Source: Bryoerythrophyllum caledonicum
Taxonomy: Eukaryota > Streptophyta > Bryopsida > Pottiales > Pottiaceae
Assembly (NCBI GenBank): GCA_963971425.1
Contig: OZ020525.1
Span: 372,001-436,000, forward strand
Length of the DNA stretch: 64,000 nt
Reading direction: 5' to 3'
Under the pieces are notes generated by a model. That model did no database searches, was not told where the DNA came from, and saw nothing but the letters and a program-made list of their open reading frames with translations. How positions within the stretch are numbered: the stretch's first letter is position 1; each line of letters opens with the position of its first letter. The translations under genes and the position numbers were made by a program. Shown here piece after piece: positions 1-64,000 of this stretch.

Positions 1-3000
1 GGTCTGGTTCCTCAAAGTTCGGGCTATGTAATGAAACTGAAAGATCGTGCGTCAGACTATGAGAATCGTTTTTCTCAGTCTGAGATACAGGGACAACCCT
101 CAGTGAAATTGGATGTTTCTCTTTCGAAGCCTATCATCATAATGCCTCGCGGAACTTATAGTACAGAGTAAGTCCAATCTACAGCTGACTATTTCGTTGC
201 GACTCATAAATCCTATTGCAACTATTTTCTTCGTTTTATATTCTTGTGGATGGCCATTATTCATAATCCCGTTGCCCATTTTGTCACGTGAACAGTTTCA
301 TGGAGCTCGATATTCTGCATATCAACATACGTAGCAGCTCGGAGTGGTTTGGCGGGGGAAAAGAGCAGCTTGCAGCCATTCGCTTGGAAACAATCACGCT
401 TGATGTAAATGTTTTTGCCATACATTTCTGAGAATGTAGAAATATTCCTGAGATTGGACTTCCTGGGATACCCATACTAAGATAGTTGTTTGTGAACTTG
501 GCCATGCAGGTTGAAGATGTAAGTCTAACAGTTGGTATTGGAAGCAATGTGGGGACTGAGATATTCGATAAAGCTAGAGGAATTGGCCTGGTAGTCAGAC
601 GATCCTTACGTGATCTTTGGCACAAGGTTCCAGCTATTGAAGCAACAGTCAAGGTGATCCGTTTGACTTGATTTTTCCTTTAAATTTTTTTATAATCGCG
701 CTGTTCTATCCCATTTGGCATCAATAAGCAAAGAATATGTCTAGGGAAAGGTGCTGCTTTACTTATTTATTCTCTACACGTCTTTTCTGGCAGATTAAAG
801 AGCTTCGGGCATCGCTCTCTGACAAGGAATATCAAGTTATCACTGAGTGCATAACAGAGAACATGGCTGAGACACCAGATTTGCCTCCTACTTTGTATGA
901 TAACACGCCGTCTGAGGAGGATAAACCGATTGCAGAGGATGAAGCTCAGAAGCTGGAAGAGGGTGCTGATGGTGCAGATGTTGTTACCGAGGATCCACAA
1001 GCAGAGAATGATCACGGCCAAGACGAGGGTGACTCGACGCCTGAGAAGCCCTACACTACCATCAAAGTTGGTGTCGGAGTCGATCTGGTTGAACTGGGCT
1101 TGTATATTGGTGGGACCAGGGATGCATCTCTTGCGACTCTGCAGGTTAGGCCTTTGTTAAAGGGGTCCTAGATCATTTGAAAGAATAGTGTCTACCCAAC
1201 AGTTTCAATGAGGGCTGAAAATGGAATAATTCTTTGCCTTGTGACATGTCACGGAAGGACACATTGGCTAATTTTTTTTCTGGACCGTGCAGGTGATTGG
1301 CGTGTGGGCATCATACAAATCAAATAATATTGAAGAATCAGTTGTGATGGCATCGCTAGAAAGGTTTAGTCTGAAAGATGAACGTGAAGGAACTGATCCT
1401 GAGATGCAGTACATGATTGGCAACGCTGATGATAAGGCACCGGACACTCTTGAGGGCGACCCTGGTCATGCCCAAAGAAACAAGAAAGAGAAGAATGAAA
1501 AGGACACCGCCGTTGGAACCTCCAGCGCATCACATGGGTGGGGGTATGATTTTTCACCCTTTTTCGTGGATGGTTGGTTCTGGTGCAAATTTTGTAAATT
1601 TTAATGTATTCTTACGTGTTAGGAATAGGCTTTCTGGTCAATAAGACAGGGGAAATGTTTGGTAATATGGCTCCTGAATGATCATGTTGCTCGAACGTGG
1701 GATTGGAGTTCTTGCAAGTAACTAAATCTGTCCATGTTGAAAATGCGCAGTCAAGGATTGACAATGCTTGTGGTCGATGCGAAACTCAGCCCAACTCAAC
1801 AGCAAGTTTCTCTTCGCATTCAGCGGCCCCGTGTAGTGGTTGCTTTTGATTTTCTGCTGGCAGTTGGCGAGTTCTTTGTTCCATCAATGCACGCGATGTT
1901 GGCGGAGAAGGGAGATGAGAATCCTTTGGACATGAAAAATGGGATGTTTCTGAACGACCCTGTATACAAACAAACGGTGAAGGAAATACGAATTTCGCCT
2001 AAGAAACCTCTGGTCGCTGATTACGAAGGCGTGCAAGAATATATTTACAACGGACAAGGAAACACATTGCGGCTTTTAAACCGAAATGATGATGATTTAT
2101 CCGTGTTTTCGCCAGAGGCGTTAATCTTCGTTGGAGATGGAAAGCGACTAATTTTCAGGAATGTGATTATTCAGGTATTTCTCCAGCGTTTTGTGAATCT
2201 TTTCATATACTAGTGTGTTTTAATGAAATAAGGCTGCATGTTTAGTTATATCTTAGCGTTTGAGTTAAACAATACCGATGAGTACTCCGCTGGACTGTCT
2301 TCTGAGTATACCTGTTATTCTCCGGACCATATTTATGGCAGAACGGCGACTACTTGGATTCGTCAGTTTATCTTGGTAGCAGTAGTAGCTATTCAGCATC
2401 TCGGGACGATGGAGTATTTATGGAAGGACCTGCTGAGGAGTCTGATACTTCGAGCACTATATCGTCGCCGGCAGCAGATAAGAAGGAAACCAAGAAAGAA
2501 GAGGCTGACAAACCTCCTGTGGAGATTCTCTTTGACTTGCAGGTATTATACCTATTTTCAAAACTAGAACATATGTCTCAGCCTTTTTTTATGTTTGTTA
2601 ACCGACATAACTAGGGAATAAATTTATAGTACGGTTCTCTGCAATTGGCATCTGTTTCTGAACACTGTATTTGACTCCATGAAGTAATGTTTGGCGTTTG
2701 AGCCAACTGACAGACTGTATTTGTATACTAGGCGATTGGTCCGGAGCTCACTCTTTATGACAGTATCAATCGACCATCCGGAGCTCTAGTCCTTCCCGAG
2801 AGGTACCTTCGAGCGAGGATGAATGTTTTTGCCAGGTAACTATTCAATTTCCGTCCTTGAACTTTCGTTTTTGTTCAGCTATATTAAAAGGCATGAGTTG
2901 TTTGGTAGCTTGTGAGATTGTATGAAGTTATTATTTAAGTTCTTAAAGAGTGATATCCTTTTCGAGTATAAATTTCGTGAATATTGCCGAATGCTTATGC

Positions 3001-6000
3001 AGATTTTCCATGAAGGGAGATGATATGGATCTGACAGCCAACTTAAACGGTCTGACGGTTGAATCAACAAGTGGCGTAAATGTCTTGGAGCCCTTCGATG
3101 CCTATGTGACCTATTCACAAGTGACAGGGAAACAGAACATCCATGTGCGCATGACAGAGATTAACACTAATTTCTCTTTCAGTATTCTCCAGCTCATTTT
3201 ACACCTCCAGGATGATGTAATGTCCATCATGCGTATTACATCCGAGCAGATTACAGTGGAATGCTCGGAGTTCGAAAAGATATGGGCAGATGATGGTAAG
3301 ATTGCGACTCCACCAGTTTAAGTTCTCAATTCTAGTTCTCTATTTTCTTCTGAGAGATCTTCAAATGATACTATGCTTCAATGTTCAATTTGTTCTCTAT
3401 CTCACGGTGGTGTCTTCTCTGGTGATTTCCAAATGGTAACTCTGAATTGAACCGTGATGTGCCTGCCAAGCAGACTCTGATATTGCAGCCGGTGGATCGC
3501 ATCTTGCTTTTTGGCGACCTCGACCACCACCTGGGTTTGCAGTGCTTGGCGATTGTGTAACACCCTTGTACGTCATTCATTTGAGACCGAATTTGAGTAT
3601 TTTCATGTGCAATGTCCTAGTGCGTTTCTGTGTTGTCTGCGTATGGAACAGCCTTATTAATTCACGTTGCGTACGGAACAGCCTTAATTAATTCACGTTT
3701 GTTATTGTTGTAGGAATGAGCCACCGGCAAAAGGCGTACTGACGGTTAATATGGCTTTAGTACGATCGAAGAGACCTACTGGATTTGAATGTGTATGGTC
3801 ATCCGACGACCTTGTTTCTAAGGGTTCCCTGAAGTCTACCGCAGATGGGAAGTCCTTCCAATCGACTGAACGCAGTAGTAAACAAGAATTGGATAATGCC
3901 TCGACTGGCACATCTGCTGCCGAAGAAGATGGAGAGGAACGAGGGTGCTGTGTCTGGTTACCAATTCCACCTGAAGGTTATGTGGCCATGGGTTGTATCG
4001 TTTGGAAAGGACAAGAAGAGCCTCCGAAGTCAGCAGCTCTTTGCGTTTTGGCTGCACTTGTTTCACCATGTTCCATGCGAGACTGTATCAATATTAAGGG
4101 ACACCAGAGGTGAATTCGATTTTCCCAGCAGCATTTTACAAGACCCTAATTTTAGGAACTGTTTGTGTGGGATCAGTCTTCGCAGAAAATTTTACTGTCC
4201 ACACCCGACTCTTATCTAAAGCTCTTATGTATTGGATTGCAGGACAAACGACATGGATTCTCAAAAGAAATGGGCATTTTGGCGAGCAGATAATTCGATT
4301 GGATCTTTCCTTCTGCAAATCGATCCCAAGGAATTGGTTCCACCCCAGGCCCATGCCCTCCGTCTTGCTATTGCAAATTATGGGCTATTTACTGTTAATG
4401 AGACAGTTCCAGGCTCAGATAATCCACAGACAAGACTGTCGCAATCGTTGTCGGCTATTGGTAAGTCGCTAACGAATAGAATCATTGATCTAACATAATT
4501 TGTGTCCAGTTTTGAATCTGTATCGTCACACTCAGGGTGGCTCAGTCTAATTGTGACCTTTTATTTTAGAAGAATATATTTTTGCGTGATCATCAGTTGC
4601 TGTATATTGTTTTTCATATCTCAAACTATCTAGGCTGGAGATAGAAGGCACTGTGTTTTCATAGTGTAGGTGCAGATATGAGTAAGTCTTCCTTTCTCTG
4701 AAAATGCACCGTCATGGCAGGTGAAGAAGATGCCGACACAACTGGGTTATTGACAGCGGTAGTCTCATCAGGTAGGATATACGAGAACGTGGGAAGATTC
4801 AAGTTGGTCTGGTGGGATAAAGGAAGTAGATCCCACGATGGGATCTCCATATGGCGGCCCATTGTGCCTCCCGACTGTGCAATGCTGGGAGACATAGCCG
4901 TGAAAGGGTAAATCCTTTGCCATTCATGTCGAATAAGTTTGGCGTCTTGTTTTAATACCAACCATGCACCATCTTTAACACGTTTCTGCGTTTTGTATGC
5001 AGATATGAGCCTCCAAGTACAGGTCTAGTGCTCCGTGACACAGAAGAGGGTGGCTTGATTAGGAAGCCCGAACGATTTCAAGAGTTGGCTCATGTATCTA
5101 AACAGAGGCATTTGGACGGTGTTTACTTCTGGATCCCAGTTCCTCCCCCAGGGTATTCAGTTCTTGGGTGCATAGCAGGCAAGAGCTCGAGTCCTGATAA
5201 GGACGTGATGGAGAACATCCGTTGTGTGCGGGATGACCTCGTCAGCAGCGCTAATTTTGCAGAATCTAGTCTCTGGACCACCAGGTCATTGAAAGCGAAT
5301 CAGCAACACCTCAGTATCTGGCCAGTTGAAAACGAGGTGCGGGAATGTTTTAGTATATGATTTTTAGCATTTAAGAATTCCATAAAAGAATGCAGTCAAT
5401 ATAAATCACCTCTTTATTTGTTTTCCTCACTTTTTACATTGTTCGTGTGTTGCAGGCAAACACCTTCTTTGTTAAGCCTGGAAGCTATGGAAGTCCCTCG
5501 CCTCAGAGTGCTCTTGGTTTGGCCGATCTGAGAAGACAATCACAGCCGGACAACCTGACTGTGGCTATGGAAGTCAAAAGTGTCTCTGCTACTATTTATG
5601 ACGATTTTGGTGGCTTTGTGAGTCCATTTCGTTGTGCTTAGTGATATCATGCTGGGATGAAAACTGAAAAAATGTTAATTATATGATCGGTATGCACAGA
5701 GTTGTGGTTTTATATTCTGTTGAAATTTGTATCTTACATGAAGGTATAGCCAAGGTAAACATCTTACAATCATCTGTTTCCGAGTACAGATGGCACCGCT
5801 GTTGGACTTGTCAGTTACCGGTCTACAGGCGATCTTGCATGGACGTATGGAGGCATTTAGCACCGTCATCAATTTCTCTTTGACATCCACTACATACAAC
5901 AGCAAGTTTGATGTTTGGGAGCCACTCATAGAGCCTTGCGATGCATTTGTCAGGTGCGTAACTTCAAATTTGAAATGTAATCTTGTTTATTAATTTCGTT

Positions 6001-9000
6001 TTTGGCCCTTGACTCTCGCTCCATCTTGGAACCAGAATCACACGAATCAAACAGCTGCGCCATGGAGATGAACCATGTTGGCCATAAGCTCATATAATTT
6101 AACTACTTGTTTTGGACACGTAAGCTTTAGACTAAGTGGGATTCTTGTAATGGGTGACTCAGATACGAGTTCGAAAGTGACCCGCAAGACAAAGTTCGAC
6201 CGACAGTCTCGAAAGTCCTTGTCAACACTCAGAGTGACTTCAATGTTAATATTTCTGTTGCGAATGCGAACATGTTGTTGGAAGCGTACTCAAGTTGGAT
6301 GAACTTGAGCAAGCTTGAAGCATCCTGTAAAAAGCAGGAGCTGCAGGTAATTTTTAAACCAACTTTGCACTCAATGAAATATGTGGTGGCCTGTTGTCTT
6401 GCTCGCATCCGTTAAAATGTACAATTTCGAATAAAGATAACCACATAGGTTATGTTTATTTTTTGTTCCTAACCACCTAGTTTTGTTTACCTTACGAAGT
6501 GCTGGTCTAGGTCGAATTTTTCATTGCTCAAGAAGCCGATTACCCTGGACATTGTACAGGATAAAAGTGCAAGTTCGGAGAATCTCAGTCGAAGACTTTC
6601 TAGACTCAGTACAGATGTGTCTATGGGCAAGAAAGGAAATAAGAATTCTTCTATCATGGCCCACAACGAGATAGGAGAACAACTCTGGCTGAGAACAGTT
6701 GAAGGAAGTGGCAAATTTCAAGTGTCATCATTACCATCAAATGGGACTGCCACCATTAAGTTGCCCATCACTCGCTGCATTCAAGACACAAGTCACACTG
6801 AGATGGCGCAAGGGCGGTCTGGAAAATTTTTGGCCATCAGAATTGGTGACGCTGAGGTAAAAGTTCGGCTTCGCTCGATTGTCTTGGTCAGTTAAGAATG
6901 ATGAAGATTATTCGTAGTACCTCGTACTACGTTCAGTTATCAAAGTTGTCGTAAACGAGTTAACCCCTAAAATTCTTTGCGATTTTCTTGTCAAAAACAC
7001 TTCAAAACTACATATTCTAGTAAACGAGAAGGTAAGAGTTAAAAAAATCTTCCATTACTATTTTTAACCGTAAGATCTTAATTTAGAATATGACAAAAAC
7101 AAGTGGTAATTTTCTCAAATTTTTTCACCATATGAATTAGAAGATTATAGTATTTGAAATGAAAAACATAGTCATTTTGGGACCATTCAAAACAGGATCA
7201 ACACACTATGTTTCCTCATGAAAAAATATCTCTTGCATCTTTTCTTTTGAGGAGATTTTACCAAATAAAAATAGACCATATAAGCTATACTTTCCCCAAA
7301 TTTCAAATGAAATAATAGTGTGTAGCATTCTCAAATTAGTATTGCAAGTAGAAGGGATTTAAAACTTGCTTATTTGCATTTTATTTTTTTGTAAATTGTG
7401 GATCTTGAAAATTCGAAATCCAAACGGTGAAATCGAAGTTTCATACTCCTTTTCAAAGTAGAAAAAATTAAAAGTACAAAAAAACAAAATCTCTATCTTT
7501 TATATGGCAAAGAAGAATTTTTTTTGGCACCTTGCCCGAAAAGGTGTGAGAACTTTGATTCTCTTTTAAAAAAAGACAAAAATTCCAAAAGTAGTTTTTT
7601 TTTCAAAATCACCAAATAGTATAATATTAGCTTCTTGTTAAAAAAAAATCATAAATAATGGAGTGTTTTCGCTATGTTGCCCGAGGTGCCCGACGAGTAG
7701 GAATTTTTACTTTGGGCATCATATCTTTTTTTCCCAATGTCCAAATGATGAATAAATTAGATCCCCATGAAGCTCTAATATTACCACACCTTCAAAAAAA
7801 GTTTCAATAAAATATATCTAAAATTGACATCATAGGAACCTGCCCAAATTCTCAAAAAACCCGTTTTGGGACAATTGTCTTTTAGGGGTTAAGTTCCTTC
7901 ATTATCGAACCATTAAATAGTTTATCAGCAACTGTTTCATACTTCAATGTTCTCATAACTATGTCTGGGCTACAGTTGCCGCAGGATCATGGCATCGGAG
8001 GGAGAGAGTACATGGCAGCAGTTCGTATGGTTCCTGTAAATGCTGCAATCGACAGCAGACAACTACATTTCCAGAGTGCTCGTACTCGATGTGTGAACCC
8101 AAACGAAGACAATGGTACTCAAGTGCGAGTTTTCTGGGATGAGGTTTTTGTATTTGAAGTTAAATCAGGGGTATGTCTACCAGCTCATTTTATTGGCATT
8201 CCTTTTGGATGTATAGGGATGATTATCTGGAACTTAGTACGTTTTTCTTTTCATAAAGATTTTTTTATGTTTGTTGTAGATTATAGTAGAGCATTTATTA
8301 TGTTGTTTTCCTATTATGAAGATATGAGCATGTGAGGCTGAATTAACTTGTCATGCAGGAAGTACATCGTATTGAAATTGTGGTGACTGACCTTGCGAAA
8401 GGTACATTTACTTTGAAATTGCGCGGTCTGTTGTTGTGGATAGTTGTTTAAGTCTATGGAATTGATATCAAACCTTGTTTAGGCAAGATTTTAAATAGTT
8501 GAAAATGCAATTATGTTGTGTATCGTTTTATATACTTATAATTTTCCTAATACGGTTGTTGTCATTCATTTCGATCGCTGGCAGGATCTCCTGTTGGATA
8601 TTGCACATTTGAGCTGACGGATAAGAAGAAGACTGGACTGAGAGAAGACAGAGGTGAACTCGCTGGTTCGAGTTCTCTTGCACTAAGATCTGAAACTCTT
8701 TATCCACCTAAAAAGGCAGAGGTAAATTGCACTCTATAGAATCCTGCTTTGTTCTGTGCGCCGAGAGTTGAAGGCTTGGACATTGAGGTCAGCTTATAGT
8801 TGCAGAACTCGTTCTGAGGTTGTTGACGAGTACTTCATGTGAAAATACTCTCAGCTCTTAGCTCACGAGTAGGTCATACTACATGAATGATTTCTCGACA
8901 AATCAGCTGTGCGTTTTTAAAAATTCCCTTATTTGTGAGTTTATCATTCTTCACGGCTCTATACTTCAGCCAGATCATGAATATTAACGTTTGAAAAGCA

Positions 9001-12000
9001 TCATGATAATTGCAGGATACTGCTGATTCGCAAATTGAAGATGGTGCAAACGGTCACATTAAGCTGGCTACACATTTTTTTTCCGTTTATGGAGAGGAAG
9101 ACGATGAAGACTCTGAAGAGACAGATTCTCAGCAAAGCGCTGGCTCTCAGAAGTTTGGCGCAATTGAAGTATCTGTCACCAGAAATGGACCTTGGTCCCC
9201 AGTGAGATTAAATTATGGACTTGGTCCAGCACCCTGGCACTTGGGAAGGGATCACTTGGCTAGTGAAATGGTTGTCCACGAAGGAGTGAAACATCTCTTT
9301 ATCCGGACTCTGGTGACGCTCACCAACGATTCGGAATACTATCTTGAAGCTCGTCTGTGCCCTGATTTTCTTGTGGATCAAAAAACGGAGGAAAATGAAT
9401 TGGGTACCGATCATTCAGACAATTCTGTGGAAGAAGAAATCTTTGAGAACCAGAGAAGTCAATCTGGAAATGGCTGGGGTCATTCGTTATTGCCAACAGA
9501 CCCAGGTCATTGGTGCAGACGAGACCTGTCCGGGTCCTCGAAGGTAAAGATTTTGATCTTTTCAATGACCATGTAGTTAAAATTACTGTAATAGTGACAT
9601 TCAGTCAAGGCTTTACGTAAGTCATTCACGTCAAACATGGTTTTGAACTTTAGAACGGTCATCTTGTTAGGACAAATTATTGTTTAGATCCATATATTTT
9701 TTAGGAACCGGTTAGTTTGTCCGTACACCCTGTAGACTGATATTTATGCTCTCTAGTCTCCTTGATCTCAATAGATACGTGTCGTGCAGGATTTCCCTGA
9801 GATTCCGCTTCCAGAGAGTTGGGTCTGGATGACCGACTGGCGACTCGACAGAACCGGAGCAGTTGATGATAATGGATGGACCTACGCAAATGACTTCAGT
9901 GCGCTGAAGGGCTGGCCTCCATCTACTGGTAGTAACTATGAAAAAGGTTATATGTCTGTAAGACGACGTCGGTGGACGCGTTCAAGACAACGCAAGGATA
10001 GTTCCAAGAATTTGGTGATCTCGCTTGGAGCTTTAGAGCCTCACTCCACTGCTGCCTGCCCAATTGAAAGTCTACGGCCAGGTGGACCAGATTATGTTGT
10101 TCAGGTATGGATTTTTAGCCGCAATCATGTTTCACAGTGCATGAAATTCCTCCAGGGTGGTGGTTTGTTTAAGCCCACTAGTGTCTCCTTGAACTTCCTG
10201 GAGAAGCTCTGTGTTCACATCCACGACTTAAAACGGGATAATTTTAATTGTCGAGAATCCTCTCAGCTGTAGCTCAGATAGCTCTGAACTTTTTTATTAA
10301 CTTTTCTACCGTTAACTCGTTCTCGCCAAAGCTAACGTCCAATGGAAACGCTACTTTTTGCAGTTGAGGCCTCGTGCGGAATCAGTTAACCCGGGCGTGG
10401 CATGTAATTGGAGCTCGGTTGCATCATACAAATGGAAGACTGATCCAGGAAGGGGTAGGCAACCTTCAAAGGAGCTCCGCATTCGAGGGCTTCAGAATGC
10501 CGAGGAGCTTCTAAACTGTTCTGTTGTGGCAAGCACCAGCAACATTGATAATAAAAATGTCTGGCTCTGTCTCCAATGCAAGTCCAATCAGGTTGGAAAA
10601 AGCAGTCAGCTGAATCCCATTGAGGACTGGAGCTTGGTCATCTCTGCACCACTGGAACTCACGAACTTCTTACCAGTAGCATGCAAATATACTGTCTCAG
10701 AAAATGCCACTAGAAATGGACTTACGGAACTGCAGAGTGGGATGGTTAATCCTGGGGAGTCAAAGGCTATCTTCGTTGCTGATCTGCGAAAAGCTCTCTT
10801 TCTAAAGTGGATTCCAGAGGGTGGCTGGCAACCCCAGGGGGTAAGCATTGTCTCTTTTATTTAACTGTTACTGTCTTGTTTTAGAAAACCCGTCACCTAG
10901 AAGCTTGCATGGATTGAGATCCCCGAACTAGAACGAGTCTGAGTCTGTTTTTGTTACCAGATTAGTAGTCATTCTGAATTCGTTCAGATCCAGTTTCAAA
11001 GTGTTATACTGACTGTCTGTGCACAAATGGGCTTGTGTTTTGAAGGATGACGTCTTGATCTCACAGCCAGGAAAGGAACCGGCAAAGGGAGTGATCGTCA
11101 CAAATGGAGTGAGGTATATAATCTACCTCACTTTCCTTATTCTTCTGTCATCTTTGAGAGCAAATTAGACCGTCTTTTTTTTAATTCATGATTTGTAGAG
11201 GTTTCGGGTGCCTGGAACCTGATTTGATTCAATTTTGTAGCATAAATTCATTCAACTGCGATTTCTCTAGTTTGAACTGCTGTCATACTGTTGTGTATAG
11301 CCACCCTCTCTTTTATTTGGATTGCAGTTCATGTTATCGTGCTTGTAGTCATTTGGAAGGGGGATCTTTCACATTTGAATTTGCACGTGAATGGTCGCAT
11401 TTGAATTTTATTTTACAGAGTGATTAATGTACAATGAATATTGCAGGGATTTGGCCATTCACATGCAATACGACAACGGTGGAAACAAGGACATATCGGC
11501 TAGAGTTATTCAGTTCTATGTCCCATGTTGGTTGGATAGTGCTGGTTGTCCTTCTTTGAAATACAAGTTGGTATGTGTCGAGAGTCGCGGTCATAAGAAG
11601 AAGAGCGAGAAAAGTTGGCTGAGTAAGAAGTCTATGGAGCAGATTGATGAAGAGGACATGCATCAGTACCCAACCATGATTTCCCATTTCGACTGCCAGA
11701 CGATGGGACTAGCGGTAGCTATGTCAGGATCCGAGAACACACAATTTGGTCCTGTTACACCCTTGGATCCCTTGGATGGTCCCGTAAGTCACCAACCATC
11801 TGTAAGAAAGAACCTCAAATTGGAAAAGGAGGGTGGGATTTATGAAGATTAGAATAGTAGAACCTATCAATACACTGAAAAAACTTGTCACTGTTACACC
11901 CTTGTGTTTAGATGAAAGTTCGACCCAATTTTGTAGGACCTATCAGTGAAATGTCTAGGTTGTGAGGGCTAATCTGAAGTGTGATTTACTGGTTTATGTC

Positions 12001-15000
12001 GTGTTGTGCAGGACGGGGCTGTAGATCTTCGAGTTGTTGACAACAAAAATTCCCACTTCAGATTCCTTGTTTCAACAGAATCACATCCAAATGGGTTTGC
12101 ACAAACACAAGTACGTATTACCTGGTTTTAACAATTTACTGAAAGAGGGAAAATTTTAGTTGCATCTTCAAATTGAATGATTGGTCTCCTAATTCACTTG
12201 ACGTTTTGAATGGTAAAAGGTCGTTCGTTTACGCCCTTACACATTGTTCACAAATCGGCTTGGACTACCTCTGGAGCTGAGGCAAGCGGGAGTGGACCAA
12301 TCGATTACTTTGCATCCTTGGGACTGGCGAACTACATTTTCGTTCCCAGCGATCCAGGAGCCTCTTCAATTGCAGGTGAATGAAAGATCTTCTCTTTGAA
12401 TTGAAAAATAATATGTAGTCTTATCATTTCATCATCTTAATCCTCACATACAGGCATCGCCAGTGTACTTATGCGTTGTCGTATGTAAATTCAAGATAGT
12501 GGTATAGATTGAATTTATCTTCAATCTGTGTATAAGTGTGGTGAGAAGGACCTAAAAATGAGGAATCGAAGTGCGAAACCGGTACTTTAACATTATTCAA
12601 TGAATATTACGCTGCACAATATAGCCTAAATAAGACTTTAAAATGCGCTGTTGGTCGGCATTGAGTTTTTTCCATGAATGTCTTATTTTCTAATGATATT
12701 ATCTGTCGCAGATTCGACTGGAAGGATCAGAATGGTCGTTCCCATTTGCTATTGATCGTGAAGACATTCTGGACATAAGTGTGCGCCATGGTAACGAGAG
12801 GCAATCGGTCAGGCTTGATGTCCGGGGCCATGACAATGGATCTCGGTTTATGGCTATCTTCCAGTTGGGCTCCTTCCGAGGTCCTTACAGGTACGTGTAG
12901 GCCTTTCTTCTGAAACTGGATCCAAATAATCTTCTATTGTATCATTTACCGTCTCTAGTCCTTGGCACCACAGCAGGTCCACTTCCCGATTTTTACTCAC
13001 TGTTGCATATTACTGTTGCATTTCACTGTTTGAGCAACTGGAGATGCATAAACTTACACTAAACATGAAAATTACTTGTTCCTGGTTTTTGCAGGATTGA
13101 AAATAGAACGGGTCGTGTACGAATCAAGTATCGACAGGTAGGTTTAGACGAAAATGCTTGGCGAATTGTGAAACCGCATTCCTCGGCCACCTTTGCATGG
13201 GAAAATCTTCTAGGCGAAAAGCTTTTGGAGGTGATCGACGACGGAGGAGATGCCTCTCGCAGTGCTAAAATTGATGTTGGAGAAAAGGGTGATCATTCTA
13301 TGATTTACGGGAACTCTGGCGCCAATATCTGCGTTCGGGTATGAAATTCTTGATTCGGTTTCTATTCTTTTACAGCCTAAGCTATGAATCCATCAATGGA
13401 ATATGGTGTGTATTGTTGTAAACTGAACTTGTTGCAAACACGTATCAAGATTCAGAATGCTTGCATCGGTGAATTTTGGTCAGGAACTGACCAGCGAACC
13501 GTAATATTTGTATGATGTGTGCTTGCTGATTATTCCTTCCACCAATATGACTTGCATTTGTACCTTGACATGAGCTGTTCTATTTTCAGGTGTTAGATGC
13601 TCCAGAATCCAAAGTAGTGAGGTTTTTTGACCCAGAAATGAAGGTTCAAACCATAGAAAAAAATGGTAGAGATGACGAAATCGAACAAGCAGTTCCAACT
13701 CAAGGTGCAACGGAACCCATGCAAGATGAGCAAGAGAGACGGCCTGAGGCTCCATCCCAAATGCAGATCACCTTGGGCGTTGGAAAATTTGGTCTGTCAA
13801 TTGTTGACCAGCAGCCACGAGAATTAGTTTTTCTGATTATGCAAAAGGTGGACGTTGTCTATGCAACTGGGCTCGGTGAAAACGTTAGCCGGTAAGTGCA
13901 GGATTTCGACTCCATCACTTTTATGAGACAGAAGTCGTTTCTTCTAAACACTCTTCTCTTTTTCTACACTCATTGTGTGCTCTGGTCTTTTGAGGTGGTG
14001 CAGGTTCACAGTGATGGTTGGATACATGCAAGCAGACAATCAGCTTCCTCTGACACCTATGCCCGTTCTACTAGCTCCTGAGCTACAGGAAGGTGAGGAC
14101 TTCGTCATCAAGGGGATTGCATCCATGAAGGCAGAGACTAATGAAGCGGTCCAAGTCTACCCATACTTGGGTTTGAAGGTGAGTTGCTCTGTTGATCATT
14201 TCGATCGCCCATCAACAGCTGATATTGGTCTTGAAAATGATATTTTTAGGTCAAGACTTTAATCGACACCTCTCTACATATTCAAGGTCTTTTGATAGTA
14301 GATACTTTGCGCCTATATTCGAATTTTATCTCTCGGATAAGTTATCGGGTTAGCAGAGCTTATCTATCAAAATCTTTAGAGTTGTTTTGTGGTGCCCCTG
14401 CACATGGGATTAGCTGCGATATTGAAGCGACCGGAAATGTTTTTGCAGTTAACTGGGAGCGCATGGCGTATCAATGTACACGAAGCATTAATATGGGCGT
14501 TTCTGGAGATGTACAACAGTCTGCATCTTGATCGCCTTGCATCTGACTCGGAAGTTGTTCAAGTGGACCCAGAGATTCGCTTAGAGTATGCTATCTTTTC
14601 CTTCTCTTTGATTCTTGACAATGGCTGCTACCCGTGTTCTGCATCTAGTATGGCGATGCATGTTATTCTGCACTTCTCGTGTCATGTGCAGTTATTATCC
14701 TTATTAATCAACCAAGATACAGTGGTCTGAAGGATTGTAAGCTTGTATAACTTTTCGGTTACCCAACCAAGTATTCTGTTATTATGTTCGTTCATACTGG
14801 AGGTCAAGAAGCCAGGTTTAGACTATTTTTTTGTTACTTGCAGGACACTGGATCTGAGTGAAGTGAAATTAAAGATCTCAGTGGAAACAAGTCCAGATCA
14901 GCGGCCACAGGGAAAATTAGGCATCTGGGGTCCAGCTGTTACCACTTTAGGCAACATCTCCAAAATGCCGGTCAGTATTTCCATCAGCGACGATGCCTTG

Positions 15001-18000
15001 TGTTCATGTGTGCTGTTCAGTACTAACTTTTATCTGTACAACATTAGTGTCTGGTCATGGTTACTTATTTGTACTTCTTGAAAATGTGAATAACTGAAGG
15101 CTCTAGGTTGTACAATTACTGTTGTAGTAACCGTTTTAAGGTGTCTCCGATTTGGCTTCAATCTTCAACATCAGCAGGGTTTGAACCTAGTTGTGGTTAG
15201 AGAAAGGTGAGTTCTTTTATGTAACTAATTCAGACCATCACTGATGATGACAGATTAATTTCCGGCCGGTGTTTCGGGAAAATCGGCGTATGCGGAAAAG
15301 TCAGGTGCAAACACAGATATTGAACCGAGTGAAACGGGATCTTATTCATCAACCGCTTCAGCTTCTGACAGGTGTGAACGTTCTTGGCATGACAAGTTCC
15401 ACACTTGGGACAATGAGCCGAGGTGCCGCAAATATTTCAAAAGATGATGATTTTGTGCGTAGCAGAGCTAACCAGGTCAAATTACTACTGAGCCTTTTCA
15501 TTCTGTATGTCACTCATGTGTAATGGTTTCAAAGCTGCATACTGATATGTACCGCACCATCCTTCTGTACAATCCCGCTCCTCTGAGAGAGTTCCTTGTG
15601 GTGAGTGTAGGAAAATGCAAGAAAGATAACAGGCATGGGAGATGGCGTAGTCCAAGGAACTACATCTCTCGCTCGAGGTGTGGGTTATGGGGTGAAAGGA
15701 ATAGTGACGAAGCCCTTCGATGGTGCTCAAGACAGCGGAGCTGCGGGATGCATCCAAGGTGTATTCAAGGCCTTAGTTGGAGTTGTTGTGGAGCCCCTCA
15801 GTGGCTGTTTGGACTTCATGGCTTTAAGTGTCAGTGGCATAGGCACGACATGTTCAAATTGCTTCGACTTCATTGATCACGACCGGAAATTTGAACGGTA
15901 TCGCCTTCCTCGTGCAATCAAGGGAGACGGCGTCCTTACTCCTTATGATCCTCATGCTGCCCGAGGCCAGGTATGATTATCATGCAGTTTTGTCTTTCCT
16001 GAGCAAAATAGTGGATCTAAATCCAGCTTTTGTGCTACAATGAACTGTAGTTAAAAATTTGTTCTAAAAGGATAAAAGAGATGTATTGAGGTAATGTGAC
16101 TTCTACTTGTGTCTCCGGAATCCTAGCCTTTTATATGTTTGTAGGCAGCTAATACCTGTTCTGATCCGAATCCCTATCACTAGTGGGAATGCTGCGAGCG
16201 GGGGTTTTATTTTTTGGCATGGTAGTGTACAGTGGTTTATACTCATTTTCTTGGTGATTACAGACCATTTTACAGCTAGCACAAAGTAGCGGCATAACCG
16301 GAAGCATGGATGCGTTCAAAACTGCTGGAGTTTTTGCGTTTTCAGACTTTTACCAAGACCACTTTATACTGCCTAAGAACAACATCCTCATGCTGACAAA
16401 CCGAAGAGTCCTAATGCTAGTGGTAAGCGGCATAAACTTTGTCGAGGTTAACATGCTCAGTCAGTTGTTTCACACTCTCGATCCAAGAAATTGTCGTCTC
16501 AATTCCCAACATTTCAATTGTCGGCTTGACTTTTCAATTGCCAGCATTTACATTGACGAGAATCATTTGTACGTGAGTTTTTATGGCGTACAGAGCAATC
16601 CATGCCCTTTATATGCAATGGGTAGCTGGAACTGGCGTTTTAAGACGTGGTTTCACTTGTATTGTGTGACAGCGGCCTTCATCCCATGCACGTGACGCGG
16701 AAAAGGAGCTGACAGATCCTTGTACAATCCAGTGGGAAATTCAATGGAACAACCTACTTACCATGGAGGTGGCGAATGGGCAAAGTGAAACGGGGCCGAC
16801 TCAGGTCCTGCTACATCTTAGGCACTCCAACAAGGAGTTTACCCAGGTTGTGTCGTGCAATTCTTCCAAAGAATCAGAGACCCCTCAAGCCACTGAAATT
16901 TACAGGGCTGTCAACTATCAATGGCGAGCATTTTGTCCAACTCCTGAAGATCCCTCCAAGGCCAAGGTATGGACCTTCTTCCGCACATGAACAAAATCCT
17001 CTTGTACAATTTTTAAGTTAAGAGTGAAACTCATAAATATATAGAGGAACTGTACACATGATTTTTTCAACAGACTGAAAATGTAATATCTAATATCGAT
17101 TTGATGCAGAGTATTAACGTAAATGTGAGAGGAATGAAATGTTTGCAGGTTATTGGTCGTAGTATTTTCCGTAAAAAGATAAAAAAGATCTATGTGATTT
17201 CAGGTGTAAGCTGGAGAAATTCACAAATGAACTTGAACTAATTTCATAATTATCAATTTTAAGAGTTATAACACTTGCATTGCATCTTTTTAAAAGTTTC
17301 ACTTATACAAGGAAATATTTAACAGAAGTCTCGAAGATTACGAAGGCGGCTCGCCTCAAGACCGGCCCGGCAGAATGGAAAGCATAGTGGCAGGAGTAGC
17401 CAAGCAAATTCCAGCCGATCACATGCCGGGGAGTTTGAAACTTCAGAGTCTTCTGGCCAACGATGGGAAGTGCAAGAAGATCCCACAACCTCAGCAGATG
17501 ACGATTTTCGGTTAGAAACCTCCTTGGGCAACCTCATTTGGCGTTCCAACAACACCAACGGTTCTTGCTTGGTACGAGCCTCCCCTTCTCACAGCAATTT
17601 CGCCTCTCTCTAGAACATGATAAGTAAAAAACTTCGATTTTGTTGTGTTTGTTTAAAAGTGCTCATGAATACTACCATTCCTATGTTGCAGGGGTCGTCA
17701 GGAGCTGACAGTATCTCGTTTTGGCGGCCTGATCCACCATCTGGGTGAGTACCTTTACATTTTCCTTTTGTTGAACTTATCAGTACTTGTGTGTCGTAGC
17801 AGTGGAAATACTTTCTATCGATTGCTCCGTGCACAAACAAGGAGCGTAAAGCTCGGGATTGTGAAATCCTGTTAACGAGACTCCGATGAAAGCATAATAA
17901 TCTCAGTTGCTGATGAGCTCTCTTGACACCTAAACAATTGATTCTGCAGGTATGTATCTGTCGGAGACGTTGCATATGCTGGAGATTACTCGGACAGTGA

Positions 18001-18648
18001 AACCGTTGTAGCCTTTAGATACGACGAGGGAAAATTCGAGAAGCCTCTGGGTTTCGACCTGGTACGGACATCTCTCTCTAAACCCTAAACTCTGTTATGT
18101 GACTTCTAATAGTTCAGTTCAAATACTATTCACTGTGATAGCGTTTCATATAATGAATATGTCTACCAAGAGGGAAATTGGAATGATAGAGGCCCTGGCC
18201 AAAAGGATTCAACCTGCATAGAATGGTACACCATTTCTTGAGCAACCACTGTAGGTGTCATAATCAGTGAAGCCAGAGGTAGTATATTTTCCTGTCGACA
18301 GACCACAGTTCTGACGAGGAAGTAAAAATTGTGCAGGTGTGGAGAAACTGGAAAGATGGGTCCGGGTGCCCCGTTTCCATATGGATGCCTAGGGCTCCGG
18401 AAGGCTATGTGGCACTGGGATGCGTGGTGTGTGCAGACTACGAGGAGCCTGGGCTGGACGTGGTGTGGTGTGTGCAAGAGGAGATGACTGAGGATGCCAC
18501 CTTGAGGGAGACTCCCGTCTGGAGGGCCCCAAGCGAAGCGCCCTGGCCGTGTTTTGTTTACTCCGTGGAAAGTGAGGTTCGCTCCTTCGTTGCGCTTCGG
18601 GAGGAGAAAAATGTGAGCACGACCGCACCCAAAAAAGTGGTTGCGTAG
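1..18648 (+). CDS. VPS13: VPS13-family intermembrane lipid-transfer protein, 3' part, 42 exons
   Basis: VPS13 proteins are rod-shaped bridges that move lipids between membranes at contact sites. The 5' end lies outside the window. Exons I place: <1-167, 296-404, 510-653, 794-1144, 1293-1537, 1751-2174, 2342-2542, 2732-2835, 3003-3295, 3471-3567, 3714-4109, 4243-4460, 4721-4907, 5003-5336, 5456-5617, 5790-5953, 6163-6346, about 6500-6856, 7976-8170, 8359-8401, 8585-8721, 9016-9543, 9790-10104, 10364-10840, 11046-11113, 11447-11783, 12012-12110, 12220-12375, 12712-12890, 13095-13338, 13590-13891, 14004-14178, 14449-14585, 14844-14970, 15254-15475, 15611-15970, 16264-16422, 16673-16966, 17326-17571, 17692-17744, 17950-18061, 18337-18648. 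All junctions are GT-AG with compatible phase, except that the start of the exon near 6500 is uncertain. Family signatures include KPIIIMPR, ASLSDKEYQ, LLAVGEFFVPS, VDPEIRL and DVLGMTSSTL. Several Vps62-like modules and a C2-like segment match the plant VPS13M type. No in-frame stop was seen in the exons, so the gene looks functional. Confidence 0.93.
3468..3474 (+). promoter_or_regulatory. Tandem NAGNAG splice acceptor
   Basis: The acceptor of the exon ending at 3567 reads AAGCAG. Splicing after the first or the second AG keeps the frame and adds or removes one alanine before the Vps62-like core. The effect is probably neutral. Confidence 0.5.
3471..5336 (+). other. Four Vps62/DUF946-like modules inside VPS13
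   Basis: Four short repeated modules with the same core (aromatic, W, x-P, x-x-P, G-[FY], x-x-[LM]-G) are spread over several exons. They read FWRPRPPPGFAVLGD (3471-3567), WLPIPPEGYVAMGC (near 3950), SIWRPIVPPDCAMLGD (near 4848) and FWIPVPPPGYSVLGC (near 5130). In plant VPS13 proteins this core marks the Vps62-like insertion. Phases link these exons to the flanking VPS13 exons, so they belong to the same protein. Confidence 0.85.
6964..7888. mobile_element. piggyBac-like non-autonomous element in a VPS13 intron
   Basis: The 925-bp AT-rich insert is flanked on both sides by TTAA (6960-6963 and 7889-7892). It begins CCCCTAAAA and ends TTTTAGGGG. It has no ORF. Interior blocks (an AACCGTAAGATCTT-like block, a TTGCCCGA-like block and TAGGAACCTGCCCAAA near the end) are shared with the 923-bp element at 42172-43094, so the two are copies of one family. 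TTAA target and CCC termini point to piggyBac; Kolobok or Sola3 are alternatives. Confidence 0.8.
7976..8721 (+). other. C2-like segment of VPS13 (three exons)
   Basis: Exons 7976-8170, 8359-8401 and 8585-8721 encode a beta-rich segment containing VRVFWDEVFVFEV, then HRIEIVVTDLAKG and SPVGYCTFEL. This follows the usual order of C2 strands (WNE-F-F, then V-D, then G), and plant VPS13M proteins carry an inserted C2 domain. I see no clear set of five calcium-binding aspartates, so a structural or membrane-binding role is more likely than calcium sensing. Confidence 0.7.
9790..10104 (+). other. Tryptophan-rich DysF-like segment of VPS13
   Basis: This single exon has WVWMTDWRLD, GWTYANDF, LKGWPP and a basic VRRRRWTR motif. 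That spacing of tryptophans followed by RRRRW is the dysferlin/peroxin (DysF) type signature found in plant VPS13 proteins. It sits just upstream of the SHR-BD region. Confidence 0.7.
10364..13338 (+). other. SHR-BD / VPS13 adaptor-binding region
   Basis: Exons 10364-10840 through 13095-13338 encode repeated beta modules: DWSLVISAPLELTNFLP, TLFTNRLGLPLELRQ, then RIENRTGRVRIKYRQ. These are the repeats of the VAB/SHR-BD domain, which in yeast binds membrane-specific adaptors. All internal phases agree. Confidence 0.8.
13590..16966 (+). other. VPS13 C-terminal ATG_C and PH-like region
   Basis: The exons encode ADNQLPLTPMPVLLAPE, VDPEIRL, DVLGMTSSTL and GMGDGVVQGTTSLARGVGYG (amphipathic, ATG2-C type). 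The PH-like strands FYQDHFILPKNNILMLTNRR follow in exon 16264-16422. In the family this part binds lipid droplets or membranes. The acceptors at 15611 and 16264 were chosen because only they preserve phase from the preceding exon. Confidence 0.82.
17692..18548 (+). other. C-terminal pair of Vps62-like modules in VPS13
   Basis: Exons 17692-17744 and 17950-18061 give SISFWRPDPPSG joined to YVSVGDVAYAGDY. Exon 18337-18648 gives SIWMPRAPEGYVALGC followed by an APWPCFVY motif. This pair at the extreme C-terminus is typical of plant VPS13M proteins. Confidence 0.82.
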
Positions 18649-18915
18649 GCCATTCTCATACTTCCCCGTGTTTAGGCAAGTTTTCGTAAATTTCCTGTTC
18701 CGTTCTTGGGACGGGCGAGTTAGTGTTGTTATACTTGTACATAGATTTGGAATTCCTTTGCTGAGCCCCTTAGATTTCAGAGATGTGAGTATTACACCTG
18801 TGTCAAATGTGTGTACTATCCAGAACAAAACCATGTTTCAGTTTTGATCAGATGATTTCCTCTGTCCACCCAGAAACGATACCAGTTCTTTGTGTGACAA
18901 ATTGTTTCATCCGTA
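18649..18915 (+). other. 3' flank / probable 3' UTR of VPS13
   Basis: T-rich sequence follows the stop codon. No further ORF is visible and no clear canonical polyadenylation signal can be assigned. Repetitive DNA begins at about 18916. Confidence 0.45.
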
Positions 18916-19765
18916 CAGGACGAGCCTATGACCGTGGAATCAATCCCAATTTCCATTCTACTATGTGCTCTGATTTTTCATCAAATATAAGTGGAAAGTT
19001 TTTTATTTCATTTTTCAGAGGTGAGGTCACATGTTTTGTTTATGTCAAATTTTCAGAAATTTTAAGTAGTTTTCAAATTTTCAAATTGGAATGGAAACTA
19101 GATTTCACAAATTTCATTTCATTAGGTGGACATGTACAATCTAACCTTGATAATATCACCCTTGTTGATAGACCACCTTGATATTTTCACCTGAAACCTT
19201 GAAATTCATTTTCCTAATTTGAAATTCCCTTGATAACCCTTAAAGGACAAAGCTTATGACCAAAGCATCAATCCCAATATTCATACTACTATGTGCTCTA
19301 ATTTTTCATTAAATATAAGTGGAAATTTTTTAATTTCAATTTTCATAGACGGGATCACATGTTTTGTTTGTCACAAAAATTACAAATTTTTGGGTAAAAA
19401 TTTGAGTTTATTTTGATGTTTTGAAGAAAAAGTGAAGAAATTTCATATTAAATACAAAGAATGCTAAAAAAATTTGAAAATTTCACCTAAGGTGAACATT
19501 ATTGGGAAATTTTTTTGTGGTGTGAATGAAATTTCCGTGTTCAGCTCAAATTAGAAAATCGGTCAACCATGGTTATAGGCTCAAATTTCAAATCACAATA
19601 ACTTATTCAATTTTATGTATTTTTCAGAATTTCAAATTGGAATGGAAATTAGACTTCAAAAAGTATTATTCTTTGTTTCATTGGTTAGACTCAAATTCAT
19701 ATAGTATCATTTGAATGAATCTACTTCAGATTTAGAGCAAAAGCTAGAAGTTTCTAAAATACACT
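18916..19765. repeat. Two tandem partial copies of a dispersed TTAACCC-ended repeat
   Basis: A first partial copy (18916-about 19230) and a second (from 19234, TAACCCTTAAAGGAC) share the same order of blocks, including ATCAATCCCAAT, TACTATGTGCTCT and CACATGTTTTGTT. The second copy continues to about 19765. The same sequence occurs inverted at 43954-44675. The small ORF at 19526-19714 only reflects this repeat. Confidence 0.7.
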
Positions 19766-19766
19766 A

Positions 19767-20704
19767 CAGTCACTCACGAAAGTTCTTGGCCTCTTCCCCT
19801 AAATCCATTTGGCGTGCCACCAGAGAAAGAACACTAAAATTCAGCTGTTGTAGTTGATTACAGCTAATGAGCTTCATTTAAGGCAACATTAGGTGGCTTT
19901 GTTTGGAAAATACAAGTGGCACATTTTTTGTGGGAAAGGCCAAATGAATTTTGAAGGTGGCCAACTACTTATGTGGATTCTAGTGACTCCTTTTGTCACT
20001 TGTCTCTTGTGTGTGCATAGAAATCATGCAAAGCTTTGCATTCTACATGTATGGTGTCATAAGGAGCAATGTCTAACTAAATTAGAAGTGGGATCTGGTG
20101 AGTGACATTGTCTAGGGGAGGGAACTGCAGATTTGCGAGAATAGTGTAGAGAGGGTTGGCCTCTGCACAAACCCTGATTCTTGTGGATATCCTCCAGAAG
20201 CATAGAACTATGGAGAGGCAAGGGGAAAACTTTCTGTTGGTAGGGTTCAAGTGCAAGCGAACCACGGCTACTTACACCTCTCCTCTTGCGCTAGTCAGCA
20301 AGGCTGTAGATCGTGAGGAAGGGAAGTCTTGAGCAGAGCTGGGGCGGTGTTGGTTCCTTTGATCTGCGAGCTGCGAATGGAAACAAATACTCTAAGCACA
20401 GATGCCTAGGAGACCCTCACTTCCCTGATCTTGTAGTAACAGATTTGAAGTCGGGAGAGGACAGAATGCCGAAGCGGCTGCGTCGGTGTTGCCCTGCCCC
20501 CACTTTGAAACCCTAGACTCACGGTCGTGTAGACGTCTGCACTCAGCTGAGAAGGGAGCACGGTGATCTACTTGCACAATAGGGTTGAGGTCTGGAAACT
20601 GAGGAGTCACACTCTTCAACCCTAAATCTAGATCAAGTGCTGCAAAGGCGTTAGGTTCACGTACTAGCCGATGGAGTAAGACTTGCGTAGATAAAGGATC
20701 CGAG
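19767..20704. other. Non-coding stretch with a Tc1-type terminus at its left edge
   Basis: After a TA (19765-19766) the sequence CAGTCACTCACGAAAGTTC resembles the terminal repeat of the Tc1 element ending at 40185. I could not find a convincing matching right end; a GTGAGTGAC at about 20099 is a weak candidate. The rest (to 20704) shows no supported gene and may be the start of the LINE 5' region. Confidence 0.4.
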
Positions 20705-22440
20705 TTGATCTCATGTCTCGGAGTCTGTAATCCCGCCGAAGCAAGCCACGTTAATCTTGCAGCCTCTTGTGAAGAATTTAGTATCCTTGCTCTACGCGCT
20801 CTTCCCTACAACAGTAACCAGACACACACACCAATCATACTGGAAGCAAAAGCGCCACTCCTCCTGGCAGACTACACCAATACCTCCAAGTTCAGCGAAG
20901 TTCACATAGAAATCAAAGGTACACCTAACCAAACCACGCACAAGTTTAGTTATCATTTCTTACTTGCATTATGGTACATGCTCTACATTGCATGCTATGC
21001 CTTAGCTGATACTACCTGTTATCAAGACAAATATTTGCACCCTACATTGAATCTAATCCAACGCAGAAAAAACTCATAAAACAAACTAGAAAAAACGAAA
21101 ATGTTGCATGTGATCTGTTAGGCTTAACGTGTAGGAACACAACAAGTAAGGGCATCACCAACCAGCAGCGGCTCGAAGATCACGACGGGCACCAGCAACA
21201 GGAGCTATCCGTACCTAAATTCACAAACCTGCAACGAGACTGCAAGGTCGCAGCAGGCAAAGCCGAGTTGTCCAACATGTCAACCTCGTTGACTACAATC
21301 AAGAACATGCGAAGACGATCGACATGCATACCATACAAGTCACCAAAAGATCAAACAAATCCACCCCGAAACACTAGTGCCCTAATACCGTGGACTACAA
21401 TCTGGAGAGGGTACGTAGATACCTGCTACACCAGCAACAAGACTCAGACACACGCACCGAGCATACAAGGAACAAGAACAAAGCTACACCTCCTGACAGA
21501 CCGCACCTACACTCCCAAGTTTAGTAAAGTCCGCACAACGACCAAAGGTACGGCAAATCATACTTTCCACAAGTTCAAATATTTGTTCTACACTGCATGC
21601 TATGCCTAAATTCACATCACGTGTTATCAAGCTGAGGACCTGCACCTTGCACTGAAACTAACCCTGACACAAATAGAACTCATTAAACAAGTCAGAACGA
21701 ACGGAGATGTTGCATGTGTGCGGTTAGTCTCAACGTGCAGAACCTGTAACGGCATCACCAATCAGCAGCGGTTTGTAGCTCATAACGTACCCAGGCAACC
21801 GGTCACAATATACAAAACCAAGCGACCCCGCGCCCTAGCCTCGTGGACCACACTCTACAAAAGGCTGAGAAGATCAGCACGCAAGTCAAGAAAGCGGCGA
21901 AAGATCGAATCGAACTCATCCCCGAACCTTAGTATCGCGGCAGCATGGACTGTACTCGGGAGGAGAAAAAGCAAGGCTCGCAGCAAGTAAGGCTCTGAGC
22001 CGGACACTAGATCCAGCTGTAAGAGGTAAGTCCCCTTACCTCACTTGTGTATTCATCAGTACACTTAAGAGCAAAGTACTACACATAGAAACTCGCTTTG
22101 TTGTATGTGTGCTGGATTGTAATTACTCTAACCTACCTAAGCTACCTACCTCCTCCACATTAAATCATAGAAACATCAATATAACCCCCTTTTGCTAGAC
22201 TAACTATACTAAAATCTCAACAAACATAATCACCAACATAAAACAAGTGATAAGCCTAGGAGTCTCCTTTCACAATAAAATAAACAAACTAAAACAACCA
22301 AAAAATAGAGAAAGTACCTTGCTTTGCTTTGTTGGAACTGTGTGGGTGTAGCTGGGACAGAACTAGAGCATCAGTCGTTACGCTAGCGGCCGAAGAAAGA
22401 CCAAGAGCAACTCGACAAAACGACCCCTCCTTGCAACATC
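20705..22440 (+). repeat. Tandem units of about 600 bp in the LINE 5' region
   Basis: Similar blocks recur at a spacing of roughly 600-630 bp: around 20885 and 21514 (CCAAGTTCAG-like, then AAAGGTAC, then TGCATGCTATGCC), and around 21118 and 21722 (AACGTG, then GGCATCACCAA, then CAGCAGCGG). A further pair lies near 21280 and 21835. Such monomers are typical of LINE 5' promoters. Small ORFs here are not convincing. Confidence 0.6.
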
Positions 22441-22446
22441 CTCAAA

Positions 22447-23700
22447 TTGAAGCTAGACGATCAAAACGAGGTGTGCAACAAGTGGAAGACAACGCCCCAA
22501 GAAAAAACAAGAATAAAAGGAAGACCTCAACCAAGACTCCAACACAAGCAAGACAAGGAGAAATGGCACCAAGTACCGAAAAATCAAAACATAGCAAGAG
22601 AGCATCAAGTGATTTCATCAGGTTTGATATATAAACTCTACTCTATCACATCCGAATTTGGGCTAAGTTACAAGAATAATATGTCACCCATCTATACTCC
22701 TAGAAGGTCCCTAAACAACATTAAGAACCCCCACCCTATCATATACATTAGTTATTGCATGAAATTATCTATGTCCCATAGAGTTGCTAATACTAAAATC
22801 ATAATCACATGTGTCATACAATACACTAAGAGGTTCAAGTCCCTTAAAAACTCTAGAAAACGCTTTCAAACCACATTGTTCTTGCAAATTGCTAAAATGT
22901 GTAGCCTACACTATAAAACATGGTGGCAATATCCTATTCCACAAGTCACACAAATTGGTAGAATGGATAGCTCACAAGTAATACCCTCTAATATAATAAG
23001 AAAAGAACCAATAGTAATACAATACCTAGTATATTGCAATATGGTGCAAAGTTGCATCAACATTGATGTACACTTACCCCATGTATTGCATAAATCAAGC
23101 ACATTATCGTATTACATGCTTGTATCTCAATCCATTACTCTTCACCTGCACAACCCACTTTTTACTGTGTGGGAAGGTGACGGTAATTGGAGCAAAGGAA
23201 TCAACATGCCAACACCAAACAAAGTGATCTTCATACAAACGTATACAATATTGATACCATTAGTATTACCTCAAACTATGCAAACGAGGAAATGTTGTAT
23301 TCAACACAACAACCACACTACTGGGCATACCCACACTAGCAATACAAGATCAAGTGGAATCCAAATGGATCTTCCCTTGACCTCAAAATTGCAACAAAAC
23401 TACTCTCCACCAATATCCACGTACAACCCACACCTTATTATGTGGGAGGGGAGTTGGCATGAGGACAAAGAGAATACTTGCAAACAAAAATTCTTACACA
23501 CATTTTATTGTATATACAGGATGACACCTACTCCTACATTAAGAAAGGACACCTCCACTCCCATTCAAACACCGAACAAGGAGTTGGAGACAAACCCTAC
23601 ATGTCAACTCGATATGGATGCAACAACTGGAGAGGATGTTGGTGTTCATGACCAAGGCACCACCATGACAATCAATGAGGTGTATACCCCTATCCCTTAG
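22447..23700 (+). other. Long A/C-rich open frame upstream of LINE ORF1, unassigned
   Basis: A 417-codon frame is open on the + strand in A/C-rich sequence. I recognise no domain. Its last part (from about 23560) continues in the same frame after one stop (23698-23700) into codons that read like the start of ORF1, so at least the 3' end may be coding. The rest may be open by composition or be the ORF1 N-terminus. Confidence 0.35.
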
Positions 23701-25169
23701 TGGCTTGGATTTGCGACTCTAAACGCACTTGATCAAAGACGTAATGCACCTAAAGAAACCAACCTAACCAAATCACAACTATTACAGCAAGGAATGAATG
23801 CAAATGAAGTTGATGATGTCATCAACTCCATTCCTTCATTTCCTTATGTAGTGCAAGAAGAGTGGAATAATGCCCGTGGATGGAGTTGAAGGAAACCACT
23901 TCAATCTCACCCAACTCCCTAGTGAGTTGGAGGTGGATGAACATGGTTTTTCCTTCAACTACCAAATTGCACTTGCATTCGAAATTAAAGAATGTACACT
24001 CACAAAAGATCAAATCATTAATATGGCTAGAACAAGGTTTGAAGTCATGGAAATCAAACTGGGTGAAAGTATGGATGAGTCCCAACTAATCATCGCTATG
24101 TGTCAACACAACTCTGAAAAATGGAATGGAATCCTTAAAGTCCACCTCCTGACACCTGAAGTTGATGGATGTGATCTCCTCTCAGCTGCTCGCCCATTTG
24201 TCCTTGAGTTTTATTACACAACCTTCAGAGCTAAAGTATGCAGATCATATGATATTGTTGCTCCACTCAATATGCTTAACACAGGCATTAACAGTTCATC
24301 ATTAAAAGGAAAGGACCGTCATGAGATTCTCCTTGAAATCGTGGACAAAGGCTTTTGTAAAGGCTCAAACTATGAGGTCGTAAGTGTCACTAAAATGTTG
24401 GAACAAGACTTTGCATGGGTGAGAGCCAACACCAAATCAAGCTTTAAAAATAAGACAAGAAAAAATCTTTATGGACAATGAAGTGTTTGTCCCAACTTTT
24501 GCTCCTAGAGGCAAAATGTCGGCTGATGACAAAGCTAAAAAACATGCCATATCCCTAATTGCCATAGGGCTTAACAAGGTGAATAAACTCAAAGAACTTA
24601 AAGAGGCAATACAAAAATATATGGGAATTGAAAACATTGTGGAACTTTTTTTCAAAACTAAAGGTGGCAAGAGTAAAGGGTCTTGTAACATTGAATGCAA
24701 GAATGCCGCAATCTACAAAAAATTCCTGAACAAGGTTGGGGAGATGCATGGCCACCATGTAACTTTCATACCACATCCTAAGAGTATGGATGGCTCTAGC
24801 AAGCCAAGTGACAAGGAGTTGTTAAGGTTAGGCTTTGGCAACATTAACACTGCCATAGTAGACACGGTTGAGGCTCTAAACATCACAAAAACCAATGACC
24901 GAAATGTAAAAGACATTACCAAGCTTGTGGACTTGGCAGTGGCTAAAAGTGCAGAGGCCACCAAAATTGAGGTGAGACAGAAACTTGCTACCTTCAAGGA
25001 CACAATGGTGGAGGAATCATGCACTTATGCAGACCAGATTGTCAAAGCTTTAGCTCATGCGGTTTGCAAGGAGATGAGAGCACTCTATGGTCAACTCAAA
25101 CTTGCAACAAACATCCCTCAGAAGATGATGATTGAAGGGGATGAAGGTTCCATGGACCAGTCAAACTAA
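23560..25169 (+). pseudogene. LINE ORF1 (gag-like), broken by a stop and two frame changes
   Basis: Three frames line up end to end: the frame through 23698-23870 (one stop), then 23870-24481 (203 codons), then 24471-25169 (232 codons). The last contains an RRM-like stretch (KHAISLIAIGLNKVNKL followed by EAIQKYMG and a basic GGKSKGSCNIE) and a helical tail, as in ORF1 RNA-binding proteins. The 23870 and 24471 frames overlap by 11 nt. The position upstream of the endonuclease/RT frame on the same strand supports ORF1. Family assignment is inference; no conserved Cys/His knuckle was seen. Confidence 0.5.
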
Positions 25170-25844
25170 CTTTGACAAATGAAACATCATGCTACAAACA
25201 ACATCAAAAAACACCAAAAACATTGGTATTCATAAATACTAAACCAAAATTAAAAAAACCACAAAAGACTAGTATTTATGAAATACTACCAACACAAAAG
25301 AAATACAACAGCTCCAAACACAATACAACTAATACACCTATCCCCAAAACCAAACATCTATCCCTCTCAAAATTCAAATCCTCAATCAAAAAAACTCCAA
25401 ACCAAACATACAAACGCCGAAAGATATAATCACACAAATCCCCAAACAACAAACCATCTACTACTACAACAAACCGCTTAGCCAACCACACATACAATTA
25501 TCTACGAAGCATCCAAAGCAACCCCCTATAAAATACACAATACCAACACTCCTCCAAAAATCACTAAAAACCTTTACAACCACCCACACCCAACCCCGCA
25601 CCCAATCTCGCGGCCAACCCCACACAAAAAATTTCAGACAAACCCCCCTCAAAACTAACTATAAACTTCCTATACAATTACCTTATCAACACTATACTAC
25701 ACAAGTCACTCAATTCCCGCCTCAAAATATCACACACTTGACTAGTCTACAACACATCACCAAATCAACATTTGATAATCACCAAACAGACCACATTACA
25801 CCACCATACTCAAAAAACCCCTCTCTAAAAAGAAACTACAAAAA

Positions 25845-26877
25845 ATGTTGCTCCTCTTTAGTGGAGATATAGAAACCAACCCAGGACCTATGCCCAAAAT
25901 CCTTCAAAACCACCCCACAATAAACAAAAACCGAGCCAAACTGTACTTCGTACCTGGCACCATTAAACTATACCTAGAATACACACACCTAACAAAACAA
26001 TTTGCACCATTACTAAAACCTCTACACCCAGAGCACGTTGAACATAATAACATATACCCCCACATCGCCCAATTCCTACAAACACTATCACATCACCCCC
26101 CTTTGCATATCCTATATGCTATCATAGTCACTATTAGCCCTTCTATAAACAAATGCAATACCTTAGTCTCAACATGGCCACAACTTAACACTACAAATAA
26201 CTGGACACACACCATTCTCTCAAAACTTACAACACTTTTGAATCCCCCGGAAAGACACATCCATACAGATCATGCATACACAAAATTTAAACATCTAAAA
26301 CAACACATAATCTATCCTAAAAAATCCATACATAAATCACTATATAACTACATACACAAACATAACACACCTCCAACAATCAGTATGATAAAAAACAAAT
26401 TCCCCTACATCTCAGACAAACTCGCAAGTCAATCATTAAAATGCTTGGACCCTATCCTAGAATACACACACCCCTCCCAAGAAAATAACTATTTCCCCCC
26501 CAACATGCCCAATAAACAACAATCAAAACAACACAAATCTCATCACCTGGAATGCAGCCTCTCTAAATACCACACTCCCTAGCATCCAAAACCTAATACA
26601 AAACTTTCAAATTGCACCAGGAATTATATGCATCCAAGAAACAAAAATAACAGCTACGAAATCCACGAACTATATCAAAAAATTATTTCCAGAATACAAA
26701 TTAATCTTTAACAATACACATAACATCACTAGGTGTGTGCAACAAAGAAAAATCCTAAACATCACAGTAGGACTCCTCACTCTTATAAACAAAAAATACA
26801 CATTTCCAGGGAATATTACAAAACTTTCAACCCCCTTCAACCCCCTTCAACATATCTCCATACCTACAAACAATAGA
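25845..26877 (+). pseudogene. LINE ORF2 N-terminal part: 2A-like motif plus endonuclease start
   Basis: The frame opens MLLLFSGDIETNPGP, matching the 2A consensus D-[VI]-E-x-N-P-G-P after a hydrophobic run. About 225 codons of unassigned sequence follow. After a frame change near 26510 the next frame reads NLITWNAASLN and IICIQETKI, the N-terminal motifs (N and the catalytic E region) of an APE-type LINE endonuclease. The endonuclease is cut by a CACTA-type element at 26878 and resumes at 29237. The strand is strongly A/C-rich. The copy is inactive. Confidence 0.75.
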
Positions 26878-29236
26878 CACTATAAGAAACCCGTGTTTTT
26901 TGTTATGTCCTTAATCATGTCAGCGTGTTTTTTTGATGTCTTGGAGCTAGCCAGTAATGTCCCCGTGAACGTGAGGATGTCCACGCGTCAATAATGAACA
27001 GTGGAGGTGGGAGGGTCCCGAAACGCGCGTACGAAATAGGAGACGCGACGATGTCTCCAACAACGCGCCCGTCTCCGAGGACGTCATCGAGGACATCTTG
27101 GGTGACGCAAAACTGCCACGCTGGTAGCGGACAAGCGTTTCACCTGAGGTAAGAATGTCGAAGTTACTGTTGTGCAAGGTAGAAAGTAGCCCAACGTTAA
27201 AAAAAACAACGAAACGGGCAGCGGTCTGCAAGAGGAGAAAAAAAAAAGGCACCAGCCTTATAAAACTAGATTTTTTTTTTAAATAAAAAAAATAAAGTAT
27301 ATAAAATTGAAGAATATTCTGATTATATTTATTAACTTTGATCCTCTGAAATTTTTGATTTGTCCACTTCGTATCAAAATGGTTTCCAAAATAAAATTTA
27401 ATTTTAAATATTAAAAATACAAAATATTAATTAATATTGTAATAATATTTTATAAAAACTGATTATTCTGTAATTAAAGCGGACATATTAAATTCAGTAC
27501 TGTATATTTAAATATTAAATAATATTTATTAATTAATATAATATTAAAATACCACTTTTCTACCAAAACCCGAATTATAAGGAATTTAGGGTGATTTTGT
27601 AAAGTCCTTGGTGGCTTACCCATGTGGACATATTATATATTTTGTAGTTTACAGCACTTCATCTACATGGCAAACACAATTCCATGTCGGACAAGGTGAC
27701 ACGTCATTCTGTGTATAGGTCCACGTCACTTGAGACATCCAATTGAAGATGTCTCGAGTAACGTCTACATGTCTTTGAGGACATCCCACAGAGACGTCTC
27801 TGAAAACATCAGCAGTGTTTGGCAAAACATTGACATGTCCTGGAAAACATCGACATGTCCTGGAAAACATCATCGTGTCTTGCAAAACATAACCATCAAG
27901 TAGGATGAATTTCGTCAAGTTGATTGGATGAATAGAGGCGGCGAGGGTTAGCTGCTCCAGCCATAGTTAGGTCATGAGGCGGCTAGGGTTAGCTACTGCA
28001 GCCATAGTTAGGTCATGAGACCTTTAAGTAGAATTTGAGGTTGCACAAAGCTCACTTTGGCCTTCATTTCTCCAAGTAGTTAGAGTTTAGAATGTAGAGG
28101 TTGGAGTTTTAGAGTGTAGACTGAGTTTACAAGTTAGAATGTTAGAGTTTAGAGTGTAGAGGTTAGAGTTTTGAGTGTAGAGGTAAGAGTTTAGAGTGTA
28201 GAGGTTAGAGTTTTAAGTGTAGAGGTTAGAGGTGCAGTGTTGGACATGCAATGTGCTGTGAGCGACATATAGACGTGACCATGTTGTAGAAGACGTATGC
28301 CGCAGCACTTAGGAAACGCAGGGACGTCTTTTGAAACATCCCAGTGTCTATGGAGACATATTTTAAATTGCATGTATATCATATTACCACATTTGTAAGT
28401 AGGCCAGTAAGCATGAATTTGGATGAATGTACATGTTACATGTAAAATGAGGTATTCATGTCTTGTACTCATGTCTTGTACAACATACTCATGTCTTGTA
28501 CAACGTATTCATGTCTTGTACAACATCTCTTGATGTCCCTCAAAACACTATCACATACACAGCGTCAACAATACCATGCATCAGGGGATGTCACGTCAGA
28601 CACGCATAAGTTCTTTGAGACGTCTGCAATGACACCCTCAGTGCCGACGACCATGGGTCGGCAACGTATTGGAGGACGCGATCATGTCCATCGCCACGTC
28701 CTCTAGGGCATGGCGATGTTCAACGAAATCAGCATCAAAATCCAGGTAGCGTTGGCGTAGACGTCGAGCAGGACATCTCCACGTCAACCCGGGACGTCCT
28801 AAAAAACACAGCCATGTTACCAATGACGTCCCCGCAAACACGAATCTGAAAAAAAAACCACGCAAATCTCTGCTGACGTGGCACGCCACGTCACTCTTTC
28901 CCGGGTCCACATTAGAGGCCTCGTGGGTCCACGTCACATGCCACGTCAGATGCCACGTCACCAATGGAGAGGATGAATTTCCCGGCCATGTGGCATTGCC
29001 CGTCATCCTGCCGCTTAGGTGTCGTCTACGTGGCGCCCAGTTGGCACCATTTCCAGCCTCCCAAAATCTCCGAAAATCGTCCCTGTCGTAGGGATGTCCT
29101 CGCGTTTTTGGTGATGTCCCCACGCGTTACAACGTGTTACACGCGTTAGTACGTCAGAGGGATGTAAATTCGGATGTCTACATGTCTCCTGGGACATGAT
29201 TCAGGACGTGACAAAAAACACGGGTTTCTTATAGTG
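26878..29236. mobile_element. Non-autonomous CACTA (EnSpm)-type transposon inside the LINE
   Basis: The 2,359-bp insert begins CACTATAAGAAACCCGTG and ends with its reverse complement. The first 26 bp of the termini are identical and about 30 of 33 match. It is flanked by a direct AGA duplication (26875-26877 and 29237-29239). CACTA termini with a 3-bp duplication define the superfamily. Subterminal regions are crowded with short ACGTC, GACGT and ACATGTC words in both orientations. No transposase is present. Confidence 0.88.
27785..28530. repeat. Short tandem repeats inside the CACTA-type element
   Basis: Four local arrays are visible: AAAACATYGACATGTCCTGG units at 27825-27890; a twofold repeat ending in CCATAGTTAGGTCATGAG at 27940-28019; TAGAGTTTAGAGTGTAGAGG units of about 20-25 bp at 28078-28235; and CATGTCTTGTACAACATA-like units of about 21 bp at 28457-28527. 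They are interspersed with the ACATGTC words. Confidence 0.7.
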
Positions 29237-31840
29237 AGAAATTACCAACAATCCACTCCAACATTGGCTTATCATACATCTATACATGCCATCACACCAA
29301 GATGACCTTGCTCTCATCCCAAAAATATACAACAGTATTACAAACCTCACACAAAACCACCCGAACCAAACACAAATCCTCACAGGGGATTTCAATAGGG
29401 GTATTGCCCTAATTAGAAGACGGAAAAACAATAACCTCACACCCCCGCAGACTGAAGACTAAAAATGGAGAAACTTTACCAACCACCTACAACTCACATA
29501 CATCCCAACAAACTCAAACTTTTCTAGACAAGGTGGACATAACTACACATAAACAAGCCTAATTGATGGTTTCTACACTAACAAACCACACCATCAGTTT
29601 ACATGCACAATTGATATACAAAATAATTTAAACTCTGATCGTTTTCCCATCCAACTCCACATCCCACACAACACATTATTTAAAAGATCCCAGAGAAACC
29701 AACAAGCTCCACAAAAAGAATTCTAAATTCAATCCCCTCAGAAAACATGGAAGCATTCCACATAGCATTTTTCGAAAAAAACTCAAACACCATAGACCAA
29801 CTCACATAAATCCTAGCAAACAACAATAACCTCTCTCAAACCCAGTGGTCTAACACATGTGATATCTTAGATAAATTGACTCAAGAAATCTCACTTACAA
29901 TTGAATTCACATGTCAAGCACAACCACTACCATACCTAACTCTACAAACAACACAACAAGGAGGATACCTACCCAGGAAACTAGCAAAACCTTGGAAACA
30001 TCACTTGACGACATACCTCACCATCAAAGAACTTTTACGCATTCAAAAAACAAACCCAATATGGGGAACACACCCAATTCTAAACAATATACAAAACCAC
30101 AAAGACCCAGACATCCCATACCCACCCACAGATGACAACCTCCTAGACAATTGGATCTCCACAGTAGCCCAACTGGCCAAAACTGCAAAAAAGATGGCAT
30201 GAAAAATAACCACAAAGTACAACCTCAGTTGCATCAAAAAAGCCAACTCAAAATATAAACAACTTTACAACAAAAGTCCCAAAAAGATAAAACAAAAAGT
30301 TTTTAGAAGCAATAAAAACCCTCAAACTCTAGACTGCATCTTAGATCAACATGGCAACATCCTGACAAAGCCGACAGACATTGCAAATGAGATATATCTC
30401 CAACAGTTACAAATCAACCAACCCACCACCCCTCCCTGCAATTACCAAACCAAACATCCTCCAACATGCACCTGCAACGCTAAACAATACCCATGGCATG
30501 ACTTAGACGGATTTGTCATAGAAAAAAGAGGGAACCCGGACATACCCCTACATACATACTTCAAGAAAGAAACATATGACCAATGTCTAAAAAATTGAAG
30601 TAGCAACAAAGCCCTAGGGCCATATAGAATTCCAAACTCAATTCTCAAAAATATGCCGGAATACTTTCACAAACTTTTACACCTCTTTTTTTTACACTGC
30701 TAGAAACAAATGCAAATTCTTGAACTCTGGAAAACCAGTGTAACCATTCTTCTATATAAAAAATGTGACCCTTACATACTAACTAATTATAGACCCATTG
30801 CCTTAGCCAATACCATCTATAAATTATATACAAGTACTCTTACTACCATACTATCATCGTATGGAAAAATGCACAACATCATACATGATAGCCAGGAAGG
30901 CTTTAGGGCAGAACTCAATACATCACTTGATAGATACAAACTCTCATCAGAACACTGGAAGACGCAAAATTCACCAACCAAGACATATACATCTTAGACG
31001 TAGATTTCAAAAATGCATTCGGCTCTATGGGATAGGCATGCCTACTAGCCATCATGAGTGATCTTGGATACCCCAAAGAATAGGTAGGTAATATATATGC
31101 CCGGTCAACTACCATGTACATAGGCAAAAACTTTGGGAAAATACACCCGATACCAATCCAAAGAGGCACAATACAAGGAGACACACTTAGCCCTTACTTA
31201 TTTATTATATTTCTAGAACCACTACTAAGATGGCTACAAAGAGGAGACAATGGTTACACTTTCACAACCTCCAAAATCACAATAAACTCGGCCGCATACG
31301 CGGACGATCTTGCAATCCTCTCAGGAAAACTAACAACTATCCAAACACAAATCGACAAGATCGACAAATTCTGCAAATGGTCAAAAATGGACATTGGAGT
31401 TCCAAAATGTGCAATCACAGGTTGCCCAAACAAAGTAAAAACTAACCCAGACGCATTCAAAACAAAAATTCAAAACGCAAACATTAAGTACTGAAACCAA
31501 CCTATCCCTTTCCTACTTCAAAATGAGGCATACATATATCTTGGAATCAATGTAGTCCCGTCATTGAAATGGCACATACAAACCCATGTCACCTTTGCAA
31601 AACTAACCAAACAATGTAAAGACCTATTACAAAGCCGAGCTACAATGACACAAAAATTAACATGGTAGACACGGTCATCCGACCAGGAGTTTCTTATAGC
31701 TTCTACACAGTACCATACTCCATGCCCACGATTAAAAAACTACACAAAAGCATAATAGCTACACAAAAAACAATATGTGGCCTCCCAAAATGTACAGCAA
31801 ATGTTGTCACACAACTCTCCCATGACATGTTTGGCCTAGA
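29237..31840 (+). pseudogene. LINE ORF2 middle part: endonuclease end and reverse transcriptase
   Basis: The + strand continues the LINE with several stops and frame changes. LTGDFN (about 29379) and LIDGFY, then NSDRFPI (about 29636) are late endonuclease motifs (GDFN and SDH-like). Reverse transcriptase motifs follow: NYRPIALANTIYKL (about 30785), YILDVDFKNAFGS (motif A, about 30988), QRGTIQGDTLSPYLF (motif B, about 31160) and AYADDLAIL (motif C, about 31293), then YLGIN and VIRPGVSYSFY. The coding potential ends where a 3.6-kb element is inserted. Confidence 0.85.
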
Positions 31841-31845
31841 GCCCT

Positions 31846-34800
31846 TGTTGCAAGTTGTAGAGTAAGTATTCCTCCGGATAGCACTTAATTGTGCTAAATG
31901 TATCCAAAGTATCTGCTCTAAGTTTGTTCCTAAAGAGACCTATTGTTCCTTTTCTAAATGATAGGCAAAAACTAACTACAAAACACTACTCCACAGGTTA
32001 GCTTTCCTATTCATCCCTTTGCTCCCGATCCGGATTCTTCCAGATTCCAGAGTTCTTACAATAGCTTCCGGAAACTAGTTTCCACACAGCCGGAGGATAG
32101 TTTGATTTATCTCTGGTCCTCCTCAGAGAGTCTTTCAAACGATTTAAACAAGTGAACAAAAGGCCACTAATCGTGTTTTGTGTAAGTGGCCCGATTCCCC
32201 ACTGCCTTGTGACTTAAAGTGGCTAGACACCCACTGCCTCGTAACTTATAGTGGCTAGACACCCACTCTTCCTACTCCGCTAACCGGTGGACATTTGTTG
32301 AAGTCGGACCTACACCCTTACATCATCCGGATGACCATCCGGATGCGATCACGCAGAGGTTAATCCGGACTACAACGACATTCCGGTTGGCACTACAGTG
32401 GTTCTACTGAATGATTTTTACAGTTTGTAAGCAAACTTCCTTCTAGACATACACATTGGGCTTTTTCCCTATCATTGGGGGAAATTCCGGCCTCAATTGG
32501 AATTTGGATTCACACGGATATTCCGTGCCCTATAGACTACTAGGCACACCCCTGCAATACGTCTCTTCCCCCTCCTAGCTACTTCCCGTCCCTGTAGAAT
32601 GTCAGGTCTCTACCTAACCTCTCCTCTAGCTCTTCCGAGCGATCTCCCAATGCAAGTCCCAACCGGTTGTTCTAAGTACAACCCCTTCAACACTCAACAC
32701 ATAAGAACTTAAATCACCATACTCCAACCACAATGGATCAGCTTCCTCACAAGAAAAACCCTTAATCACCACAAGTTCAAGAAGAGAAAATGTGATAGAT
32801 GGAAAATACTTTTCAAGAGAGAAAACAAGATGATGAGTTGTCTAAAACTCATCAATTAAGTACTAACTAATTTCCAAATCTAGAATCTACCTTATCCGCG
32901 AGGAATCCGGAAAATCCTATCCCAATAAAAAAAAGTTCCTATCCCTAAACATCCGGAAATTCGATCTCAGGTCCAAAATTATGGGTCTCAGATCCGGTTT
33001 TCCCGCTAGTAAAGAAGTTCATGGAATTGGTTAACCTAAGGTTTTGGCAACTGGGTGCAATCGTGAGCCCCATTGTTTAATCGCTACAAAACCTAAGTAA
33101 CTGAAAATTCCTAACTTCAACCCTAACCCTAGCTATGGAGTCTTCTTGTTCCGGCCGCTCCTGCACAGCGGGGAGGCTTTTACCGTTTCCGTCGCCTTGT
33201 CGGTCTTCTCCGGAGTTAGATCCAGTGCCTGTCTCCTTCGTCCGGAAGCTCGGGTTTCCAACTCCGGTTTGTCGGATGAGGGTGCCGCCTGGGTGGCCTT
33301 CTCTATCGTGCCGGTCGTCGTCCCCACCACAACCTTGACACTGGAGGTCTCTTCCGGAAGACCACATTGGGTGTGCCAAGGGTCTCATCCGACGGCTGCT
33401 TACCCTTGCCGGAAGCTTCCGGCGTCTTCCTTGATGGTCCAGCTACATCCGAGGATGAGTCGAGGTCAATTGGGGAGTTTGGCACCATCGATTCCTCCCG
33501 CACCACAATGTTGGCCGCGTTGTTTGCCAGCAGCTGTATCTGTTCCCATGTCTTCTCCATCTTCCGCGCGTGGTCCATGAGAAACTTGATAATCTGTGCA
33601 CGGTTCACCTTACTTTCTTTCTCTAAGCACTCGTTGAAGAGAAGGCTCTGGTTGACCGTGCCCAGCGAAAAACTTAGCGTCGCCTGAACCTCCACGAAAG
33701 CTTGAGCAAATGAGGTGGCCCTGTCTTCCGCTTCTTTCTGTGCTGCTCGTGCCTCCATCAACATGGCTTCCGCCATCGCCAAGTCTTGTTGCAGTTTTGA
33801 CCCGGATTAGACTATCAACAACTGCTACTCCTCCATCACCAGCAATCGGGCCTCGACATGCCGGTGATCCTTCAATCGGGGCATGATCTCTGATACATCG
33901 TCAACCTTGAGCTCGTCGAAGATTTCGTAGATTAGCGCTGAGCTATTGGCGAGGTACTGGTTGATCGGCGTGGTCCTCCAGGCTACGTGCCAAAGTAACT
34001 CCATGATGTCCTCCACCGGCTTCCCGGTGAGTTCCGGAGGTTCGGGGGTCCCTACTCGTTCTAGTCGTGTAGAGGGGCCTGCCGCATCCGGACCTTCGGA
34101 AGTCGTGTCCATCCGAGTCGGTGGCAATCCCGCTGGTGTCGATTCCGGTTGTACAACCTACTTTGCTTCCGGGTCCGAGGGGATTCGGCAGGAGGCGGAT
34201 CTGCATCTTTGGTCTCCTCCTCGGAATCGATCTCTAGCCCACCATACCTCTGGATGGGCAAAAGTTCGTTGTATTCGTCTTGCTCCTCCGGCTTCAACAG
34301 TTTGTGCCGGAAGTAGAGGTGAGTCAGGTAGGCCGGAAGTGGTGATCCAGCTTTCCTTGTCCGGTGGAGGCTCTTGACCAACCTCTCCACTATGTCTTGC
34401 ATCAATGACGACCAGTCGGCGGTGACCTTCCTCCGCATTGCTCCCAAAAAGACACTCGCTCACTTGAACACCAGTCATTTGGGCTTCTCCGGATAGAAGA
34501 TTGGGTTTAGAAACCTAATCACGATCCGGGCCTGAGGGTCGACAGGTCACTCGTCGTGAAGCCGTCCTTTGGGCCGGCATTTCGGTGGAACTCCATGTCC
34601 ACAATGTCGTCTTTCTTCTCTGCCACCTTAACGTCCCCATCCTGGAAGCCATAAGTGCGCTTCCACTCCGACCGGGTCCACTTCTCCGGGTGCGCCCGGA
34701 GACTTCCGTCATACCGGTTGTCTGGGTCCCCGATCAACTCCGTAACCATCCGTTCCTCCTTCGTTCCCCACGCCACCTCCAAGGCTCGGAACACCCCATC

Positions 34801-35430
34801 TTGTTGAGGAAGTGAAATAGCACGTGTAGGTCTTTGTCTTTCGTCAGCTACTCCGGCACCACCTTTACAATTGGCAGCCTCTGGCAGTCGCGATCTTCAC
34901 CTTCCCCAATTTCCCGGCTCGCTCTCCTCCAGCCATTGCGGTCACTCTTCCTTCCGTCCAATCGCACCTGCACGCATTGACCTCACAAAAGCACTCGAAC
35001 TATTGAAATACTACCGGATGCTAAAAAGAAAACGGATATTAGGGCAAAAACCGAGGGAGAGAGAGAAGGAGAAAGAACGGAAACGACAACCATGAGGAGT
35101 TCCAGTTTCTGCCCTTTTTTATAATGGGCGCGACATACGAAATCCCATAACAGCTCTGACGTCACTTCCAAAACACCATAATGACGGTTCCGCTTCTGGA
35201 TACCTTCCGGAATACTCCGGACATTATTCGGTTATCCGGATTTCTTGTTTCCGGAAAGTTGCTAAGGACAATGGTTTCAAACGATTATGTTTTAACACAG
35301 AATTCTTATTTCCTATTTCATATCTAGTTATATTAGTCTACACCGTTCTAATCACTAATTTTTCTAATTTTTCTTTACTCATTGGATTTTAAAGGTTATA
35401 TCCGGAACCTTGTGGGAACGGATTCCCACA
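31846..35430 (-). mobile_element. CCGGA-rich 3.6-kb insertion, possible LTR-type element
   Basis: The LINE protein frame stops matching after GLE (31840) and resumes with AFSFKTDY at 35432, which bounds the insert. It starts TG and ends CA and is flanked by GCCCT (31841-31845) and GGCCT (35431-35435), a 5-bp duplication with one mismatch. I found no pair of long terminal repeats. The insert is unlike the LINE in composition: GC-rich in its middle and dense in TCCGGA/CCGGAA words. A twofold repeat (CACTGCCTYGTRACTTA) lies at about 32198-32270. Its coding content is on the minus strand. Confidence 0.55.
33076..34800 (-). pseudogene. gag-like transposon ORF, frame-broken
   Basis: Successive minus-strand frames read as one protein with frame changes. 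They are DPDNRYDGSLRAHPEKWTR with GPKDGFTTSDL (34794-34519); then GAMRRKVTADWSS, PAYLTHLYFRHKLLKPEEQ and an acidic stretch (34447-34061); then PVEDIMELLWHVAW (34127-33825); and finally a coiled-coil-like region ending in AGPSRKTPEASGKGK (33782-33303). The order resembles N-terminal gag-like proteins of streptophyte transposons that I know only by general pattern. No protease, RT or integrase is visible. Confidence 0.5.
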
Positions 35431-38128
35431 GGCCTTCTCATTTAAAACGGACTATCTAAGATGTATAGGCAAACAATTATTAAATGCTCTAAGTGATTAA
35501 GGCAGACTCGGCAGAATTTACAAAGGTCTAGTACATTACATCCTAGCCAAATACGGAGGAGTAGAAAACCTATCCAGAGTCAAAAGCTTAGATTGCCACA
35601 GATCACCAATCTCAAGAACATTTTTTCTCTTCAAAACGGAAGGAAAATTATACCTTAAAAACACACTAGAAAACTTCCTAATTGAACCTGCATCACTCGA
35701 AACACTATGGCTACAAAAAGCCACCACATTGCCACAACTAATAGAATAAACGTCACAAAAACTACTCCAAAAACTCTTTATCCAAAACATCACAAATTTA
35801 AGACAAATTACAACACCATGTGGCTCCAAGCTCATGAATGTGGAAGAATTAATCCGCTACCATTCCAAACCAACAAGACAAGTTGAAAATGCTCTAAACC
35901 TAGCAAAACAACTATTCTGCCACCTAGAATGTCAGCCAACATGCCTGCAACCTTGCAACACCCATCCAAATCCCTTGACACTAAAAAACATATACTCCTG
36001 CAAAAATAACAATATACCATCAAACATAACCCCTCCACCCACACGACCCCTACCGCCCAAGACACCCCACTACCCTCAACCCCCAAAATATATAACAAAA
36101 AATCCACTCACATACCCAATATATGCAATCATAGGCTACAAATATAGAATACAGAACGATACCAACGACATACCTATAGAAATAACAACATATCACTGTC
36201 AATGGAAAATACAAGACCATACGTACAACAAATGGCAAATCCTAAGGTATTTATTTCCTTGGCACAACCACACCATCACCTCACTTCAACTCAAATGCCT
36301 CAAAAAATACTACAGAGAACGATCCAACAATGTTTGGAAAAACATATTCAATGTGCACCAACCCCAAACACAAACCAGAGATGCAAGATTTGTATTCCCC
36401 CCCCACAAACATACCTCTAGCTCACATCTCCATCACTGAATGTAATCCACATAAAGATATTGACTTAAACATACCTACCATACAAATCCAAGGAATGACG
36501 CTCACATATATGAATATAATGGCAAACACCTCATAACCATACCAACAAAACGACTCGAATGGCTATGGAAACAATACCAAAACGCACTATACATCCCAAA
36601 TAACCTTGAACCCATGACACAACCATTTGAAATAGAAGTCGTGTGGTTATATCAAAGATATAGACATAGAATTCTAAAAACAAACCCCCTAAAACGGACA
36701 CATTTTACACTTCCAACAGATATACTTGACACTTTCACTACATCACATAACATACAACACTCCTACTTCTTCTCCCGAGTTACGTGCTCCACCACACTAA
36801 ATAAAATTTTCTCCCCATTTACTAGAGATAAAATGTTTGGTTCACTAGGAAAAGCCTTTGACTTCAAATGGGTAGGCATCGGATACACACACCCACACAA
36901 CATAGAAGAAACACACCAAGCTATTCGCTGGACCCGCCTTGCCTCTAAAGAAAACCCCTCAACCATAACAAACCTTGTTTTACGAGATGAAGACTGGTAT
37001 CAAAATACAAATCCCCACAAAGGCCCTTTCCAAGACTTCCACATCATATGTCTATTTGACGCTAACACCATTACATATACAGAACCAACGATACCCCCTG
37101 AACTCAATAAACCAAAAACTGAACAATCCACCCTACAAATCCTATGCATACACCACCAAGAAACCAATGTAGGTCACCAAGCAAGCCTTGACCAACTCAA
37201 AATAGTAACCACACAACTCAACATCCAAAACATACATACATGCATTGCCTCGCTAACTTCCAAGGACACCCTTGTCAACCGCAACAAAACTTGGTCAAAC
37301 CTCCAAATTCTAGAACTCCAAAACACACCCCTATCCTACACACCACCACTCCTAGACTATAACCCGGAAGTTTTCCTTAAATTTAACCCTAAATATTGTT
37401 ACTACACGGATGGTTCATTTAAAGAATCTTTGGAAGTAAATGGACACTGGACCCGAGAAACTGCAGGCTATGGAATATATAATGGCCCGAAAGCAATCAG
37501 TAAGGCCAAACGGCTTAATGGCCTACAAAATATTTTCAGAGGAGAACTAATAGTTGTTCACAAAACACTACAAATACTAAACAATGAATACCCAAACGAA
37601 CCAACCCATATATTCACGGACTGCAAAAACGTTCTATACCTTCTAAACACACAAATACACCACCCCACCTCACACAACAATTACCCGGATACTGCCACCT
37701 TCCAATCCATGGTACAAATGCTTCAAACTCGCTCACACCCCAATAGCTTCCACAAGGTACGAGCTCACATCAACATCATGGGAAACAAAGAGGCTGATAA
37801 ACTAGCCAAAATGGGTCGTGACAAAGAAAATCACAAAGATGCTCGACACCCATTTGAGCATGCGCACACAACCCCCTACTACTTCCAACGAAATGAATGG
37901 CCATCAATGGGTGCCACCCCTGATAAAGGCTCCATTAGATTCCTATCAAAATATATTAAAAAACATGACCTATACAACAACTTAAAAGAACTGGCAGAAA
38001 ACTTCCCCAACATAGATAAATGGACGAATAACCTAGACGTAGACAACCAACTTTCTAATGCCTTCTGGGAAAATCCTCGCATCATAGATCCACAGAAAAC
38101 CTGTGTAGTAAAATTCCAAACCAGATAA
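35431..38128 (+). pseudogene. LINE ORF2 C-terminal part with RNase H
   Basis: The LINE resumes with DYLRCIGKQLLNALSD (one stop), GRLGRIYKGL and HYILAKYGG. The long frame 36614-38128 contains a full RNase H domain: CYYTDGSF (first D), FRGEL (E), IFTDCKNVL (second D) and NIMGNKEADKLA (last D region). All four catalytic acidic positions are kept here although the upstream part has stops. RNase H after RT is found in several LINE clades (for example I, R1-like and Dualen). Confidence 0.85.
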
Positions 38129-38900
38129 TATATGGGTAATCTCCAAAAATAAGTCTTCATTGGAAGAGAAAGATTTCCTTCCACAACCTGCCCCATATGC
38201 AACTCCACAGACTATGACACATGGCTCCACGTATTGCTTAAATGCAAACAAAACCATATACACTCATTAAACGACATGACTAGGTAGTTTGAGAAATCAT
38301 AAAACTACTAGTCTCACAAAGTCAGACTAGATGCCTCACTCATACGAACGCTGGTACCTTTCACAACAATCCCCCAAAAAACACAGTCCCCCATGGCTCC
38401 TACAATGCACATGTAACACACAAAGATGTCACTGCAATGCCAGACTCAAACCAGACTTGCTATGTATTCATGGCATACCATACAAAACCCCCCACTAGAA
38501 TTTCCCAACCCAGATATTACCATACAATTTATAGAATTTACATATTGCAACGACCGCTTCTCGCCATATACAATCGCACAAAAAACAAACAAATACCTAC
38601 CACTCATACAAGAAATACAAACACTCGGATGGAAGGTTGACCCACTCATTGTAATTACAGCCGGAGCTAGAGCAACCACGCACATTCCCTCCATGAACGC
38701 CATCTCAAAAAAATTCAAAATACCAGAGACTCACATCAAAAACACTTTTAGAGACATCAACACCATAGCTATCCAACACGTCATGTCCATCCTTCTGCAT
38801 AAACGAAGAACAGAAAACAACCAACCTCTCCCTAACCTGGATACCACTTAAACAAAACGCAGGCAATGCATACCATTATTTATTTAAAAGCAAAACATTA
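38129..38900 (+). pseudogene. LINE ORF2 terminal Cys/His cluster and C-terminal tail
   Basis: After the RNase H frame ends, the same strand reads FPSTTCPICNSTDYDTWLH and LLKCKQNHIHSL, a C-x2-C...H...C...H cluster like the one ending many LINE proteins. A 141-codon frame (38426-38851) carries ITIQFIEFTYCNDRFSP and VITAGARATTHIPS, ending SILLHKRRTENNQPLP. It is probably the natural C-terminus. No poly(A) tail can be defined; sequence loses LINE character after about 38900. Confidence 0.65.
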
Positions 38901-39170
38901 TCGAATCGTTCCCCGCTGTAAATTTAGTTTGACAAATTGGCCCCTTTTTAATTGCTCTGATGGTTTCTATAGTGTCTACCCTCAAAAGGGGAAGTAGTTC
39001 CATGCTTCCACTCCTTTGTCCAGTGGGCTTTTAAGTGATGGTGGTACAAAAAGACAATTTATTCACGTAGGTCACCTTCGGTGACTGGTGTTCTTATTAT
39101 TATGCATAGAAATCTTTGAGGATTGCCATAAGTCATGTGCTGAGACTCTTCACATTTGTGAGTGGTCAAG

Positions 39171-39878
39171 ATGAAGAAAACAAGTCTACATGAACGATCT
39201 CAAGTCATAGCATTGAATGAGCAAGGATTCTCACATCGTTTCATAGCAAATAGTTTGCACATTCCTTGTAGCACAGTGGGAAGCATTTTAGCAAGATTTA
39301 AAGAAGATGGAGAGGTACGTAATCGTCCAAGGTAAGGAAGACCACGTCTTCTGAGCACTCCGGATGAGAGGCTTGTTGTGAGGATGTTGAATCAACCCAA
39401 ATTGGGAACTGCTGTAGCTGTAGGTCACCAATTGAGAACTCTAGGTCTTCAGTTGAGTGATGAGACTATTCGTAGATGTTTCCGGAGGCAAGGGCTTGGA
39501 TCAAGAGTGACAAGAAAAAAATCATCGTTGGCAAAGAAACATAGACAAAAGAGATTACGATGGGCAAAGGCTTCACAGGATTGTACTATAGAAGACTGGA
39601 GTCATGTAATTTGGTCAGATGAGTCAAAATTCAATCTTTTTGGTTTAGATAGTCGTCAATGGTATTGGAAAAGACCTACAGAGCCTCTACGTGATAGTCA
39701 TGTGCAACCTACGGTTAAACACGGTGGTGGTAGCATTATGGTATGGGGATGGATGAGTTGGGCAGGTGTTGGAAACCTGTACCGCATTGATAGCATTATT
39801 GTACATAAGTTCATTTGTACAATGCCATCAAGAGTAGTTGATCTTCTTGCAGCTAAGGGTGGATACACACGTTGGTAG
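39171..39878 (+). pseudogene. Tc1/mariner transposase with internal deletion and a stop
   Basis: One frame runs from ATG 39171 to 39878, interrupted by TAA at 39333-39335. It has the paired helix-turn-helix region (RSQVIALNEQGFSHRFIA, then GRPRLLS), the HVIWSDESKFNLFG motif with the first catalytic D, and KHGGGSIMVWGWMSW. It then jumps directly from IDSIIVHKF to the usual C-terminal end MPSRVVDLLAAKGG. The segment that should hold the second D and the third acidic residue is missing, so the copy cannot encode an active enzyme. Confidence 0.88.
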
Positions 39879-40185
39879 ACTTGTAGTAGTTGTATAGGAT
39901 GTACAAAATATCATTTACTACTTACTAGTTTTTTGTTCCAAATTTAGTTTGTATTCCAATGATTTCCTATGTAATCAACATAAGTTCTTGGCCATGGTTT
40001 CTGCACACTTGTTTTATTTTTGCTTACAATGAGATTTTCTTTGCATGAAATTTTAATTACATGTTCTTGATAGCAAATATGGTATGATCTATGAAAAATC
40101 TGGCCTACTAATTGTGACTAGTTTAGAAGATATTGTTAGATTTCTAAGTTTCCAAACAGTGGCCAAGAACTTTTGTGAGACACTG
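39879..40185 (+). mobile_element. 3' flank and terminus of the Tc1-type element
   Basis: The end reads GGCCAAGAACTTTTGTGAGA then CACTG, followed by the target TA at 40186-40187. An inverted copy of the core (AGTTCTTGGCCA) lies at about 39985. I do not see the matching left terminus upstream of 39171, so the 5' end is lost or diverged. Confidence 0.6.
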
Positions 40186-40187
40186 TA

Positions 40188-40442
40188 CATTGAGATCCAT
40201 GTTGCAAAGATTTTCTTTTCTAGAAAAAACCTGACTACCTCAATGAGGAATGTTTCATCATGATCTATTCCTTACACATTCAATGAACTTTTCGAAAAAG
40301 ATTCCTATGAAAATAATGATTTTTCATCACATGGGGCATTTTACATTTGTCCATCAACAAAATTTTGGTTGCCTTGACGTTTAAGGGTTAGTATCCCTAT
40401 CATCTTGGATAATATCACCTTTGTTCTTCAAAAAGTGTAGTC
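40188..40442. other. Unassigned spacer between mobile elements
   Basis: No ORF. TTTAAGGGTTA at 40380-40390 resembles the end of the TTAACCC repeat family, and ATAATATCACC recurs from 19155, so it is probably degraded repeat. Confidence 0.3.
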
Positions 40443-40445
40443 TAA

Positions 40446-41331
40446 GGGCCGGTTTATACTTGGGGCCGGATCGAGGGCCAGGCGGAACTCTCCAAGTTTC
40501 AACCAATAGGGTCTTTCAATCTCTCAAAATCCAACCCAAGAGCTTTATACTTAGGGCCGGCCGGAACTACATTTCATCCTACGTGTCGCCTTAGGTGGCA
40601 TGGTTTTGGCACCAAACCTTTCAGCCCCAAGGGAGCAATTGGAACGAGGTTTGGGGTGGCCTTAAATCCCATCTAGGGCCGGATTCGGTTCCTCTGTTGG
40701 ATCCTTCAAATCGCTGCCGTCAATTTTTTTAAAAAAAATTGATAGATTTTTTTTTTTTTTTTAAATTTTTGAAAAAGTAAAAATACTCCTTCCTTTTGGA
40801 TATGCATCCAAGAAAAGGGATTTTGTCAAATAAAGTAAATAAAACTCTTTGTTCCAATAGTCAAAACAGGAAGAGGAATTTAAAGTTGCATGTATATGGA
40901 AAAAAAACTGTTTTATTTAGACCTATTCAAAATAAGAGAAAAAATATTTCTTTTATGAAAATAGAAAAGAAATCTTATTTATTTTATAATTTTAAATGTA
41001 TAAGGAAAGAAAACATATGAAGTAAATATATGAAACCTATTTTTCTTTAAACTAGGAAAGAAACAAAGACAAAGGCTTGACATATGTTTTTCTATAATTT
41101 TTAGTTAAGCCTTATGAAAATCTAATACACTTAAAAATTGGAAATTTGGCCCTAGAATTTGGCCCCAACACTTTACATTGATTAGGGCCGAGATGATGAA
41201 TTTGAAATCTAGCCCTAGAATCCGGCCTCAATGCTTTACATTATTTGGGGCCGGATGGAAGAATTGGGGCCGGATTGAAGGCAAATCATGCCGGCCTTCC
41301 ATCCAACCCCAGGCCTAATGTAAACCGGCCC
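40446..41331. mobile_element. Tourist/PIF-Harbinger-like non-autonomous element
   Basis: The 886-bp segment begins GGGCCGGTTTATACTTGGGG and its reverse-complement end begins GGGCCGGTTTACATTAGG. It is bounded by TAA on both sides (40443-40445 and 41332-41334), the TWA-type duplication of PIF/Harbinger and Tourist elements. GGGGCCGGA words recur inside near both ends. It has no transposase. Confidence 0.75.
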
Positions 41332-41334
41332 TAA

Positions 41335-42167
41335 GTGTGACAATAACAACTTGCACAGATGAAAAAGTGACTGGATCGATGACATCTTGCTGACATGTCC
41401 CGTTGCCCTTGGCTGAAAAGTGCAAAAGCTTTGGAATCGGCCGGTGAAAGTTTGAAATTGCCTGCTAAAATCGACCTTACAAGACTACTTGGTGCTGTAG
41501 CCCTTGGACTCAAGCCCTTGCCGACCCTCACCAAAACTAGTTCCTCACAGGCTCCCCTGGCCTTCCCTCGCTCTTGACAACTCATCATTGCCGAAGAGTA
41601 TCAGCAACAAGCTGCTAGATTGACCTGCATGGACCATTCATTTCTTGCAAGTTGAAAAGAAGAAACATTTTTTGCATGTGAGTTATCCATATCTTGCTTT
41701 GCATGAAGTTTTGAAGCACCCAAAAATGATGTGTTTTGGCTTCTATCTTTTATTTCATTCCGGATAGGAAGTTTGATGATTCCATATTCTTGGTTTTTGT
41801 TGGGAAATCAGTGGAGTTTTCTAGCTAATATCCTTCTTTTTTTTTTGGAGAAAGTGGAGATAATTCAAATTTCTCTTATGTCGCCAATCTTGATAATGAT
41901 TTTTTGTTTCAACCTTTCTTCTTTTATTATAATTTTAGTGTTATTTTTTATTTTTATATGTTTTACTACCTCTTTTTTGTAATATCACATTATGCGTAAA
42001 CCCTCCAAATGTGATCATTTCAAATATGTCACACCTTGTTTATATCACACTTTGTAGTGAAAAACGGGGTGCGATGTTATCAAGGTTAGACAATATGTCC
42101 TGCATTGTGGAGATAATACTATTCCTGCTTTTCCATATTTATATGAATATCCCTCATGACCGACACT
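41335..42167. other. Unassigned stretch without a supported gene
   Basis: A 60-codon frame at 41395-41577 and a hydrophobic frame at 41731-41982 are open, but both lack recognisable motifs and the latter is in very T-rich sequence. I do not call either a gene. Confidence 0.3.
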
Positions 42168-42171
42168 TTAA

Positions 42172-43094
42172 CCCCTAAAGGACCACGACCACTTTCGCTC
42201 TAAAACCAGTCCGAAACTGCCATTGCCAAAAAGAGACATGAAAATCACATTTTAAAGTGAATTTTAGATTTTCAACCGTACGATCTTGAAATAGACTTCT
42301 ACATAAACATGCCAACAAATTTTGGTTGCAATCCACCGCACGGATTGATAGATTTTAGTGTTTAAAGTCAAAACAATGGTTCATTTTCTTCCCTGCGTTG
42401 AGTAGATCAGTAGACTTTGACTTCACTTTGTATCAAATTTTTGCATTGTACAAGGTCTAAATCTTTTACCATTGTCTTAAGCATGATGTTATTTCCCAAC
42501 ACACCAACTTTTAGAGGTAAAAAAAGGGTGTAGCATATTCAAAACAAGTGTGCAAGGAGTGGAGGTTCAAAAATTGCCATTTCACGTTTTATTTTTTTGA
42601 GAACTACGTATGTATTTGAATGATAATCCAAACGGTCAAGAAGAAGGTTTTCACCACATATTTTTGTTGAAAAAAAAAAAGTGAAAAATATAAAGATCTC
42701 TAGGTTTTATGTAGAATAGATGAATTTTTTTCCCCCCGTTGCCCGACAATGTGTGAAAATGTTTGACTTGGAATAAAATGCCTTTTTACACTAAAGACAA
42801 GATTTTTTTTTGAAATTTCCAAAGAAGGGGATATTCTTTATATGTGTGAAGAATCTCAATGTCAATAGAAACTTTTGTCAAAAAATTTGGAGGTGCCCGG
42901 AGTCCCCACTATTGGCTTTAAGTGGTACTAACTTTCAAACCACAAATCCAAAAAATAAAATAAAAACATCTCCACAAAGCTCTTGTTAGAGGAAATCTAG
43001 AATAAAAATTTTAGAGAAAAAGGATTTTTTTTCAAATTTTAGGAACCTGCCCAAAATCAGAAATCCCCTCGAAGGAGATTTGGTCCTTCACGGG
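42172..43094. mobile_element. Second copy of the 925-bp piggyBac-like element
   Basis: The 923-bp AT-rich insert is flanked by TTAA at 42168-42171 and 43095-43098. Its termini CCCCTAAAGGACCA and (reverse complement) CCCGTGAAGGACCA differ at two positions. Interior blocks match the VPS13-intron copy in the same order. It has no ORF. Confidence 0.8.
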
Positions 43095-43098
43095 TTAA

Positions 43099-43949
43099 GC
43101 AATGTGCATACAAGGAGAATCCAAATAAAAGTACAATTATTTTAAAGAGGTAGCCAATAGAATTACAATCTCAACCCAAGTGATTTTATATTTTTCCTAT
43201 AAAATGTGAATTAGTTATGAATTTTCCCACATGAGACTGCCATGTCAGCCTATTTCTACCACTAGGTACCCCCCCATTAGTGCCAACCAAAGGTTAGGGG
43301 TCTTGACTGATAGTGAGCCTTAAGTTGGAGTTGACAAAGAGTAGCTGGGTGGAAATGGGGTGGAATTGGGGTGGAATTGGGGTGGAATTGCGAGTAGCAG
43401 TGATAGGAAGGTGGTGGTCATGGGGGTATACCGTAGTATCTATTGGCTTGAAATGATTCCTCGAAACTCGAAATTACCTTGTCACAACGATGAATGGAAC
43501 TGATTGGAGTGCAGGTTGACTGGGAGATTGTCATGTGACGGACATCAAAGCTGCACCTGACGCATAATTGCCGACTATGGCCGACTTCAAAGAAACCGGA
43601 GCTATCATAGATTTCTAGTACAGTTGTAGTTTCTGTACCTTACTGTGTTAAAAGTGAACTAGCCTGCAATTTGTGAAATGATGTAATAGAATTGAAGCTA
43701 TCTTCAAAAGTAGTTATAATTACTGACTCGGCATTCATTCAGCTGTTCTGATGCATGGATCATGAGTATTGTCATAACTATCAAAAGTGGTTGTACGATG
43801 CTAAAAGCTTCCATAAGTTATAATGCTGCTGGTAACTTATAATCTCAGCTAACTTATAATCAGTGTTGACATCTATTCATTGTTATGTAATACCCCTCTG
43901 AATAAACCCTAATCTTCTGTAGCGCCGCGATCACCTCCATCCTCTTTGC
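43099..43949. other. Unassigned spacer with a short tandem GGTGGAATTGG repeat
   Basis: Four units of about 13 bp (GGGTGGAATTG) occur at about 43350-43390. No gene is supported. Confidence 0.4.
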
Positions 43950-43953
43950 TTAA

Positions 43954-44675
43954 CCCTTGAATGTTGGGGCGGCCAAAATCTGGTTGATGGAAGAATGTAA
44001 AATGCTCCCACGTGATGGTAAAACATTACTTTCATCCAAGTTTTTATGCAGGTGTTGTCAATGAGTGCATGTACCACATGCACTGTAGATACCCGTCATA
44101 GAGTGTGTAACTTTTTCTCTAAACAAGAAAATGTTTGTGACATGGAACTCAACGTAGTGTATTTTAGAAACTTCTAGCGTTAGCTCTAAATCTGAATTTG
44201 AGTCATTAAAATGATAATTTTTGAAATTGAGTCCAACCAATGAAATGAAGTTTATCAAATCTAGTTTCCAATCCATCTTATAAATTTGAAAAATACATAA
44301 AATTGAGTAAGCTATTGCAATTTGAACTTTGGGCCTACAACCATGGATGACCAATTTTCTAATTTTAGCTGAACACGGAAGTTTCATCTACACCACAAGT
44401 TTTAGCACAATAATGTACACTTTCATTGAAATTATCATTTTTTAACGGGAAATTTGTATATGATATGAACATTCTTCAATTTTTCTTCAGAAAATCACAA
44501 TAATTTGTATTTTCAAAAAAATTCTTGTGATTTTTGTGACAATGAACAAAACATGTGGTGTCATCTCTGAAAAATGAAATAAAAATATTTCCGCCTATAT
44601 TTGATGAAGATTTAAAGCTCTTATTAGAATGAAAATCGGGATTGATGCCACGGTCATAGCTCCGTCCTTTAAGGG
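43954..44675. mobile_element. TTAA-flanked element, inverted relative to the 19.2-kb copy
   Basis: TTAA at 43950-43953 and 44676-44679 flank a 722-bp segment starting CCCTTGAA and ending TTTAAGGG. Read in reverse it matches 19234-19765 block by block (ATCAATCCC, CACATGTTTTGTTC, then TAGAAGTTTCTAAAATACAC). The 109-codon minus-strand frame at 44058-44387 has a counterpart in the other copy but has no recognisable domain. Confidence 0.72.
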
Positions 44676-44679
44676 TTAA

Positions 44680-45118
44680 TCGCCTCGTCCGTGTGGTCCA
44701 ACAGGCTCAACAACTCCTACTTCATCCTTGCCCTCTACACGGTTGTGTTCGTCCAGGCCGTATCTTGCACAGCATGCGCACATGTTGTCCGCGCTCTTCT
44801 TGGCAATCATTTCTCCAGCCTCCATGTCAACCTCATTGAGCCTCTAAAGTAGGATGACAACAATTGACAGAAACGAAAGAATAAAAGCGAATGGCAGTGA
44901 TGATCATGATGTTTTCGCGATCTGCGTTCATTATACAAAGAAGTATGTCACAAATGAGAGAACTCAGAGTTCTCGGAAGAATCGGAGGAATTGACCTCCA
45001 CCATCATCAGTCGTCCTCCTCTGAGGTTGGATCCAAGGTGGTGTCCACGTCTAATTCCAAAGAATGCTCAAGAAAAGTTCTTGAGCGATCTACTCTACTG
45101 TAAATCATTTCCGGCCCG
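44680..45118. other. Unassigned segment downstream of the J-domain gene
   Basis: A 165-bp block (44685-44849) is open on both strands and less AT-rich than its surroundings, so it could be a coding remnant, but I cannot identify it. The rest to 45118 holds only a short frame (44891-45103) without motifs. Confidence 0.25.
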
Positions 45119-45655
45119 CTACCAGTTGCCCTGGTAATATTGAGACGCGCCAGAGAACGGTCGCTTGCTGCGACTCGCTTTGGACCTGTAGAATCTCAGA
45201 TTGCTGTAGTAGCATGAGTAATCCTCTCGCAGCTCCTCGTGCGTGCCATTCACCAGGCTCTGGCAAAACTCCGCCCACGGATCGTCGTCAGATTTCCCAG
45301 GACTCGCTTCAAATCCGTAGTACATATTCGACACGGCTTCCGGTTGATCACCAGTCTGCTGCTGGCTCTGGAGAGCCATGATCAACTCGTAGGCCCTGTT
45401 CACTTCCACAAAGCTGACCTCGCATCCGCTCCCTCGGCACACATCCGGGTGCAACCGCAACGCCAATTTGCGGTACGCAGCTTTCACCTCACGCGCAGAT
45501 GCATTGGGACCGACTCCCAAAACCCTCCGGCAGTCCACATGAGAAGAGGGTGCCGAGGATGTTCCTGTGGCAGCTCTCACCGCACGCACTCTCGGAACAG
45601 AACTAAAATGTATGCACCCACTGCAAGACGCCATTTGGAAGAACGAGGAAAACAA
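45119..45655 (-). CDS. Small J-domain (DnaJ-type) protein, probably chloroplast-targeted
   Basis: The intact 178-codon minus-strand ORF has no intron. Residues 1-40 are rich in Ser, Arg and Val with few acidic residues, like a plastid transit peptide. Translation could start at Met1 or at the Met about seven codons later. The J domain follows: CRRVLGVGPNASAREVKAAY, ALRLHPDVC with the HPD loop that stimulates Hsp70 ATPase, and RGSGCEVSFVEVNRAYELI. HPDVC-R-G-S-x-C and the short acidic/aromatic tail resemble the plastid J8-type family rather than full DnaJ; there is no G/F region or CxxCxGxG zinc finger. The mid-segment DDDPWAEF is also family-like. This is the only complete, undamaged gene in the window. 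Confidence 0.85.
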   Translation of the reverse strand: MFSSFFQMASCSGCIHFSSVPRVRAVRAATGTSSAPSSHVDCRRVLGVGPNASAREVKAAYRKLALRLHPDVCRGSGCEVSFVEVNRAYELIMALQSQQQTGDQPEAVSNMYYGFEASPGKSDDDPWAEFCQSLVNGTHEELREDYSCYYSNLRFYRSKASRSKRPFSGASQYYQGNW

Positions 45656-46150
45656 CTCCTGTCTGTGGCAACGTCAAGTTGAAATGCAAGCCACAATCAG
45701 GGTCTGCCTAGTTCGTCCGGTAAGTGGTGCTCTTGCTCTGGCATGGCGTGTTTTATACGGGTCCTGGACGTGGGTGTCAACGAGTGCACTTCGGTACAGA
45801 TGACTTTACAACGCTTTAGTGAAGGCATTTTCTGACTGCAAGGCTAGCGTCAAGGCGAAGCGCGGCAAAAGTCAAGGTCGGACCAACACCACGTTTTGTT
45901 CGCGTGGGTGAACAGGAGCAAAAGGTACGGTCTGGCAAGGTGCATGGCCAGTCAAGCCTCCTTCCCGGCGCCAAAGCCAGACCTCTTTGCGAAAATGGTC
46001 CACGAGAGGGACTTGTGCCATGTGAACTGTCATGTTTCTGCGATCTTGCTGGCGTGTGTCGGGATTTGGGTGGAACCCATTCTGTCTTAGTCAATTCTTT
46101 TGCTGCACTTCCTTTACAGACAAGGTAACCTTCTGCGATGGGGCTGGTAC
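45656..46150. promoter_or_regulatory. Upstream region of the J-domain gene
   Basis: It presumably contains the J-gene promoter. I see no TATA box or other element I would defend. Overlapping small ORFs on both strands show no recognisable protein. Confidence 0.3.
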
Positions 46151-46151
46151 A

Positions 46152-46422
46152 GGGATCTCTATATTTTGGTCGCACGAGCTGCTTCGGGGAGGTGGACCCT
46201 CTCATGGTTCTAGCCCTCCTTTTTCGGGGTCCACAGGTTTTTTCAGAACAAAAATTGGCAAATATGGGGCATGTGACCGCAAATTACTTTCAGAGGCCCA
46301 ATATGTTCTTATTAGATCCCCATCCAAAAATAAAAGAGGGGCCAGAATTACCCCCTCCCCTCCCCCCTCCCCCCTTCTAGAATTGTGTGTGTCTAAAATA
46401 TAGAGAAAAATATAGAGATCCC
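46152..46422. mobile_element. Short MITE-like inverted repeat element
   Basis: GGGATCTCTATATTTT at 46152 is mirrored by AAATATAGAGATCCC ending at 46422, giving a 271-bp element with terminal inverted repeats. No clear target duplication and no ORF. Confidence 0.5.
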
Positions 46423-46826
46423 TCGTTCAGTATGGTGCCGGCTCACTAAAGTCAATCCGGGTTTGAGGTGTCAGGGCCCGGTTTTAGGCCTGACACCGCG
46501 ATGAGCGGCCCTTCTCCCCGCGTGCCTTTTTGCCTCCATGCGCCCTTCTTTCCACGATAACAAACTTTCGCCCAAATCTTTTTCGCGCTGCCCGTATCGC
46601 TTATCGGCATGCCTTGGCCTGCTCGCCGAAAGCCCCTTCTCCCCCTGCCTTCTTCGGATCACCGAAAGACCCTTCTCCCCCCGGCACGTGTACTCGAGTG
46701 GGACCCGTCCTTCTCGGCGGCTATCGGCGCGAAGTGTCATCCACATCGTTTGCGTTTGGCTCCGTCTTTGGCACGATCCATTGTGCCGTGTAGTACACTG
46801 CCGGAAGGGGAGTGCTTGTCTCCACG
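46423..46826. other. Unassigned GC-rich stretch upstream of a transposon-like ORF
   Basis: It contains a hairpin (GTGTCAGGGC... CCTGACACC near 46470-46497). Open frames on both strands overlap here and look like composition effects. Confidence 0.3.
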
Positions 46827-47138
46827 CGAATGGAGTTCCTCGATCTCAATCTCCCCATACATGACGGGCCTAATGGGGATTCTGGCGAGACGGCGCCACC
46901 AACTGTTGCCGATAACGGGGCAGTAGGGAGTAAATGGAGGCGTCAAGGGAGAACGAAACCAGTTGGCGTGTGTGAGAAGGGGGTGGAGGACCTTGATGCC
47001 GCGTTCCGGGAAGGCCCGCATGCAGACTACTTGAAGAAGCACGGTGACAAGGTTCTTCGGATGCGCGATTCGAAGAGGAAGCAGTCCAAGCTTGTCGCCT
47101 ACATTTCCTGGGATATAAGGAGGAGACTACTTGGTTAA
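46827..47138 (+). pseudogene. First exon-like ORF of an unidentified transposon-type gene
   Basis: From ATG 46830 the frame reads MEFLDLNLP, a basic SKWRRQGRTK stretch, and AAFREGPHADYLKKHG to a stop at 47136-47138. The next part of the same gene seems to begin near 47516. I do not recognise the family. The LDLNLP string looks like an EAR repression motif, but this is probably chance. Confidence 0.35.
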
Positions 47139-47515
47139 GGCGGCGTATTGGCGTTCATCATCACCATCAACGTGAAACCTTAAATCAGCCATGGCAAAGT
47201 TTTGTGTGGCGGCACCATTTCCCTCACTTTCAAGCTGTGTTTTTTGCCGTTTAGCGACATATCCAAGAAGTCCAAGCTCTGCGTCAGCAATCGTTGCTTC
47301 AAAACCTTAAAATCGCCGACGTAACTTTTCGGTAAGTTCCCTGCCCTTCTTTCTTTCCATTTCCAAGTGGGACGTTGGAAAGTAAGCTGTGTGAAGATGT
47401 AGGAAATTTTGCAAAGGGTCCAGGTTAAGGGTTTTTGGGTTTTAGGGTTCGCGATAATCGTTGCAGGCAATAAGGTTTCATGTTTGGCAATGTCCTCCCT
47501 CGCAGGTCCGTAAAA

Positions 47516-48588
47516 AAGCCGAAGCATTCAGGGTGTTTCTGCAAGGCACTATTTGATGAGATCCCGGTAGAGAACAGGAAAGGGATTCCGCCCACCTACA
47601 ACAAGGAAACGGAGAGGATCAAGCAGCTATTTGTCATTGAGAAGGACCACATTTGACGCGATAGCTGGGAGGTGATGGAGGCGAGGGGCCTTATCCTCGA
47701 GCTGCATGGACCGGACTCGCCCATCGTACCGGCTGGACAAACCGGCCCCAAGCAGATACTGTACATACATTGCAACACGACGCACCAGAAGCACATGTTC
47801 AACCTCCACCGCAACCATGCATTGTACCAAGGGAAGGGGAAGGTGGGCATGAAGATGCCGTCATATGCCAATTTGGGCGTCAAGGATGTGGCAAACTTTG
47901 TGGCACGACTTCGGGAGTGCGCATCGGTGGAAGAAGCCATTTCAGTTTTCGCCACCATAGAGCCAATAGCCACGAAGAGGAGGCCTCGGAAGGCTGCCGA
48001 TAATGAGGAGAAATCGATCAATCGAGTCCCAATTAAGCGCGGCAAGAGGGTGGCACAGGCAGTAGTGGAGGGCCGTCCACAGAAGCGTACCGCGTTGGCT
48101 TCTCGGAAAAGACCTCGACCCCCGAAAGCGGAGTCCAGTGACGATACTTCTTCGTCGGCAGAGTCGGGAGGAGATCACAACATTGATCATGAGGCCGATA
48201 ACGTAGGCACTCTGGCTGTTTTCGCCGAGAAGGACGGTCTTTGGTCCGGAGATGATGCCTCCAAGAATTCCGGTGCCGAGAACCCGATATCGAGGGTCCG
48301 GAAGGCCGCACTGGCGCCGGCGCTCAAGAGCGATTCCTCCATCGTCCTTCGGAAGACCGAGTTTGCGAAGCAGGCTGTACCGAAGAAGTAGGTGGCAAAA
48401 GCTGAAGAGGCCACGAAGAAGACAAAAGCATCTTGGCCCTCAGCAATGGCGAAAAGGCTTACGGGATTTTCTGTGGAAGAGACCGCTATGGCGAGAAGGC
48501 CTCGATCCCCGCCAGCTTTACAACGGTTGAGAGAGACGAGTATTGCCGAGAGACCCTCCGACTCCAACATTGGCCCCAGGATTGCTAG
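47516..48588 (+). pseudogene. Host ORF of unknown family, 5' half, split by the 10-kb transposon
   Basis: One frame runs from about 47516 to 48588 with two stops (47654-47656 and 48389-48391). It contains GCFCKALFDEIPVENRKG, LILELHGPDSPIVPAG, FNLHRNHALYQGKGKVG and a long basic/serine-rich linker. At 48585 the frame enters CTAG and the transposon. It continues in the same frame at 58735 when the insert and one CTAG are removed. No known domain is recognised. It is probably an older mobile element. Confidence 0.55.
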
Positions 48589-48630
48589 GGCGTGAGCTAT
48601 GAGCCATGAGCCATGAGCGGTGAGCTGTGA
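48589..48630 (+). repeat. Left terminal inverted repeat
   Basis: GAGCYAT heptads follow the GGCGTGAGC start, ending at GAGCGGTGAGCTGTGAGC. It mirrors 58670-58730. Confidence 0.8.
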
Positions 48631-49446
48631 GCAGTGATAGTCACAAAAAAATACCCTATTTTTTTTAGTGTATAGTGGAGAATCGAGGAAAAATAGTAGT
48701 ATGAAAGTCTATATCCGTGGAAAAATTGAACAACCTATATATGATGTAATGCCTATACCCGTGTAAATATGCTTCTAATTTCATTGTGTTAGTATCTATT
48801 CTCATTTTTGTCTCACATTGGTCCCCGTATTTTGACAATTCTTTTTAGTACTATCAATTATAAGGTGATGTGATATGTGTTTTTACCATTTCATCCTTGT
48901 ATTTTTTAATATACTTGTTATTTATTTTTTCTATAATTATGGCCTTGCCTTTTATGATATAAATCAATTTGATAACAAATTCAATTATACATTATTGTTT
49001 ATTCTTTCTAAATTTTTTTTTGTTGCGTTCATGAAATTATCTATTTCTCTCTAACCTTTATCATTTTTTTAAAAACAATTATTGGTATAAAATTCTACTG
49101 CTTTGACTTACGTTTATATTAATTGTAGTATTTCGAGAGTCTATGAAATTTGATACTAACATAATGCTGTCTAGAGTTCACAAACTAATCATGTAACTTA
49201 TTTTTTATTATAAATTATGATATTTGCTATTTATCTTTCACAAGCTATGCTAATAACTATTGAAAAAATAAAGTATAGAGAATAAAATGGATAATATAAT
49301 GAATACACGTTACAAGTTTGAAGTTAGGAAGACAATAAAAACATAAAACTGAGTACTAAAAATGAAAGGAATACTGCAATGTAATAAACACATACAAAGT
49401 GAACAAAGAAAATTTAGAAATGAAGAAGTACATGACAATAGCAAAA
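48631..49446. other. AT-rich non-coding flank inside the transposon
   Basis: It lies between the left terminal repeat and the stop codon of the methyltransferase-like gene. No ORF or repeat is resolved. Confidence 0.4.
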
Positions 49447-51831
49447 TTAGAAAGTAGAATTAAAACTATCATCACTACCTTCGCTAGCCTCAATCGCTTC
49501 AATGTCTACAAACTGAACAATACGAGGGTCATAACGAGGAGTCTCTGACGATGGACTAGGAGATGGTAAAGTAGCTAATAATTGAGCTAAGTCTTCTATA
49601 TGCGAAGGAAGTAGATACGGTTTAGGAGGTGATTCGGCGTCCGCCATCAATCTACAATGAATCAAACATTAACGTCAACGCTGAACATTAAAATATTTAA
49701 AGAATGCAAGGAAAAAATAATTCACAACTTACTTACTCAAACGGTTTCGTTTTGCAACATGACGAATAGGAATGTCATCCTCCTCCAAGTCAATATCCGC
49801 TTGCGAAGATACAACAGTCTCTACCAATGGTGGCGCGTCTCGAAGTGGTGCAAGGATCACCTAAAAAATAACAGGATCCGCCTCAAAAGCAACCAAATGG
49901 CGACTTGAGCAGCGGCAAGCATGAATCGAGGCACCTAAATTTAAAAGGACAAAATATTAATCGAACTTTACATCATAAAGGATTTAAACATCAAACGTAT
50001 CAAAATTACCTGTAGAAGCATAGACATCAAGAATGACACCACCTGGCTTGGTTAGAGCTTGAATAAGAATTTGCAATAAAATTGGATCTTTCTCCCGGCC
50101 TCCTCTCCAAGGAACAATTCCATTCATGATTTGTGATGCTTCTGATACAAAGTTGAAGAGAACATCATCCTCGCAAGGTTGGTAGTGGCATCCAAGAGTG
50201 GTTGGTCTTGTTGAAAGGAGAACTCAGAACTTGATGGTTCCGAATTATGAATAAGGAGGAGGATGCGAAAACGTCGTGTCTACCCAAAAACAATAGTGTT
50301 GTTAAAATAAATATGAAAGAAAATAACATCATAGAAAGAGTAGAGATAGGGAAACACACCAAGATTGACTGGTTTGTTGGAGATGTCAATTGAAGCTCAT
50401 TGATGCCCCACCAATCTTTGATGATTTTGAAGTCATAAGTCTTTGCATATGTACGTACGTCTGCTCGAATGGTCATTGACTCAGGCATAAAGATAAGTAA
50501 AGATGCATGAATTTGCAAGTAGTAATGAGCGAATTCGAAGATAGCTTCTAATTCAGACACATTATACGTATTCCACTGTGGAATGTCATTCGTATGAGAT
50601 GAAATCTTCGGAACCGGTAAACCTTCGGGAATGTCAATAATGATGAGATCATGAAAATGAACACTGTAGATCAGGCGCCGAGTTCACATAGCTCGCAGGT
50701 TTGAAGTTCACGCGATTAGGCACCTCGTGCACAAGGGTCTCGGCACCGAGACACTTCGAAAGTGCGACTCAAGCAAACTCTCTATCTGATCGAAAACCTG
50801 TCGGCAACTCCCTGCTCCCCAACCTGGTGCGGCTCTTGAGTTACCGTAGTTTCTCAATGTTTACAACTGACCTGGTGCGGCTCTTTAGATTTTTGAACAT
50901 TGAATAACGGCTCCTAAACATTGAATAACGGCTCCTGAGATTCGTTACCCAACCTGGTGCGGCTCTTGGGATATGTTACCACCTCTACTCGTGAACATTA
51001 AAGCTTGTGAAGAATGAAAAGCTCCTAGTGAACGAGTTCGTCAGCGAACAATAGTCCTCATGATCCAGTACATTGATCGCCAAACAACATACACGTTAAG
51101 AAACCAACAGCTCCCGATAAAAGCTCCACTTGCAAGAAAGAACTGAAGATTTCCATACATCACCAAAAGAGTACCTCATACAACCAAACGAGATAGAACA
51201 GAACCGTCACCAGCCGAGACCTGCTAGATCTAGTCACGATAGCATAAGTCTATTCACGATTGAAAGTCACGGCACTGCCCTCGTGCGACGTTGGAAGCAA
51301 AGGTTGTGAGCAATGATGTACTGAAGGTCGAACCAGTGAGTGGTTCACCAAGATCTAGATCGTAATATGGTTGAACGAGAATATGACTCGTTGGACGAGA
51401 TCTGTTAGGTTGGATGACAATTGGTATCATTCTCTGGAATAATTCAGAGATACTCTAGACGGCAGTGCCTAGGTGATTTCCATTGTGGAAGGCAATCACC
51501 ATGGCAACATATCAAATATGCGTATTATACCGCCGTATTTACCGCGAACTCTCTGTCTTATACTAAACACATATCATCGTATAGTACGGTATTTGTAACG
51601 CCGGTTTATGTATAGCTGAATTTTCCAAATTTATTTTGCCCCAAGGTTTGTTGAAATTTACGAGATTTGAATATGTGATACCTATGTATTACCCTGGCGA
51701 CTTCCGTGCAATGCCTAGGTAATTTCCCCTGTGGACGTAACACACTCTAATGAAAAATATATAAATTGTCATGAGGTTCCTAAATTTGACCATTGCACAA
51801 GGAGTTCACGAGAATTTCCACAAAAAATTAG

Positions 51832-52600
51832 GGTCTCGGCACCGAGACACATAATACTGAGCTTTAAGAACTTAAAAGCATGAAGATTGACAACAAATGA
51901 CTAGGACCTACCACAAAATATGTCATAATTTTAAAGTATTCTCGGCACCGAGATACCTCATATTGAGCTCTAAGAATATGAAATAATATAGATTGGAAAA
52001 AAATGACTAGGACCTACCACTAAATATTTCACAATTATAAAGTGCTCTCGGCACCGAGACACCTCATATTGAGCTCTAAGAACTTAAAATCATGAAGATT
52101 GACAACAAATGACTAGGACCTACCACAATATATGTCATATTTTAAAGTATTCTCGGCACCGAGATACCACATATTGAGCTCTAAGAATTTGAAATAATAA
52201 AGATTGACAACAAATGACTAGGACCTACCACAAAATATGTCATAATTTTAAAGTATTCTCGGCACCGAGATACCTCATATTGAGCTCAAAGAATTTGAAA
52301 TCATCAAGATTGACAACAAATGAGTCAATGACTAGGACCTACCACAAAATATTTCATAATTTAAAAGTGATCTCGGCACTGAGATACTTCATATTGAGCT
52401 CTAAGAATTTGAAGTAATAAAGATTGACAAAAATTGACTAGGACCTACCACAAAATATTTCATAATTATATAGTGCTCTCGGCACCAAGACACCTCATAT
52501 TGAGCTATAAGAATTTGAAATAATTAAGATTGACAACAAATGACTAGGACCTACCACAAAATATTTCATAATTATTTAGTGATCTCGGCATCGAGACACC
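51832..52600. repeat. 106-bp satellite, seven units, each with a CTCGG/CCGAG hairpin
   Basis: CTCGGCACCGAG starts at about 51835, 51941, 52047, 52152, 52258, 52372, 52478 and 52584. Spacing is 105-106 bp apart from one 114-bp unit. Each unit continues ATACCTCATATTGAGCTC, AAGATTGACAACAAATGAC and TAGGACCTACCACAAAATAT. The hairpin core also occurs alone at about 50739, and degenerate forms occur at about 52708 and 52954. Confidence 0.9.
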
Positions 52601-52669
52601 TTGAAATTTTAGGAACGTGCCTAAAATCTTTATTGTCTTTCCAAGTCACACATGGTTCTTTAGGGGTCA
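52601..52669. mobile_element. Relic 3' end of the piggyBac-like family
   Basis: TTTTAGGAACGTGCCTAAAAT and a terminal TTTAGGGGTC match the end of the elements at 6964 and 42172. The TTAA has decayed and the rest is missing. Confidence 0.5.
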
Positions 52670-53715
52670 AAATTTAATGTCCTTAAAATGTATTTATGGG
52701 GAAGAGTGTCTCGGCCCCAAGACCCTCAAAGTCAACATCTAAAAATTCTGGAGATTGCAATCTAACACGTTGATTGCAAACATCAAATCCATTAACATCC
52801 AAGGAGAAATCAACATGAGCCGTGAGTATAAGAAGGCAATCGGGAGCAATAGACTAAGGGACCATGACCAACTTATTCAAACATCCAAAATTGGCAACAA
52901 CAACGCAAATTTTGAAGACAATCTTTGAATACAATTTCGTCCAAAATGATTGTCTCGGCAACGAGACCTGTAAAATCCAAGCAATCATGGTCATAAACAA
53001 AATCTCGAACCAGCATGGTTAGGTCATGTAGAGGCACCTCAGATCTTTCAGCAACCCTGTCATCAGCCATTGCCATTGACGCCGCTCCACTAATTGAGCT
53101 TGGCTACAACATAACAAAATGGAATCGTTGCGCATGTCAGTCCTAGAATTCCATCAAATTCAAATGATCAAACTAATCAATTCAATATAGTGAAAGAGAA
53201 GTTTTTGAAGTATATCTTACATTGATGCAACGCCCGAGAATGTTTGCCGTGGGATCGTCTTTTTCTTCTTCAAAGTGAGACACCTCTACGTCATTTCGAG
53301 CATTGTCTTCAAGTATCTTGTCTCCAAAATTAAGCGTTTTAACAATTGCAGTGCATGAAGAACTCGTCCTAGATCTAGTTTTTCTAGATTGCATTCGAGC
53401 CCTCTTAGAGTTTTTCTATCTGAAAAATATATCCGAGGCCTCTTTTTCTTCCTCTTCAACTTAGACCTAATAGGCGACCCTAAAGACTTCTCTTCTTCTA
53501 GCATCTGTAAAATCTTGTGTACATGCTACGATCAACAACACTCTGAACAAACCGATCCATTTGCAGCAGTTTGCAAGAACAAAATTTAAAACACTAGAAG
53601 GAAGGCCTTCGTCAATGTGTTCAGATATCACGACATATAGTTAGTGTTCAATTCTAATTTAGACAATGAATTTGAAATTAAAGAGTTCCATTTTAATTCT
53701 ATTTCAATTTGCATA

Positions 53716-54240
53716 AGATTGGATTAGTTTCCAGTCTATTTTCTTCTATCTAGTGACCGTGCCTTATTTATTGCTCTGCAATGGCGTCCAACAGTTTACA
53801 GTACAATCTTCACCAAACTTCTATTTCATTAATAGTACAATCTTCACCAAAACAAGCGTCATATATTTTCTTCTACTCAGGGACGGTGCCTTATTTATTG
53901 CTCTGCAATGGTGTCCTGTAGTTTATAGTACAGTCTTCACCAAACTTCTATTTCATTAATAGTACAATCTTCACCAAAACAAGCGTCATATATTTTCTTC
54001 TACTCAGGGACGGTGCCTTATTTATTGCTCTGCAATGGCATCCTGTAGTGTATAGTACAATCTTCACCAAACGTCTATTTCATTAATAGTACAATCTTTA
54101 CCAAAATAAGCGTCCTCTATTTTCTTCGACTAAAGGACGGTGCCTAATTATTTGCTCTACAATGGCGTCATGTAGCTTATAGTACAGTCTTCACCAAAGT
54201 TGCTAAACTTCTATTTCACAATTACCTCCGTCGTCTAAAC
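53716..54240. repeat. 127-bp tandem array between the two transposon genes
   Basis: GTGCCTWATTATTGCTCT-type starts lie at 53759, 53886, 54013 and 54140, an exact 127-bp spacing. Each unit holds TACAATCTTCACCAAA twice. The array sits between the divergently oriented start codons at 53504 (-) and 54556 (+), where both promoters must lie. Confidence 0.85.
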
Positions 54241-54555
54241 TTCATAAAATAATAGTCAGAAGATTCTTTAACAGTCAAGCTACATTGGTTTTCCTAATTC
54301 CTACTTCCACCAAGTACGATAACATAGTAACCCCCCTACTTTCAAATTTGTCGTCATTTCATAACTTACAGTATGATTTGGTGCCATATTGCTCGTCTCC
54401 TTCTCTTGTAGGTTCATCTCTTTTCTAGTTACCTCTACTCTTAGCGCAGCGTGAGAATGGCAACATTGAGAGCAGAGGGGCATCCTGTCCCAATCTGAAT
54501 ACCATTAGGATCTGATGGGTTTGCTAGAGTTACTTCTCCACTTCTAGCTATTCGT

Positions 54556-57500
54556 TTGGGCTTCAATCTAGATACTACCCATGTAGAAGAGGAGGTCTTA
54601 GATGTTGCTGGGATTTTATGCTACACCATGCTACAGCTCAGTTCAATTGTAGATGACTGCAAGGCTTGGTTTTTGAGGGAGGGATCATACAAAGTGATAG
54701 GTCTGAGTGAATCGCAAATGCAAGCTTCCACCGAGATACTCACACCAGGAAAATCCAACACTTCTACTGTGAAAGTTGAGAAGCAATCACCAACAAAGAG
54801 TGGACCGGATATTCATCACGCTTGGGGAGGGCATTGCACACCTCCCACAATTCATTTGGATGACAGCGATGACGACTGCCCTTTGGTGGACATCACTGCG
54901 TATACTCCTCCAGCCTTCAGCAAAGTGGCGCCCTCCCCATCAAGTCCTCTGGTGTGAGCGAGTACACCATCTTCCATGTCCCGTCCGCCCTTGCACCCTT
55001 CTACACAAGGCACTTCTTCTTCCATGTCCCGGCCACCTCTGCTTCCATTCTCCCAAGATCAAACAAGCGTTGTTGCATGTTTAAAGAGACTGGCCTCTAG
55101 GCCGGGATCTAAGAACGTATTGAAGAAAATTGACTATGCTGTCGTTCCTCACAAAAAAATTGAGTTCTTGCCCTCTACTTATAATGGTGACATCATATTT
55201 GAGTTGCCTCCCGCTTCGTTAAATGCTAGTTCTTCCAATGCTCGAAACATGCAAGGTATGGACAATCGGTACGACGGTCATTGCTGGTGTCTAACAAAGA
55301 CATCGAATATTTCAAATGACATGGGTCTTACCTTCCGTAGATCTTCATGTGGTGGACACTTGCGTTGTGAGAATCCAGAGTGTGATTATTTGAAGAGGCT
55401 CAATCGTGAAGATCCGTACAATGAGAAGGAGTGGGAGGGGACCACAACGATGCCTTTTGTGCCCGGAAGACCAATACCAAAGACCTCATCGTTGGTATGT
55501 AAGGTATGTAAGACTTTACCCAGTGTACTTGCTATGTGTCAGGCTGTCATTTACTACGTGCAAGGACCTCCTGAGATGACCCGTGCTTGTGTGCACATGG
55601 GCATTCATGATCATCCTGTAGCTTTTGGTATTTGCCGTGAGTCAGAGGCAAAAATTAATAGTCTATTGGGCGAGCATGTGGAGCGCAATCCTACAGGAAC
55701 AAATTTAGCGATTGCCATGTCAGCAAGCAAGGAATTTCTAGCAGAGTATCTTTTTCGACCCCAAGAGTCAGAGATGACTATGACTATGGAAGACATGAAG
55801 GACGTGATGGAGAAGTATACTAACTTGGCATCTCCAAATGTCAAAAATACCATTTCATCCTTCAAGCAAGTTGGACGTACAAGCGCAATGGACGGTATCC
55901 GCACAATGAGAGGTTGTACCACTTGGCCATTTGTCCAACGCAACATGTTTCCGGGTCAAGGAGGCGACAAGGACAAAGTTTTTGTCTTCAAGATGTGCGA
56001 GATTAGCCCTGGATCAGGAGTCGACCTAGTTTCACGCATGCAACCTGGTGGAGACCTACAAGACACATGGATCATGTTTGATCATGTAAAGCGGGTCAAG
56101 AATTGGACCACCATGGCTTGCCATGTGTACGACTCTCGGTACTACAGAGTTATGACTGTAGCAGTTTGCGACATGCAATCTGAAGACTCAGAAGCCCAAT
56201 GCATCATGTGGAGGAGCATCAACGAAGTTATGGGGAGGCACGGGGTCCAGCACGTCAACTTCAAAGGTTTTATGGCGGATAGCGCAGGAGCAAATTGGAA
56301 TGCTGTACGGACGGTCTATGGTTCAGGTAATCCTCAAGAGGTAATGGTAGATCGAGAACGCACATGTCTACTTCATTGGACAACATCCATGAACCGCCAC
56401 ACGGACAAGTATATCAAGAGCGAGTTCCAAGACCAGCACTGTCTTCTGTGCAAGCAATATAAGGATGCCAAGAATTTGACAGACTCTGAGATACGTTACC
56501 TTGCCATTAGAGCTTGAAGGCATTCTTGTGGTGCCCAAAATGATGAGGCCCTCAGACAACTTGACCAGTGGCTTGCCTTTTGGCATTACCGCTATCGCCA
56601 ATGGGGAGCATCTATGGAATTGGTATGAATTGTATCATTTTTTATTATTATTTCATTTCAATTTTTGGTCCAAACAACCATATAAGTGACGTTGTGATTT
56701 GTATTACAGAATCTCACAGATGAAGAGATGGCGGAAATGCCATCCTGTAATTTGGCGGAGACTGTCCACAATCGTTGGCTTCAACAATCAGGGAATAGAG
56801 GAAATGACCTATACGATGCTACGGTGGACGACTTTGTTCGTGCGTTTATGCAATGCACAAACTATTATCACTTTTTAAAAGGAGGGCGATCATGGACCGG
56901 CCCTTCCAAGCATGAGTTGCGAATGAGGCTTGCCCAATGGACTGGTAAACACGAAAAGGTGATTGAAGCCATGGAGAGCATACTGGAGGCCAAGGAGTGG
57001 TGCACACGCACTCCTCACTTTGAAGGAGAAGAAGTGTTTGGCTCCAGCAAACGAAAGCTTGATGAACCATTTGGTTCAGACCTTGATAGTCATCGCCTTG
57101 ATAAAATAAATTTCTCCCGTCCGAAGGCCTCTACAAGGACCAGGATGGGACGTCAAGACAATTCTTCTGCAGCGACAGCGTTGCTTCCCACCTCTTCATC
57201 TTCATCTTTGGGTGATGTGAAGCTTGTGTCCTCACCGTTGTCTCCATCTAAAGCATCTATAGGAGTGAAGCATGTTTCAAGTGTTCAAGAATCTAAGTGT
57301 GACATACAGAAATGGCATATTACAAGGCTCCCAAAGGCTTCCGGTAAGTGTTGTCATGCTAAACAGGCTAGGACGGGTATAACGTGCACCGAGAAGATTG
57401 TGCGTTTGGGGAAAAGCACTCCTGCTCCTACATACACCGGGCTCCTCCATGTTCGAAGACTCTTGAAGGACCAAGTTACCGAGTTCTTCCATTGCCCGGA

Positions 57501-58152
57501 TGACATTGAAAGGTGCGTAAAGGGAACTAAGCGGAAGTGGGTGAATCACCGTCCGCTTGTTTCTGATGTATGGCCTGTGATGAAGGACACCAACCTTACC
57601 AAGGCTGAGATTCTCAGGCTAGAAGAGGTAGGATTTCAACTAGAAGAGCGACGGGAAGTGTCACCGAGGCGGCTCTTTGGAGATGCTGTCAATCCTATTG
57701 CGCACGCTGCATCCGTGCCTACACCTGCAGATGCCGACTCTTATCCAACATTGCGTGAAGGCCGCCGTACCCGTCGTCAGGAAAAGGTTTCCGTGAAGCA
57801 AAAAAATCGATGGGCATCAGCGGACAACCTCAACGTCCGCATCAACTCCATCTCAATGCTTCCCTACTCCGCCCTCGGATGCATCATTGTACTACAATAA
57901 AAGAAGGGGCAGAAGACGAGTGAATATCGCCTTACCATTGGCCCTCTCCCTAATTGCACTTGCGGTGACTTCAAGGACATGGTGGTTCAATCCAAGAAGA
58001 GAGGTGCTTGGTACCATTGCAAGCATCTCTACTATATTTTTCGAGTGGTATGCAAGCTTGATTGCGAGGACGATGCTTTTGTCCATGCTGCTACCTTAAG
58101 CTTCAACGAGATCAAGAAAGTGCTGGAGAGTGGTGTCTTGAAGCTTCTATGA
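54556..58152 (+). pseudogene. DDE-type transposase with GCM/FLYWCH-like and SWIM zinc fingers
   Basis: One frame spans two exons (54556-56622 and 56710-58152, GT-AG, phase 0) with three stops: TGA 54955, TGA 56515 and TAA 57898. The N-terminal part has a Ser/Pro-rich region. A Cys/His cluster follows, HCWCLTKTSN with SCGGHLRCENPECDYLKR, of the WRKY-GCM1/FLYWCH kind. The catalytic candidates are WIMFDHVKRVKNW (D), FMADSAGANWNAVRTVYG (D) and VDRERTCLLHW (E) in a MULE-like context. The C-terminus, beyond the third stop, has NCTCGDF ... AWYHCKHLYYIF, a SWIM finger (C-x-C-xn-C-x-H). The copy is only lightly damaged. Confidence 0.75.
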
Positions 58153-58730
58153 TGTCTAACATCGAGTATAAATTCTATTGCTATATGAATCAATAATATT
58201 TATTGTCCAATTCATATGGATAGTTGCTAAATGTTGTTAGTATATGGATAATGTTCCTTTTATTTGTTATAAAATAGAAAGATATTTTTATTCTTATAAT
58301 GTAGTTCATTTTGTTGTCTTATCCGCATCTACTTCACTTGTATCTCCATCACTTTTACAATACTTCACCAACTTAATTATCTACCATCGTATTATAAAGT
58401 GTACACAAAATAAGAGTTTCCTATGTATAAAAACCCTCTCTAGGTCCTAAACTCGTAGTGCCTACAATCTCTCCAATACACCTTCAACTTTGCGAAATAG
58501 GAAGACCCAACACTACTTGAATTTGAATGCTACTGGACCTGAAATATTGTAGTCTATTCTAATTGCACGGTTATAGGCACTAAAAATTTACTAAAAATAT
58601 TTTAATCATAATTTTTTCTTACATGCATATCATTATTTTTATTTTAAAAAACCTATTTTTAGTAAATCAGAGCTCACCGCTCATGAAATCTCCGCTCATG
58701 GCTCATGGCTCATGGCTCATGGCTCACACC
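58153..58730. other. AT-rich flank and right terminal inverted repeat
   Basis: After the transposase stop there is no gene. From about 58670 the sequence is built of GCTCATG heptads (CTCACCGCTCATG, then GGCTCAT repeats) ending CTCACACC at 58730. Confidence 0.7.
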
Positions 58731-58734
58731 CTAG

Positions 58735-59610
58735 CGTCGTTGACATTGGCCCGCCGAATACGTTGCGCGAATGGCCCCCGACCTCCGCCCAGATGGAATT
58801 TCGACAGCCGCTAACATTGGCCACGATACTTCGGGCAGGCTCTAATGAAGGTGCGAATCCCGATAAGCGCCTTATTCTGCCGGCCAAAAGTACCAGGGAG
58901 CAAGATTTGGAGTTGGAGAGGGCCGAAATGATACGGGAGGTGCAGGAGGACCCTGAGCGCCTTTTCCCGCTTCAGGGAAAGCTCTCCCCCGAAAGGAAGG
59001 TACCGATAACGCCGCTGTACCTACTCCTCCAGCATGGTCTGCTCGACAGGGACATTATGGACATTTTAGGGTCCGAAGATGAGCTGTTGAAAACCGTCTT
59101 GTGTATAGTGGAGACTGGAGGCCACCAGGGCAGGTTCAACCACGCTCTCGGTGCCTGCATTTCCGAAGGGGTCGGCCTCGCCGATAACTTGGTTTCGCTT
59201 CCACAGTTGACAACCCTTTGCAATCTGACAAAGAATCCCGATGGTGGTATTGCGCAAGGGGTCTGGATACAGGCAGTGAGAGGAACGTGGGCATACATGA
59301 CGCACGAGAAGGAGTGCGTCGAGTATGTCGCGAGGATGACAGCCGATGTGGAGAGCACAAAGCGGTTAAGGGAGATGTTTGTCGCGGTCGAGATTCAGAA
59401 ATTTAATGCGGAAAAGGCGGTGGAGAGAGAGGCTATTCGATGAGACTTCAACAACTTCTTTGGCTATTGCGCTATGAACGAGATTCTTCAAGCATTGCTG
59501 CCTCCACTGCCATAGACGCACAACATTGACAAGGCTCGAGAGGTCGTGCACCGTCTAGCGCGGATCAAAATCGAGAGTGTCCCATCACCGGCTCCAGCGG
59601 TGCTATTGAA
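58735..59610 (+). pseudogene. Host ORF of unknown family, continuation after the transposon
   Basis: The frame continues from 48588 with VVDIGPPNTLREWPP, then a helical region: REQDLELERAEMIREV, LYLLLQHGLLDRDIMDILG and CIVETGGHQGRFNHALGAC. Stops occur at 59441-59443 and about 59512, with matching codons beyond. No domain is recognised. Confidence 0.5.
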
Positions 59611-59679
59611 GTGTTACTTCGTTTGCAACGGGCTCTCTTAGGTGTAAGTTTTTCCTTGTTGCCACAGACTTGTTCCTTC

Positions 59680-60240
59680 TCGTCTCACCATTTACACCCA
59701 CGCTCCACTATTCTCGGTGTACACCATTTTGTTCTATTATCAGCTGACGTGGCTCCGTTGTTTTTCGGGGGGCGGAATATGTGCAACCCTCGCGTAAGCC
59801 CAGGGCCTGCCAGCATTGGAATGTACGTGGACGGTCCAGAGACAAATTGGGATGGGCCGTCTCAAATGTACAAAGTCCTAAGTCCCTTCCTCTTTGGAAG
59901 GGACGCATCCGAGCAGAACCTCCCCACATCGCAGGCGTTCTCGCGGCTCTGTGACAATAAGCATGGCGGGCGAGAATCGGTGTTACGCTTCATCGCGAAT
60001 GTCTATGCTCGCACTATCATGGACACGGCAAGGAGTCCCTAAGAGGATTTCGTTCGACAGTGGTGTGCTGCCGATAAAGGTACCTACAAACAGTGGGATA
60101 CCCTGGACGAGAACTACTTGGTGAGGGAGGATCTGGACTTCATGTATGCCGGCTTCGTTCCGCGTAAGATTCAACTGATAACCCCGTCATTCTTCTAATT
60201 GTTTTCTTCCTCATTCTTGGTATCTCCGTTATTTCCCTAT
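59680..60240 (+). pseudogene. Further exon of the same broken host gene
   Basis: The frame 59719-60042 reads FFGGRNMCNPRVSPGPASIG, YVDGPETNWDGPSQMYK and RFIANVYARTIMDTA. After a stop/frame change it continues EDFVRQWCAADKGTYKQW and VREDLDFMYAGFVP. Placement and strand agree with the neighbouring ORFs. The family is unknown. Confidence 0.4.
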
Positions 60241-60260
60241 GACTAAACGATAAGCCTTGT

Positions 60261-61131
60261 GCAGGCACTGTAGATCCTACCAGGGCACGCTAAAGGGAAC
60301 TTGTAGTGGCAGATTGCAAGAACGTTGTGTCGCGTCGAGTGACAACGGAGTGGGGTCGACGAGAAGGGCATCCAGTGACTTCCGTCGAGGAAATTCCTTG
60401 GGAGACATCTATCCGAACAAGGGACCTCCACGGTAAAGATGCCCTTCTTCACATGGACGATGGAACCTCAAATGAATTCCACGTCCAGAATCGGCTAACA
60501 AGGGGTTACGACAACGAAGGATTTCCCGATAAGCCGCGCGAGGAAGTTACGGAGGAAGCACAAGAGGGGGCTTGCAATGAAATACCTCAGGGAGATGTTC
60601 TTCACTTGCCCAAGGAAGAGCCAGCTACTACAGCGGTGAAGTCACCGGTGAGTCCCGCCGATAACCCACCTCTTGTGGAGTTTTCTTGGACACAAGCAAT
60701 GGATGACCCTACCCTCGGCATTGCGGAGTCTTCACAGTGGCCGGTGGAGCTAACTCAACGACACCCCTCGTCTTCATGTTGTGATTGGGGTTGCGGGGGA
60801 GACGGAACATAGCATGAAACTCTAGTGTCTATCATTCTCTCTGTCGAGTCAAGGTATTGATAACCTGCACTCTACTGACACTCCCCCGGTTGTTCCTGAG
60901 GAGCCTTACGTGGCACCCTTGGGAACTCATCCAATCCTCGAGAATCCTCCCACTTCGGAGTCTGACAAAGCTTTTCCGCCAGAGCCCGATAGCCCTGCTC
61001 CAAAGGACATGAACCCCGAGGAGATCAGTCTGGCTTTGCGCTTTATCAAGGAAGCACGTGAATCTCGCTTGACCAGTATTTGGGTTTATCCTGGACTCAT
61101 GGAGCGTGTTCAGAACAGAAGGGAAGGATAG
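60261..61131 (+). pseudogene. Acidic/proline-rich exons of the same host gene
   Basis: Frames 60306-60812 and 60910-61131 encode low-complexity acidic and Pro/Ser-rich protein (for example EEVTEEAQEGACNEIPQGD and PEPDSPAPKDMNPEE), ending in a helical stretch LALRFIKEARESRL. No domain is recognised. A gap with stops separates the two. Confidence 0.35.
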
Positions 61132-61194
61132 AAGGCGGCGTATACGTGCATGTTGTTGTTGAATCGCGGAGTATGTACGTCAGACTGTGTGTCT

Positions 61195-61738
61195 TAGGCC
61201 AAAGAGCCCTCGCTCTGTTACGAAGCCGAGGAGCATGACGCGTCCACCATAGAGAAGAACCTCGATATTATTGTAGAGGTCCTAAAATTCAAGTGAGTGT
61301 AGTCGTCTATGTTATCGTGTTCTCCGACACCTGATGTTTATCGGCACCTGCTATCTAACATCCCCTTTCTTCTGAATTTCAGGCCTCGTTTTATTCACCC
61401 GAAGGACCTGATTGGAGGTATGAGGTTTTTCGGTCCAGACCTTCGGCAAGCTGCGGATGTCTCGCTTGCACTAGTGGACTGGCATTGCGTGCTAAAGGAC
61501 AAGCGGGAAATGGAAGGGACATTTATGAATTTCCTCCTTAGGCATGTCGTCTACCGTGCAAAGGAGCATGTTTGAATCCAGTACTGTCACCCGCACAACT
61601 GGTTATCAGCGATGTTGCAAGGCTATCTGGCGGACCCTGAGAAGGACTGGGATGACATAGTCAGCTTCCTCAGCTGCTTGTTTCGTACCACCAACAAGTC
61701 GGCCAATACCCTTATCGTCCCTTACAACACCATATTCG
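61195..61738 (+). pseudogene. Last visible exons of the host gene, cut near 61.74 kb
   Basis: Exon ...EKNLDIIVEVLKF (to 61292) joins across a GT-AG intron (61293-61382) to KPRFIHPKDLIGGMRFFGPD and SLALVDWHCVLKD. One stop (61573-61575) is followed by QYCHPHNWLSAMLQGYL and TNKSANTLIVPYNT. LALVDWHC followed by a VIQYCHPHNW-like strand could be a degenerate methyltransferase motif IV, but this is speculative. The frame is lost where a new AT-rich element begins. Confidence 0.45.
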
Positions 61739-62689
61739 TTATATTGGGAGATTTAGCAACTCCCAAATTAACACATGTAGATCATAAGAGCTAAAGTGCA
61801 CATCTAATTTCTACAATATGGAGGGATATGAGTTTCCATTAAATTGGGAGGTAATGTTTTCTACAAAAACCCCTAGAAAAATAAGTACTACGGATAACAT
61901 TGCATTACGAATCTAACTATAATATTGAAAAGAAGAGCACATTAGTCGACACTTCTTTTATACCACATGTGTTCATTGAATATGAATAGCTAAATATTCA
62001 CACTGGATCCTATTAACCCGGATTAACACCATGCTCCAATTTAGCTAAAAGTAAGCTAAATGACGGACAAATATCCACTTGTAAGAGAATTAGCTAAACA
62101 CATTTTGATGAGCCTTTTTTTATTTAAAAGAATTTCAATTCTCCTTGTGGAATACACATTGGCTAAAAATATATAATGAGTTTCAAATGATGGTGCTCAG
62201 AAGTGGGAAAAAAATTGCATACACACTACCTCTCTTCGAACTAAAGTGTCCCCATCACTTAGAGGTGCAATGAACTCAAAAAGGCAATTCCACACACTTT
62301 AGCTCCACTTGACCTAAACTGCGCACCATTACTAAGTACAATGAACTAAATAAGAAGATTTGCTCACACTTTAGCTCCACTAGAGCTAAAGTGCGACTCA
62401 ACATCTACTTTCTATCATTCACCATGAAGACAATTACTGGTATTATTGGTTTCAAGATTAGAAGCAATTTATCATATTGTTATTTTAAAAAGAAAATAAA
62501 ACATACTGCAAAATATCACCGATACGCAAAAATAATGGAGAGAATATTTCATAGCAATCATTGGCATCACATATAATAGTCATACAAATGTCTATAATCT
62601 CAGCACCAATGGATCTAACCATACTACATGAAGTATTACGCATCAGAATCCAAAATCTAGGAAAAGGAAAGTCCGTTGATCTAAGTCCA
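61739..62689. mobile_element. Left flank of a further transposon with repeated GAGCTAAAGTG words
   Basis: The region begins with a hairpin (TTGGGAG ... CTCCCAA, 61744-61766). It holds GAGCTAAAGTGC or its complement at about 61788, 62291, 62371 and 62390, plus several AGCTAAA words. Such subterminal repeats fit a DNA transposon whose coding gene is the DUF7869-type ORF downstream. The right end is outside the window. Confidence 0.5.
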
Positions 62690-64000
62690 CTACGACTCGG
62701 ACCTGGCAAGTGCTTCCAAAGAGGCCTTGATAATCGCTACTTGCCCCTTCGGAATTTTTGTAGTTGAATCTTGCACATGACCTCCATCCCTCTTTGAAGA
62801 CCTAGGTTTCCATGCTGTCAAGATTGAATCGGTACTCTCCCACGTTATGGCTATCCCCTTTTCAATTGTCCAACGAAGGTTGCTATCAGTATCCCAATCT
62901 TTGTAGAACTTTAGAACATCCCGATCGCGCGATATAGGGCGGTAGAATTGGATACGCACGGTGTTTGGCATATCCGGATTAGAATTAGGATCTGAAACGG
63001 CTTGAGCAATCCAAAATGGGCGCTCGTCCCCATCACAAGGCCGCAATGCAACAAAATAGCCAGCAAAAAGATCACGGCCAACTCTAAAAGAAGGAGGTGG
63101 ATGATCGCGTCTCTGGCCAACAAAATGCTCATCTTCACGGTACTCCTCGCGAACCTCACCCTCCGCTGAGAACTCATCTTCAATGGCATGGGCAATTCGC
63201 GTCGTTGGCCAAAAGCCGTCTTCCAATGATATCGGTGTATCCATTGGAAGTGTCAGAGCATCTCTAACATCGTGCCAATAATACGATAGCGGCTCAAAAC
63301 GCGAACGGGCTTCAACAGACTCCCGCGATGATTGCTCCCAGTGATCGATGAATCCTGAAAGTCCCTTCACCACCTCATGGAGATGCCGCATCGTAGAAGG
63401 CTTCAATGCATCAGGTTCTCCGCGAGGCCATAAAGACCTCCCTTCAGAATCCTCCGTCCACAATTTGATGCCACTACCTTCTCCTCCCTTAGGAAGCCAA
63501 TCCTCATCATGGCAAAGGATTTTATACTTCATTACCGGACAACCACTTGAGTCCACATAAAACTTGAACTGATGAGCCTTTGTATGACCCTGCAAAGCTT
63601 CATCACCGTCCGCAATCATATCCCCAATGAACTTCTTAAAGTCAGGAACCTCTTGAATGAAATGCGGGATTGTGGGAACACTTTCATTTTTCATGAACGA
63701 CCTCATGAGCAAAGGAATGGTTGGAAAACTCTCCTTCCTCAGTGTCATACTCCAACGTCCAAATAATGCATCTATATCATCATGTGTATGACCAACTAGC
63801 ATAAAATTAACATATACCTCGCGGAAGATGCGTTTTGCAACAAGAAGAGACCAAAAACAGAAAACAAATCTATTTTTGTTATCACCAACAGCATTGTCCA
63901 TTTGCACGTTCAATATTGGTGGCAAAGGCCTCCCAGGAACTGGGATATCAGGAATCTGCCCTAATGGATCCAAACACATCTCTGCACCCCGTAACACGGC
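62690..64000 (-). CDS. DUF7869-type transposon protein, C-terminal part
   Basis: A 435-codon minus-strand frame enters from the window end. It has VQMDNAVGDNKNRFVFCFWS and FMLVGHTHDDIDALFGRWS, the D-N ... G-H-T-H-x-D-I-D-x-x-F signature of DUF7869 proteins, found in transposons of plants, algae and oomycetes. A C-terminal region rich in aromatic residues (FAGYFVALRP, PFWIAQAVSDP, IAITWESTDSILTAW) is typical of these proteins. No stop or frame change is visible in the part present, so this element may be recent. The enzyme activity of DUF7869 is not established. Confidence 0.75.
   Translation of the reverse strand, partial: AVLRGAEMCLDPLGQIPDIPVPGRPLPPILNVQMDNAVGDNKNRFVFCFWSLLVAKRIFREVYVNFMLVGHTHDDIDALFGRWSMTLRKESFPTIPLLMRSFMKNESVPTIPHFIQEVPDFKKFIGDMIADGDEALQGHTKAHQFKFYVDSSGCPVMKYKILCHDEDWLPKGGEGSGIKLWTEDSEGRSLWPRGEPDALKPSTMRHLHEVVKGLSGFIDHWEQSSRESVEARSRFEPLSYYWHDVRDALTLPMDTPISLEDGFWPTTRIAHAIEDEFSAEGEVREEYREDEHFVGQRRDHPPPSFRVGRDLFAGYFVALRPCDGDERPFWIAQAVSDPNSNPDMPNTVRIQFYRPISRDRDVLKFYKDWDTDSNLRWTIEKGIAITWESTDSILTAWKPRSSKRDGGHVQDSTTKIPKGQVAIIKASLEALARSES

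Follow-up and report, generated by a model that had tools for sequence, protein, structure and literature searches.

A large two-gene DNA transposon of Bryoerythrophyllum caledonicum pairing a SWIM-type transposase with a gene that resembles amino-methyltransferases

DNA transposons of brown, green and red algae have already been reported to encode accessory proteins with ParB-like and N4/N6-methyltransferase domains. The case described is Sola1-1_Ec32 of Ectocarpus, alongside which green and red algal cases are cited, with Iyer 2011 and Petroll 2025 as sources (PMC12477816). Mutator-like elements (MULEs) have target duplications of 8-11 bp and a SWIM finger, and antisense accessory genes are common in them (PMC6446971). 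Extra open reading frames, sometimes antisense, and accessory genes with epigenetic roles are found in MuDR, in VANDAL elements and in the SET-carrying MULEs of Phytophthora (PMC6446971, PMC12730594). The available portions of these two sources name no amino-methyltransferase for MULEs, and the word 'methyltransferase' occurs nowhere in the main text of PMC6446971. Other eukaryotic mobile elements with a DNA methyltransferase are DIRS retroelements with Dam-like enzymes and the DNMT-bearing retrotransposons of dinoflagellates and Klebsormidium (PMC5890265). In bacteria, a ParB domain and an adenine methylase are joined in the single protein Bce_0392 (cited in PMC5512222). The available portions of PMC6431247 and PMC12695648 hold nothing bearing on the pairing.

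The locus described here lies in a window of 64,000 nucleotides, by which we mean the whole stretch of DNA that was analysed. Like the algal elements, it belongs to a family of DNA transposons in which an accessory gene, here with a candidate ParB-like part and an amino-methyltransferase-type part, lies on the strand opposite the transposase (PMC12477816). It differs in its carrier, which is Sola1 in the alga and here a SWIM-bearing, putatively Mutator-like transposase with 10-bp duplications, the algal cases being compared by description. The initial annotation held that no established family joins such genes; in view of the algal reports this is not supported in that form, and we therefore regard the family as a variant and not as a new kind of element. 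What appears to be new is the SWIM-type Mutator-like carrier together with an altered catalytic motif, which is replaced in all 44 copies read and was likewise set against the algal proteins by description (PMC12477816). The DIRS and DNMT-bearing elements are, in contrast, retroelements with Dam-like or C5 enzymes (PMC5890265), while Bce_0392 is bacterial and its ParB part nicks DNA non-specifically (PMC5512222), whereas the ParB label used here is unproven.

The element is real and spans 48577-58742, a total of 10,166 bp. It had been annotated as 10,142 bp with heptad termini; the heptads were confirmed, but the real ends lie slightly further out. Its outermost letters are CAGGATTGCTAGGG, starting at 48577, and CCCTAGCGTCGTTG, finishing at 58742. 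Inverted arms of 47 nt bearing the heptad repeats (48584-48630 and 58689-58735) are 87% complementary. When the flanks are rejoined without the element, an uninterrupted frame of 291 amino acids spans the junction. Eight family copies were examined at both ends, and duplications of about 10 bp were found in all seven that could be judged; in the eighth, the compared stretch ended before the right end. Five of the seven are exact over at least 10 letters, one of them extending to 12, and the other two show one mismatch in 10 positions, one of these comparisons having been made by eye. This length falls within the 8-11 bp range of MULEs (PMC6446971). The copy in the window belongs to a large two-gene DNA transposon, is dead and has suffered an internal deletion; its features are collected in Table 1.

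Table 1. Positions, strands and supporting evidence for the features of the element in the window.
Feature	Position	Strand	Evidence
Target site duplication, left, 10 bp (ACATTGGCCC)	48567..48576	.	identical to 58743-58752
Left terminus, TGAGCNA-type heptads	48577..48637	+	inverted repeat, tandem repeat, copy boundaries
Remnant SAM-binding (motif X/I) exons of beta-class amino-methyltransferase-like gene	49732..50208	-	genome-search rows at 49732-49947 and 50008-50208; PF01555 match of joined exons
Motif IV exon of methyltransferase-like gene (D-I-P-E-G replacing DPPY)	50345..50683	-	frames, genome-search rows
Internal deletion breakpoint; loss of about 4.6 kb relative to the 15,277-bp sibling, ParB-like exon included	50651..50659	.	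alignment to L069/L070
106-bp tandem repeats within element	51834..52601	.	tandem repeats; common to 15,277-bp sibling
127-bp tandem repeats upstream of transposase	53737..54198	.	tandem repeats
Transposase exon 1, premature stop inside (single 727-aa frame in sibling C7)	54499..56517	+	frames, sibling comparison
Transposase exon 2, premature stop inside (single 484-aa frame in sibling C7)	56698..58152	+	frames, sibling comparison
SWIM-type CxC-x18-CxH pattern	57955..58026	+	pattern
Right terminus, heptads	58667..58742	-	inverted repeat, tandem repeat, copy boundaries
Target site duplication, right, 10 bp (ACATTGGCCC)	58743..58752	.	identical to 48567-48576

Two divergent genes had been proposed, and this holds: the transposase frames are on the forward strand (54499-58152) and the methyltransferase-like exons on the reverse strand (49732-50665), both broken in this copy. 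Of the description as a DDE-type transposase, the two-exon frames on the forward strand stand, while the DDE label depends on motifs read by eye, namely a candidate triad with C/DxxH (MADSAG and CLLHW). No Pfam transposase model, those for MULEs included, was matched up to an E-value of 10 (1 in another search), and the Pfam SWIM model was not reached by the transposase sequences searched. When the sibling's exon was shuffled 5000 times, a pattern of the CxC-x18-CxH type arose in 59 cases. A single-sequence AlphaFold2 model of the transposase in the window had a mean pLDDT of 31.9, too poor for use. The 10-bp duplications and the SWIM pattern fit Mutator-like elements better than KDZ/Zisupton, which was set aside on these grounds together with other superfamilies that carry accessory genes.

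The C-terminal part of the partner protein resembles beta-class amino-methyltransferases. The methyltransferase-like exons of the window, joined by eye, match PF01555 with an E-value of 4.2e-5 and 24 bits, narrowly missing the curated cut-off of 26.7; this cut-off is exceeded at eight places by the C-terminal SAM-binding region. One of these (P0001) matches PF01555 at 1.6e-7, phrog_67 at 2.2e-8 and PDB 5hfj at 4.5e-4. The same sequence also matches mRNA cap methyltransferases in PDB (0.0027-0.0074), so part of the signal is that of the general SAM-fold. The structures used for comparison were 5hfj/5hek ('DpnA') and 6pbd (CcrM), which we take to belong to the beta class. As in these enzymes, the SAM region is C-terminal, where it aligns, and motif IV precedes motif I: DVPEG comes ahead of DVSVATG in a single 237-aa reading from the 78% group, both motifs assigned by eye. 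This intact reading has no Pfam match, a PHROG match solely of unknown function, and CcrM at an E-value of 1.1; it is tied to the family through its similarity to other copies. The second gene traces back to bacterial-type DNA-methylating enzymes.

An additional ParB-like exon is missing from the window copy and is seen in the 15,277-bp sibling, where it and the methyltransferase-like exons stand in order on one strand in the genes as read from the DNA. A conserved IPLCR...GNHRxxAW was found in three sequences from three groups, with GNHR invariant among them. PF02195 (ParB) gave no match over the genome, the exon received no ParB support from Pfam, PHROG or PDB searches, and A1 had two unrelated matches in PDB (E-values 0.22 and 0.69). 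The label is thus that of a motif read by eye.

That the transposase and a permuted amino-methyltransferase-like gene recur together, as initially annotated, was borne out by two counts among the matches listed. The methyltransferase-like exon lies just inside 38 of 40 scored left ends. For this count, 40 of 47 end-probe matches (seven short fragments were dropped) were compared with 122 methyltransferase rows, and the end probe fits the close family only; the 122 rows were taken among the matches listed out of 286, and nearly all are of the motif IV exon. The exon is also upstream and divergent in 38 of 45 transposases at 76% identity or more, using 70 methyltransferase rows and a limit of 25 kb. 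The opposite picture, in which the same termini hold the transposase and never the methyltransferase-like gene, is contradicted by these figures.

The ParB-like exon was counted over 254 distinct places obtained from 286 rows, duplicates and fragments being dropped by eye. Among the matches listed, it is upstream and divergent in 69 of 83 scored transposases, or 12/14, 26/31, 19/20 and 12/18 by transposase identity group, where chance placement would be expected in about 0.4% per copy. All four groups keep the ParB-like exon in this layout, and for two of the groups there is a count of the methyltransferase exon as well. An apparent absence from the 72-75% group (0/20 among the matches listed) was ruled out: the exon was read directly in one copy, and 19/20 was obtained with that group's own exon as query, counting the 22 best rows of the search. 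A second, overlapping transposase list gave 63 of 113 upstream and divergent, one on the same strand and none downstream, for the same 254 places. Transposases without the partner were 14/83 and 50/113 in the two lists, again among the matches listed. Among the matches listed, a ParB-like exon lies upstream of 30 of the 122 methyltransferase rows, and a methyltransferase exon lies downstream of 30 of the 254 ParB-like places. Near-identical copies with open frames are present in the genome, which suggests a recent spread with both genes. Among viral contigs, three stretches fit a pattern of relatives and none was confirmed. Taken as a whole, the identity of the element and the pairing of its genes are close to certain.

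MULEs often capture genes, and the copy in the window is broken, as would be the case for cargo taken up from the host or for an unrelated element nested in this one. Such an accidental pairing is, however, highly improbable given the same layout in four groups (69 of the 83 scored copies), the 38 of 40 left ends with the gene, both among the matches listed, and selection on the methyltransferase-like exon. This exon is under purifying selection: dN/dS is 0.09-0.25 in 17 of 20 measurable pairs, the exceptions being 0.45 and 0.70 in two very close pairs and 0.43 in one distant pair, for hand-picked copies with stop codons skipped and pairs that are not independent. Selection would also be expected of a working N6A or N4C methyltransferase by which the element marks its own ends, as with Dam and IS10, and for which D-I/V-P-E/D would be a functional variant of the motif. 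The SAM-binding region above the Pfam cut-off at eight places agrees with such an enzyme, as does motif IV, in which most of the 44 copies retain the initial acidic residue and the proline at position three, and epigenetic self-modification has been proposed for similar proteins (PMC12477816). What speaks against it is the catalytic motif itself. DPPY of the beta class, or (D/N/S)PP(Y/F/W) in general, is found in none of the 44 copies, the replacement being mostly D-I/V-P-E/D-G, and the aromatic residue of DPPY/SPPY is absent from all 44; motif I, too, is unlike its classical counterpart. In the bdelloid N4CMT, substituting Ala for Ser and Tyr of SPPY left the enzyme inactive (PMC8885841). The absence of DPPY weakens the Dam/IS10 analogy, self-methylation of the element is doubtful, and we consider an active methyltransferase unlikely.

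Slightly better placed, and still improbable by our estimate, is an anti-silencing factor that would counter host marks by analogy with the VANDAL-encoded protein of plants, itself not methylating DNA. Antisense accessory genes are frequent in MULEs (PMC6446971), the silencing of VANDAL families is regulated by a protein that they themselves encode (PMC12730594), and this role would be compatible with a SAM-fold protein that recognises DNA. The explanation we prefer, with a probability of roughly 0.6, is a dead copy of a two-gene transposon whose accessory protein is more a SAM-fold recogniser than an ordinary methylase. The transposase would bind the heptad arrays and mobilise the element in a Mutator-like fashion. 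The accessory exons would form one predicted protein that probably acts on the element's own DNA, aiding transposition or resisting silencing. Given a motif IV that is altered in all copies read and an exon still subject to purifying selection, this protein is more likely to be a SAM-fold DNA-recognition protein, or one of altered chemistry, carrying a ParB-like module for nicking or binding, than an ordinary N6A/N4C methylase; on balance, it would not carry out conventional amino-methylation. More tentatively, a bacterial-type ParB-methylase may have turned non-methylating and become a selected partner for transposition or anti-silencing in a large, recently spread lineage that uses a SWIM-type transposase; it would then be a pseudo-methyltransferase, its conserved D-I/V-P-E/D-G pocket reading or binding DNA or SAM on behalf of the element.

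This family brings a further type of carrier to a class of transposon accessory proteins that has hardly been studied, and its many near-identical open copies supply working material. It suggests that a methyltransferase partner can be selected without the classical catalytic motif. This makes testable the question of whether such genes mark, protect or merely recognise their own element.

The transposase and the methyltransferase-like gene belong together, as their fixed layout and co-occurrence show. A left-end probe, for which the best 40 of 114 candidates were scored, produced 47 matches, which fall at 40 main places, and in 38 of these places a methyltransferase-like exon lies 1.4-2.75 kb inside the left end on the opposite strand; the refuting case set by the initial annotation, in which such termini would never carry this gene, is thereby contradicted. 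The 45 transposases at 76% identity or more make up two of the four identity groups; for 38 of them the methyltransferase exon was found in the upstream, divergent position no more than 25 kb away.

A ParB-like exon occupies a similar upstream and divergent position. With the best 83 of 2864 first-look candidates scored, 69 of the 83 transposases had this exon, where chance placement would give about 0.4% per copy. Close copies had it in 12 of 14 cases (it was not listed for the window copy or for one copy on the small contig C54), transposases at 76-81% in 26 of 31 and those at 53-55% in 12 of 18. Among the matches first listed, none of the 20 transposases at 72-75% had the exon; it was read directly in one copy of this group, and a search using the group's own ParB-like exon found the partner in 19 of the 20. 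In a second, overlapping transposase list (best 113 of 2415), 63 of 113 had the exon upstream and divergent, one had it on the same strand and none downstream. Four ParB-like exons and seven transposase matches longer than 360 aa (query included in both cases) have equal scores and open frames, and such near-identical copies suggest that the transposon spread recently together with its partner exons.

The protein searches scored the best 83-150 of about 1,700-3,300 candidates, and the partner counts are therefore lower bounds. Among the matches listed, a same-strand ParB-like exon lies no more than 6 kb upstream of 30 of 122 methyltransferase exons, and a methyltransferase exon lies downstream of 30 of 254 ParB-like places; copies of the partner gene may exist outside such elements. 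The ParB-like exon is very abundant in the 437-Mb genome to which the window belongs (G000), having about 1,700-1,800 first-look candidates and 128 further listed matches at 67-78%, about 75 of them without a stop as counted by eye. Among the matches listed there was no ParB-like partner for seven transposases that score identically and have frames of 757 aa (including C1:9569278, C3:31115823 and C3:34008645); they may have a divergent partner or form a subfamily without one.

Coordinates of features in the window
Feature	Position	Strand	Length	Basis
Transposon, window copy	48577-58742		10,166 bp	Termini and flanking duplication
Sequence missing from window copy	around 50651-50659		about 4.6 kb	Block alignment with the sibling copy on contig C7
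RNase H frame	36464-38128	+	554 aa	PF00075, 3.3e-13
Frame with SGDIETNPGP	25779-26582	+		

The element was initially annotated at 48589..58730; it is present, with true ends slightly farther out, and its heptad-repeat termini were confirmed as inverted repeats carrying the heptads. The window copy begins with CAGGATTGCTAGGG, ends with CCCTAGCGTCGTTG and is flanked on the outside by the 10-bp duplication ACATTGGCCC. Eight copies were compared at both ends, the right end of one lying beyond the stretch retrieved, and all seven judgeable copies have a private duplication (five exact over at least 10 bp, two at 9 of 10 positions). Rejoining the window flanks without the element gives a 291-aa frame spanning the junction. 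Elsewhere in the window, the RNase H frame lies in a retroelement-like region and matches the PCIF1 WW-domain model PF12237 weakly (7e-5, below cut-off). This frame and the one with SGDIETNPGP, which we take to be a 2A-like motif, are both found in a strand-skewed region at 20-40 kb.

Read by eye, the transposase has an N-terminal zinc-finger-like region, presumably WRKY-GCM1-like, and the motifs MADSAG and CLLHW; the pattern CxC-x18-CxH lies near its C-terminus. These motifs and the 10-bp duplication resemble Mutator-like elements as described in PMC6446971. We use the name 'Mutator-like' for this resemblance and withhold formal family placement, because no curated domain model matched the transposase.

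The window copy is dead and deleted. In its close, longer sibling on contig C7 the same ends enclose 15,277 bp. The sequence missing from the window copy includes additional open frames in the orientation of the left gene, one showing the ParB-like pattern IPLCRLIPL...GNHRFTAWW. Premature stops, absent from the sibling, cut the window transposase frames, and the methyltransferase-like exons are frame-shifted and interrupted.

The ParB-like pattern is common to three sequences from three groups, with G-N-H-R invariant. A PF02195 profile search of the genome gave no match and the Pfam, PHROGs and PDB searches gave no backing for a ParB identity; the ParB-like label is thus weaker than the methyltransferase-like one. 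Since a bacterial ParB-methylase nicks DNA non-specifically (PMC5512222), it is reasonable to suppose that this part may nick DNA as well.

For the methyltransferase-like partner, the window exons joined by eye reached E 4.2e-5 against PF01555 (24 bits, below the cut-off of 26.7). Genome-wide, with the best 150 of 235 candidates scored, at least eight places exceeded the cut-off, and for four of the eight the matches listed include a same-strand ParB-like exon 3.4-3.8 kb upstream. One of these four, the 57-aa protein L097/P0001, matched PF01555 (1.6e-7) and phrog_67 'DNA methyltransferase' (2.2e-8); in PDB its match to the adenine methyltransferase 5hfj (4.5e-4) is followed by mRNA cap methyltransferases (0.0027-0.0074). 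Partner-gene copies over the Pfam cut-off, such as C7:25541665, C4:12907793 and C3:25317, are closer to bacterial enzymes. An open reading from the 78% group has motif IV before motif I, which we take to be the order of the beta class; it had no match in Pfam and only E 1.1 against CcrM, and a genome search with it returned places already found using the window protein.

In none of the 44 copies read is motif IV the classical catalytic DPPY; the variants are DIPEG (28), DIPKG (4), DVPEG (3), DIPDG (3) and six singletons. The SAM-binding motif I is modified too (the window has DVYASTG, the 78% group DVSVATG and L097 DLNASTG). The copies read have lost the usual catalytic signature; over-cut-off places such as the three named above may still have DPPY.

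A ParB-like and methyltransferase transposon protein is of a kind already known, as PMC12477816 reports a ParB-like domain together with an N4/N6-type methyltransferase domain in the 1104-aa protein of the opposite-strand gene of Sola1-1_Ec32 (21.5 kb). With this comparable pairing, the remark in the initial annotation that its author knew of no established family joining this transposase type with an amino-methyltransferase-like gene is not supported as worded. The carrier here is of another type, a SWIM/Mutator-like transposase, and titles and abstract openings of the open-licence papers listed gave no other report of the pairing on such a transposase. We regard the different carrier, the large expansion and the altered motif IV as new.

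In the proposed mechanism the transposase would use the heptads and the accessory protein would act on the element's own DNA. We consider SAM-fold recognition or altered chemistry the more likely role of this protein (probability about 0.6), ahead of ordinary self-methylation, for which the profile matches speak and which seems rather doubtful given the altered motifs; in the bdelloid N4CMT, changing SPPY to APPA abolished activity (PMC8885841). For the motif IV exon, dN/dS was computed on 31 pairs, 20 of them with measurable dS; 17 of the 20 lie at 0.09-0.25 and the remaining values are 0.43, 0.45 and 0.70, the last two from very close pairs. The exon is under purifying selection, and the partner protein therefore seems to matter to the element.
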